A DNA stretch of 64,000 nucleotides, taken from contig OX485805.1 in the NCBI GenBank assembly GCA_950295325.1, forward strand, positions 20,819,501-20,883,500. The letters run 5' to 3'. Of the stretch, positions 1 through 64,000 are shown in pieces; positions within the stretch are counted from its first letter, which is position 1; every line of letters starts with the position of its first letter. The position numbers were made by a program, and so were the translations under genes. Source of the stretch: Polytrichum commune. Its lineage: Eukaryota; Streptophyta; Polytrichopsida; Polytrichales; Polytrichaceae. The notes beneath the pieces are model-generated. The model saw only the letters and a program-made list of their open reading frames with translations, was not told the DNA's origin and did no database searches.

Positions 1-1074
1 CTCACATGAGCACCATATTTTGAGTAAATGGTAAAGATGCGTGGATATTGGTTGCTCAATAACAATCTTCAGTATCATACTAATATTCAATGAGCTTTTC
101 GTAAAATGCCATAATAAAGGATTATGATATTGGGTGGTTGACACTTATTACAAAAGCCACGATTTACACACATGGTCCAAACTTATCTCACATCAAGAGG
201 AAAACCCTAAGATGCCTTCTTTAGCTCACCCTCAAACAAGAGATGGAGAGTGGTACTTCTCCACCTACACTTGAGGATACTTGGCTTTACCTCGGTCCAT
301 TATTATTGCCTAGTAGTTTTGAAATACAATCTTTTGAAGATGATTATATGACAACAACTTATGTTTGTTGGTGTGCTAAATTTTCTATGCATTCTCTTTT
401 AGTGACATAGATAACAATTTTGTGGATTGGGTAATCATGTTGTACATAAAGTAACACTTTGGTGTTTAAGGTGTATGGACATTGGTGAGGTCTACCCTTC
501 TCATAGGGTTTGCATTGGATGATGTATGCAACACTATAAAAGCAACAAATGTTCATGAAGCTACATGACTCTTCTTGTTTTCTTGCTTGTAACATTGATG
601 TTTGCAAGCAGTTTGGCATTTTGCCATGATTTTGATGTAGCTTAGGATCCTAGTCACCCCATGTGAGGCCAAACCACCCACCCTTATGCGTCCTAGTCCG
701 GGTGAGGGCATGGGGATCACATTCATGTTCACATAACTCCAATTCTTTTTACGTCATTAAACTCCCTTACATTCCACGATAAGATTACAAGCGTTGACAA
801 ACGCTCTTCTCTATTATCACAATCCTAACAACCCCTATCGCGATCCACAATCACTCACATAATAGTTCACCCCCTAATCCCACTATCTAATGCCTCGTGG
901 TCCCATAACTTGCTAATGAACCAATTGTCTAAGTTAATATCATGTAATAACCTAATTAACTAAACTATAACATAATCTAGTGTAACACTATTGGTTCCCC
1001 CCCTTATATCACCTCGGTCTCAACCCCTTAGGCATCTACTTAAATCCCTCGAGGCCCAGCCTTCTCAACTTCGG
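1..1074. other. gene-free stretch, no recognisable feature
   Basis: AT-rich DNA with stops in every frame and no family motif. I see no RNA gene and no clear transposon end. The sequence becomes more C-rich toward the minisatellite that follows. Confidence 0.5.
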
Positions 1075-1575
1075 CAGTTGCCACCAAGGCCCAGCATTGA
1101 TCTCAACTTCGGGAGCTGCCTCCAGGTCCAGCACACACAATTTCGGCAAAGCCTCAAGGTCCAACACCTCAACTTCGGCAGCTGCCTCCAGGTCCAGCAC
1201 ACACAATTTCGGCAAAGCCTCAAGGTCCAACACCTCAACTTCGGCAGCTGCCTCCAGGTCCAGCACACACAATTTCGGCAAAGCCTCAAGGTCCAACACC
1301 TCAACTTCGGCAGCTGCCTCCAGGTCCAACACACACAATTTCGGCAGAGCCTCGAGGTCTAGCACCTCAACTTCGGCATCTGCCCCCATGTCCAGCACTC
1401 ACATTTTCGGCAGATGCTTCAAGGTCCAACACCTCAACTTCGGCAGCTAGCTGCCCCCAGGTCCAGCACTCACATTTTCGGCAGATGCTTCAAGGTCCAG
1501 CACCTCAACTTCGGCAGCTGCCCCCATGTCCAGCACTCACATTTTCGGCAGACGCCTCAAGGTCCAACACTCATC
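1075..1575. repeat. minisatellite, 66-bp unit made of two related 33-bp halves
   Basis: A core such as CTTCGGCAGCTGCC recurs, with alternating half-units ending CCAGGTCCAGCACACACAAT and AAGGTCCAACACCTCAA. The first four 66-bp units are almost identical; later ones drift (CCCCATG in place of CTCCAGG). Because 33 is a multiple of three, several frames on both strands stay open for 90-120 codons. Those open frames are a by-product of the period and give only a repeating peptide, so I do not call a gene. A short GA run follows at about 1597-1611. Confidence 0.93.
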
Positions 1576-1619
1576 AGAGAGGGAGCAAGGGGGGGGAGAG
1601 AGAGAGAGAGACCCAAAGC

Positions 1620-4140
1620 CACACACCCCTTAAACCTTCCCCAACTAAAAATAGATCAAGCCTATCCACTAAACCCTCAACCCCTAAAGCAACACGGGAA
1701 GGCCTCAATTCAAACAATTAAACCCCAAGGCCCTTCCCCTGCTTTCTCAACACACACACTCTCAACTTAATTCAACCAACCCACTAATGCCACTCATCCT
1801 TTAATTAACCACACTAAATAAGCCTAAGGCCTAAAACATAAATCCACACCAAGCCTCACTATTTTTAATCCTTTTTGTTGTTTCAATAACGATGTCAAAT
1901 GCAACTTTGAGTAAATCCTAAGCATAAAACAAATACGAGCAACCATTTTGGGCTCATACCCCACCCAAAGGTTTTGTTGAACAAGTACTAAATGCCTAAA
2001 TTGGGGACAAAATGAGGACATATATTTGTAAGAGGCAAGTAGGAGGCACAAGGTACACCCATATTCCAACTAATGTCATGTTACAATGAAAATGGATGTT
2101 ATACACATGTTATACACATGATCAACAACATCATAAGAGACCTAAAGTTGTACAAAAGTACCTATACAATCTACTCAGGATATACATAAGAAGAAGAATG
2201 TTAATAGCATTTTAGAACTTCCAATATGTTTGCAATTAATTTTGAGAATTTCACCATTGGAATAATGCCCAATGAGAAGCCGGAGGTCTTTGGATCTAAA
2301 GTATATATACCTATTAGATAATCACCAATACACGACTATCTCAAAATTACACCATAGATATGCTATGCCCTAGAAGGTTATTCAATTCTAGAGAAGTATG
2401 ATAGTTTTGGAGATGAAACCCATATCATAAATTGAGTGGAAGAGTAACTTGTCATACACGCATTGAGAAAGTGGGCCCCCTAGAGGAATGTTTGGGTATG
2501 CATTCTCGTTTTATGCCAACTGTATAATCATTGGACTCTTGGCTGAAAGGTATCTCATGAGTGTGATAGGCATAAGATACCTATGAAACGTCAATTATTT
2601 TTTGGATAAAAAATGACTTGCTCTACATTTAATAGAAAAAACAAATGATATTACTAATTTCCACCACATCAAGCCATGTACCAAGTCCTTGTTCATCTTG
2701 AAGGCAATTGTCCTTGAAGTACCTAGTCTTGAAGTGCACAAAATATAGGTTCCAAATCTTTTGAGACCGTGGGCCTAGACCCCACCTCTATCCTAGATCT
2801 TTGTATTCATTCCAAAGTACATCACACCCGATAATTTGTCCTCCCCCCCCCCCCCCTCCTTTTCATCTATAACTAAATGTAAGCCTATGAAGGGACCAAC
2901 AATGATGAAGTTAAACGTAGCTCAATGCTCAATAGTGTTGTTGTAATGTTTGTGCAAGGTAAACTTTTGCACATGTGAGCCCAAAATGGTGCCCACATGT
3001 GTGGTTAACTTCAAAAGTTATTAGGAGTTGGTCCTTTTTTATTGTGATTGCTATTTCAAAACTAAAAAGAGTGTAACCCTTGGGGTTAGTGTGTTTTTGG
3101 GTTAACAAGTGATTTACGTCATTTGTGTGTTGAGAGAGGGTTAGTGTTAATTAGATTTAGTTAAAGTAGTGGTAGTTAGTACTTTTGTTATTAGAAAAAG
3201 GGATGTGAGCTAGGGGGCTTAAGGTTGGGATAGGTGTCCGAATTAGGCGTGGAGGCTGCCCACATTGGGATCGGGGTTGGTTGGATTAGGCTATAGCCTT
3301 GTCCGAATTAGGTAAGTGGCAAGCTTGCAGGGCGTGAGAACTCGGAATTCTTGGAATGGATCAGCATCGAGATAGGCAGTGGCGGCAGCCACTAAAAATT
3401 CTTGGCTTCTCTTTTCGGTTTTCTATCTTCGAAGTCCCTGGAGTGTTGAGGTTGGCTCCGAAGGAGTTGAGCTGGGATTGAACCCTGGCTCCGAAGGCGA
3501 GCTAGGATTGAGCATGGGCTCCGAGGTAGGCGAGCTGGGACTGAGCCTGGTCTCAGAAGGCAAGCCACACCATGCGGGCTGGCTAGGCACTAGTTGAACC
3601 CCCCGGTGTGGCCATGATATGAGGCAAGGATAGTGGACAATTCAAGGCTATACAAATGAATCAAACCTTTGACCTCATGAGTTCAACTACATAACTCTCA
3701 TGTGGATATTTTTAAGACATCCCGATCCATAATTCTTCCGCTATGTAAGTATATCCTACAAGTTGGAAGGGCCCACAAACCCACCCCGAATTACTCTTGT
3801 GAAAAGAAAGTAGTGCGATGGATTCTTGATGACATAGATGTTTCAACGCATCGCTTCTCTATGGAATTGCACCCTAAGCTTTATGAAGTCGGCATGCATG
3901 CAAAATCACGAATAAGATGAAAGAATGAGAAATGTCTTCACCACGAGTCCAAATTCCTCACGGCAATTTGTCCTTTGTGTTTTCACCCTTGCTTGTTAAT
4001 AAGTGTTTGTGCCTTGCATCCATGGGAAGTGGGCCCTTTCTAAGCACGTGCCCACACTAAACTCACCAAAGGTGAAAATGCAACTAAATACATTATAATA
4101 TACGAACTACCCTATAAGTTGACTCAACTCCTCTATCAAC
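1620..4140. other. gene-free repeat-like DNA with poly-C run and short tandem repeat
   Basis: No gene was recognised. Near 2850-2866 there is a run of about 15 C. At 3453-3566 a 45-50 bp unit with the core GGCTCCGAAGG and GAGCTGGGA recurs about three times and leaves a short open frame that looks like repeat rather than gene. The stretch from about 2975 contains GTGAGCCCAAAA and GGTGCCCACAT, which recur near 63283 and may mark a dispersed element. Confidence 0.5.
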
Positions 4141-4149
4141 ATCAAAGGC

Positions 4150-4690
4150 CATGAATCAATATTGTGGAACCCAATTAGGATCGAATAGTCACAAGCCTCT
4201 GGGAGGTAGAGGCTATGGATTTTATCACATCCTTTTTAATCTCATAACTATTGGTGGAGCATGCCTCAAAGAACAAAACATCCTAGCTCCGCCCAAATTA
4301 GAAGATAAAATCAACCACATTACAACACAATATTTTTACATTCAACGTATATGACTCCATAGGTAGTACAAGAGACTTTGGAGGAGCCAATGGGAACCCA
4401 ATTGGGATGAATTTACTGAAAACCTACAAAGGGGTAGGTTTTTACCACACCACCTTTCAAGTTGTGGTAAGATTGGTGGAGGCCCAACTCATGGCCCGAT
4501 CACACTAAATTTTCCGTCTAGTTCTAACCGTGAAATTGTTGGGGTTTATGTTGAGAAATAGATGTTGGCCCATCACTTTTCACACTATAATTATAGCCGG
4601 ATATGCCGGTGGATGGTGTCAAAATTGGTTGGTGTGATCAACCCCTTGATGAGCAAGTTAGCAACACATTCGCCCTCCCTCCGCCAATCT
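4150..4690. repeat. dispersed repeat with an internal ~230-bp duplication
   Basis: The block around 4155-4260 (GGAACCCAATTAGGATC, then TTGGTGGAGCATGCC) is repeated in diverged form around 4387-4490 (GGAACCCAATTGGGATG, then TTGGTGGAGGCCCAA). The part at 4530-4690 also matches, on the opposite strand, the stretch at about 14285-14470; both hold GTGAAAAGTGATGGGCCAA or its reverse complement. The repeat class is unknown and no coding domain is visible. Confidence 0.65.
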
Positions 4691-4699
4691 CACCAAGGT

Positions 4700-6320
4700 A
4701 AAGATCTCCGGTAAAAAAATTGCCTTCCAATCATGTTCATTTACACTACTATGGGGCCTGTAATCCTAATTTTGGAGCCAAATGTGCTTAAAAGAGCAAG
4801 GTCATGTTATGATGTAGTTTATTAAATTTATATATAAACACAAGAGGTGCTTGACCACTTGGCTAGTTTCCATCAAGTATAGAGACAATTTCATGATTAG
4901 GAATCAAACTGCCAACCACTCCGTTCAGTTTGGGTACCTTTCCACTATCATTTGGTAGTTTAGGGTCATCTCAGGCCATGTTATGGAATAGTTGAGCGTA
5001 TTCTTAGATCATACAAGACATGTGGAGGGTCTAGCTCAAAGGAAAAGATATCACAACTAGCCTACGAGAACCAAAATCACTCACTTGTTAAGTTTACATT
5101 TTATCTTGTACTTCATTCTCTTGTGTTCTTTTCACATTCTGTTTCAAAACACCTACCTTCTTTTTTCTTTTTGTTGGAGGGGGGGGGGGTGGGGGTGGGG
5201 GTGGGGAGGAAACCTACCCCTATAACTTTGTTGGCAATTTATCCTAGTTTGACCCCACTAGACTAATTCGGAGTCTATGACCTAGGTGCAAGCATGGTAA
5301 AGTGGACCCAAAAAGTGATATGATAAACTAAAACCATAACTCTTTTGGTCAAAGGCCTAAAAGTAGTAGCAAAGTGTTGTTTAAATTGGATATTATTCAT
5401 GATGACCCTTATTGTTGTGTTAAATACTCAAATGTAAAATACCAAGTTGAGATCTTCAAAACCTATCATTAAAAGTGATGATTTGAGCCAAATATATATA
5501 TATATATAAAATGATGATGAATTTTTTTTTGTTAAATTTGGTTTTAGAAATAAAGTGGATGACCTTAAATATTCAAAAGTTATATATTTTTCATATTCCT
5601 TGAATTCATTATTCATTTGAGGGCATCATCACAAAACTTTGCAAAATACTATCAACTTAATGTAGTTTTATCATACTTTAAACAAACTTTGGATAATTAC
5701 TTGTTCAATTTCACCTACCTCATGTGACAACACGGCCCGCCGTGTTAAACTTTTTTTGGATAACGGGCTCACATTCATGCCGGTACGTTGTACGGGCGTA
5801 ATTTTTCTTTTCTTTCTTCAATTTCACCTACTTGCACACCACTTGCATGGTCTTCTAAAATATGTAGATTTTTATTGGAATTAGTTTTTTCATGAAAAAA
5901 ATCTTGGCTTTGTATATATGTATATATATGTATATATATAACGCCTATGATTTTTTTCACAAGATTCAAAGTTAGTGTTGGTTTTGAATTACTTTCACTT
6001 AATACTAGGCATGGATCATGAGTTTCCCACTTCACCATGCCTGCACCCAACCCAATTTAGAGGTTAGCTTGGCTAAAATAAGAAACAATTGATCTCTACA
6101 TAGATACTAACATTTTCACCCTCTCCCTCGGTAGGTGTTGTGAACATGTAAACAATATTCTGCCTTCCAAATCCAACTTGGGGTGAGAGAGAAATATCAC
6201 AAAGGAATGCACCTTTCAATCACCCAAAACAAAAGCCTTGCACTAATTTGCACTCTAGAGGCTACCTTTTAAAGTCAAGTAACACCAAAAGGAGCTTCAA
6301 AGACACCATATTAGTTTAGT
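4700..6320. other. gene-free stretch with simple-sequence runs
   Basis: No gene recognised. It holds a G-rich run at 5177-5207, a short TA repeat near 5492-5509 and a TATATATG repeat near 5917-5940. The open frames here are short and low in complexity. Confidence 0.5.
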
Positions 6321-6486
6321 TGAAGTCATTTGAGATGAATAAACCACAAAAATATCTCCTAGAGGATGAAGTTTTATCTTGGACAAATGAGAGGTATGCT
6401 TATATGCAACAAATCCCTTTCGACAACCCAATTTGGCGTAAGAAATTGGGTGCATGCCTCAAAGAGAAGGACTTGTTGCATTTGAG

Positions 6487-6686
6487 CATCCCTCTCATCC
6501 ATCCAATATCAGAACTAGCCCCCCTATAGGTTTATCGTTGATCCTTCTCAAATGACTTGGACTAGAGTAATTTGATGCCTTTGAAGCTAATTGTAATGTC
6601 AAATTGACTAAAATTAATAAACCTCTAGGTCGCATACTATTTCATGGGTTTTATGTTGGATGAATGAGAGATATGCTCATATGCTT
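6487..6686. mobile_element. MITE with ~26-bp terminal inverted repeats
   Basis: The left end, GAGCATCCCTCTCATCCATC, is nearly the reverse complement of the right end, GGATGAATGAGAGATATGCTC, so about 200 bp lies between imperfect inverted repeats. Another member of the family is at 55371-55561, and part of one (ATGAGAGGTATGCTTATATG) lies just upstream at 6387-6408. It is non-coding. I could not identify a clean target-site duplication, so the superfamily is unassigned. Confidence 0.65.
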
Positions 6687-6699
6687 CAATTTCCGTTCC

Positions 6700-8410
6700 C
6701 TGACTTTGCAAACCTTGGCTTTTAAGTACATAGTTCACTATTCAATGAAAATAATAAGTGACTGATTTAAATATTCAGCTGGCTCAACATTACTCAACGT
6801 CGTGAGTTCATAACATTATTCAACTCCACACAACCATTCCATTTTGAAATGAAATGGCAGGGGAGGGGGGGGGGGAGTAAACTTATGCAAGGGAAATTTG
6901 GGTAAACACATATTCTTAGTATGTGCAAAGTAAAATGGATTTAGTCGCCTAATGACATTCTGGTGGTGGTGCTAGTGGACCTATCATAGTTGCCACATTT
7001 GCGACCTGCAAACAACGGGTTCAAATCTTGCACCCAAACAACTGCAACGAAGGCGATTTCCAAAGTTCCACAAATTCTATGTGCAAGTACTAACGTTCAC
7101 ATTGCGAATTGGAAGGGTGGTTGCTTTAGGACGTGTTTAAGGAGGGCACATTGGAGGGTTGAAGCTAGGGCTCCAATTCTTGCAAAGGAAGGTCGAACTC
7201 CTTCCTTTGAATCTCACACACTGTCCTCATTTCGGAGGAGGGTCGTAAATGGGCGCATAGGAGGGTTGTGCGTCGGTAAAGGGTCTGGGTTGGGGTCGGT
7301 CCTTCCGAGTGGTTTATTCATGCTAAATACGGTGTATTTTATAGTTTTCAAACTTCTGATGACATGCATGTTTCCGAACCCACCCACCCACCTATTCTAT
7401 TCTATTCTATTCTGTTCTGGTGGGGTTGGGGAAACTAATGTGATGTTTGTTCCGTGGGCTGTGGAAATATAACAAGGGGATGATGGGAGTGGCACGGTGA
7501 CTGGGAAAAGGAAACAAATAAGAGAAAGAGCGCAAGATATCCAGCCCTGCCTACGAAGGCGGCAGAGTGTGGTACTTGGTAGAAAGGGTAATTAGGAGGA
7601 CAGGGAGGAGGCAGGCCGTAGAGTCGTAGACTAGTCTCGAGTCGGCGGGAGCTCGCGGTTCCCTCCGAAAACTTGCTTTATGCCTTGTAACAGACAGACA
7701 GACAGCCGAGCCAAGCTCGGAGGCTTCTGATCATTCCTTCATCACAGACAACCAGAAACTTTTTGAGTTTTGCGCATGCGGCGGACTATGTTACTATGTT
7801 TGTGTAGCACAGCAGTTTTGTCGCTTGTTGTTCTCATCATCTCAACAACAGTCACACTTATTTAGCTTTCTTACCTACGGCACTGTGCGTGCTCGCCCGC
7901 GTGCTCGTTTGTTGCTGGTGCTGCTCGACGGAGAAAGAGGACGGGCAAAAGTTAGATGGGGGGGAAGGGGAGACGTGATGATCATCAACTTCAAGTGCCG
8001 GGAGGGAGGATGATTTCTCAACTTGTGAGAAGAGGGAGGATGTGAGAGGGGATGATGTGGCAGTTAAAAAGTTAATCTCAGGCTAATTGGAAGTTTGCAT
8101 TTTGTGCTTGTGTTGACGTTGTTCGATCTGCACAGTGTAACCGGCGGGCCCCCCGACTTTGTAAGTGTGTTTTTATTTCTCTTAGAAACCTGTTCTGGTG
8201 GTTAGTGATGCTGCCGGCCGTCTAGTGATTCCTTCCTTCTGATCTCGATCTGTCTGTATTGTGCCTGCTCTCTGAGATGTTCTGACTGAGCGCTGATGCG
8301 TTTGTGGGCCGCGTTTGAGATTTATTCCTCATCCTTGTGCTAACAAAAAAAGGGAGGCAAAAATGTTGCTGTTTTGGGAGGCTAAGGAGTGGACCACCGC
8401 GATTGAGAAC

Positions 8411-8463
<53 letters not shown>

Positions 8464-8835
8464 TACTCGTTCAGTCAGGAAAGTACTAGAAGTTTGTGCC
8501 CAGATTCATGCTGCACGATGTGGTAGATGGATGGGATAGTGATTCTGAATTATGGTGTTTGGTGGGGTGGTTAGTGGATCCTTAGCTTGCCTCTTTCTCT
8601 TTCTCCTAATTCCTGTGCCTGGGATATTATAAGCAGCAGCAGGAGCAGTCTGCAGTGTGGCCAGAGCCTTGCTGCTAAGTTTCATGGGATCAGTGAGGAG
8701 TGTTTTGTGTTACGGTAGGTAATGGTGTGTGTTTGTTTATTTGCCAATCACCAATTTATAGTGTGTGGTGATGGATATTGTGTTGTGTTATACTTCGGAT
8801 GATAAAGGTGACCTGAGCAGCGATCCGCGAGCAGA
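6700..8835. other. intergenic region upstream of a predicted gene, microsatellite-rich
   Basis: No supported gene. Features are a G run near 6863-6876, a (TTCTA)n tract near 7397-7421, a CAGA tract near 7691-7706 and a long (GA)n at 8417-8460. From about 7500 the DNA is richer in G+C than the first 6 kb, as expected near a transcription start, but no single start signal is convincing. A possible A-box (TGGTGCTAGTGG, 6970) and B-box-like GGTTCAAATC (7019) are too far apart for a normal tRNA. Confidence 0.45.
8417..8460. repeat. (GA)n microsatellite
   Basis: About 22 uninterrupted GA units. The run creates an artificial Arg-Glu repeat in one frame. Confidence 0.97.
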
Positions 8836-11828
8836 ATGAAGCGCCATCGAGATATTTCCCCGGGACCTGCCACGAGTGCCATAGGCCATTCGAGGTCGTC
8901 CAGACCGGTTTATCGTGAAGGACATCATCACCAGACTAATTTTGTCGACACCAAACCGTGCAGACCACCCCTATGTGCGTGTAAGCAAGTCTTAAATTTA
9001 TCACTCTCACGCTAGCTGCTGATGTCCATATATATAAAACTAAACTCCATGGTTGACAAAACTATGCTAACTTAGTGCATGTCGGCTTCCTGGTCGTCGT
9101 GGGATCATCGCGAGTAGGTAGAAATTGCCTACTTTATTGTCGTACATGTTAATCTTGCCCAAGGGTTCTGGAGATCACGAGATACATTTGGTGCATCAGG
9201 CAAGTCTTAGTGAGGCACTCGGCTCGTAAATAGTACTGTGCAGACTGTCGGCACAGACTCCATGGTTGACAACTAGTGCATGGCGGGCTTCAGCTTTGTG
9301 AGCGTATCATCGCGTGTAGAAACTTAGCCTTACTGTCTTGCCTGAAGGTTTACGATCGTCACAACAAGTACAAGTAGTAATAGTAGTAGTAGTAGTAGTA
9401 GTAAGAAGGGCGATACATGTACTTAACCCATTGGAATTGACCAGGTGGATATATTTGCAGAGCTTCCAGACCACCCTGAAGATATGCGTGTAGGCAAGTC
9501 TTAACACACTCGGCTACCTACCTAGTATATAGTATATCTTGCAGCCTGTCACAAACTCCAGTGGCTACAAGCGCAGGCCTCCTGCATGGTTGTGGGCAGA
9601 TCGCGTGTAGAAATTACGTGCTTGCTTATACACACACACACACACACATGTGTGTGTGTGTGTGTGTGTGTATTCCTGCCTGACGGTTTTGGTCAATAGA
9701 CACATGTCCACCATCATCAGCCCAGCTAGCTACCCACGGAGTAGGTGATGCATGTGGCATTGAGCAGCTGGTGATATGTGCAGAGTTTCCAGACCACTCC
9801 TACGTGCCTGTAATTAAAGAAGCCTTAATGCACTCGGTTAGTTGTATATATTTTGCAGCCTGTCAACGAACTCCAATGGCTGACTAGCGCAGAAAGGACT
9901 TTATGTTTGTGGGCAGATGGATCGCCTGTAGGATATGCCTACTTATTTATATATGTGTATATATATCTATATCTATCTATCTATCTATATATAAATATGT
10001 TCTTACCCGCGGGTTCTGTTCATGAGATACATGTGCACCCACCCAGGCTGGAATGATAGGTTGATGCTTAAGCTTAGTACATTGGAATTCGCATTGAGCA
10101 GGTGGTCATATTTGCTATATGTGATTGATATTCTCGGCAGAATGACATGAGGTGAATCGATTGATGGACGCATGTAAGGTGATGTGCAGGCCCTGCGGTG
10201 TCCCATGCTGCTGATCATCATCAGGCGCCAGCGGAAGCCATGTGGTACCAGCAGCCGCAAGGATATTGGGTGCAACCTGCTGGCCCTGGGTGTCAGCAAC
10301 AGTTGGTGGCATGGCCGTGGCTGCAGCCCAGCACATGGCATTACGCTCCGGTGCCCCCACCACCCCCTTTCTGGAACCCTTACTCTTGGCCGGCTCCTCC
10401 ACCACCAAGCTCTTGGTATTACTGCGGCCATGCTGCAGCTTCTGCTGCTGCCCCAGCTCCACCTGCCACCTTCTGGCCTCCACCTCCGACCTGCTGCATG
10501 GATCAGCCGGCCCCTCTCGACACAAGTTGTTGTTGCCAACAATGTTATCCGTCTCCCACAACCCATTGCTTCTATCAGCCAGGCTGCATGGAACCACAAG
10601 GTACACTGAGATATTGTATGTAGTGTCACCAACTATATTTGTCTTGCTCAATACTAATTGTAAAGTGCTCGTGTAGTGCCACCAACACTAAATATAAACA
10701 CTAACATTCTGTGTCATGCTTGGACATTATATATTTACAATGTTGCAATTACTGTCGCTTACTAAGTGATTTTCCATCCAAATCTCAAGCATCCACGACA
10801 GTATTGCATTATGGAAATCTTAGGATGCATAGTATACCAAACTTTGTTCTAATAATTGGCATGGTTTTCATGGATAATGCCACAGAAGAGTGGACGAGCA
10901 AGAGCAAGCACAAGCACAAGCACGCAGCTGCACATCAGCAGCCCCGCGGAGCAGGTAGGGTTTGAGCAGTGAATGTCCTAAAAGTAACTTGGGGATGACA
11001 GTACTTGTAAACTTATTGATAAGAAGTGTCATCCCACAATGACATAAAATACCTTATGACACTAAATACAATACTTAGTGTAGTAACTTATAACAAGCTT
11101 GGCAATGTCTCTCATATAGGACTGTTCACACAGGGTTAAGGTGGCCACCTTGAAACGGTGACCAACATGTAATGCAGTTAATGTTCATTTCAAGTTGGTC
11201 ACTGCTGAATGAGCTAGTTACCCATTGGCTAGTCCGTGAGCCCTTCAAAATAGCAGGTGGTACAACCTTGGCAATGGCTGTCATACAGGATTGATTACAC
11301 ATGATTGACGTAGCCTGCCCCAAATGCTGACCAACATGTAGTGTAATTACTGCTCATGTAATTAAGTCCAGTTGGTCACTGCTGAATGTGCCAATTACCT
11401 ATTGCCTATTCCATGAGGCCTTGAGAACAGAAGGTGGTGCAAGGTTGGCAATGTCTGTCACACATGACTGGTCGCACAGGGTTAAGGTTGCCTGCTCAAA
11501 ATAGTGATCAACATGTAATGGCATTATTATTCATTTCATGTTTGTCACTGTCGGAAGTGAGATAATTGCCCATTGCTCGTCACTTCGAGTTGGCATATAG
11601 CTCTCTCGTGTGCGAGTGAGTCTTGTATAATATCATGTCCTGATCTCACACCACTGATATTGGTTCATGTGGTAATGACAGACGTTCTGAAGCTAATCCG
11701 TCTGATGTGGCAGGGAAGTGATCATCAATATTGGGTGGTGTTGTGTAGATGGCGATGATGACGTTCTTGTGAAGAGGGAGGTTGCGGAGGATAGTTTTTT
11801 CACAATGCTGCCTCTACAGGGACGCTGA
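8836..11828 (+). CDS. predicted four-exon gene, Pro/Trp/Cys-rich protein of unknown function
   Basis: Four exons join in one frame: 8836-8980, 10190-10600, 10886-10954 and 11749-11828. All introns are GT-AG and every phase fits, giving 234 residues. The start is the ATG at 8836, read as MKRHRDISPGP; an upstream AG directly before it leaves open a further 5' exon. Exon 2 codes a low-complexity stretch full of Pro, Trp, Tyr, Gln and Cys, with motifs such as PVPPPPPFWNPYSW and SCCCQQCYPS. Exon 3 gives a basic tract (TSKSKHKHKH). Exon 4 gives an acidic tail (GDDDVLVKREVAEDS) ending LPLQGR and a stop. I do not recognise the family. The basic and acidic tracts would suit a nuclear or scaffold protein, which is inference only. 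Introns 1 and 3 hold tandem duplications. The main risk is that this is a chance chain of splice sites. Confidence 0.5.
8981..10130. repeat. degenerate tandem duplication (~215-325 bp, four copies) in intron 1
   Basis: A block recurs with the landmarks AAGTCTTA, ACTCGGCT, TTGCAGCCTGTC, CCATGGTTGACAA, ATCGCGTGTAGAAA and TTCCAGACCAC. The AAGTCTTA landmark falls at about 8986, 9203, 9497 and 9821 (AGCCTTA in the last). Different simple repeats expanded inside individual copies: (TAG)n near 9378-9402, (AC)n(GT)n near 9630-9672 and TATC/TATA near 9955-9990. The block lies wholly within the first intron of the predicted gene. Confidence 0.75.
9632..9671. repeat. palindromic (AC)n(GT)n microsatellite
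   Basis: About ten AC units run directly into about ten GT units, forming a perfect inverted repeat able to fold into a hairpin about 20 bp long. Confidence 0.95.
10986..11085 (-). mobile_element. MITE-like fragment, second copy at 56086-56155
   Basis: Read on the minus strand, this has a palindromic head (CACTAAG-TATTG-TATTTAGTG) followed by ATTTTATGTCA and GGATGACACTTCT. The same order occurs at 56086-56155 on the plus strand. It lies in intron 3 of the predicted gene. It is non-coding and probably one end of an element in the ATTTAGTG-ended family described at 18994 and 38131. Confidence 0.55.
11094..11590. repeat. three-copy tandem repeat, ~170-177 bp, in intron 3
   Basis: Copies begin near 11094, 11263 and 11440 with CAAGCTTGGCAATG or a variant. 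Each goes on through CACAGGGTTAAGG, GACCAACATGTAATG and GTTGGTCACTGCTGAA. The copies differ by substitutions and small indels. It lies between exons 3 and 4 of the predicted gene and has no coding sense. Confidence 0.85.
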
Positions 11829-12253
11829 TGATTAAAGGAAACTCAATGAGGCAATAAGTTATCTGGGAAAATGATGCTGAGAAAATGTGAAAAAAGAGAA
11901 GCTGGTGACAAAAAGTTAGGGGTTGTTTGGACAAGAAGCTTTGTTGGTATATTTTAGTTATAATCAGTTCTGGAGGCACGGGCCAGATTTATGCAGCCTC
12001 GGCCTTATCGAAATTTGCCAGGAAATTGGATCAGCAACATAGACCTTATGGACCATGTCCCACATGAAGCAGGACTTGTGATGTTCTGCAGGTGGAACAA
12101 CAACGAAGAGTTTCGCAGTACGTCGAATCCATTTTGGCATTATATCAACCGCAAATGCACGAGTGGGAGCATGAGGGAAAGACACCAATTCGAAGGATCT
12201 GAAACTTTACAGAATGATGCGAAAAGTTTGTGGGACTAATTCCGCACAATTTT

Positions 12254-12399
12254 GTGTTAGAAGGTAAATATTTAGCAACACGCAACTTAGGCCAATAGCA
12301 CTTGGTCCATAGCCCAACTCTGTAAATCCGTGCCGGGTTTATATATAAGCCCTAACCTATGCCCAAGGCCAAGGGGTGAAGCGTCTCTCGTTCACGCCC

Positions 12400-12445
<46 letters not shown>

Positions 12446-13620
12446 CGACATGGAACCAACTTAGATTATAACTCTGTAAGGATACGGAGAGCTCTAATAG
12501 CAGATCAGAACGAAGACCAAACTCCAATCGAAGGACACCTTGCTTATAAAATCCGACACGATCGGAGGTGTCGCTTCATTTCTCTTGTGCAGCAGCAACA
12601 ATGTCTAAGCAGGTTGTACATGACGAAAGTGATCTAACAGCGAACTGCATTAGAGCTCCACCTGCGGTTTCAACTGAGCTTCGAACTCGAAAGGACAACT
12701 TCATGTGACCTGAAAACTTCCTCCATTTTGAGCTTGCGCAAAGCATTTGCTCTGCCTGTCCATAATTTTTTCAACTGTGGTCGAGGCCCATAATCCTCCT
12801 TGTACCATACTTGAAGTTACCTCTAGCTTGAGGCCAATGTGTACCACCATTTCAATATAACGGATTATGTTTATGATACCAGTGATCCAGGATTTGGTAA
12901 TGTCCAGGTTTATGTATGTTCACGAAACCTAGATTGTTCCAAGGTTGTAAACACCATTCATCAGATTCAGAAAGGTGCACTAATGGAATATGTGGGGCTT
13001 AATATCTGATTTTCTGGGAGAATGTCTATCTTTGAATGTCTCATCAGGTAACTACTAAAAGAGTGTCGGCCAAATGTCCAAACAAAGTTACGTTTATTGC
13101 CTCACAGCACTTCTCGGCAGTGTGCAGCTATCTTCCAGGGGAAACATCACGACGAGTTTGACTTTGAATGCCTTGGGAACTCATGTGGGCCACCTTACCT
13201 CCTTCGTACCCACATTTTCTCATGCAATGCCACTGGTGGCAGGGAGCAGCAACTTTACCTCTTATTCAACCCAACTGGTGATTTCCATTTTTGTCCTAGT
13301 AAGTTATGAGTCTATCATCCAATGCTGACTATGCATTCTTCAAAGTTCGCATGGTCTTGGTTGTCCCTACTGCAGAGCTTCAAACTTCAAAACAGTAGTT
13401 TTGGCACCTCTGTTATGGTGGCTTCTAGATTTTCTCCGGTCCTTACAAGCTCCACCCTTCACATACTTCCATCTCATTGTCTCTGCTTCTCGAAGCTCGT
13501 GACTCATCTTGCTTCTTGCCTTGGTAGAGTACACTGCTCTAGTGTTAAGGATAGTCGTTCCAGTCGCCTCAATATTATACCATTGTTGACGCCATTTTAA
13601 TCTTACCTGCAACCTTCAAA
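12254..13620 (+). other. unresolved transcribed-looking region with broken coding-like stretches
   Basis: A TATA-like TTTATATATAAG (12338-12349) is followed by a C-run, a (TC)n tract (about 12397-12440) and, at 12601, an ATG in a good plant context (AACAATGTCTAAGC). Open, protein-like stretches follow in changing frames, for example 12878-12990 and 13055-13300 (containing FECLGNSCGPPYLLR and FNPTGDFHFC), but I could not link them by splice sites. TGTTAGAAGG at 12254 is like an LTR start. It could be a decayed gene, an old retroelement or exons I failed to join. I recognise no domain. Confidence 0.35.
12338..12349 (+). promoter_or_regulatory. possible TATA box
   Basis: TTTATATATAAG lies about 250 bp before the ATG at 12601, with a pyrimidine-rich tract between. 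The spacing and the pyrimidine patch fit a plant promoter, but the gene downstream is not secure. Confidence 0.35.
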
Positions 13621-14470
13621 TAGAGTTTTCATGTAGGAAAGAGCCCAGGGGGCTTTCATGGTTTCTCACATCCAAATTGATACATCCGTCACCAACAATG
13701 GATTTTGCATGAGCACATGCATGCTTAGAATAAGTTTCAACCGGTACACTATTTTGTTTTTAATGGTGTGGGTTACCATTTGGAGTAAGGCATTGCTATA
13801 ATAATTTGCAGAGAGTATCATTTGTTACCCAAATAACACATGTCACTCACATGACAAGGCACATGTCAAGGCTGAATTCTTTTTACGTTGGCTTACCTAA
13901 CTCCGTTTCGAATCTAGCATTTTCAAACGTGTGGTTTTGTCTTGATTGATGCTCTGATCACACCAAACTAAAGGTGTAGTTTCTGAAGGTGAATGACTCT
14001 CCCCACAATGACTTTCATGGTGGACATCATCGAAGATGGTCATCACTTGCACTCTAACGTCTACACTTGAATGCACATCAGACATGTGGGGCCCACCACC
14101 CAAAATCTTGTGGTTTGTCCACATGGCCCAACTTTGCTACCCCACAGCTTTTATTTAGCCGTTGGGGAGGTAGGACAACCATGCGACAACTATACATCAC
14201 ATCAAAAATGTTGAGCAAGTCGAGATGTTGGTGGGAACAACTTGACATCTGGCCATGGTGGCATTCCCAAATATTTCACATCCAGAAGTTGACTAAAAGT
14301 TGGTGTGATTGGGGCACGAGGGGCTAATCACGCTTGCCACTTCTGACACCATCCATCAACATGTCCGGCTGTAATTGTGTGAAAAGTGATGGGCCAATGA
14401 CTACTTCTCGACGTAATCCTCATAATCTCGCGGTTGAAACCGGAGGGAAATGTTGGTGTGATCATTAGAG
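13621..14470. repeat. dispersed repeat DNA, partner of 4530-4690
   Basis: No gene. The stretch 14285-14470 shares GTGAAAAGTGATGGGCCAA, CCGGCT and GACACCATCC with the reverse complement of 4530-4690. Upstream (13950-14280) is probably part of the same element but I cannot find ends. Confidence 0.55.
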
Positions 14471-14800
14471 TTGTATGTTAAAGTCCCTCAAAAAGGGACG
14501 ACATTGTGGGTTTGATCCTTCTTTGAAAGAAGCTTTCTGTTCAGAGCTCACTTGCTCATCGTGTTTCAAAGCCTAGTTTGAGATTTGGGTGCAAATATGA
14601 GAACCAACTCTTTCCACCTCTCAAACTTTGAGATCTAAAAAGGGTTACGCGCATGGGACCCGTATCCTAAATCCCGGATTTGCCTTTACAAGGTTAGTTG
14701 ACCCACCCATCCTAGTGAGACAAACTAGAAAGCCGAATTTTAATAACCCGACACCACTCCTTGTGGATGATAAAGGCAGCATTAAGAAAGACTCAAGGTT
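14470..14800 (+). repeat. tRNA-like dispersed repeat (SINE candidate), copy 1
   Basis: The 5' part has a perfect hairpin (GTCCCT-CAAAA-AGGGAC) followed by GTGGGTTTGATCC, which looks like an anticodon arm followed by a T arm with a B box (consensus GGTTCGANNCC). The body then has CTTTGAAAGAAGCTTTCT, CTTTCCACCTCTCAAACTTT, GCATGGGACCC and GACCCACCCATCCTAGT. Two further copies lie at 46350-46690 (+) and 18340-18565 (-), with matching order. No A-box or 3' tail is sure, so SINE status is inferred. Confidence 0.65.
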
Positions 14801-15560
14801 TGGTCCACTTCACTTTACGAATAATTCTATTACAGTATTTCCAAAATCGCTGGACTAGAGAGTGCTGACTCGATGTTCCCTCAATCATTTGACGGTCACA
14901 GTGATATCAAATGTGCAGATGTACGTGGATTCCTGATGATGAACCCTGCAATTCATAATTGTGGCCAAACATTCGCTTTATGGGCTCGCATGGGCATTCG
15001 GTACCCGAGTCAGGTCATTGGTCCAATCGTCTGTTTACAAATTAAATTCACGAATTACAAGGCCTCTAAATATATGATGCTAGTCATGTGAGAAGAATCT
15101 TTGTATACTTTTCTTCTATCTATCTATGTATGTATCTGGGGTTGCATGAAGTTGCATTCGTAGTTTCCAGGGCAACAGTTTGTGCGTTGTGCATGTTTAA
15201 CGGTTGCATCATTATTATTGCCGCAGCCATAGCCATTATGACCGTCGCCACCTAAGGAAGACTACATCGCCTTGTTTTCTCGTGCGTGTATGAATTTATG
15301 TTTTTAACATGTTGACTTGATCAGATGTGAGGTGCCTGGGAGGTTGTGCTAGATCTTGTTAGCAAGGGAGATATTATGCATGAAGGCAGTGATATTTCCT
15401 TTCAAATCTATGAGGAGATCACTTTTGGAGTAGGTACGTAGTCTACATTCCTTATAAGAAGAGAAGCCATCCCAGCCTGAATCTTGACCTCATAAATTCC
15501 AATGCACTCGAACCTCCCTAATATCATGCCTGCTGAGGCAACCCAAGTGCATGCGATCAG
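14801..15560. other. gene-free stretch
   Basis: No gene recognised; short open frames only, plus a small TATC/TATG repeat near 15115-15135. Confidence 0.45.
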
Positions 15561-15564
15561 TGTC

Positions 15565-15778
15565 CAGGGAATTTTTGGGCATAACTTAACCAGTTGAGAT
15601 CCTAGTGTTTCCAAGTCCAACCGGTTACATGTTGGCATCTTTTGGTTTTTCTTTGTGGATTTGAGGTATATTCCTCTATACATTCTTATAAAATGATCGG
15701 CAAGTTTCGTGAAGTCGTCAACTTCAACCAGTTATTTTTTCAAACTCAACCGGTTCATCTATAACTAGCAACGGAGTC
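15565..15778 (+). repeat. CCGGTT-rich dispersed repeat, copy 1
   Basis: It contains ATTTTTGGGCATAAC, GTTGAGATCCTAGTGTTT, AAGTCCAACCGGTTACAT, AAAATGATCGG and TCAAACTCAACCGGTTCATC in that order. The same order recurs at 35448-35620 inside the last intron of the PIG-G gene. Diverged CCGGTT/AACCAGTT motifs punctuate both copies. The class is unknown. Confidence 0.75.
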
Positions 15779-15779
15779 T

Positions 15780-18335
15780 CCCCATTCATTGCATGTGATA
15801 TTTAGGAGGTATGCAGTGTTAACACGGATGTATGATAATAGAGAATCGATGTAGCGTGCGGTACTATGGAGTAGCACAAAGTCAAGAGTGCAATAATGAC
15901 AATAATTACAATGATGACAACATGATGCTTGCGAGTGTGTGGTTGATATACTTTGGTGGATTGCTTTGATGGCAAAACCCATGACAAATGGGAGAGAAAT
16001 GTAATAACAAGTGGGGAGATTTAAACTGAGCACACCCGTTCCCTAGGGTTTGGGACATCAAAGAGGGAGTGACATTGCAGAGGGTGTATTACAAAGGTTT
16101 AGGGTGTAGCCCCATTGAGATTTTGAGGTAGGGGTTGGAATGCTTAAACCACGACTTATATTGTCATTCAAATATTGGTGTATTGGGGTGTTGAGGTTGT
16201 GGTGGATTTGCTATACGAGAATAGATGACAAATAAAAACACGTTGGGGAGGCGGGGGGGGGGGGGGAGGTGGGACTTTTGAATATTGCATTCATTTTCCA
16301 CAATTGGAGGGAGTGCTTTTCCTTTTCATTTTTTCTATTTGTCATTCCTAGTTCAATTGTAAAAGAATCACAAAGAACCTTGCCTTGGAGCAAAGGATTT
16401 GCAAATAATGAGCTCCGCTATATACATCATCATGTCACCCTCCAAGATGGTGTGTGTAAAATATATCCAAACAAATGGAAAACTAAGCTAACTGAGCGAA
16501 CAATCCTTCAGGTGTAAGGACTTTGTTTTTGGACTATTTTGTGTTATATTGCATAGCTTCGTAAACAAGTCCCAAGTTTACGTACATGCTAAGTCCATGC
16601 TCAAGTATAGAACAACTCTCAAGCACGCCAACACTTGTTTGGCATCAAATCTATTTTCATGACTATTTAGATTCTCCTATGCAGACCTTCGTTTTAAGTC
16701 TCCTTCACGATCTTACAAAGAAGCAAATGCCAAAGACTTCATTCAAAGCCTACATGCATGTGGGGGGGGGGGGGTGATTGAGCTGCAAGGAGCCCATTAC
16801 ATGAGGTTTTTTGTAAGTGATTATTTGGGCATGCAATGTGTGGGGGGTTGTAATAGTCTACCTCTTTCATCTTCCTTGTTTTGTTTCCTAAACCCTAAAC
16901 CCCAAGACTCCAAACGAAGACCTTCTCACATGTGGCCCATGCTTGTATGATGGACAATGGCACACACAAATCACACTTGGCAAACACATTTGCAACACCT
17001 ACACAAAGGGGACAAACTTTAGTGTATTGTTTACATATTGTTGAAACCATTTGTTTTTATGAAGGTAACAACAATAATTCTTACACACCTCAATTGTGCA
17101 TCGACCACAATAGGTCGTTTTGTAGTTCAAACTTGTGTTGCACAACCATGTTTATATGGGTGTGACTTGAATTCGAGATAGGAACCATGTGCCTTAGTTG
17201 GGCTATAGTTAATGTTCTAATATGCATGTTTTTTATGATATTACGCATTATATGCACACAAAATTATTTACGAAGACAATCTCTATGGGTGTAAACAAAA
17301 AAATCTTGAATTCAAATCACAACATCGTGCACAAATCTATGTTATTACTTGCCAACAAGATACGAATGCTCAAATCTCACTCAAAAGTAGGCACACTATC
17401 TGTTGAAATGGAGTGGCCATTGACCTTTCAAGACATATTTCCACTTTCCCCATGTTGTTATGTCTTGTTCGAAGCAAAGTGTAGGAACTGTGAAGATAGA
17501 TTCCAATTTGAGATCCTAGTTGAGCAACATATTGTTTTCTCAAAATTGAAGTGCATCAAGTTTCATTCACTAGTGATTTGATGTGTGTTTCTTATATTAG
17601 GTGAGAAACATTCAAATCAGTTTCAAATGAATTTTGGGGCATCGAAGTGTTTAAGACATGTATGCACTACTTCTATTAAAATGCCTATTTAAAACCTCTG
17701 ATTTTCAAGAGGTGATGTATTGTTTCTTTAGAGATTTTGTATTTTAGTTGCATGTTGTCAATCTAGTGGTTGCACAAAAAACTCCAACACATTTGCAAAC
17801 TAAAAATGTTTGCTCCTTATTGGGATTTTGATATATTTCTCCTCACAAGTAGTTAAAGATGCCACCTGTTACCATAAGAAAACTATTGCCATCACAATCA
17901 TATTTCAAAGTCTAGGGCAAGCCCGCCTTATAATGAGTTCCTTCTTTACAGAAATTTACAATTTTTTTGTAAGTAATTTGCTCCAAATGAACAATAAAGT
18001 TATTCATAAAGTAAAGCACATGAAAACACAAGTTTAGTTTTGAACCACGAGTTTATGAGAATTAACCCAAAGTCATAACATTGTCCAGTTGAGTATGTAC
18101 GTTGGGTGGGCTTTGAGTAAGCTATAGTCTATTTGACATTATACTACGTTCATTCTCGCAACAAAACACTACACTAGCATATTCAAGCTGATAAACTCAA
18201 GTGAAGCAATGTATTGATATTATTAAAATGAAACCGCTAAAAGCAACAAAATAATATTATGGTCACGCAAGTTTTTGTAATGCTCAAACTACTATGCACA
18301 AAGAGTGGTGTCAAGCTACTAAAAACCATTTTTTT
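15780..18335. other. gene-free AT-rich stretch with two G runs
   Basis: Contains G runs near 16252-16266 and 16762-16774. Open frames of up to about 119 codons exist (17222-17581), but with no recognisable domain or splice support, so no gene is called. Confidence 0.45.
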
Positions 18336-18339
18336 GGTT

Positions 18340-18565
18340 GTTCTACCATGATGAGTGTGCCAAGCTAGCCTTACATAGGCCAATATGGGATTTAGAATAA
18401 CAAGTCCCACACACATACCCTAATATTTAAATCCTAAAATTCTCTCAAAGTTTGAAAAGTGGAAAGAAGAGGTTCCAACAATTTCACCCAACTTTCAAAA
18501 AAGGGCTCCAATACACGGCGAGCTACAAATCTCTTAATAGAAAGCTTTCTTAAAGAAAGACCATG
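18340..18565 (-). repeat. tRNA-like dispersed repeat (SINE candidate), copy 2, 5'-truncated
   Basis: Read on the minus strand it gives CTTTCTTTAAGAAAGCTTTCT, then GGAGCCC, GAAAGTTGGGTGAAA, TTTCCACTTTTCAAACTTTG and AAGGCTAGCTTGGC, matching the copies at 14470 and 46350. The hairpin and B-box head is missing or beyond recognition. Confidence 0.6.
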
Positions 18566-18569
18566 GTAA

Positions 18570-18990
18570 TTAAATGGACAATTGATTGAGACTTTGGTTG
18601 CAATGAAGTATCATAGATCATTAAAATCATGTGTATTGAATTCCAAATGTAGTTGTGAACTTTGTGATGAACTTCAAGGTAATTTCAATCTAATGAATTT
18701 TTACAGCAAAAGAGACAGTATAATGAACTCTACCATAATAATAATAATTAAATTGTGTGGAACTCGTGCATTTTAATTTAAGATTTATTTCAAAATTTTG
18801 ATACTTATATTGGTGTTTTCAATAGACATGGTTGAAGGTCAAGAACCCAATTTGGTGATGTACAAAGTGTTGAAGTAACTCTAGAGCACGGTTTGTTACA
18901 TATGCGCTATGAAGGGGAGGGTGGAAGAGGTTATGTATTTCACCCTCTTTAAAATTCAATCTTTTTTTTGGGTTTTTTTTTCCCTAAAAA
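18570..18990. other. gene-free stretch
   Basis: AT-rich DNA with no feature I can support. Confidence 0.4.
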
Positions 18991-18993
18991 CAC

Positions 18994-19213
18994 TACACTA
19001 AATATTGTAATTAGTGCTACTTACTATTTTAAATCACGCAATGCTATACTTTAGTACTGTATAATTCATATTTTTCCAAGAAATGTCAAATTTATTGTTT
19101 GGACATCATGTAACATTAGCATCTTTACTTGGTAAAAATATATATCAATAGTAAAACTATATGGCAAAGTGTAACTCCATATAGTAAGTTACACTAAATA
19201 TCGTATTTAGTAT
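18994..19213. mobile_element. MITE with palindromic ends (CACTAAAT...ATTTAGTG family), copy 1
   Basis: Each end is itself almost a palindrome: CACTAAATATTGTAATTAGTG on the left and ACACTAAATATCGTATTTAG on the right. The interior (TTGTTTGGACA, TTAACATCTTTACTTgGTAAA-like) matches the reverse complement of 38131-38350. At about 220 bp and without coding potential this is a foldback MITE. The target-site duplication is unclear, so the superfamily is not assigned. Confidence 0.7.
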
Positions 19214-20555
19214 ACCATGTCATTATTTTAAGGATATATTTTTGAATGATCGTTCTAAGATTGATTCTTTAGGTGAATCAATGTGGTTAAAAAATGAATC
19301 TCATAAGTTGTGCCAAAAAATGTGCGTTTACTTATTACAAGAAGTTCATTGTTGTCTTGGTAATGATGTATGCAACAAAAACACTGTTTGTATGCATGCA
19401 AGGAAATAACAACTTTCATTATTTTCTTTGAGACATGAGGTGGATTCAATTATAAAATGTTGGACATATGTAGAGTGCAACCAAGATTTTCTAAATGAAC
19501 GTTCAAATATGTCATAGACAGATAGATAGACATGCCAACCTCCCATGAAAGCAAACGTAAATGGAGAGTCACTTCGCTCATCGGCTACATCAACCACTCA
19601 GTGGTGGACTTTGTGTAAATGACATGTAATTGATCGGGTAAAATGTAATGAACTTTTTCCCTGTTGCGGGGGGGGGGGGGATGGAAGGAGTTTTTGTAAG
19701 GGGGGAGGAAGTGTAGGGGGGTGTATTGGGAGGAACTATGCTATGGCTAATTGCAGGGTTGGGTTTTGAGACTGGATTTGTTAAGCATGATGGTAGAGAA
19801 GGAACAGATGGTGGGGTGTGTGGTTGAGTTTGCATGGATGGGGGTTTGAATTAATTGGTAAGGCCTATGGGGGTGGGAGTCCATATTCCTCCTCGTTGGC
19901 TAGTTGTATGCATAATAGATGGTTTAATCAGTAGTGTGTGATCTAAGTAATCCAAAGGCATTTTTGAAATCAATGTGCGTAAGGTCGATATTGTTGGAGT
20001 TGAGACAAACATCTTCTAAAGTTGCTTTTACTTTTGTCTATGTCATTTAGTGTTCCTTTGTGGTCTAAAATCTTCATGACAAAAGTGGAATATTTTTTAA
20101 TTTTTCGCCATAACTTGTGATGAGGGTTGTAAGCATGTTAATACACTATAGGCACATAACATTATTCAGTTGCATGGTTGTGTTCCATTCTATATTTAGC
20201 ATATGACATGGACCTTCACTATCTTACCTTCATGGGAAGAAACTTAGAAAATAAGAAGAAATTGATGCCAATACGAATAATGAGTAGTGTTGGTTTGAAT
20301 AGTAAAAATGTTGTGAATAGTGTCAGTATTTTTAGTGGTATTGTTTCTATTAATAATATTTTCAAGGAATAGTGTTTATTTGAACAATGTAAGTTGTGTA
20401 CATTATTGGGATGAACAATAAATCTTGTGCATAGTGTTGGGAGTATAATTCCACCCAAATTTCCAAGTTCAACCTAAATTTATGAATAGTAACTGGACAT
20501 TCCCGTTTTTTTTGAGGGCCCACAAAATATAATTGACATACTCCAAGGTCATGGA
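19214..20555. other. gene-free stretch, G run
   Basis: No gene recognised. A run of 12 or more G lies near 19667-19680. The minus strand downstream of the LINE fragment no longer reads as reverse transcriptase, so the LINE homology stops near 20560. Confidence 0.45.
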
Positions 20556-21318
20556 ACTGACTCACATGGCTGAATAATGTTATACATGGGTTTGTGGTTA
20601 GTAAGTTGTAGTGGATCATTTTTTTGTGTAGGAGTATTACTATATTGTGCTTCCAACAATTGAAATTGTTTTAGGTGGTAGGATTGTAGGAAGAAGAGGA
20701 GTAGCATATAGCATAAGGTTGGTAAGGCTTGAAGTATTTCATTTGGGATGTTGTTAGGTCCTAGGACTTTCACTCTGGCTAGTTTTATGAGACTATTGTC
20801 ACAAACTTTCTTGGAGAAATTCCTGGATATTGTGCAATCTTTGGAACCTCTTTTCCCAATGGTGCATTTGTCTAGCCGTGCTTTTGATATTTTTGGATTG
20901 TGCATTGGCATATTGTATGGTGGTGAGTGGGGTCATCCCATGTAGATACTTGTTGGTAAGAAAAAAACTTTCTTGCATGTGTAAGCTTCTTGTGCTATGT
21001 CTATTGGGTTTATGAATTGTTGTTTATATCTTTGAGACAATCTAGGGATATATTTGTGAGGGGGTTAAATTGTTTTGTGTATAATTATAGGTTTGAGATT
21101 GAGTAAGGTCTAGAATTTTCTGATGACATTTTCATAGTTAATGGTGGTTTGTTGAGTGGTGACTTTATGGGCTTCTATCTTGGCAGCAATGCCAATGGTG
21201 GCTAGTTCTTCAATCCTTTTTTTAGTTGTTGTGTTATCAGTGTGGGAATCATAGTGACATTTTTGAGGGTAGAAAGTTGTTTGATGTCTTTGTGGTTGGC
21301 CCAAGTTGGGCATGGTTG

Positions 21319-22310
21319 CACTACAAGAAAAAACGGTTCCGTTCCAACAGAGTTCCAACATAATTCCGTTGATTCTACCTGTTGATTCAGAACTCTTGAT
21401 TCGGAACAATTTTAACACATATCTCTTGATTAAGGCATTGGTTAAATGTCCAAGTTATACTAGTAAAAATGATATAAATTAGTAATTCCACCCCTCACAT
21501 CCCGGGCCTACACACCTACTACCAAGGACCACCTTGCCTAGCCTAAGGGTAAAGGACCTAGCCACATACCTAACCTAGGCTAAAGGACCTAACCACCTAC
21601 CTAACCTAGGCTAGGCCCAAGGGTGAAGGCCAAGGGTATCGATCCTTGAACCTCTTGGCAAGCGCGAGGAGGCCTTAGCCACTAAGCCACCACTCATCAC
21701 ATAATGTAGAATGAGTATGTAAGACATTTGTATAAAGAGGCCGTAAAATTTATAAACTTTTGTAAAATTTATAATTACATAGATTACATAATTACATATT
21801 TATAGTAATTACAGAAATTAGTAATTACTTTAATTACTTTAATTAGTCATTTCTGTAAGTACTTTAATTAGCAATTGCTGTAATTACTTTAATTACTTTA
21901 ATGAGTAAGTACAATAATTAGAGTAATTGCTAATTAGTAATTAAATATACTATAAATAGAACAAAATTACAATAATTCACAATTTACTATAATTGTAAAT
22001 TTAAGTAATTAAAAAGATTAAATATTGCAAATTAATCAAACTATTTAATTATTGTAAATTATAAGAATCATAGTAATTGATTACTTTAACATAATTAGTG
22101 TTATTTAAAAATTAAAATACAATAATTAAAATTCCTCTGCTGAAATCAACAGATAAATGATCTTCCTCTGTTGAAATCAACAGATAAATGTTCCCTCTGT
22201 TGATTTGTGTTGCACAATGGATCCATTTCAACATTGTTTTTCCCAAATCTGTTGAAATCAACAGAAATTAGTTGATTTTATGTTGATTCGGACTGTGATT
22301 TCTTGTAGTG
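21319..22310. mobile_element. non-autonomous CACTA (EnSpm/CMC) element, 992 bp
   Basis: The left end begins CACTACAAGAAA and the right end is TTTCTTGTAGTG, a perfect 12-bp terminal inverted repeat of the plant CACTA type. It is flanked by the 3-bp duplication TTG (21316-21318 and 22311-22313), as this superfamily makes. Subterminal repeats such as CTGTTGAAATCAACAG, itself palindromic, occur near the right end. No transposase is encoded; the core is AT-rich. A GC-richer SINE-like block sits inside at about 21483-21705. It interrupts the LINE remnant, so it inserted after it. Confidence 0.93.
21483..21705 (-). mobile_element. tRNA-derived SINE-like block inside the CACTA element
   Basis: On the minus strand the block starts near GTGATGAGTGGTGGCTTAGTGG, which holds a good A box (TGGCTTAGTGG). 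About 35-40 nt later comes GGTTCAAGGATCGATACC, close to a B box. The rest repeats TAGGTTAGGTAGGTGGTTAGG-like units. Its base composition is clearly richer in G+C than the surrounding element. I found no sure target-site duplication. Confidence 0.55.
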
Positions 22311-23344
22311 TTGGGACTACACAGATTATTTGGATTATCCTATGATAGATCTTAAGTTGTTATTCCCAAGCTTTATATTTTTTACATGGGAGAAAGCCAG
22401 GCTTGTTGGTGGGCCCAATATAGTAGGGTGAAGGGTAATTTATTTGTTGAGGCGTGTTTCTTCAATGTACGTACTTAGCGTGTTTATGATGTCTTAGAAT
22501 TTTATTTGGGCTTCTCCCTAGTCGGTTTGTGGTAGGTGTGGATTAGTATTTGGTGAGTGATAGTACATGTTAAGGTTTGTGGCTTTCTTGGAACATGATG
22601 ATCATATTGTGTATACAATTTGGTTGAATGGGGTATGTGATTTTGGTAGTGTGGTTTGTGGTTGTTGGATTGTTTGGACTAGGTGGTTGGAGTCCAATTT
22701 CATGATGATTGGGTAGTGATAAAAGTTTGGTTATGATTAAGTGAGATTTTGCATGTCATCCATGTGTGGTGTGATATGTTGATGAAGACACTGTTTATGT
22801 AGCTATTGCATGTGTAGTTATGTTCAGCTTGTCAAGATACGGTTTCAATAATATAGATTGGGTGCAAGGCTAGGCTATGCATGTGTTGAGCCCTTCTTGT
22901 TTGTCTTTATTGTTGGGGTTTTGGGGTGCGTTGTCATGAATGCATCCTTATAGGAATATGTTTATGTTGAAATCTCATGCTATGATTATTTTGTATGGTG
23001 GGTGATGTTTAATAAGGGTTTTGATTTGGTTTTTGAGGTTTGGTATGACATGTAGGTCGTTGGGATGTGATGGCATGTAGAAGTTTATGATGAGAAATGG
23101 TGTGAGTGGTTTGTTTGATATTTTAAAGGCTTGCAGGTATTGTAAGATGTTGCTTGGGATGGGGATTGTAATGATATTTTCACAAGTGTGGACGTCTTTG
23201 TGGATCATGGCTAGTACCCTTCTTCATGGAGATCCGGTTTGGGATATGACAAACTATTATAAGGTGAGGAGGTTCTTTAGTCGTGATGCTCATCATTTGG
23301 ACATTGTTGAGGTGTGCAAGTGCATCCAACTACATGAAATGCAT

Positions 23345-26340
23345 TGATACCAATGCATGCATTAAATGATGGTATGCACTAATCCTAGTGCATTCCACAT
23401 GCAAAAGCTCCATCAGACGTGCCCTTGGAACAAATTAATGTGAAACTACACTCAAACATGTGCATTTCCCTGTACATAAGTACTCAACTTAACATTTATT
23501 GAGAAACAATTGTTTTTGACCAATGGAAATGATATTTTGAATCCAAAAGATATCGGGACTTGCAAAATTTATTGGAGTTGGAAGAAAGGAGATGGGTTGA
23601 CTTGTTATTTTTGGTGGCTCACTTGCCTGGGGGTGGACTCTTCATTGGAAACCTAAATGACAAAACCCTTGTATATGAGAAGTTTATAAATAAATACAAA
23701 TGCGTATGTATTAACGACAAGCTAGGAAATGGACTCATGTATTTATACTAAGCTTTTCAATTCAAATGCCTCCACAAATAATATAAATCATGAATTAAAT
23801 ATAGCTTTATTACATGTAAACACCATGTTCACTTTATAATGAGAAAATAGTTGATTTTTTTTAAAATAAAATAAACATCCATAGCATGTAACTCAATGAT
23901 TGCATCAAACAAACAAACACAATACTAAATTAGCCTAGCCACAATCTAGAGAGCAAAACTCAAGAGAGCCAATGAGCACTCCAAGTGCTTCTAGCTTGTC
24001 CTATAACCCAAATGTGAACCCTAAGAATAATGGACAAGGGAATCATTGAGGACTATTACCATATGACAATAATGGATGAAAATGTAAATTTGATAAAAGT
24101 AACACATCTATTGTCAAAAATTTCTCTAAACCTTAGGCCCCATTTTGTACATCTACCTTTACTTCAAAAAAACTAATAGCCTTTTAAATGTACACACTAG
24201 AGAAATGCACCTTACTCCTCCCTTATGTATACTATATATATGCTAATGCCTCAAATAATACCCCTTCTTATACCCACGTTAGTTTGTACGTGGTACGAAG
24301 AGTCCACCTCCCAAGCTCACTTGCCATGTTGGTCACACACTTGTGTACATTCAGCGAGTAAATAAGGTATTATCAAGTGGCGGATGCATAATGGGCATCC
24401 ATGATTGTATCCTTGTCATACCCTCCACCCATGCACCATTAGGAGACTTACTTTTCCATTCAAATGAGTATGGTATTCAATGACAAGGTAATCAATGGTA
24501 TGAACCTCGTAACTAGGATTTAAATATACTTGGATTTATGCATGGATTTTGGACAATTCGAACCACCAGTATGACGAACACTAGATCGCAAAACTACACA
24601 TATATGGTGGTTGACGAACATGTGGAATACAAACATTCGAAGTTGTGGTTGTGTCTTTTGATGTTGTCGTTTGATGTTTTTGTCCCCACATATGGACATC
24701 CTTTATTATTTTTGGACAAGTGATTTGTCCGAATATACTTAAATGTTGGTTACATACACGACTAATGGTACTGGGTAAGGTAGCATCCATGTCACATGTG
24801 TACATTTGTTCTACCAAAATCAGTGGGACTAGTTTCTTGGTCGATATGGTAGATACCATGGTTGAATTGGTATTAGGTGAATGCATGGAATCAATAACCA
24901 CATAACTGATAGTACCAAATAACCTACATGTGGGTATCAAAATTATAACACCATTCAAATACTGATGTTTGATGGGTCTGTCAAGGTGTGAAAATCTTCA
25001 TGTAACCAAGTTGTTATTTGGATCAATATCATTCTAAATCATATTGATTTTAAGACAATTTTACCTTGGTATGAAGGTTCTTGGAGGTTGTATATACCCG
25101 AATGGTATTGAAGTACAAATGCCGTCAGCTACCCATATCCTCCTGATATCAACAACGGTAGTTGCTCATTATAGATATCCGACTGGTATTAAATAAACGA
25201 TACCGGTGTATATCGGTTAAATACCTTGCAGATACCCGGAAGATACCCTGCTCATATAGGTCCGACGCCGTACCCGCCCCGGGTATCTTCGTGAGGGCTG
25301 GTTTCCAAAGAAGGCACTGCAAACCTTTTGCAGGGTTTGCATTTTATTGAATGGGACCGCCCGGCTTCCAGGTATGCTGAATTCTGGTGGTAGACATTGA
25401 ATGTTTAAAATGAAGTTTGGATCACCGTGATGTGAGATGGTAAATATGAGTAGATCCTACATAGGCTATGATGCAGGATGAATCATTTGAGCATGAATTG
25501 ATTTTGTTGTTTTTGATTTGTTTAGCTGCTCTAAGAAAAGTCTTTGGAACTCAGAAGCACGGATTCTGCTCAGTGTTGCTCTAGAAAATGATCCATTTCC
25601 TTAATGCGGGTGTGGAATGCCGAGACGAGGAACTCGGAAGCTTAGTTTCATTGTAGGTTATAATCATAGGGCTGGGGGATTGGGCTCTGTTTCTGCTGTG
25701 AATCGCTGAGCAGGAACTGGTTGGATGAAACTCGAAAGTTGCCTGCATTGGAATTTGTTTTACGTGTCTTTACATTCATGTATGGTTCAACGTAGTGGTT
25801 AGCGCATGTGAAACCCTAATGCAGGGGTTTTGTGCCGGTTATAAGTTCATTTTCAGAATACATTTTTGGTCTGGGCTTTTTTCTTTTTGGTCAAGAAAAA
25901 ACAAAATTTAATGTTAGTTTTACCCTGCGGGTGCATAAAAGTATCGATATACAAATTCTACAATGGTTGCGTGTCAGTTGTCATTTGAACTGCATGTGTG
26001 GCAGAGATTTGGAAATTGCGATCTGTTCAAAATCACACAGTTTAGCTGCAATTACTAGAATCCAAACCCTAGTTTATTTATTTATTTATATTGTGTGTGT
26101 GTCTGTGTGTTTGGATGAGGCCAATTTAGCTCCTGCTTTCTAATCTATTTGAGGTTTAGGATTTAGGGTTTATGGATACCTTCTACTCCTGTCTAATTCA
26201 ATTCTTCTGATTTGAATGTCCAAATAGTCTCTTGCACCGAGCGTTCAGACAACAACCTGTCAATGTGTTGATTCTTGTTTGAGCATCTTGACACGATGGT
26301 TTTGGTCATAGCTGTGTTTTTTATTCATTGCATTTGATTT
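23345..26340. other. gene-free DNA, grading into the 5' region of the PIG-G gene
   Basis: No supported gene. A minus-strand open frame of about 125 codons at 24581-24958 has no recognisable domain. Around 25080-25260 short GATACC/GGTATC motifs recur in both directions; similar motifs appear near 46175-46260. Since an acceptor-like TTTTCATGCAG precedes the PIG-G start codon at 26351, a 5' UTR exon and intron probably lie between about 25300 and 26349. Confidence 0.45.
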
Positions 26341-26350
26341 TCATGCAGTT

Positions 26351-29300
26351 ATGGCCAGGGCATTTGCTGGAGCTGTGGCACTTTCTTTCGCAGGGGTTTT
26401 GTTGCAGCTCACAGGCTTGGTGCTCTTTGTCTTGGGGTTTTTCCCAGTCAAGCCCGCGCTTACTGGCATAAGGCATTCTTTTCCACATCTCTCTATATAT
26501 TTCTGAATTGTGTTGGGAAAATTCTGGAACTTTTTTCTTGGTGGATGTTGGAAAAAGTAATCAGGGATGCTAGGAATATGGGATTTCGGATTAGTTCAGA
26601 GGAATTCTATTCTAATGCCATCCTGAATAGTGTGAGCTTGATATGAACTGTACTTGCAAAGACCTGTATTCTTGAGATGTGTAAAATTTGCTGATTCTTT
26701 CCTTTTCTTTCCTTGATGGGTTGCAACTGCAGTGGTGTTGAAAGTGCCTTGCCAGGCTGTCAAACAAGCAACATCAATGAAGATCTTGCAGCACGGCTGT
26801 CATCAGCTTCCTATCAGGTTCGGGAGCTTTTCAAAAAAGCTAGCAATAATATATTCCTAAACAAGTAAAGTTGTTAATCTTGCTACCTTCCATATGTATG
26901 AATTCCAGGAAGTACATGGTCTTCAGACATTGTAGACAGGTTCATGGATGACTTCCTATGTGAATTAGTACATACAGTGCCTCAAATGTGTGTATTCAGA
27001 GGCATACTAGGATATTGTACAAGAAGGTCGCCAATATAGATAGGTGCTTCTAATTGAGGGTTACTTGTTTCTTCCCCTTGGACTTTGTGTGGTTTAACAC
27101 CTCAGGCCATAGCTGTACCTATGAGTTTCCACAACAGAGAAGGTTGCACAAGGAGCTCACAGATTTCTAGTAGAGTTCTGGACCAGTTGATGTTGTTTTG
27201 AATGTGTTTTCAGAGTGCTGCTAAAAAGTACTAAGTTTTTACTGTGGTTCTCCAGGAAGCATCTGATGTACCACGGCAATTTGATCGCCTTGTTTTCATG
27301 GTATGTTTCTCCCACTGGCTGAAAGAATCTGTTTTTGACCACTTCATCTCTTATGAGTATTATTAATTGCGGATTTGGGTCGAGCAGGTGGTGGATGGTA
27401 TGCCTGCAGAGTTTGTGCTCGGTAGAGGCGGTCGTCCTCCCCCTGTGGAAATTATTGCTGCTATGCCTTTCACACATAGCCTATTGTCATCTGGGAATGC
27501 TTATGGGTACCGTGCAAAAGCTGCACCTCCAACAGTAACTATGCCACGTCTGAAGGTAAGGTGGCATGGAAGAATGACCTGTCTTTAGTAATGTTTCTAT
27601 ACAAGTACATGTGTCTATTATGGTTTCTTGAAAATCTAGTTAAGAATGAGTTGTGTGTGGTTGGATGGACAACACAAATGGACACCAAGCTTCTATACAG
27701 TGCAAAAAGTAAGGTTACTGTTATCATTTGTGGAAATCAATAGAATGGAAAGCAATGAGAGACAATGTGCCATATTGAATATTCTGTATTTCTGCAGAAT
27801 GACAAAAAATGTATTTCTCTTTTGTTTTGGGAGACCTAGGCAGGATTGAGATTGATTGATATTACATGATGTACATCACCTATTACAAGAAACAGAAAAT
27901 GCACATCTTGCCTTTTAATGCAGAGTTTTTGTTGTGATGTGCTACACTATATTTTCCCCAGGCAATGACATCAGGAGCAATAGCTGGGTTCTTGGATGTG
28001 GCTTTCAACTTCAATACACAGGCCTTACTTGATGACAACCTCATTGGTAAGTCACTTGCATTATGTGAATTTCTCATGGTCGCAGGAAGCCGGCTTGAAC
28101 ATTGTGTATAATGTAAAGTATTTTTTCTGGTATTTGAGAAAGTTTTGGTATCCTTTCGATCAATTATGGGAATTTCTTTGTGTTTCATATAATGAGAGCG
28201 TAGGCACTGACTACCATTAGCTTGTTAAGTTGCTGGTGCTCGACTCTAAGATGATGAAAACCTGACCAATTCTCCATGTTCTTCTTGAAGTTGATAGACG
28301 ATGTGAATTGTACAAGTGATTTCCCGATACTTTGCGGTTGACACTGGTAGTCGACGTCAAACTTGGGAAATTTATGTCTGGCTGCATCTCTGGATATCTC
28401 TGCTTAACAGTATCTAAGGTCCCTCTGAAACTGAGAGATGGATGGCCGTGAACAATGGACTAGGCCAGCTTATGAGAGCAGGGTGGAAGATGGTGATGCT
28501 GGGAGATGAGACATGGCTTAAGCTCTTTCCCAACACGTTCCATCGTCATGATGGGGTCAGCAGCTTTTTCGTAAGGACCCGTGCCTTGAGGACAAAATCT
28601 CTGATCGATTCTTTCTCAAACTAGAATCCCGTGGCCAGGGAAGGGAGCTCTAGATTTATCTAGAGTTAAGATTGATAGCCATGTGTTCCTCTCTTTTTAT
28701 TTTTATTTAAATTTTTTCTTTGAGGATATTGTCAATAATTTCAAGAATCATCAATGCTAGCCTCAAACAACAGCCAAAGTTAGTGAACTCTGGAAATCTA
28801 AATACTCTAAACTCTAAACTCTAAACAAGGAATGATGGACAATTCTTCCTCACGTGAAACTCACACATGTCAAGGCTTCATATCTTCTTCTCTTTTTACT
28901 TTTTATTTAATTATTTTTGGTATGATTGTTTTTCCATCCACAAATTCCATGCAAAAATGCCTCCTTTCATTAATTACTTTTCATCAAAAATTGAAGTATG
29001 TTAAATTCCGCATGGAATTGTACTGTACTGTGTGCATGTGCGCATGCATGACATGAGGATTTTCTTTGACAGCGCTCCATATAAATCTAGAGAATTGGCT
29101 ACACATGGAAATATCATGATAAGCAATTGGAAATAGCCATGTGTTTTTGAAAATCATTTGGTTTTTCAACATTCTTGAACATTTGGTTTTTGAAAAACAT
29201 TCTTGTTTTTCTCAGAACTACTTCAGCCCTTTGAGAGGCCTGAGCTGGTCAACAATTTTTAATTATTTTGATTTATTTTTCTTCAATTTATTTTTGCTTG

Positions 29301-32300
29301 CTAGACTCCCATATAGGCAGACCTGCAGTAATTATCCCATTAGAACCCCAAAAATAAAAAGCTCGATAATTAAGCTCACTCTTTGAAACCCTTGGTGATA
29401 GTTTCGCATCGTAAAGCTCTACGTTCAATTCAATAGGACTTAGGTCCTAAGAGAAGGAAAGTCTTAGCAAGCTCAATAAATAAAAGAATCTAAGCTCCCA
29501 ATGGGTCTTCAAAAGCGAAGGAGTTTTCTAGATTGATCCAAGAGATTGACCAGCTCTGGTTGCATTGTAAATGTACTCCCTACCAACTCTTATTGAATCC
29601 AGTTGACATAGACCATGTGATGTCTTTGATGTCTCAAAAGGGAATTGTGAACAAAGCCATGGGGGACATGATGATGAACAAGATTTTTGAGTAGTTGATA
29701 TGCTGGAGAGCTGGGTGCTGTGTGATGGATGTATTTGAGACAGTTGCTTGTGACTGAGACCACCATGTGTCTAGGCGCAGATATGTGAAATCAAAGCGTT
29801 ATATGTAGTCACAGGATAATAGGATATAAAATTCAAGAGATAGGGTTGGTTACTCACCAAGGTAGTATTTTGGGATGGCACAGTGCTCAAAACTTATAAA
29901 CAGAGTGAACTCTTTTATTGGAAAGCTTAGGAAGTACTCGATGCAGTTTGTGAAGGTGTGGTTGCACAAAAATATTTTTAGTGGGAGAGATTGAATTAGG
30001 AGTGTTTGTTTCCATGTCTGCAGGTAAAGGATACAATAGAAGTTGACCACAATGTCACTCGCCATCTGGAAGTCGAGCTTGCAGCCACTGATTGGGACCT
30101 ATTGGTACCAGCTTCTCTAGAAGTTTGTGTTGTCTGCTTGGTGGTCATTTTTGAAAGTGACTCAAGTGTGCATCACTGTTCATTCATGTTTGTATTGAGT
30201 ATTTGGGCATCGTATCCATTACAGGTGTTTACCCAAAACATAGTGGACCTCAGATAAAGGTTGCTTATGGCCAGGCCTTAGTGCTGAGTGACAGGAAGTG
30301 AAAAGGTTTTCTGTATTGTCTGTGGATGTAGGTGCTTCACTATCTTGGACTGGATCATGTGGGTCACCTTGGAGGTCGTAGTAGGTGAGTCTCTTCTTAA
30401 GGAGTCATGCAGAATATTTCATTCATGATCAAGTATTAGCATGTTGTGGTTGAGTTGAGCATTCGGCATAAAATTGATATAAATCAGTTCTCTATCAGCA
30501 AGTACCTTCTCCACTTCGTCAACCATGTGGCTCAAATATCTAGGGAGCACTTGTGACTTTCCTAGAATATGATGTCTGCCATCTCATGCTTTATGTCCCA
30601 AGCATAGATGTTGAACTTTTTGGGCAAGTCCCTATGATTTTAGCAGTCAGTCTAATTTTTCCAAACCAAACCTTTTATCGTCACCTTACAATGTTAACGT
30701 TATTGTCTAGCTTGTTGATGGCCCCAAAGTTGAAGGAGATGGATGATGTAATACAACGTATATACGAGCAGTTGATTAGCAGCTCAGCTGAACGGCGCAC
30801 TTTACTGGTGTGTAAATTCACTTGTTTCCTTGCTTTGCTATTTAGAGAGGTCAGAGAAATTTGAGATTTTGATATTTTCCTTACATGGTGTTGTGTTGTT
30901 TGTTGTGGTATTTGATTATATTGCTATGACACCAGACAACTACCATAGTCTTCATTGATTCATTGGAATCTCTTATTTCGAGACATTTTCATTTTGACTT
31001 CTGTTTATTCATGGTTTTAGGTCTTGTAATTATGTACTGTTGCCACCTTTTCATAACCTTCTACAGCCATTTGTTTAAGTAAGATGTCAAGTTGGCACAG
31101 TTATCTGATCACATTTTTGGAGCCATCTTGGGTTGGGGATGATTAAAGGAGGGCATGATGTAATCTGGATTGTGTGCAGATGGTAGGAAGTGATCATGGT
31201 ATGACAGATGGAGGCAACCATGGGGGGGCCTCATATCAGGAAGCAGATGCATTGGCCATACTTGTCACTGGGGAACAAAACTCTTGCAGCTATAGTGATG
31301 TTGATCAAGAAGTTTGCAGCTCAAACCAAATAAAAAATGCTGGGGCTTCAGCTGCATGGTCCTCATTCCAGGTAATTCCTGGAAGATTACCACCAAATTA
31401 CACGCATATGCATAATCTAAAAAATTTGCATCATCTCAGTATGGTTGTGTAGTGGCCTATGAAGGTTTGGAAATGGAAGCCCTGTTTTTCAAGTTTGTCA
31501 TGGGTAGTGGGCTCTGCTGTTTGTTGGTGCTTTGCTCAACACTACTCTTGGTACGTTTTCATCTGTGGAGCCTGAGGATAAAGTGGAGAAGAGAACAACT
31601 AAGATTTATCCTTCATGGTATTTGTGGAGTAGGTGGATTTGGTGCCAACTTTGGCCCTACTGTTAGGTGTGCCAATCCCGAAAAATAGTGTTGGAGCTTT
31701 GCTTCCCCAGCTCTTCACCACTCTCTCACGTGAGTATATTCTGTATTTCTAGAGTTTGTTGTAGTTTAATAAGATAATTTCCATATTGGTTGATTGGCTC
31801 ATCCTTGCATTGTGAGAATATTTCAGAGTCTACTGAACAATTTGTTCTTGTTGGTAGATTGCACAAAATTTGTGGGTCAAAGAGGGTCCTTCAATAGATA
31901 AATAGTACGACAAAAACCATATCTGTTGCCATTTGTATTTCCTGTTGGGTGAAAAGGGCATTTCTCGAGGCTTGGGGTGCTATGTCAAGTGTTTTATCTA
32001 GTGTGACTGAAAATAAATTGAACACCCTTGTGTCAATTATTGAGAGGATGTAAAGATGAGCGTTTATGGTTTAGCTGGAAAAGTGTGCCAAGTGTCAATG
32101 CATAATCACAGTAAGAAATCTCTGGCATTCATGTAAATTACACTATGTCCCACAATTGGTGTACTGAGTGATGTATGATTACTGATTTTCTTACTGCTAT
32201 ACTGATTGAGGCGGCGTGGTTACTCAAGTACAACTTAATGATCTGAAAGACCCCAAGCTTGTGGACGAGCCAACAAATTGGCAACTTCATTATAGCTGGA

Positions 32301-35300
32301 TTAACTAGTCCGGCCTTATATTGAGGAATTTGTTTCTCACATCCACTTGCAAGGCGCATATGATCCTCAAAAATGTTGGCTAAGCAGGAAATCACAGCTT
32401 GTGTGCGCGAGTTCTGAAACTTCTGCAGATTTCATTACTATCAATTTTCAATTGACTTATGTAGAGCTCTTTCCTTGGCAGCGAAACAGCAGTTACGGAC
32501 ATTGGAATTGAATGCATGGCAGCTGTTCCGTCTATTACGTGTGCGATATCCAAGATCCTTGTGTGTCAATAACCTTTGTTCAAGCCAGCCAGGTGATTCT
32601 ATTATTGGCACCACAACACCCACACATATCTCGGGGGGTGATAATGACAAGGAAATACATATGTTTTGTGAACTTTTCAATCAAGCGATCTGGTTACATA
32701 GTTCTTGGAGAGTTACAGATTGCACCGAACCAATCAGGTATGTTTGGATCCAATTCCAAATCTGGATAGCCAGAGAAATGTCTTATCACCACTAGACAAC
32801 CTGACGAGATCTGGTGATTCAGATTTCAGAAACTTGTGTTTATTGAAAATTTGAGTCCATTACCGTTCATGTGTCTCTCCCAACTTCTGCAATTTAAATT
32901 GAGTAGTTTATTTCGCTGGGTCATACATACGGACTTCAGAAATTACTGTGTTGAATTGGTGGACTGTGTAACATGGAACATATTGCACCTGATATAAGTC
33001 GTTTTCTTGTGGCTGCCCTAAACAGTGAAAAGAAACCGTGTTCTAGTTTTGAGGCTGCAAGAGATGCATATCTAGCTTTCCTGAAGCCTGCTTCAGAGTG
33101 GCTTGCCAGGGGCACAACAGAGGTAGCTTCTCTGGCCCTTTACCATTTGAATTTGAATCTGAATCATGTTGAAATCGTAAGAATGCTCAGAGTGGCAAGG
33201 ACCTTTTTTTTCTAACATTAAGATTTTTTGAAACAGAAGAATATTCCGTTCATGATAACTGGTGGAAGCCTGATGGTCGTGTCAACGATATTACTCCTCT
33301 GGGCTCTTTTCTTCATTTATCAGGCCAAGTCATTGGCAACAAAAGATGGACAAGCCTACCCACTTGAGTGGAACCAACATGGTGGATTTGTTGTTGAGAA
33401 GATAGTAGCTATTGGGGGTATCTGCATTCATGCAGGTAGCTTAGCATCTTCCTCATTTGTAGAGGAGGAACAATACACATGGCACTTCCTGGTTTGCACT
33501 ATTTCTCTTATTATTCTTCGGCGTATACTTCAACTAAGAAGTTCATCAAACCCCACCAAGATTTGTCAACAGCCAAACCAATCACCAAGTTGTAATTCCA
33601 CACCTGATGACGATGTCCTCCATAAGCTTTTGAGCAATGAAACTATTTCTCCTGGTACAAAATCTACCAGGCAGGGTATGTTGGAACAATCTTTGGAAGT
33701 AGCTGGAATACTCCTGCTTGGAAGGTTGTTGCAAGCATGGCATCGCGGTGGGGTAAATTGGACGCACTTACCTGATATTGCCAAGTGGATAGATACAGCC
33801 AGCGTTGGGGTATCCACCTCTATCAGATATGCAGCTCTTTGTTTTGTTACGATAAGCAGCATTGTGTTGATTCTATCACCTGCCCCACGGACCCTTTTCC
33901 GAAGAGTGGTAGCATTCTCCATATGTTTATCTGCCTCGCTTATCTTCATATATGTGAGGTTAACTTCAGCAGGGAGAACATCAAGTGCAGATGCATTACC
34001 TACTCTTGCTGCTCAAGCAGTCTTTGGAGTTCTTGGTATCACAGCTCTATGTACTCTTGTAATTTCTCCTTGGACTGTTCCACTTCATATACAAAACATG
34101 AGACATGAAAAGTCAGAGAGAAATTCCAGCGCAGATACAAATAAAGGTAGGTCTAGTAACAAATCAGAGAATTTGTTTGAGCATTTTCCCTTGGAATTTG
34201 GGGTACATTCAGCTATGTACACAGTAGGCTCGGTGTATGTATCCTGTTGGTGTTTATTACAACTACTCCTCCAGCAATCAGTTAACTCTGGGCCAGTGGC
34301 ATTGCTTCTGGGACAACTTCTGGTCACTGTATTACTCTTTCAGAAAGGATGCATTTCATACAACCACTGGTTTCCGGTAATTTCCTGACCTCAACAGCTT
34401 CGTTATTTTCTATTGACACACCATACTCCTGCTCACAACTTTCTTTGTATTGCTATTACTTCCGAAATCTCTGCTGAAATCTGTACTCTTGGTTTCAAGT
34501 ATCAACTAATTTAGAATCTCACTTGGTGAATCAGCAATAGTTGTTCATATGGTTGTTATCTCCTTTGTTTAATTTAGAAGTGATTTACTGCTTTGTTGTT
34601 TTTATGCTTTAGTGTTGTTTCTCGAGCAAGATACATGTGTCTCTGCTATATTGATGTGCTGAGCATCTCTTTCTGGGTAGGTGTTGGTATTACAATGGAT
34701 TGGGACATCTGGCCACTTTGCGCTGGGCAACAGCAACACTCTTGCGACTGTCGATGTGGCCGGTGCATATATTGTGCGTCCCTACCTAATGGTGTTATGA
34801 TTCATTGCTCATGAATTACATAGAAATTGTTCATGAATTACACTAGTTGCAATATTTTTTATTCTCAGATGTGTGACCTTCACCAGTATGAATTCATTCT
34901 TTGGAAGTGCTGTTGATGGCAGGGCTTGTCATCTCATTCTACAGTACTCTCAGGGCTTCTAGCATTCATTATCACCTACGCCTCGCCATTTTTATTCATG
35001 CTAGGGATGCTGCTACTGACTTGCCGGGTCCCAATAAAAAATGGCGAGTGCTTTGATTCAGGAAGAGCTGGACTTTGTAAAGTCTGGTTACTCGAGGCGC
35101 TGGCCGTACCATGCATCTTACCCCTGACCCTGAATGGGGTAATTTTGGTGGCATTTACAGTGATCCTTACCCTTATGCAAGACCATTTATTCGTGTGGAG
35201 TGTGTTCTCACCCAAGTAATCACTCTCTTCTCAATCCCCAAATCCTTACTGACTTGCAATATGATTCCCTATGTTCACCTTAGGGTTTGATGATTATGAC

Positions 35301-35856
35301 TTGTACATCTCAATTGAAGCTACATTACGCCTCAATTTATCTTTTGACTACATAATTAACATATCCATGTTTAAGCTTGTTGAACAGATGCTTTAAAGGA
35401 TTATCGTCTTTTCTTTGCAATCTAGGTTACCCTTCTCAGTAATCGGGGAGATTTTTGGGCATAACCGGTTGAGATCCTAGTGTTTGCAAGTCCAACCGGT
35501 TACATGGTGGCATCCTCCGGTTTTCCTTTATTAAATTGGGGTATATTCTATAAATTCCTCTAAAATGATCGGTTATTTCTCAAACTCAACCGGTTCATCT
35601 GTAACTTACTGCCGGTTCTCCTGCTCATAGACCCCTCTTGTCTTCTGTTATCAATGAGTGCCTTATTTAATATTGTGTCTGATACACATATCGGTTTTGC
35701 AGGTACTTGTACGTTTGTGCAGCAACGGTTTGCACCACACTTGGTGCACTTGTCTTTGCTGGAACTTCGACATATTCTACCTTGGTTATCTTCAAGAGAG
35801 CCCATTGGCAGACGTCTGCAGCACATTTAACCAAACCTAGTGGGAAGTCCCTCTAA
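26351..35856 (+). CDS. PIGG: GPI ethanolamine phosphate transferase, PIG-G/GPI7 (LAS21) type, 17 exons
   Basis: It adds ethanolamine phosphate to the second mannose of the GPI anchor precursor in the ER membrane. Exons: 26351-26472, 26733-26817, 27256-27300, 27388-27555, 27962-28046, 28464-28570, 30024-30104, 30332-30384, 30711-30807, 31180-31371, 31633-31729, 32482-32737, 32999-33122, 33237-34376, 34681-34773, 34923-35215, 35703-35856. They join in frame to 1063 residues, near or slightly above family length. An N-terminal hydrophobic anchor (about 5-35) precedes a phosphatase-fold lumenal domain: VVDGMPAEF (Asp87), PPTVTMPRLK (candidate nucleophile Thr133), GDETWLKLFP (183-189), HYLGLDHVGHLGG (234-246) and GSDHGMTDGGNHGG (284-297). 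The later half is a multi-span membrane region, with GNSNTLATVDVAGA near 900. Intron 1 must use a GC donor. The acceptor of exon 13 (32998) is the least certain. A CCGGTT repeat lies in the last intron. Confidence 0.93.
35448..35620 (+). repeat. CCGGTT-rich dispersed repeat, copy 2, in the last PIG-G intron
   Basis: Shares ATTTTTGGGCATAAC, GTTGAGATCCTAGTGTTT, TCCAACCGGTTACAT and CTCAACCGGTTCATCT with 15565-15778, in the same order and orientation. It lies about 80 bp before the exon 17 acceptor and has not damaged the splice site. Confidence 0.75.
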
Positions 35857-38125
35857 TGTGCCTCCATCTTGAACCTCGAGTTCTAAGTGGCAGACTTGGG
35901 TTGGAGGATTCCATATGATTCTTTTTGTGCCAACAAGTTTTTCAACCTACACAGTTGAAGAGAACTTGTTGCAAGTCCAGCAGTACATGACCATTTCTGT
36001 CCATCAGCTGACGTTTTATGATACTCAACGGTTCCCACCTTATACAAGGGAAGGTTGAAGTCTTTGTTTAACTTGGTGCTTGGAGGCCACGAGCAATATA
36101 AGAAACAATGGAAATCACTTCCAAACACCAGCAGCTAAACACCAGCAGCTACCATGGATTTTTCTGTGAGCTGCCATGGATTTATGGCAACTTCACCGTG
36201 CCACCTGCAAAGGAGGTACGTGTTTGTGATTCTAGTCCGCAGGATGGAGATAGATATTACAAAGAGGGCCACATATGAAGGTTTCTGATCATTTTATGCA
36301 AGTTGGCGAACATTCAGGTCCCTTGCCTGATCCTCCTATCCTGCATGCCTCCACTTGTAGATTTCATGAAACGATTTATTAGATATACATTTGCCATTAT
36401 ATTGGGAAATCTGCAACGATGACTAGACTGGTCAGGGGGAGATTGGGTGCAGCCAACTCCAGGATGACCTGGCTAGCAAGTAGATTTTCCTTGTCAACGT
36501 GGCTAGGCCATGTACTCCACCAATGAGAATTTTTTTTTCCACCTGTACGGGTTTGCATGCACTATGTTTGGCCATGTGTTCATGGTGCCATATTATTGCC
36601 AGGTGTCCACAACCTACAAAATAGGAAATGCAATAAGCTCTATTTTATCCGTTGTATGAATATTACCCATTTGCATTATCAACTGAAATGATGACTTCGT
36701 TTCATTTATCAACTGAGATAACAAGGAATGTTTTGTCCATCATCCAAAGAAATGAAATCATTTGTCCATAAAATCGTTCACTCACAAGTCATGCTCTTAA
36801 CCTGTCTTATGTAAGGTATGTGGCCCTCTTGTGGGCAACTCCACCGCAATAAGTTGACCTTTTGATTGGATTGGGAATTGTCTGACCAAGGTTATCAATT
36901 GCAAATAATGGAGATCGCCATTCTAGAACATTATTGAGCAGCCACATGGTGGTCTCTTGCTTTCCAAAGAAAGAGGCTGCAATTAAAATGTTTTGATAAT
37001 TTACAACTGAAAGTTCACGGTACTCAGCTTGACTGCTCCCCATAAATGGTGTATCCTGGACTTAAAGGAGATCCATGCCCATTTTATGCTCGGTCCCAAA
37101 AAATGCAACCAAGAAGTTGTGTAATGTTCATGTATCAAGATTTTATTTGAAATGCAAAAGGTATAGGAGGTCACCACGAAGATTCTTTTTCCCGTTAAGT
37201 GATCGTAACTGCCCTCCCAAACTTTGTGAATATTGAGCCTAGAATGGTGTCCATATTTGGAGCACATCCTTTAATCTCATCATGACACTTGTCTTTTTAA
37301 TGCCTTTTCCTAACCATAAACCTTGCCACATTCCACTTAAGTATAGGTATCCAATTGAGAATAATGATTACATAAAAAGACCATGTAAGGTAGACAACCC
37401 TTATTTGGTTACTTTTTTGGAATAAGACACCTATATTTGAGTGATATGTGATTTATTCTAGCTCCAAGAATGAATACCAAAAAGATATGGGTTTAAAAGA
37501 GATTGAACTATATGTTCAAAATATGATAAACATGAACTAGGGGAGACCTATATGACCATATAATGAGCACGATAATCTTCACTTTGAAAAATGAAATAGA
37601 TATCATACGAGCTCCAAAAACTATGAGGAAAGCAACTACAACTATAGCCTCGATTTGGATTCTTAACCATCTCATACTAATTGCGTGCTTCATATCCTAG
37701 GAGAAGTGGGGGCTAGTAAGAAAAAGTAACCATATAAGGCCCATCCACCTTACCGTATTGTCAGAGGTCACAAGGAAGAACTTTTACAGTCAGTGGCACC
37801 ATTTAGTAAAAGTTTCAATCTTTTCAAATGTAGATTCAGGGAATTCAAGAGAAGTATAGGTGTAAATATGGTGTAAAAATCTTCTGTGGTTTTGGAAGAA
37901 TTGCATGTCAGTCTATCACCCTGGAACCCCATGGTTGATGGACAAGAGAGTCTCACAGTCCCACACCCACAACCCACCTGCCTTGTTACAACAACTTTAA
38001 GGGCCACTTTCCACTAGCGCTTGAGGGCCCTTGATCCATGATACGTAATTTATGTGATTGGTCAAGAAGCCGGAGACAAGTTGCTATAACATTTTACCTA
38101 GAGTATCAATTTTTACCCAAATAAC
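35857..38125. other. 3' flank of PIG-G and gene-free DNA
   Basis: No gene recognised. A short direct repeat, AACACCAGCAGCTA, occurs twice at 36124-36150. Minus-strand open frames near 36807-37267 are short and unrecognised. Confidence 0.45.
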
Positions 38126-38130
38126 ATAAG

Positions 38131-38350
38131 TACACTAAATATGATATTTAGTGTCATTTACTATTCATGGTTACACATTCCAATATCTTTTTACGATTTA
38201 TGTTTTTTTTTACTAAGTAAAGATGTTAATGTTTTATATTGTCCAAACAACCAATTCGACCTTTGTTGGTTAAAAAAAGAGATGTATATTAAATAATTAT
38301 AGCGTTGTGTAATTAAAAATAGCAAGTGACTAAATATCATATTTAGTGTA
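38131..38350. mobile_element. MITE with palindromic ends (CACTAAAT...ATTTAGTG family), copy 2
   Basis: Begins TACACTAAATATGATATTTA, itself palindromic, and ends ACTAAATATCATATTTAGTG. Its reverse complement matches 18994-19213 along the length, including TTGTTTGGACA and ACATCTTTACTTaGTAAA-like segments. About 220 bp, non-coding. Confidence 0.72.
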
Positions 38351-39958
38351 GATAGTATGCACACCAAAGAGTATGATATAACTTAGTTGGTAAAAAAACA
38401 AGAACGTTGGTAGAAAGCTATAGCAACACATAACTCCAAATGGTGACCCACACTAATTAGACAAAATAGTGTAGACCTTGAAGGTCTGAGCGATCAAAGG
38501 AATTTAAACAAATGAAAAATCTAGATGGCATCTACATGGTAGCAAATGGGATAATGCTTCATGATGTACCAAATATCACATTAGGACCGTCAAAAAGGGG
38601 TGGGTCTAACTTGGAACTAATGATTGTGACAATCAATCAAATTGCCATCAGCTCTTAGTAATATTATACTATGATGTTGGGGACCGAACCCAAACATATG
38701 TTGCGGTGCTTGAACATCGTCCAATTTCACTTCACACTAAACTAGAGGGCCCATTAGTTGCAAAAATCAAACTCTTTCCGACCATAAGGTAGAAATTTTG
38801 AAAAACGACGAAAATAAGTGGATTCTGCTAGAAAGAGTGGCTTGAAATTTGTGTAATATTTTATAGAGATGGAGTAGAGAAAATGATGAGGAAGGCAAGT
38901 TGTTTCATAAATTTATTTCTTGTAAAGAATTAGTCACATTTTCCCAAAAAGGCACATCAAGTCAAACCCCCTACTTGTACATTAGAGTCTCCCCAACTTG
39001 AGCATCAAATGCACACAAAATGGTTAACTCAATGATACCCAATAGTGATTGTAAGTGGTGTGAAAGAGCACCTATCCAACCATCACTACATCCTTTTCGG
39101 GCTACCACTTTTACAATCAGCCATTTTGGATCCAGACAAGAATCATTCTACCCCTAGCTAGTCTAGTGCACCAGCAATGGTCATTCATTGTCTTCGGTTT
39201 CCCTACCCTTCGGCCTTTGTACGATTTTCGAGAGCCCCTGTGATTGTCGGCTGGGACGAACCAACATGTACACTGGTTCTTGGGAGGCAAGGGTTTAGGC
39301 ATCCAACAGGGAACGACTGAGTGTATGGATGGGTGGGTTCGCCCAAATCTTAAAAGGGGGCCTACTTAGGCAGCAGGCCTTGACACAGAGCGAGGTGTAA
39401 AACAATCCTTGCCTTGCTGCCGCTGGCAACACCTGGTGTTCCAGAGCAAAGCAAAAGTGTCTCGCACCCCACTGTCCACGACACAGAGATCACACCGCTC
39501 ACCATCCACGGCCCACATTGTGCCAGAAATGCACCACACCCCTTGCCCTTCCTCAGGATGTGAGTCTTGTGGGCCTCCTCACTCTAGCCCTTGCACCTTT
39601 CCATTGTCCCAGACTCCTCACTCATCAGGCGCGGGATTGTATGTAACTCAGTATTGCAGAGTGGTATAGTAAGGAACTCACTCCTGGTTGCATTCCTCTT
39701 TCTACTGTCCAACCATCAGAGCAAGCACCTGGGAGACCAGATTACAAATTCGTAGGCATTAGCCGGCATAAACGGTGGCAGAGATTCTTTTCTTCCAGTG
39801 AAATTTGTTGGGCTTTCAATACCATTTTTTAGTACAGACAGGCAGAGACAGACAGACAGCGCACGGTACCTCCAGAGGCCAAAGGTTTTGGTTTTGGTTT
39901 TGATCAAGGAAGAAGGGTGTCAGGAAGCAACTTACTTGGGAAGCAAATTGGACAGAAG
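38351..39958. other. gene-free DNA and 5' region of the DnaJ-like gene
   Basis: No gene recognised. From 39380 the DNA is richer in C+G. A CAGA/CAGG microsatellite at 39836-39860 lies in what is probably the 5' UTR of the gene starting at 39959. Confidence 0.45.
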
Positions 39959-40264
39959 ATGTCGCCAGGAGCAATGTTGCAGGTAGTGCAGGGAGCTTCG
40001 GTGTTGGCGGGGGCATGGATGATCAAGTCAATCATGGAGGCAGAGGAGCCCATGGCGGGGGGTTACGGACGCTGTGCCACTTGCAATGGCACAAGGAAAG
40101 TTCCCTGTCTGTGCACCAGATGGTCTGACAACGATGTGGGATGCAGTAGCTGCGGTGGTTCGGGCTCCACAACCTGTAACAGCTGTGGGGGATCTGGCAC
40201 TGGGAGGCCAATTCCCGTCCAAATTCGAGCTTCGAGTGTACCTGGAAACGGCAGACAACAATGA
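39959..40264 (+). CDS. small DnaJ-type zinc-finger protein (plant DnaJ-like, cf. Arabidopsis At5g43260 type)
   Basis: A one-exon gene for 101 residues. The start is the first in-frame ATG (39959), giving MSPGAMLQVVQGAS. A short hydrophobic stretch (about 7-26) precedes a DnaJ-type Cys-rich domain: CATC (39-42), CLC (50-52), then CSSCGGSG (62-69) and CNSCGGSG (73-80). The RWSDNDVG and GTGRP signatures are typical of the small plant DnaJ-like proteins of about 100 residues that lack a J domain. Relatives act as redox or assembly chaperones, some in plastids. No clear transit peptide is seen here, so location and client are not known. The GTG-initiated extension upstream is not needed. Family assignment rests on remembered motif pattern and length. 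Confidence 0.88.
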   Translation: MSPGAMLQVVQGASVLAGAWMIKSIMEAEEPMAGGYGRCATCNGTRKVPCLCTRWSDNDVGCSSCGGSGSTTCNSCGGSGTGRPIPVQIRASSVPGNGRQQ

Positions 40265-42055
40265 GAACAATCCAAATCATCACAGTGCAGTTTGAGGATG
40301 GAGTTAGAAGCCCTTACGAGATGGGCAGCTTGCCAGGGCTCTGCAGTTTTGATTGATTGATTGCTCACAATTTCATCTTGATTTTAGTACGCATATTCTG
40401 GGAGGTCAAGTTTCATGTATACCATCAGCGGCAGCTCCGTTTTGGAGCATGACGACCGACATCTTTTTGTACATACGTCGTGAGTGAGGAGGAGGTGGTG
40501 GTGTATCCGTGCCGAACAAAGCGAACAAAGCGAACAACGGAAGAAACCTGTCCAGATCCTTCGTCCATTTTTTTTGTAATCTTTTCAGAGATTCATTGCA
40601 CTTTCCCACCCGAAAGTCCGAAGTTGTTGTAGGTAGTCCGAGTTTTTTCTTTTTTCTTTTTTTTCTAGTACAATATACAGGTCCTAGTGATGATGAGAAC
40701 AGCACAATTTGCCCATGAAGCTAAGCAGGTCAATCTCATGTCAGAACGTGGGAAACATGACCTACCGCTTCTGCTGTGGAGATATCCCCCACACAATTTG
40801 TGTACATAGTAAAAATATATACTTGACAGCATGATGATGGCTGTAAATTTTTTTTTTGAAAGGCTCCCCCGATTTTCTAATCTCCTTTCCTCCATGTCAT
40901 TTGAATGGGTTTGTGGTGATAATGGATCGGAAGTGGGAAATTTTGCTTTATTTAGCATGTTGGAGTGCAATGTGTGAAATCTGGAAGTTTACAAGTCGTG
41001 CCAGTGATCAATCGTTATTATCATTCAAGTTCTCCGCACATTATAAGGCTCATTGTTATTAGCTTCATTGCTGAATTCGGCTGCAGCTAACTTAGCGGTA
41101 ACCCTAAATCAAACAGAAAAAGATGACCCAATCATGCTACCTTATTTTTAGTGCACACACTTGTGGCGCCGGTTACCCGATTCTCACCCTCCCCCAACTC
41201 ACACAATCATCGCACATCCTTTACAAACCTCCCAATACAGCAAAACCCTGCTGTCTTCCCTACCAACTACGTCATTGCCAAATCTGTTTGTCATGTAGAA
41301 ATCATTCGAGATAATGCAGTACAAAATTGGACAAACATTGTGTTCTATTACACATCTACACTACCTTCGATGCACATGTGTAATTCGCATAATGCTTGAC
41401 CGGATTTGAGAGGACACTGGGATAAAAGAAGCCACTTACCTCCACGCTCTAGATTATAGGTCCACTTCTGAGAGATCATTTCGCTTCCGCAATTTTTGCC
41501 TTCTGCATTGAAGCAAAGGCAGAGCATTAATTTTAGGTTTCAGCTGCAGCCCTCCCACCATCCTCAGTTCTTGAACCTTCAAATCATTTCTCTACTCCAA
41601 GCTTCTCGTATGGATAATCACCTTGCGCTGGCTTAAAAAGAAGAGTGACATTCCTTGGAGGTTCACACCATTTTCTCTCTTTCCTAGTGACGTTGGTCGC
41701 CTCATTCTCGTTACCATGAAAGTATGTTGAGGTCGATTGAACTGCTGCACATCCATGAAAGAGTCTCACACATGGGCTGGAAGTACTGTTGCAACTGCTC
41801 GTTGAAACATCATAATATTCATGCGATTTCATATGTTCAATTGTTTGCTTTACATGATATTTAAAAGCGGGCAATCTAGTACTATATTTGAATTTCACTG
41901 CTTCAACGTAAAGTTTCTAAATCTTCGTTTACAATCCTGCTTTTGACGGTAAAATTTATCATCTGAGATAGGTTGAATTGAACACAGCAGATTGGAGAGG
42001 AACTTAAACACTTCCGCTCAGAAGGTCATCAGCGGTATCATCATCGCAGCACAAA
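40265..42055. other. intergenic region between the DnaJ-like and ACOS5-like genes
   Basis: No gene recognised. It probably contains the 3' UTR of the small zinc-finger gene (to about 40700) and the promoter and 5' UTR of the acyl-CoA synthetase. Short open frames have no known domain. An A run lies at 40848-40857 (as T on this strand). Confidence 0.45.
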
Positions 42056-45000
42056 ATGGTGTCCCCTATTGATCTGATCCATGCCGATGATGCTACTACT
42101 ACTTCGACTACACGACCTTCAAAAGAGCACATCTTCAAAAGTATGATGCCCTTAAACCCTATCCCAAACACAGGAATCACGCTTCACCAATACGTCCTAC
42201 ATGACATCGAGAAGCATGTGAACAGAGTAGCACTTGTGGACACATCTGACGGACGGCAATACACATACGGCGAGGTACAAAGATTGGCCAAGAATGTGGC
42301 AGCCGGGATGGCAAACCAATTCAACATCAAGAAGGGGGACGTTGTCTTCATTCTCTTGCCCAATGTTGCCGAGTACTTCATCTTTGTCTTGGGAATCATT
42401 TCCATTGGGGCAGTGTTCTCGGGGTCCAACCCTTCCGCACATCTGTCCGAGATTGCAAAGCAGGTGGAAGACTCCGAGGCTAAGCTCATCATCACCAACT
42501 CCAAGGCTTATGAGAAAGTGAACAATCTCGGTCTCCCTGTGGTGATCTTGGGCGATCATGAGGGTTTACAATCATCATCATCTCCAGGGACGACACACTC
42601 TTACCTAACCCTATTCAAAGCAGATGGCTCTTTAGCCCCCGAGGTTGAAATCTCTCAATATGATGTATGTGCATTGCCATACTCATCCGGCACCACAGGT
42701 GTGTCCAAAGGGGTTATGCTCACTCACAGGAACCTCGTTACAAATCTGTGTCAGACATTGGCAGACATCGAGCGTGCATTGGCCAGCGGGGCAATCCCGG
42801 AGGGTGAAAGTGTGACGCTGGGACTCATGCCCTTTTTCCACATCTATGGCATCAGTGGCATTTGCTGTGCTTCCATGCGATTGAAGGGAAAAGTTTTGGT
42901 TATGGCCAGGTACTTACTTAGTACTTACATATTCATATCTACCATACCATACTGGCAAGCCGTTAACAGTTACCGTTAGCTTGCAATGTCCGCTCCTGTT
43001 CTTCTGAGGGGACATTCCTTCTTAGGTTTTTCCGACCAAGTCTGACTCCACCATTGCAGTCAGGTCTGGTCAGAGGGTAGAGTACTGCACTTGTCATTAT
43101 CAGATGGAAGTGGATCACCAAGGATATCTAAGTAGCAGCGTGGAGATGACGTACAAGAAATTCTTTAGTCCTTTAATGTTACCCTAATGATTTTCTTGCA
43201 AGGATTACTTACAAGAGTATGTTATTAACCAAGGAGGGCCGAGTATGTGTGTGTCAGATACAATTTCGATGAATTTTTGGACGCTCTGTTGAGGCATGGT
43301 GTGACGCATGCGCCGTTGGTGCCGCCTATTCTCCTACAGCTTGTCAAGAACAATCTGGGAGCACATTTTGACCAGACGAAGTTGAAACTGAAGACAGTGT
43401 TGACAGCAGCTGCCCCTCTGGGCACGGAACTGCAGAAAGCGTTCGAGTCCAAGTTCCCAGGGGTTGAGGTGCAACAGGTCATGCAACAGATTACCTCCCT
43501 CGAAATTGAGTCAACATATAATTGCAGACATGGATGCAGGTTCCACGATATGTCATCCTATCCCATTGTCAATGTCAAATGATGAACGGTTAAACCTCCC
43601 GAAAAACTGAAACCGGCTTCCTTGACCTACCTACTCAATCTACCTATCTATGCCTCAAAAGTCAGTCTCCATAGCTGCGTGGGTCTCTTAGTCCTCCACT
43701 GATTATCGTACTCCCCAAAATCTGACGGCATGCATGGTTGGAGTACAAATCTGCAGGCGTATGGATTGACCGAGTACAGCTGCATCACCATCACGCACTG
43801 TGATCCAAGTCATGGCAGACGGCCTGCCAAGCCTGGATCTGTTGGATTCCTTGTTCCAGGGATCGAGCTCAAATTCGTCGACCAACACACCGGACTCTCA
43901 CTGCCTGTCAACGAACCCGGGGAGTTGTGTGTCCGTGGCGAGTCTTGCATGAAGGGTAAGGAAATCCAGTGAATCCTTCCGTATCCTCGTCAATCTGTAA
44001 GCGAATTTTCCATTCTCAGCAAATGGAAACAACCCACCATCGTCGGATCCGCAAGCAACGGCATTCCACCGTAAAAACAAAATTTCCTTTTAGTTTCCTA
44101 AAACCCTCAATACAAAACTCTTAAGAATAAATATAATTTTTAAAAGATGGACTTTCTAACATCAAAGTCGTTGTAGTATAGTGGTAAGTATTCCCGCCTG
44201 TCACGCGGGTGACCCGGGTTCGATCCCCGGCAGCGGCGTTACTTCTGCCTTTTTGGTTTCCTCAGGTTCATTTTAGCAAAAGAGATACTGTACCTCCGGT
44301 GGAATATTAGTGACTTGGTAGTAGTCGTTTTGGGGCATTTGAGAATTTTCTGGAGAACTAGCTACAGAAATGACTTTGTGGGAGTTTTTTTTTTTCCTTT
44401 TTCTTTTTCTAAACGATTTTTTCATCCAGTTGTCATGAGAAAGGCATTTAAGGATTTTCTGGACAATTCGGAAGAGAAGTGCCTTTGTAGTGTGTTTATT
44501 TTGGTCATCATGGGATTGGCATGGCATTTGAGGATTTTTCTGGAGCATTGATGAGAGGATGTGGGTCAGGGTACTTCAAGAATCCGTTGGCTACTGCAGC
44601 AACTGTGGACTCCGAAGGTTGGCTCCACACAGGTGATGTTGGGTACATTGACGAGGATGGAGATGTTTTCATAGTGGAGCGCATCAAAGAGCTCATCAAA
44701 TACAAAGGCTTTCAGGTACTTCACACCTATTCTGGTGAAGTGTAGTAAAGTGGTCAAAACTTGGGGATTGGAGGCCCAAACATGTCCATTGTGCTGCTAA
44801 GAATATTCGAAAATGAACACCTTAAAAATACCTCAGCAAAACTCAGTCAAGGATTAGAATTGTTACACCAGCACTAGTCATGAACGAATATTGCAAAAAT
44901 CAAAATAAAAATTGAAGAAAATCAATGGAAGAAAACTTTATATATAAATAGGCTTGTACTGAGCAGGAAAGAACTACCTGGTCATGAGCGTAGGAGACTA

Positions 45001-45812
45001 ACCAGCTTGTTATTCATGAGAGCTAAGTCACAGACTTAGTGAAACCTTTCGAGGTGCACAAGGGCGCCTCAAAACTTGCAATTGGTGGAGTTCTCATGCA
45101 AAAGAGGCCAATCCAGAAAGTTTATGATTAGATCGGTTTGCACCTTATGGACAGGTCCCTCCAGCTGAGCTTGAAGCAATATTGATATCCCACCCAGCAA
45201 TAGCGGATGCTGCAGTCATACCGTAAGTCCCCCTCACCCTTGTGTTGCATTTAATATATATACCTACGTCATGTGTAATTCAAATGCATTACAGTGGTAC
45301 GCTTCTTCTTCTTCTTCTTCTTTTCCTCTGCTGTTTGTCATCTAAAATAATCACGGAGTCTATACTGAGTAGACCTGTTCTTATAGCAACCTGTTTCTCT
45401 TCTATATAATGTTCATACTATGCAGGATTCCCGATGAAGAGGCAGGTGAAATTCCAGCAGCCTGTGTTGTTCTCAAGCAGGACACCTTCATATCTTCCAA
45501 GGAAATCAAAGAATTTGTGGCCTCTAAGGTGCTATGTATATCCATCCTTGATCCTCGGGCATTACATGAAGTTCCTTCAAAGCTCGTGACATTCATTTAC
45601 CACTCATGCTGCTCAGACAAATGTAAACTTGTTCTCCACAATTACTGAACATGTTTGGTGGCATGTAGCAACAGGTAGCAAGCTACAAACAGGTGAGGCA
45701 TGTGCAGTTCCTCCCCTCCATACCCAAGTCTTCATCTGGCAAGATTTTACGACGGGTGCTTAAGGATCAAGTCATGAAGAAGCAAGCATCACCAGATACT
45801 ATTTGCCACTGA
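42056..45812 (+). CDS. ACOS5: ACOS5-type fatty acyl-CoA synthetase (4CL-like), 7 exons
   Basis: An ATP-dependent CoA ligase of the ANL superfamily. ACOS5 relatives activate medium/long-chain (hydroxy) fatty acids for sporopollenin of pollen and spore walls. Exons 42056-42909, 43258-43477, 43757-43955, 44570-44715, 45155-45222, 45426-45528 and 45669-45812 join in frame to 577 residues. Visible motifs: P-loop [10 protein letters not shown] (210-219), [17 protein letters not shown] (359-364), GELCVRG (413-419), HTGD (444-447), [13 protein letters not shown] (461-473) and the C-terminal catalytic lysine in SSGKILRR (Lys555). The runs [16 protein letters not shown] and TAAAPLG, with YGLTE-SCIT, point to the ACOS5 clade rather than true 4CL. 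The residue before the hinge Arg is Glu (VERIKE), where Asp is usual. The C terminus (TICH) is not a peroxisomal signal. Intron 3 carries a tRNA-Asp gene. The substrate is inferred from family. Confidence 0.93.
44167..44238 (+). tRNA. tRNA-Asp(GTC): tRNA-Asp (anticodon GUC)
   Basis: A 72-nt cloverleaf. The acceptor stem GTCGTTG pairs with CAGCGGC with allowed G-U pairs, discriminator G. The D arm holds the A box TAGTATAGTGGTAAG; the anticodon arm is CCCGCCTGTCACGCGGG with GTC in the loop; the T arm CCGGGTTCGATCCCCGG holds the B box. No intron and no encoded CCA. A T5 run at 44250-44254 is a suitable pol III stop. It sits on the same strand within intron 3 of the ACOS5-type gene. Confidence 0.98.
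44250..44254 (+). terminator. pol III terminator of the tRNA-Asp gene
   Basis: TTTTT starting 12 nt after the tRNA 3' end, the usual RNA polymerase III termination signal. Confidence 0.7.
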
Positions 45813-46345
45813 TGGTGATAGAATACAAACACTACCTAACCTCTTACTCCAAAGACAGGAGCCTTACAATAAATTACCATCCCAGGAACTCCCTTCACCA
45901 CTATTCGCAGATTTTATTGATTATGTATCTCTTTTGTTCAACAATGCACTGAAGACAGAAACCTGATATTGGCGTCTGTTGAACCAGCTGATAAATTTCA
46001 ACACTCTGCTTCCTTTGGAAATGCACATTATCTAGTCTTGCACATCCAGAGAAGGACATTAGCAAAGGACAGCATAATTAGGGGGAAGACTTCTCAATGA
46101 AGACGATATGAATTTTGTACGCTGAAGTTGATACCCAGTGAGTTCTGATCTTGAAAATATTCATAAATTGTGCTAGAGCATATAGGTGTCGATATCGGTA
46201 TTAAAGGGTATGATACCGGGTTCAAGTATAGTATAACAGACATATCCATATTGGTATCTGTGTGGAACCACACAGGAGTGGTATACATCTCATGGTCCCA
46301 GAATTTGCTTCTGAATAGAAAGGAATCTACAAACTCCTCTCCTAT
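45813..46345. other. 3' flank of the ACOS5-type gene
   Basis: Probably 3' UTR followed by intergenic DNA. Around 46175-46260 there are GATATCGG/GATACCGG/GGTATC motifs similar to those near 25080-25260. No gene recognised. Confidence 0.4.
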
Positions 46346-46349
46346 GATA

Positions 46350-46690
46350 TTATCCATAAAGTCTCTCAAAAAGAGACAAAAGTGTAGGTTTAATCCTTCT
46401 TTAAGAAAACTTTCTATCAAGAACTAGTTAGCTTGTCGTACATTGGAGCCTATTTTGAAAGTTGGGTGAAACTTTTGGGACCTCCTCTTTCCACCTCTCA
46501 AATTTTGAGAAAATTTTAAGATATAAAATAGGGTATGTGCATGGGACCCACCGTCCTAGTCCCCAATCAGCCTATGCAAGGCTAGCTTGGCCCACCCATC
46601 TTAGTAGGACAAGTTAGAAAGCAAATTTTTAATAACCCAAGATCACTCTTTGTGTATAGGAATTCAAGCATTAAGAAAACTTGAGTGACT
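46350..46690 (+). repeat. tRNA-like dispersed repeat (SINE candidate), copy 3
   Basis: Head hairpin AGTCTCTC-AAAA-AGAGAC, then GTAGGTTTAATCC (degenerate B box), CTTTAAGAAAACTTTCT, TTTCCACCTCTCAAATTTTG, GCATGGGACCC, AAGGCTAGCTTGGCCCACCC and AATAACCC, in the same order as 14470-14800. It lies between two convergent genes, ACOS5-type (+) and NRPC7 (-). Confidence 0.68.
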
Positions 46691-47597
46691 TTGTGTATGA
46701 GAACTGAAGGTTTGGGACTAAACCCATGGTTTCATCCCCTTTACAAATAACTCTAATATCCCACACATAAATATCTTGTAATCTTAGAAATCTCTTCTGA
46801 ATTAAAGGTGATGCAATTTCTGAATGAATTTCATAGTAAACTTTGCCTATGTATCCTCTCAAGATTGCACCCCCGTATTCAGATATAGCAATAGCAAAAT
46901 GGTAGGATCACACTCTGACCGTCATATATGTAGGTCAAGATATAGATTAACCGGTACTCTCATTTCCAGTAGCAAGTATACCAGAGAGATGACCACCAAA
47001 ATCCTTACAGGGAAAACCTACAACAATCTGAAAGTGCAGACATGTACACCATTCAGAGGGAATATGATCTAATCTCACAAAAAGAAGCAATGAATACCTC
47101 TTATGGCAAAGAAGGTGTACAAGGTAAATGCAATTGACATAAGTGGTTTACCATCAAAATTTGATGAGGATGCTGGCCAATTCACTTTTGCTTCTGTCAT
47201 TTAGGCTTGGCAGTTCATAGCCTCCACAGTTTGTCCAGATTGTGCACTTGCAACTCATTTAGGCTTCATCTCTACATCTGAGTTTCTGCTCCACTGCATC
47301 CAGTGAAAGGAGGAATTCTATGCCCTAGGCTTCTGGATAGTGTACATAATTCTGTTACCCAAGTGTTTCTCAACTACAATTACACAAGGAGCAATTTATG
47401 TGCCACCTCAAACAACAGAACCCAATGGAAGGGACCTGGAATGTAAACTCTCATCACTGCAAGTTCACTCAGCCGATATGGTACACAATATGCCTCCTCC
47501 TAGATTTGTGAATCAGATAACTAAATCCAGGATTCTTCCCTTCACTAATAAGAATCACAATAAGAAGCATTTTTATATCCAGATAGAATAGCCTGGA
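46691..47597. other. intergenic DNA between convergent genes
   Basis: No gene recognised. The last few hundred bases probably include the 3' UTR of the minus-strand NRPC7 gene. Confidence 0.4.
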
Positions 47598-50500
47598 TCA
47601 ACCCCACCATGAGACAAATCCAAGCCCATCTGCAGTGATATCCCCCTGGCACCATGCAACAAACCAAACAGAAATCCCTTAGTTTGTATTGGCCTGCATT
47701 GCACAAGAAATATTTACTCTGAAGTTATTGGAGCACTCGACTACCACTATATTTTCCTTGGTAAGAAGCCATAACCATTGAGCAAATAAATTCATGATAA
47801 ATCCACTAGAGCCCCAGAATGAGTATCAGGATGTAAGTGTCCATGAAATATGAGATTAAAATAGAGCAATTGGAAGATGTAATAAGGCTACCAAGTAGTA
47901 AGTCCAATGAAACATAACAGCCCGAGAAATGCAAGTAGCAGTCCAGATAACACCCACTGCCATAATCCTCAATGGAACTCTTGAACTCGAATGAATATAA
48001 ATCAACCACAAGGGAATCATGAGAAACAAGACATTCATTAAAAGTTGGTAGAAACTACAAATAATGAACATAAGGCGCACCGTAATAGCCATGGGGGCAA
48101 ATGGCTTTGCGTTCTTTTCTTGCTCAATAGGAATCTGTGGGTACTTCACATTTACCACCCGAAACCGGACCTGCAAGTGAATGCAAAGGATGATGTAGTG
48201 AACAATACAACAATCGTCTAGAAAATTCTTCAGGGTCAATTGGAATGCTCTATCTATGCTAAATCAGCCCTCAATTTATTTTTTAAAAGCTACCATAAAC
48301 ATGTATGTGTGTGATGAAACAAGATATGGAGTAGGGAAATAGCAGCTTACATCTTCCTCCATATCCATGAAGACATCTTGGCCATCATACTTCCAAACCC
48401 ACAGCTTCTCCTCCTCATTACTGCAGGCAGATATAGGAGTTTTGATAAAAAAAATAGTGTCGGATTAAGAAAAACCAGGAGCTCAGTGTGATATAAGAGT
48501 TAGTTGAGGAGAAATATATGATGGGGACTGTTAAATCGATCACACACTGGTTAAACAGTCCATACTCAATACGTAAGGTGTCGACTATGCTCTGACTTGT
48601 CTTCCAAGTTGGCCAAGTTTATTAATTCTAACACAGAACTGATACCTTGCTCCTCTTCATGTATGCAATGAAAAATATAATTTTGACAGGCCATGTGACC
48701 ACATAACGTGTCTCTGTGGTCGTTTTAACAAACTACATGGTCGAATTAACAAATTCCCTATATGATAAGACTACACAGACCATATATCAGAAGTATTTTC
48801 CTTGCAAGGATAAGACAAAATGTATGATTTTTCTATGTCCAGCACTCCTAAGCTACACTGAAGTCCAAGAAGTGGTAGATGGTACAGGAATGCATACAAT
48901 TCAGATGGGTTTCGAAGAAGGTGCTCTGGAATATGGATATCCTCAAAAAAACTGCCCAAAGACACTGCAGAATTGTCCATACCGTCCAATCAGTGTCAAT
49001 AATACCCAACAACCATGGCAATTGCAGAAGGATGGAGTTTGTAGGCCAGTAACCACCTAGATGGCAAGAGTACAAAAGAGAGAACTATTATCAAAAATTC
49101 CAAAAGGTGGTGTATTATGTTATTATTATGCTAAAATTAGACCCAGTGATGTATGATGCAATTATCTTCTAACATGTATGTTACTCTTATGTAACAATTT
49201 TCTTTGTAATACCATAATGCGGCACATGTTCAAAGAAAATAAGAAAATTATGCAATTATGTAATCAGGAAATTATGGTGTTATTTCAAAATTTTATTGTT
49301 TCTAAAAACCAATCCCTGTACACGTTTGTGATGCAGAGAAGGTTGAGTCATACAATAAAGGCCTGTTTTGTCACACCGCTTCAGCTTTGCCAATAACACC
49401 TCACCCACAAATGGACGAAACATGATCAGCCTGAAGTCAACCTATGATTCACCAGCCAAACCCTGCATTAGTCTTCTAATGTGTATTTATTTCCGGTCAT
49501 CATGTTGGCTACATTGTGAACTTTCTCCCATTGGGCGACATGAATTGATCATAGATACTGGAATACAACTTCAGACCATCACCTAGATATAAGTACATAC
49601 TGTTGTTTATTCATAGCCAAGTCTTTTTCATGGAGCCTTCGGCGCCAAGCAATTTGTATTGAGCAAGGTCATGTCACCAAAGAAAAAAAATAGAGATGAA
49701 TGAAGTGCATGATCAGCAGACACCATAGTAGGACAGGTTGGCATTGCTGAAACCAAGTAATCGATAGCCCGACCATGGAACACCTCACCTTGAAGGCTAA
49801 TCCTATATTAGAAACTGACAAAAAATGGCATTACTCTCCTCAAGCAGGACACATCAAGAAATTGTCAGAGGTTAAACTCTACACCTTGCAAGATTTCAAT
49901 ATTGTAAACCCACTAAACCTCAAACCATCAAGTCTAATGTTTCTCAGTTCTTATAATTGGCAAGTAGAGGAAGTTAAGGTACCAACCGTGAAGTGAGGAG
50001 CACCATCTCCAGGAAAGACGAATCCTCCATCTATATTTTTGATGTCATACAATGTCACACAGAGCCCCAGATCCTTCAGAACCTGTTGCAAGCAGCACAA
50101 TGTATGATCGAAATTCAGAAGTCCAATACAAAAGCATCACCAATCATAAAACAAATGAACACAAATTCAACTGAATATAAACCGGCCGAACACTTCAAGT
50201 AGCAGGCACCAATTCATGATTATCTCGTCAAATCTGGCAAACATCACTGGAAGAACAAGAGAAGTCATGGAGGGTGCGATTAAATTAGGATTTGTGAAAG
50301 TCGAGTTGATAAGCAATGGTGGGTTGTATTAGACAAAAGAGTGTGTATGATAGCCTCTAAATTCCCCTAATTCAAACACTACAAGAAAAGAAAGAAAAAA
50401 CAATCATTGTCAAAGTGCAATTGAATTAGGGTTGTAAGAGTGTACTAGAGTTTCTAAGTGATGGTGAGTTGAATTGGATAGAAGAGTGTGTATGATAGAT

Positions 50501-51482
50501 GCTACATACCCTTAATTCAAACACTGGAAGAAAAGAAGAAAATAAAATTTACATCCAAGTGCAATTGAATTAGATTATATGGGGGTTTAGAATTTCTAGG
50601 CGATGGTGAGGTGAATGAGATCAAGAGTGTGTATAGTAACTGTTACATTCCCCTAATTCAAAAACTGGAAAAAATGAAGAAGAAAAATTTGCGTCCAAGT
50701 GCAATTGAATTTGGATTTATGAGGGTATATGAGGGGTTTAGGAGGATTTATGAGGTTTTTGAGTTTCTAGGCCATGGTGAGCTGGATTGCATAGAAGAGT
50801 ATGTATGATAGCTGCTACATTCCCCTGATTCAAACACTGAAAGAAAAGAGGCTGAGAAATTTACGTCGGAGTGCAATTGAATTAGGGTTTATGAGGGTTT
50901 AGGGTTTCTAGGCATTGGTAAGTTGAATTAGACAAAGAGTGTGTATAGTGGCTACTGCATTCCCCTAATTCCAATACTGGAAGAAAAGAAGAAGAAAAAT
51001 TCGCATCCGAGTGCAATAAAATTAGAGTTTAGGAAGGTTTAGAGTTTCTAGGCCTTGGTGAGCTGAACTGTATAGAAGAGTGTGTATGATAGCTGCTACT
51101 TATTTCCCTCGCTTAAACCCTGGAAGAAAAGTAAGGAACTAAATTTGGGTGTACGATTTGTTAAAGTTGATAGACGATGGTGAGTTGAAATGAGACAGAA
51201 AGGGAGTAAGATAGCTTGGTACGCATTTCCCTAAATCTACACTCGAAGCGAAAAGATTGAATAGTAATTTGTGAGTACGATTGAATTAGGGTTTACGATG
51301 GATTAGACGTGATGGGTAGGTTGAAATGCACATCAAAACAAAAACAAAAAAAGGTGTGGATAATAGCTAACCTTGTCGAAGTAGAGGGAGGCGATTTCCT
51401 GAGTGACGGCATCCTGGAGAGGGATGCTGAGACTTTGCGGAGGAATGCGCAGGGTGTCCTGCAGCTCCGTCAACACGAACAT
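47598..51482 (-). CDS. NRPC7: RNA polymerase III subunit RPC8 (RPC25/NRPC7), 7 exons
   Basis: This is the Rpb7-like stalk subunit of RNA polymerase III (partner of the RPC9 type), acting in the nucleus in tRNA and 5S rRNA transcription. Minus-strand exons: 51482-51372, 50082-49987, 49441-49354, 48964-48898, 48420-48351, 48170-48081 and 47645-47598. All junctions are GT-AG and in phase, giving 189 residues against about 200 in human POLR3H. The N-terminal Rpb7_N domain begins MFVLTELQDTLRIPP, followed by LYDI and GGFVFPGDGAPHF (residues 48-69). The OB-fold/S1-like part has FRPFVGEVLLAKLK, SLGSFFEDIHIPEHLL and KLWVWKYDG. The protein ends ADGLGFVSWWG, the conserved family tail. Intron 1 (1.29 kb) holds a tandem repeat. 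It is convergent with the ACOS5-type gene; no shared function is implied. Confidence 0.94.
50260..51310. repeat. tandem repeat of ~130-175 bp, about seven units, in NRPC7 intron 1
   Basis: The unit runs GTGCAATTGAATTAGGGTT, then TTTCTAGGCGATGGTGAG, GAGTGTGTATGATAG, CATTCCCCTAATTCAAACAC and TGGAAGAAAAG. The GTGCAATTGAATT landmark falls near 50414, 50557, 50698 and 50870; flanking units are more diverged. One unit has a small extra duplication near 50720-50765. All lie between 50083 and 51371, the first intron of NRPC7. Confidence 0.88.
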
Positions 51483-52430
51483 GCTTGCAACTCACACCAC
51501 TACTTAGATCTCCCTTGCAACAAATTCTTACCCTAAATTACCTGCTTCCAACATGCATCCCAACTTCCACAACCGAGCCCTTCCAAGCTGGACATGTTGG
51601 AAACCTTTCTCGCTAATAAGGAAGATTGGAACTTAAATAGTTACTTTTTCGCACTAAGGTGGATGGGTCTTACAGTAAGTGGCTCGTTTTCTTTATGAGA
51701 TCCCTAGACTTGATTGCCATGCGGTTCGGCAAGGATCAACAAGCAAACATCATAAAGACACATGTTAAAAGAGATTGGACCACATCTTCAAATATTAATA
51801 ACTACTCTACACTCAATACCGTAACACCATAGCAGGTTCACCACCTGCCGCACGAATATTTAATTTTTTTGAAAAAATAAGGTTCGCATTCCAAAAATAG
51901 ATTTTTTTGAAATTCGTCTTCTCATTTATTGGATTAAAAATCATTTGTGTTTAGGGTGGGAAAGATGTGCAGAAATTTCATCCTAATTGTGTTTTTCATC
52001 CATTTATGGTGGCCCAACTTGTTTAAACCTAAGTCATTACCCTAATCCTGATTTTCTGTCTTTTCGTTTTTATCACAGTATAATTTGAGAGTTATTCGTT
52101 TCTCTTTGCCTGTAATTTATGTTTTTTTACGTTTTTTTGGGGGGGAATTATTTATGAACGAACCTGCTATGGTGTTACGGTAGTGAACTTGATGGGGGAA
52201 GCGATCAACTTGTCAAAATATTTCATGACATGTGAGCGCTTCGTGAAGCAACATGAAATAGAACCATTTGTAAATAAAGTAGAGGCGCACATAACCGATC
52301 ACTTAAGAGATTCTACACCAATTATGGAGAAGTATTAAGTTGTGCAATTTTTTCCCATGCAGAAGATAGAAATGGGGAGGACTGCGAATTTTTCAATAAT
52401 TGTATTCTTTGAATTGAAACTACTATATAT
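51483..52430. other. 5' flank of NRPC7 and gene-free DNA
   Basis: Presumably the NRPC7 promoter at about 51500-51700 and then unassigned AT-rich DNA. No clear TATA box. TATGGTGTTACGGTAGTGAA (52168) and its partner CCGTAACACCATAGCAGGTT (51820) form an inverted repeat about 350 bp apart, which may be the ends of a small element. Confidence 0.4.
51816..52189. mobile_element. possible inverted-repeat element
   Basis: The left motif CACTCAATACCGTAACACCATAGCAGGTTC (read in two parts) is answered on the right by GAACC-TGCTATGGTGTTACGGTAGTGAA-type sequence, an imperfect inverted repeat of about 25-30 bp at either end of about 370 bp. The interior is AT-rich and non-coding. No target-site duplication was established. 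Confidence 0.5.
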
Positions 52431-52432
52431 TT

Positions 52433-53690
52433 TTGAAGCCAAAAACTGGCCCGAAAATATTACCAATGTCTAGAGTTTGCCATAACTTCCCCAAAGGCTA
52501 CTCAAACAACCTTGCCCAACTACCATGTGAAACGTTCAACATTGAAGCACTCTCCCTACTCCCAAGATATGTCACTACACTTAGCGAGTCACATAGACAA
52601 TTAATGACCCAAGCCCATTAGGCCAAAGATACCAAGGAATACTGAAATTTATAGCCAACAAATATGGTGGAGCTTCACACCTCCCACCAACCACTAGATC
52701 CTTATACATACTAAAAACACACTTCAACATCCATCTACATTCCATAGACAACACCTTTCCTCTCGACAACTCCCTTGCTATCAAAAGAATGGTACAAAAG
52801 CTCATTTTACCCCGATCTCATCCCACAACGAAAACCAATACGGAGAATTTTCTTTTAAAAACTCTCCTCCTTCAACATTACCGCCTACCCCAAATCCAAG
52901 ATCTCACCAACACACACATACTCACCGTTAAAGAACTCCAAGATAAATACCATACCAAATCTAGAATATTGGAGAGTGAGCTTTTACAAGCCACTACCAT
53001 CTTCCCACTAAACACATACCACACACACCACCACCACCCACAACCCAAACTCTACCCGGCACCCAAGATATAACACAACCATGCAATCCCTAGGCACCCC
53101 CATCTCATACATCTCTAGCTTAAAATTCACACACAATTAAACCCCGACACCATCCTCTACGAACACAACAGCCTAAGACCCCAACAATCATGCGATAAAC
53201 AAAATGTTCACCCCAACCTCAACATCCCACACCTTACCCTCCATATTGAAGAATGTAATCCATACAAAGATATCATCGCCACATCACCCGCAATACAAAT
53301 ACACCCCCCTCCCTTTGGCCCAAACACACAACATATTAGAGTTTGTGAACATAGATAATGCACAGAGAAAATAGACTATACAATACTATCATTTTTTGTT
53401 GAGTCATGTAAAAGAGGCTTTGAGCCAAGTAACCATTACAAAACCTTGTCAGAAAACCCAAGTGTGCTAGAGACATGGATCAATACACTAGAGAATTACA
53501 AAACTATATCATTGTTGGAGAACTAGAAAGTTGTATGTGGGCACACAAATCCGCTTCCACATCGATTCTATTATTAAACCAATATGAAGGCTATCACCAA
53601 CAATCGGCTGTTGCAAAACGAGAAGGCAAAGAATGCGAAATGAGAAGGCAAGAAGTTGAGAATACAAGAGCTACATGATTGGGAAGATTT
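52433..53690 (+). pseudogene. LINE fragment, region just after the reverse transcriptase
   Basis: Reading across two or three frameshifts and several stops gives LINE ORF2-like protein. Segments are SLLPRYVTTLSESH, then DPSPLGQRYQGILKFIANK, TRSLYILKTHFNI, FLLKTLLLQHYRLPQIQDL and HIEECNPYKDI. A later stretch (53400-53640) reads SENPSVLETWINTLENYKTI. These fit the thumb/connection region of a non-LTR element and the spacer after it; the RT catalytic core is not present. An ECNP-type motif also occurs in the element at 57.4-61.7 kb, which suggests one family. Whether it is a separate copy or an upstream part of the same element, split by about 3.7 kb of other DNA, is not settled. Confidence 0.6.
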
Positions 53691-55365
53691 ATGAAATTGG
53701 TTTCAAAGATTCATGAAATTGGTTTGGAAGATTCATGAAGTTGCTAGAGGTAAAGGTCCACTATCATGAAATCGAGGTGTGCCACATGTCAAGTTGGTTT
53801 AGAAAAATCATGAACTAATTTGAAAGGTTCACCAAATTGATAGAACACTCCGATAACATGAGTTGGAAGGTCCATGAAGTAGCTTGGAACCTTCATAAAA
53901 TTGACTTTGCACTTCCGTGAAGTCATCTTAATCACCAAAGGAGTAATAAAACTCTTGCCCCCAAAGTGGAGGAAGTGCCCACTGCCAAAGGCATAAATAG
54001 TATGCTCTTTTTAAAGACTGGTTTCAGAAGAGCAAAATTAGATCCTTTTGTCTTGCCTTTCTCCCTGTATTATAACTTAAGCGTGCGAATTCCAAAATGC
54101 CCTCGGACTCAATGAATGGGGAGAACAGAACCTCTAGTTACAGATGAACTGGTTGAGTTTGAGAAATAACCGCCTCAAATTTAAGATCTCAGGGAACATT
54201 ACTGATCCATTTAGGGTTTAGGGATTTACAGAACACTCCTCGCTTCAATCAACAAAAACCGAAAGGTGTCAACATGTAATAAACGGTCAGTCTTGGGAAA
54301 CACTTAGGATCTCGACCTATTGAGTTGTGCCCAAAAGAATCCCAGGACACTGCTCAGACTTGAACCGCAAGACTATTATTGCATGCCACTGTCAGATTCT
54401 AATTACTTGATTATCACAGAGAAATATAAAGTAAGGGTGGCATTTGATCCGGATTTAAGGAGGTGAGCAATGTCAGGGGCTAATTACAGTATGTTAACTG
54501 AATGTGCTTTGGCGATCACTGGCAAATACTATGTTTTCTTTGAGCTTTCCATGCAGGCTTGCATCATGCGAATCATCAGCTTTCGAGGGCTTTGCAGTGT
54601 CACCTGTCTCACACTGTAGGAACATCCTCACACGTAGTGTTCTATTTCTATTTTCAAATTTGTTGGTACATAAGGTAGACGAGGCTAATGTGGAATCATC
54701 CAGCCAATAAAATTCAATAGCATTAGAAGCTTGAGCGGGTTAGTAAGTAATTGTGAATCAAGACCAAAGAATTTGAAATAGTTCAAATCGGAGTTGAGGA
54801 AGGTGTTGATCTAGGTTTTGGAATTAACGATTCTATGCTTTCTAATTTGGTGTCATAGGGGGGAGCTCTTTTATCGTTCAATGTTGTGTAAGTGGACGAC
54901 ATCATTAGCATATTCTACATGAGTCATTGGCCAATGAAAACCAATTTCAATGTCAATATTGGTTGTGTCATGTCTCTAAAATGGTCATGGGTAAGATAAA
55001 GTGTTGCCGAATTGGCTTTTCACTATAGAATACCCACAACACAAGTTAGGCATCACCTCACAGCCACATGCCGCCTCCTAATTTGCCCACCTTGTCCACA
55101 CAAAATCAAGCATGGCATAGCTCGGTGGATATCACTCCTAATTGTGAAGGACGGTGGGCGTAGTTTGATTATGTGAAGGTGACTAACCCAAATATTATCA
55201 AGGTGGCAGCTACATCATCATGTATTTACTAACCCACCAAATTAATGCGATTGTATTGTTAATTGGAAGCCAAAAAAAAAGTGTATAATTAAGGAAGATA
55301 ACCAAATTAGCCTTGTCTGCCTTATGACTTGCACAACATGCCGCAACAAGGGTGAGAGGGAATTA
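53691..55365. other. gene-free DNA
   Basis: At 53690-53930 a short degenerate motif (AAGATTCATGAAATTGGTTT) recurs several times. From 54000 on there are only short unrecognised frames. Confidence 0.4.
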
Positions 55366-55370
55366 CCACA

Positions 55371-55561
55371 CATGAACATACCTCTCATTCATCCAACATT
55401 AATGTCTTGAAATGGTGTGCAATTCAAAGGGCTTTTCAAGAAATTAATATAACACCAAAATCATATTCAATAAAGCCTATTCCAAATCATTTAAGATGAA
55501 TGAACCACAAACCTCGAGACAATCAAGATTCTATGTTGAATGGATGAGAGGTATGTTCATA
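55371..55561. mobile_element. MITE with ~28-bp terminal inverted repeats, same family as 6487-6686
   Basis: Left end ATGAACATACCTCTCATTCA, right end TGGATGAGAGGTATGTTCAT, nearly perfect inverted repeats about 190 bp apart. The interior (AAATCATTTAAGATGAATGA) also resembles 6325-6345. Non-coding. Confidence 0.75.
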
Positions 55562-55564
55562 TGC

Positions 55565-56405
55565 GATAATTCCTCTCGCCCGCAACAAGGGACCGACATT
55601 AAGTCTCGTGACATTGTTGTACAACAAAAACAACAAGGACCCTAACACATTACTCCAAGTCACATGATTAATAAACAATGAATATGAGCCCCAATAGGCT
55701 TGTATCAAGATAAGCAAGTGGATGATCGTATATAGGCCACCACAAAGGCCTTCAACCATGTAGGTCCAACCACGAGGCCCAAGGACTTGCCTCTTGTCTT
55801 GGTAGTTCAAGGACATCTTGGTATGAGATCCTCAAAATTTGGTTCACAAGCAAAGTTCTACTTGATTCATACATAGGTGTCTTCCAAAGACAATACATCT
55901 TTGCACTTTGTCCACTCTCATCTCAAGCAAGGGGCAATAAGGAGTTGGAAGCCATAGATAAGGTTGAGATAATTGAGGTGGGAACACGTCATGTTGGGTG
56001 CTCATTTCTATAGACAATCACTAAAACCATAAACCTTGCAACCTCGTGACCTCCATTGAATATGATGACAATAGGGAACTACACTAAATATGTTATTTAG
56101 TGTCATATGGTATTTTATGTCACTATGGTAGCTTTTCGGATGACACTTCTTATGAATGAGTGAACACATATTGTCAATGGATGATGGATGAGTTCATCCA
56201 TTGGCCAAAACCCGACCTTCTCTTGTCATCAACGTGTGATGAAATATTGTCATGGATAATTGAAATTTGGATGAAAATTTACTTGATAAGTGACAGTGTT
56301 TGCAACACTGTAAATCTATAATCCCCCAAAAAATTTACAAAGAATGACAAAGAAAATATCGGGGTTAACATTTATTGTCGGTGACACTACGCCACGGGTT
56401 ACAAC
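55565..56405. other. gene-free DNA with an ATTTAGTG-type MITE fragment
   Basis: 56086-56155 (CACTAAATATGTTATTTAGTG, then GGTATTTTATGTCACTATGG and GATGACACTTCTTATGAATG) matches the minus strand of 10986-11085. The rest has no feature I can support. Confidence 0.5.
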
Positions 56406-56410
56406 TAGTA

Positions 56411-56821
56411 CTCCCTCTGTTTCATAATAAAAGTTATGTTTAAGAAAATCCGTGGGCTTAAGGTCATTTTTTGCACTTTTAGCACAAAATTGCGTGTGTT
56501 GCATAGCTCTCACTAAGCGCTTTCCAGTGAGCTAGGGGTGTCCATAGTAACACCCGTTCATCGCCATTGACGATTGACACTGATTGATCTCACACATAAA
56601 ACCGCATTGATGTGCGTCGACGCCATCGAGTCCAAATAGCAATTATTAAACATGTGTAAACTGTTATTTGACTTGGTAGTTTGTTTGCAAAAATATTTAT
56701 ATTGTTTCTTGCAACATTCCAGTTCGTTTGGTGAAGTTTGAGAGAAATTTCACCAAATGTAATTTATATTTCGTAACATGATTTATGTCCAAACGTAACT
56801 TTCATTTTGAAACAAAGGGAG
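56411..56821. mobile_element. Stowaway-type MITE (Tc1/mariner), 411 bp
   Basis: Ends CTCCCTCTGTTTCATAATAA and, in reverse complement, CTCCCTTTGTTTCAAAATGA; the inverted repeat runs about 30 bp with few mismatches. It is flanked by TA on both sides (56409-56410 and 56822-56823). The CTCCCTC-GTTTC terminus and TA target site are the signature of plant Stowaway elements. Non-coding. Confidence 0.92.
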
Positions 56822-56823
56822 TA

Positions 56824-57370
56824 TCAAGGAAGATGATTAAAACCGATTACGCTAAATATCATATTTAGTGCAATGTGAACCACACTAACTTGCAAATTAG
56901 TTGAATCTATAAGCTTGACATATGACAATACAAGAAGTTGCATTGAAATAGAAGGTTTAAAAGTTGAGAAATTAAAAGATGATGATTTGGATGAACCCAC
57001 ATTCTTCAATCCACTTCTAGAAGTTGTCTATATCACATACCCTTTCACCATTGCACACCAACCAACAAGTCCACATGGGATCCTTACCAACCACACACAA
57101 AGACACACAAGTTCATGCACCAAGTGTATTCAAGGTCCTCGATCAAGATCGTAAGGCGCTCTTCACTACCTCACATCAAGATAAAGTGCTTTAAGTTGTA
57201 CTTGACTTTACGGAATTATGTTTGGGGATTTTTTTTGCAACATAACTAAATTAAGCACCACAATTTTTGGCGTGATAGCATGTGTTTGTCACTCGTTGAA
57301 GATTTTTATTATCATATTTGACATGTTCGTATTTATATTTTGGCAAGTGTTCACACTCACGCATATGATG
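56824..57370. other. gene-free DNA before the composite LINE
   Basis: Contains another CTAAATATCATATTTAG palindrome (56851-56868), probably a fragment of the ATTTAGTG-ended MITE family. No gene. Confidence 0.4.
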
Positions 57371-57382
57371 TGCAATGAGATT
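57371..57382 (+). repeat. target-site duplication, left copy
   Basis: TGCAATGAGATT, identical to 61701-61712. Confidence 0.8.
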
Positions 57383-57388
57383 AGATAT

Positions 57389-57470
57389 GTCAGAATGGTC
57401 GAGTTGGCGATCTAACGAGAGAGCTGGGAGGTGATGGGTGTGAAGCAAACTTGATGGCGAGAGCAAGTTG
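57389..57470 (+). other. tRNA-Leu-like head with A-box promoter element
   Basis: GTCAGAATGGTCGAGTTGG closely resembles the 5' end of plant tRNA-Leu (GTCAGGATGGCCGAG...), including an A box (TGGTCGAGTTGG). It begins 6 nt after the left target-site duplication. The rest of the tRNA and the B box are degraded. SINEs and some chimeric retroposons start this way. Confidence 0.5.
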
Positions 57471-57499
57471 AGAGGTTGCCGGAGGTTGGGAGAAAGGCC

Positions 57500-58267
57500 A
57501 AGAGTCAAAGCGGTGGCCACGCTGCTGCTCCTCGCAACCGCTACCCAAAACCACCCCCACACATCTTGAAGGACCCCACACACTTCCCAATACACATCAT
57601 GCTTCATGACCACCCAAGAATATACAAGATAAATATAAAATCACAAAAAAATCACATCCTACTTATGCCAATGGTCCTTCCCATACAATGTAACTTACAA
57701 CAAATGGCTTCCCCAAAGAGACTTATTTCCGTGGAATAACCAAAACACCATAAACTATAATATATTGCTATTAATACAATACTACACAAGGAAACAACAT
57801 CAACATTACGTTAACATACTACAATCAAACTACAACCAAGAACAAACGAGAGACACTCGATATATACCAACACCACGAACCATACCTCTATGCCACATCT
57901 GCATCAACGAATGCAACCCAGAAAATGATATCGCCTACACACAAAACACTATTCAAACTCAATACGGAGTATCTCACATATATGATAATATTGGCCGCCA
58001 CTTGATCACCATTCTAGAACAAAGACTAAAATGGCTACGGGAACAATACCAAACAACCCTGAAAAATCCCCAACATCTTGAGCCCCCCACACAAACATTT
58101 GAAACGGAAGTTGCATGGTTATATCAAATATATAAATACAAAACCCATAAAAAATTATCCTTAAAACTGGCACAGTATACGCTCCCAGAAGCCATCCTCG
58201 AGCACTTCATAGACTCCTACCAAATCACACACTCCTACTTTTCATCACGAGTAACATGCCCCACTAC
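57500..58267 (+). pseudogene. LINE ORF segment of unknown fold with Cys motif, before the methyltransferase-like domain
   Basis: One frame gives HFPIHIMLHDHPRIYKINIK up to about 57655. After a frameshift a second frame runs open from about 57650 to 58267: LPQRDLFPWNNQN, then IPLCHICINECNPENDIAY with a Cys-x2-Cys plus Cys, WLREQYQTTLK, AWLYQIYKYKTHKKLSL and ILEHFIDSYQITHSYFSS. I do not recognise the first part. The ECNP motif also appears in the 52.4-53.7 kb fragment. The frame continues directly into the segment at 58602 once the MITE is removed. Confidence 0.6.
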
Positions 58268-58601
58268 CTCGGGGGGGGGGGGGCAGTGTGCTAAAAAGTT
58301 AAGGATATAGGTGCGAACAACCACTATTTTATAGGGGGGTATTACTTTCAAATTTTTTTTTCACATGCTATCATTATGTAAATTTCTACTTTGGGTTAAT
58401 AGAAAAATGGCTTGCATTACTTATAATTTCAAATTACCTATTATTCCATACCTTATAGTACTTTAAAGATGTCCAGTGCCATTTTTGATACCCTATATTA
58501 CTCTTAAGCCCAATTATAAATTTTTGCTCCCATGTTTTTAAAATACCCTATCATTTGTTCGCACGTATATTGCTACTCCAACCAATGACTACCCCCCCGA
58601 G
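58268..58601. mobile_element. MITE inserted in the LINE ORF, 334 bp, 8-bp target-site duplication
   Basis: CCCACTAC flanks it on both sides (58260-58267 and 58602-58609). The ends are CTCGGGGGGG... and ...CCCCCCCGAG. Longer subterminal inverted repeats follow: TATAGGTGCGAACAA on the left and TTGTTCGCACGTATA on the right. The interior is AT-rich without coding sense. An 8-bp duplication fits hAT-like transposition, but the end sequence is not a classic hAT end, so the superfamily is open. Removing the element and one duplication leaves the LINE frame open. Confidence 0.85.
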
Positions 58602-58955
58602 CCCACTACACTTAAACATTTCTACTCTCCATTTCCCCGAGACAGAGTTTTTGGATCAATAGGCACATCATTCCAGTATAAATGGCAAGGACATGGATAT
58701 GCCCACCCACACACGGAAAAAGAAGCCCAACAAGGCCTTCATTGGGCACATCTTGCTTCCAAAAACAACTCAGAGATAATCACAATCCTTGTAACTCCTG
58801 ACCATAATTGGTATCACAACCATAACCCCCACGAAGGTCCTTTCCCAGACTCACATGTTATCGCACACTTCAAAGCAGACACCATCACATATGAAGAACC
58901 AACAATTCCACCAGAATTACGAATTGAACCTAAAATAGAAAACCGAGCCATACGC
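58602..58955 (+). pseudogene. LINE ORF segment resembling a phage-type DNA adenine methyltransferase (Dam-like) domain
   Basis: The frame is open and reads FYSPFPRDRVFGSIGTSFQY, then KWQGHGYAHPHTEKE, LHWAHLASKN, TILVTPDHNWY, PFPDSHVIAHF and ADTITYEEPTIPPELR. The order W-G-x-YA-x-P, then an Ala/Trp helix, a hydrophobic strand and WY resembles the phage N6-adenine methyltransferase family (Pfam Dam type). In that family the block after W-G holds the catalytic NPP[YF] motif; here the place reads HPHT, so activity is doubtful. The identification is from motif order only. It lies between the upstream LINE segment and RNase H in one frame (after removal of the insertions). Confidence 0.45.
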
Positions 58956-59707
58956 TATCGTGGAGAGAGGGGTCCGCTTTAGGAAAGCACGGGGCTTCTG
59001 GCTGCAACTGGTTTCGCTCGCCGGACCGTCAAATTTTCAATTGTCCTCAAAACTTCCTCAATCTTTTAAATCTTTACAAAACAAATCTATCAATAAGTCT
59101 TACTCTCTCAAAGGATTGTTGCCAACAAAGACTTGTCCGTCTTTTTGTGGACGGTCGAAGTCTCAGCTCTTTCTATGCAAGAGCTAGCAAACTTCCCTCC
59201 ACTCAAACTAGCACAACTTTGTTTTCGCTCACTCTCCTTCAAGCATGTAAACACTCAAGATAAAACAATCACATGAAAAAACTCAATTGCATATTTTATT
59301 TCAAGTTTTCTTCTCCAAAAAAACACACAACAACCGTCGTGCTTTCAACAACAAAAAACTTGTCTCTCCCCACTCTCTTCTCCTCAACCACATATATGAG
59401 ATAAGGCCTCAAATCCTCCTCTTATCCTCATCACGTGATTTCTAATTATCCATTGGTCTAAAGATAAACTAAGGATAAAACTAGAAATAAGGCTAAAAGG
59501 GTAATAAGAGTAAACTAAGAGTAAAAATAATAGATAAAAATAAAAAAGATAAACTAAAAGTTACTAAGAATAACTATGAGTAACAAAAAAGGTAATCTAA
59601 TTCTACTCCCTTTTACTTTCCTCCTTCATCTCCAAATGAAGGAATCACCATGAAACACAAAATACGTACACATGTAAATAATGTATGTATTTACACTACG
59701 ACAACGC
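58956..59707. mobile_element. second insertion within the LINE ORF, about 750 bp, class unknown
   Basis: The LINE frame reads ...ENRAIR up to 58955 and resumes ALCIHHKDTSPE at 59708. ACGC occurs at both edges (58952-58955 and 59704-59707), a possible short duplication. The insert starts TATCGTGG and ends CTACGACA, weak inverted ends. It contains a hairpin-forming GACTTGTCCGTC...GACGGTCGAAGTC near 59130-59160. No coding domain is visible. Edges are inferred from reading-frame logic and may be a few bases off. Confidence 0.55.
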
Positions 59708-61003
59708 GCCCTATGTATACACCATAAAGACACATCCCCTGAATCAAAAGAATACACCCAACATATGTACAATCTTGCTAACGCTCTACAAATACCTGCA
59801 ATATTTGCCCAATCTGCACCACCTACACCACAAGACACATTAGTAAATTGTGGTAAAAAATGGTTCAAACTCATATACCCACTCCACCCACCTACCACCT
59901 CAACCCCTAACATCCCAACAATCACCAACATTGACAAATGCCTACCCCTCAAATACCTACCACAATTCTGCTACTACACAGATGGCTCATTCAAACCACC
60001 TAAAGAAACATCTCAAGGACATTGGAAACGTGAAAAAACAGGGTATGGCATCTATAACTCTATAAAAAATCTAAAAATTGCAGTAAGACTACCAGGACTA
60101 CAAAACATACTAGGAGCTGAAATGATGGCTATACACCACACCCTCCGACTCCTGACCACCACATATCGCGATGAAACAACACATATCTTCACAAATTGCC
60201 TTAATGTCCTATATTTACTAAACACTCAAATCAAACACCCCACACTACGTAACAGTCACCCAGACAAAAATATCCTTGAATCCATGATCATAATGCTACA
60301 ATTCCGCACACAAAGCACCACACTCCATAAAGTCAAAGCCCATGCTAACATAAACGGGAATGAACAAGCCGACACACTAGCCAAAATAGGATGCGAACTT
60401 GATCACAGAGACGCCGTAATGCCACATGAACATGCGCACCCTACCCCATATTACCTCCAAAAAGATTGGTGGCACTCAATGCAAGAAACACCAAACAAAG
60501 GCCCTATAAGACACCTTGGAAAATACGTCCTCAAATACGACAAAAAACACAACTTAGAAGTCATAGCTAACCAAACACACCAACTACAAAAATGGCTCAA
60601 AAACAAAGATATTGACAAGACATTATCAAACAATTTTTGGACAAATCCAAGTATCACCGACAAACAAAAAACATGTCTAGTAAAATTCCGGACGGGACAG
60701 TACATGGGCCAAGCTCGGAAGCAACTCTTCTTTGGTAGAGAAGCCTACCCATCAAATACATGCCCCATTTGGAACTCATCAGATGTAGATACATGGTTAC
60801 ATGTACTACTCAAATGCAAACAACAACACATTCACGCACTAATAACAAAACGACACAACAAAGCGGTATGGGAAATCCGCAAACTAATTTTGTCTAAAAA
60901 TATATATAGACACTATACACTCATGAATGCGGGAACGCACAATGAACAACCTCAAGAAAATACCGTGCCTACATGGCTATTGCCATGCACATGCGGCACC
61001 TAG
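59708..61003 (+). pseudogene. LINE ORF segment with RNase H domain, one catalytic residue altered
   Basis: A long open frame (from 59681 by ATG, but LINE homology starts at 59708) ending in TAG at 61001-61003. RNase H motifs appear in order: YYTDGSF (Asp at 59981), GAEMMAIHHTL (Glu at 60119), IFTNCLNVLYLL (60185-60220) and HKVKAHANINGNEQADTLAK (60330-60390). The third motif has Asn (codon at 60194) where Asp is needed, a single G-to-A type change. After it come GPIRHLGKY, then CLVKFRTGQYMGQARK and a C-x-x-W...WLHVLLKC-type segment usual at the end of such ORFs. The TAG truncates the frame, so this copy is probably inactive. Confidence 0.85.
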
Positions 61004-61436
61004 AGATGCCACTGTAACGCCAGGTTTAAACCAGATATATTGTGCGTCATAGGACATCCATATAACCACCCCCACCAGAACCCCCTACAACAGGAATCAC
61101 CATACAATTCATCGAATTCACATACTGTAATGACAAATTTACCGCAGAAACCCTCGATAGGAAAACCACAAAATACCAACCACTCATCAATAACATTATC
61201 TCGAAGGGGTGGAACATAGCCCCACTCATGGTGCTAGTCGCAGGCGCAAGAGCCACCACACACATCCCATCCATGAAAAACCTGGAAACAACACTTAAAC
61301 TCCCCCTCAAAAAAATAAAAAACACATTTTAACAAATTAACATTATCGCCACACAATACGCACACTCAATATTAGTCCATAAACGAAGACTAGAAAACAA
61401 ACAATCGATCACGGACCTTCAAGACCTTGCATAACT
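61004..61436 (+). pseudogene. C-terminal LINE ORF region after the stop
   Basis: After the TAG and a frameshift, coding sense resumes at about 61085: TIQFIEFTYCNDKFTAETLD, NIISKGWNIAPLMVLVAG, SMKNLETTLKLPLKKI. After one more stop it continues IIATQYAHSILVHKRRLENK and ends at a TAA near 61433. This looks like the natural C terminus of the element's ORF. I do not recognise the domain. Confidence 0.6.
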
Positions 61437-61682
61437 AAATGAACTACCTCATAACCCGGTACATCTCGCCATTTCAAACACTACCGCCTCACCAAATAAC
61501 CACCGGTAACTACTACCACATATTACCGGTTACTGGTGAACTGGCTATCTGTTATTAACATAGTGTCTACTCCCTGCAAGGGGTGAAGTAGTTCTACATC
61601 TAACGCCACTACCCTTGGGTGTGACTAAGGATGTTTTACGAACAGACACTCGATTCACTCCGGCCTCCTCGGAGACCGGAGT

Positions 61683-61700
61683 TCTTCTTCTTCTTCTTCT
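61683..61700 (+). repeat. (TTC)n tail of the LINE-derived element
   Basis: TTCTTCTTCTTCTTCTTC directly before the right target-site duplication. Short tandem tails of this kind mark the 3' end of many non-LTR retrotransposons. Confidence 0.8.
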
Positions 61701-61712
61701 TGCAATGAGATT
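61701..61712 (+). repeat. target-site duplication, right copy
   Basis: TGCAATGAGATT, identical to 57371-57382 and immediately after the (TTC)n tail. Confidence 0.8.
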
Positions 61713-62600
61713 GACCATAGAGTATATTGTCAATGATGGACCCCCTAACTTGCAATAAGATGACGAGTTGCAATAACATCAAGACATCCATCTACTCAAC
61801 CCATTCATGGGGAGGTAATATGTATGCTTATGAATAAAATCCATATTTTTTCAACGAATAAGAGAGTTAGGATAGTTGCTACATTAACACATGCAATAAG
61901 GTTGTTTCAATACTCTACTCTTTTTTTTTGGTCATAACACAACATTTTGAATATTTAATACAACAACAACCAAATACATCTATCTTTATTTACTCTGAAG
62001 TACGGTTGCTACACAGATGAATAAACAAATTCTAAGTTATGTGATATGATTTTGACTCAAGGTAATTTGCATGAGTAAAGAAGCAAATAGTTCGTGAAGA
62101 CAACCTAATTGCACACATCCATGTCAAAGAGTTGTCCACTTGGATGAGCGACCGACGACGTGTTGGGTCGTTGGGATGAAGAAGTGGATGATAAATTACA
62201 AATGAATCGATTCATTCATCCGAGTCACACCAAGTAGTTAACCAAATGTAATCGGTGTTCGTTGATTGAGAAAACGCCATTGGGTTTGGATGAGACCGCC
62301 CCTCTTCTTATGTGGATTACAAGAGCCACAAGGGCCTATTCCTTGTTTGTTTCCAACATGCCCAAGTGTACGGCCTTTGATTTAGGTCCCTCCACGACTC
62401 CGTGGGCTGATGACATGTGGCGAGATTTGAACACTTTGGCATCACTTTTTCCATCCACGTCACCGAGGGCCAAGGCCCTCATAAGGCCCTTCAAAGGTGA
62501 AGTACGATTTTTGGAAGTTGGGGAATACAATAGGCACCTCATCACAAGCCCTCTAAATCCACATAATACCATGCTTACACTAGGACCACCGACTGGTCCA
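61713..62600. other. gene-free DNA
   Basis: An open frame of about 120 codons (62262-62624) has no recognisable domain and runs into the MITE that follows, so no gene is called. Confidence 0.4.
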
Positions 62601-62829
62601 CACTACACCGTTTATGTTATTTAGTGTTACCTACTATTTGGAATTACACAATGCAATAACTCCTTAATGTAGAGTCCAAGTTTTACTAGCAAAGGTTATA
62701 TAGGTTGTTCATATAGTATAGATATAAATGGGTTTTTTTTGGCAGAATATTACATTTCTTCAATAAATAGTTATAGCACCATGCAACTTTGAATAGAAAG
62801 TGACATTGGATACCATAAACGGTGTAGTG
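62601..62829. mobile_element. MITE, relative of the ATTTAGTG-ended family
   Basis: Ends CACTACACCGTTTATG and CATAAACGGTGTAGTG are a perfect 16-bp inverted repeat. Just inside the left end, ATTTAGTGTTACCTACTATT and ACACAATGCAATAACT resemble the interior of 18994-19213. About 229 bp. No 2- or 3-bp duplication is clear at the flanks. Confidence 0.75.
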
Positions 62830-64000
62830 GGAGGGTTTCCATTTTGATAGGAGTTTTTGTCTTTTATGCACTAGCAAAACTGCAATACACTACATCCGAT
62901 GAGGCTAATGTGAGTAGGACAACAAATCCTTACTGGTAGCAATAAAATTTGGGAAGAGATCAACGTTCTCTATCAAGAGGGACTCGTTTTACAACAAAGG
63001 ACCAACGACTAGCCCTAGTGTGGGCATGGTATTAGTTATCAACAACACTAAGGGGCGTTTTAGATTATTGGGGGGGGGGGGGGTGTCACGGTTCAAGAAC
63101 ATAGGGACCAATTCGAAGCAATTTGAGACAATTTGACCCCTTGAACTAACCCTACTTTCCAAATTGGTTCTCCAAAAACATTATCTCTCCTTCGAGATTC
63201 ACCTCTTGGTTCAAATCATTGGTGTTCCCCTCCAAAATGATGCCATGTAGCATACACCTCACTTTGCCTCCTCTTGGTCTTTGTGAGCCCAAAAGGGTGC
63301 CCACATTTAGTCTTAGACCCTTGAAACGTTAGTTGATGCACTTTGAAGTAGCATGTTACTTCACAAAAATATAAAAAGAGTGAAATGTTAGTCTTAGAAG
63401 TACCATGTTGTAAGAAGCTAGGATGTGAGTTGTTATTGTGTTTTTACCTTCGGAAGGATTTGAGTGAATGAGGATAGGTAAGGAGAACTTGGATTGAGTA
63501 GTTAGTGAGTAGGCTAGTACAAATGGATGGAGACAACCAAAGTGACTCAAGAGGCAAGTGCATTCGAATTGGGATGAATGGAGGATCACATGGAGCGCAC
63601 AAGTGGACCACCTCATCATGGCCACTTAATGGGGAAGGCCCAAGGAAGAATGCAAGGTGGAGGATAAGCAAATTCTCAAAGCACCAATCAAATCACGAGT
63701 TAAGCATCGTGGTTTGAATTAAGTGGTGAGCGACGATTTGGGAAAGTAAGGGGAGAAAGTTATGGCGGCGGAAAGCGAAGGAGGCTAAGTTTGGGTTGAA
63801 GCATCCCAAGTTTGGTAAAGTGTGGTAGGTAGAAAGCCAAGGCTAGTTAAATGTTCGAATTAGGATCCTTGTTGATCATTTGAGGAAGGAAGGCTTAGAA
63901 GATAGGATTGGCGCCTACTAAGTAGGAGGAAATCTCAAGGGCTTATCGTGAGCCTTGAGGGTGCTCACCCCCTCAAGCTTACTATATAATCCCTCATTCT
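62830..64000. other. gene-free DNA to the end of the window, LTR-like motif
   Basis: A run of about 14 G lies at 63069-63083. From 63283 the DNA shares GTGAGCCCAAAA and GGTGCCCACATTT with 2976-3000, and an ACTATATAATCCC sequence ends the window, so an LTR or other dispersed element is possible. No gene. Confidence 0.4.

Follow-up and report, generated by a model that had tools for sequence, protein, structure and literature searches.

A family of LINEs (non-LTR retrotransposons) in the genome of Polytrichum commune encodes, between RT and RNase H, a domain that very probably has the core fold of PCIF1 (PF12237), the m6Am methyltransferase of the mRNA cap. The domain was under purifying selection among near relatives, and the catalytic motif of PCIF1 was replaced in all copies read. 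The chances seem to us evenly balanced that this is an old PCIF1-like capture, catalytically dead or altered, which has been kept as an RNA-binding module. The starting point was a broken copy within a stretch of 64,000 nucleotides (the window), in which a preliminary description had proposed a domain related to phage Dam-type DNA methyltransferases.

A LINE family with a PCIF1-like domain

A 118-aa peptide from the window was compared with the genome, and all of the 150 places scored, among 1392 first-look candidates, matched with E values of 7.1e-46 or lower. Matches other than the peptide itself exhibited 63 to 84% identity, and many were located in open frames of 1000 to 2169 aa. The order of domains in the long open frames was (APE), RT, PCIF1-like domain, RNase H and C-terminal domain. 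In the 2169-aa frame of L031, Pfam searches detected Exo_endo_phos_2 at residues 162 to 290 (E 5.3e-07, over the cut-off), RVT_1 at 659 to 925 (E 2.5e-26), PCIF1_WW at 1410 to 1525 (E 1.6e-09; 38.1 bits, with a cut-off of 31.1) and RNase_H at 1681 to 1823 (E 8.3e-15). In the 2625-aa frame of L047 (P0002), RVT_1 was followed by PCIF1_WW (40.4 bits) and then by RNase_H, as in L031, and no APE match was found in this frame by Pfam up to an E value of 1. The presence of RT and APE in L031, together with 5' truncation, a 12-bp target-site duplication and a (TTC)6 tract in the window copy, identified the window element as a LINE. The family consists of hundreds of genome copies, and some copies were 99.5 to 99.7% identical over 2.6 to 3.4 kb, which suggests a recent spread.

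Two 3354-base loci, L024 on C3 (a chromosome) and L025 on C24 (a 37-kb contig), were 100% identical and are perhaps an assembly duplicate. Contig C8 of the genome carries the plastid gene rbcL, a tRNA-like stretch and accD, one after the other, which is the gene order of bryophytes. Several long LINE frames had a 2A-like peptide, GDI[EHKQ]xNPGP, ahead of the APE region; such peptides were present in L045 (aa 481), L046 (aa 476), L047 (aa 282), L032 (447-2282) and L048, and L049 and L050 had two copies each.

Three groups of LINEs, defined by identity, carried the PCIF1-like domain. The first group and the second (L048, L049 and L051) had 64 to 67% identity in RT and 42 to 43% in the PCIF1-like domain, while the third, degenerate group was represented by L053 and L054.

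The assignment to PCIF1 was made because matches extended across the family; the pieces of the domain in the window fell short when taken alone. A search of the genome with PF12237 placed all 150 scored places (of 697 candidates) over the curated cut-off of 31.1 bits, with a best score of 55.6 bits, and none of 14 control genomes was positive. Ten of these 150 loci were read, and all ten looked like copies of the LINE; some of the other 140 were among the places matched by the 118-aa peptide. Each of the 12 members of alignment A1 matched PF12237 at an E value of 1 or lower (best, 2.9e-11). Members of the second group scored near the Pfam cut-off, with L048 below it at 26.7 bits and L051 just above it at 32.1 bits. 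When the A1 profile was compared with all PDB sequences, three weak matches were obtained up to an E value of 10, of which PCIF1 (6irx) was the first at 0.047. The A2 profile matched PCIF1 (E values of 0.0042 and 0.054) as well as a single other protein (0.97), and the A3 family profile detected only two sequences up to an E value of 10, both of PCIF1 (2.9e-4 and 5.3e-3). In the alignment of A3 to PCIF1 chain 6irv, y-a-h-p-h-t was paired with E-A-N-P-P-F. The core of the LINE domain was collinear with that of PCIF1 (also named CAPAM; PDB 6irx and 6irv), with F.SP..C....Q(F/Y).S.F..D..FGS.G followed by A-[N/H]-P-[P/H]. The LINE domain differs from PCIF1 in the replacement of NPPF, in its location between RT and RNase H and in having no WW match in the scanned ORFs. 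The N-terminal WW domain of PCIF1 binds the Pol II CTD; no WW domain was found by Pfam up to an E value of 1 in four LINE ORFs, some of whose frames stop short of the 5' end of the element. Overall, the claim of the preliminary description that a relative of adenine-N6 methyltransferases precedes RNase H in a plant LINE was borne out by these family matches and by RNase H (PF00075, E 2.2e-12), and the Pfam search that it had called for pointed to a methyltransferase family, which was PCIF1 and not Dam.

No site in the searchable part of the genome matched the pattern G..FE.NPPF, which was used to look for a PCIF1 donor gene, and introns or sequence changes could hide a host PCIF1. Two scans of IMG/VR gave 36 and 39 pattern stretches, of which none was confirmed. 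PCIF1 is described as confined to eukaryotes and traceable to LECA in the relevant part of PMC8868631.

The last 350 aa of L031, L032 and L045 to L047 formed a conserved C-terminal domain with 61 to 85% identity to L031. This domain has a Cys/His stretch followed by RxPDILC...IEFTY...KxxKY, which we take to resemble a restriction-like endonuclease motif. Comparison of the domain with PDB gave one unrelated match (E 0.8), and comparison with Pfam gave a SwaI-like match (E 0.11) in one of five members, ahead of the motif region. The C-terminal domain may be such an endonuclease, in which case the LINE family would have two endonucleases. In Dualen, APE occurs together with RLE, and Dualen/RandI is listed among the LINEs with RNase H (PMC4640811, in part). 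With APE, RT, RNase H and this C-terminal arrangement, the family is possibly Dualen/RandI-like; a PCIF1-like domain is absent from the account of Dualen in the same portion of PMC4640811.

The interrupted copy in the window

The features of the window copy are collected in Table 1. Four segments (57645-58268, 58602-58955, 59705-61072 and 61087-61425) corresponded by tblastn to residues 1271 to 2167 of the L031 protein with 70 to 77% identity. LINE homology in blastn started at about 57542, which leaves 57383 to about 57540 unassigned. The sequence of the target-site duplication occurs at two places only on the + strand of the window.

Table 1. Features of the LINE copy in the window
Feature	Position	Strand	Basis
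Target-site duplication, left copy, 12 bp, TGCAATGAGATT	57371..57382	+	exact repeat
LINE copy, 5'-truncated, APE and RT regions missing	57383..61700	+	tblastn against long-frame copies
PCIF1-like domain, N-terminal part (HIYDNIGRH ... YFSSR)	57975..58268	+	homologous to L031 up to residue 1478
MITE, 334 bp, inside the PCIF1-like domain	58268..58601	.	duplication and inverted ends
PCIF1-like domain, C-terminal part (interval first reported)	58602..58955	+	PF12237; 73.7% identity to L031
AHPHT, position of PCIF1 catalytic ANPPF	58701..58715	+	profile alignment to PCIF1 chain 6irv
Second insert, ~749 bases, without LINE homology	~58956..59704	.	homology gap
RNase H domain (TDGS, GNEQAD)	59969..60394	+	PF00075, E 2.2e-12
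C-terminal domain, Cys/His-rich stretch and KPDILC...FIEFTYC	60395..61425	+	tblastn, alignment, motif positions
(TTC)6, LINE 3' end	61682..61699	+	motif position
Target-site duplication, right copy, 12 bp, TGCAATGAGATT	61701..61712	+	exact repeat

The start of the domain in the window copy was placed by reference to L031, in which PF12237 begins at residue 1410. By homology, the whole domain spans ~57975 to ~59730 and is cut by the MITE and by a second insert. The MITE is flanked by an 8-bp duplication, CCCACTAC, at 58260-58267 and 58602-58609, and its ends are 10-bp perfect inverted repeats (CTCGGGGGGG). LINE homology ended at 58955 and was picked up again at 59705-59712; a search of the ends of the second insert found no clear duplication and no inverted repeat. 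The interval 58602-58955 had been described as a compact domain, and its sharp edges are due to the MITE and the second insert, which interrupt a larger domain. The translation quoted for it (WQGHGYAHPHT, TILVTPDHNWY and DSHVIAHF) was present, within an open stretch 146 aa long. The domain had also been described as in frame with RNase H. This was correct for the long-frame copies, in which the PCIF1-like segment and RNase H share one frame, and incorrect for the window copy, in which 58602-58955 and the RNase H part (from 59705) are in different frames.

When the N-terminal piece (57639-58310) was taken alone, no Pfam match was found. The C-terminal piece alone matched residues 75 to 144 of the 176-residue PF12237 profile at about 15 bits (15.2), under the Pfam cut-off of 31.1 bits, and the structure predicted from it was too poor for fold comparison (pLDDT 39.2). 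The RNase H match covered residues 98 to 239 of the ORF at 59678-61003. The frame of the C-terminal domain was broken between 61003 and 61087. At 60761-60778, the window copy had CPIW where five long-frame copies had C[NPS]IC (alignment A4), with loss of a Cys of the Cys/His stretch.

Other elements were observed in the window. Degenerate fragments of related LINEs, with 27 to 47% identity to the long-frame copies, were present at 19951-23217 (-) and 52421-53304 (+), and the former led to the third group (L052 to L054). A MITE-like element at 56411-56823 had the ends CTCCCTCTGTTTCATAATA...AAACAAAGGGAGTA, which resemble Stowaway termini.

Catalytic motif and selection

NPP was found at the catalytic position in none of the 47 copies read, a set that includes the window copy (L001) and the identical pair L024/L025 and excludes L050 and L052 (which ends before the motif). 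One set of 30 copies had 29 AHPH motifs and one AHPD (L026), ten PF12237 loci had eight AHPH and two AHPP, and L045 and L047 had AHPH. The group of the window copy was thus characterized by AHP[HPD], the second group by A[FY]PTD (AFPTD in L048 and L049, AYPTD in L051) and the third by AHP[PS]D (AHPPD in L054 and, across a frameshift, AHPSD in L053). Since AHPP was present in the first and third groups, the ancestral motif may have been AHPP-like. Genome searches with KWxGxG[YF]A context patterns, which miss the second and third groups (these have L before A), detected NPP at 0 sites and HPH at 357 sites, with 0 sites for each reversed control. A-x-P was retained in all 47 copies. Where PCIF1 has the Asn of its SPLN stretch, the LINE domain had Thr (A3 profile alignment), and the SSPxTC and FGSxG stretches, which are alignable with PCIF1, were retained.

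These results indicated that, by the NPPF motif, the LINE domain is not a PCIF1 enzyme; a replaced motif alone is no proof of lost catalysis. The preliminary description had read HPHT as a possible sign of a dead or repurposed fold. The absence of NPP on which this reading depended extended to all copies read, the long-frame copies that were read contained the segment and none was NPPY-like, and a dead or repurposed domain is, from the sequences, probable.

Altered motifs are also found in cellular PCIF1. The section of PMC11345611 on this enzyme names NPPF as its key catalytic motif and gives the capped end of mRNA, the 5' end, as its site of action. In Drosophila PCIF1, NPPF is altered (F to H) and cap m6Am was not detected in Drosophila; m6Am was also absent in the honey bee despite a mild motif change (F to Y) (PMC9479742, in the part that treats these species), and therefore absence of m6Am is no proof of the motif as its cause. 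The Drosophila protein shares an altered NPPF with the LINE domain, but is the product of a cellular gene and not of a transposon, with one motif residue changed.

Selection was examined by pairwise Nei-Gojobori comparison of the domain, RNase H and spacer, defined as residues 1400-1600, 1676-1825 and 1601-1675 of L031, respectively. Eleven pairs were computed, of which the five near pairs were used and the remaining six excluded because of depth or saturation (Table 2). In the five near pairs, the ratios, which are single pairwise estimates without confidence intervals from pairs that share copies, were 0.090 to 0.129 for the domain, 0.045 to 0.133 for RNase H (four pairs) and 0.181 to 0.356 for the spacer. 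The PCIF1-like domain is therefore under purifying selection among near relatives. The six pairs set aside span subfamilies or groups and are mostly saturated; the domain ratio ranged from 0.087 to 0.469 and was above that of RNase H in three of the six. In L031/L048, the domain pS of 0.610 was like that of two of the pairs used (0.608 and 0.612), and the ratio for this pair therefore pointed to weaker constraint on the domain between the first group and the second than would be expected from the near pairs. Constraint in the deeper pairs was less clear.

Table 2. Pairwise dN/dS for three regions of the LINE protein
Pair	Use	Domain	RNase H	Spacer
L031/L032	near	0.090	0.082	0.181
L045/L047	near	0.093	0.045	0.356
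L048/L049	near	0.118	0.075	0.338
L049/L051	near	0.129	not computable	0.348
L048/L051	near	0.124	0.133	0.340
L031/L045	set aside	0.251 (pN/pS)	0.206	
L031/L046	set aside	0.172	0.134	
L045/L046	set aside	0.087	0.146	
L032/L046	set aside	0.166	0.174	
L031/L048	set aside	0.469	0.319	
L045/L049	set aside	0.212	0.416	

Possible functions of the domain

Constraint on the domain despite loss of the motif suggests a role in binding or as a scaffold. In the explanation that we propose, an ancestor of these LINEs would have captured, from a gene of its host, a PCIF1-like domain, which would then have lost methyl transfer and been retained as a non-catalytic RNA-binding, perhaps cap-binding, module. Within the retrotransposition complex, this module would most simply grip the RNA of the element itself at its capped or 5' region, whereby RT and RNase H would act on a full-length template. 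We suggest gripping of the cap or 5' RNA in view of the site of action of PCIF1, the 5' end of capped mRNA.

The fold could instead serve purely to space RT and RNase H structurally, or as a platform for protein-protein contacts between them, and bind neither nucleic acid nor cap. The loss of the motif and the location of the domain would suit such a role, and constraint by itself cannot separate binding from folding. This explanation is possible but rather unlikely, as the adjoining true spacer, with dN/dS of 0.18 to 0.36 in the five near pairs, evolved 2- to 4-fold faster there, and the choice of an RNA-methyltransferase fold would have no evident reason.

A still-active methyltransferase with an unusual active site would methylate either the DNA copy of the element or its RNA, the latter at an adenosine that is internal or next to the cap, and so help the element to evade decay or silencing. 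Constraint among near relatives, the retained SSPxTC and FGSxG stretches and the invariant A-x-P are consistent with activity. We nevertheless consider it improbable: the N, the aromatic residue and mostly the second P of NPPF were replaced, the Asn of SPLN was Thr, and the replacements differed by group (AHP[HPD] versus A[FY]PTD), where a single new active site would predict one motif.

That the domain is a DNA methyltransferase of the phage Dam type (PF05869), as had been suggested at the outset, is highly improbable. In favour of this reading, phage Dam belongs to a broad class of adenine-N6 methyltransferases with a similar motif order and a [DN]PP[YF] motif. No Dam model was among the Pfam-A matches of the piece up to an E value of 10 or of 12 family members up to 1, the piece had no PHROGs match, and the relative that was matched instead was the eukaryotic PCIF1. 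The term "DNA-modifying" was likewise not supported, as the matched family acts on RNA. That the resemblance to PCIF1 is a chance product of degenerate sequence is barely credible, for although the window copy is broken and its piece alone reached E values of 0.014 to 0.017, every one of the 150 scored places exceeded the cut-off (best, 55.6 bits), the A3 profile found only PCIF1 in PDB and the domain is constrained.

A more far-reaching proposal is tentative and, in our judgement, unlikely: that a whole LINE lineage captured a cap-recognising methyltransferase and turned it into a cap-reading clamp or, alternatively, that the altered motif forms a novel active site. If the domain were such a clamp, the element would recognise its own RNA by the 5' cap, with cis-preference and full-length copying as the outcome. 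To our knowledge, no cap-recognising module is known in any LINE. Among the titles and abstracts listed in a literature search, none dealt with PCIF1 as part of a LINE, and prior mention is possible; the word "methyltransferase" was not found by a term search in PMC5348765, which deals with retrotransposons of oomycetes and plants.

LINEs have few known accessory domains; nucleases, RNase H, proteases and zinc knuckles make up most of them. A module of a new kind would be added to these by a domain that derives from a methyltransferase and is conserved across hundreds of copies in a single genome. Such a domain would also open to experiment a standing question, namely how LINE proteins recognise the RNA that encodes them and carry its copying through to the 5' end. 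In addition, the LINE copies provide a naturally occurring range of PCIF1 relatives whose active sites are altered.
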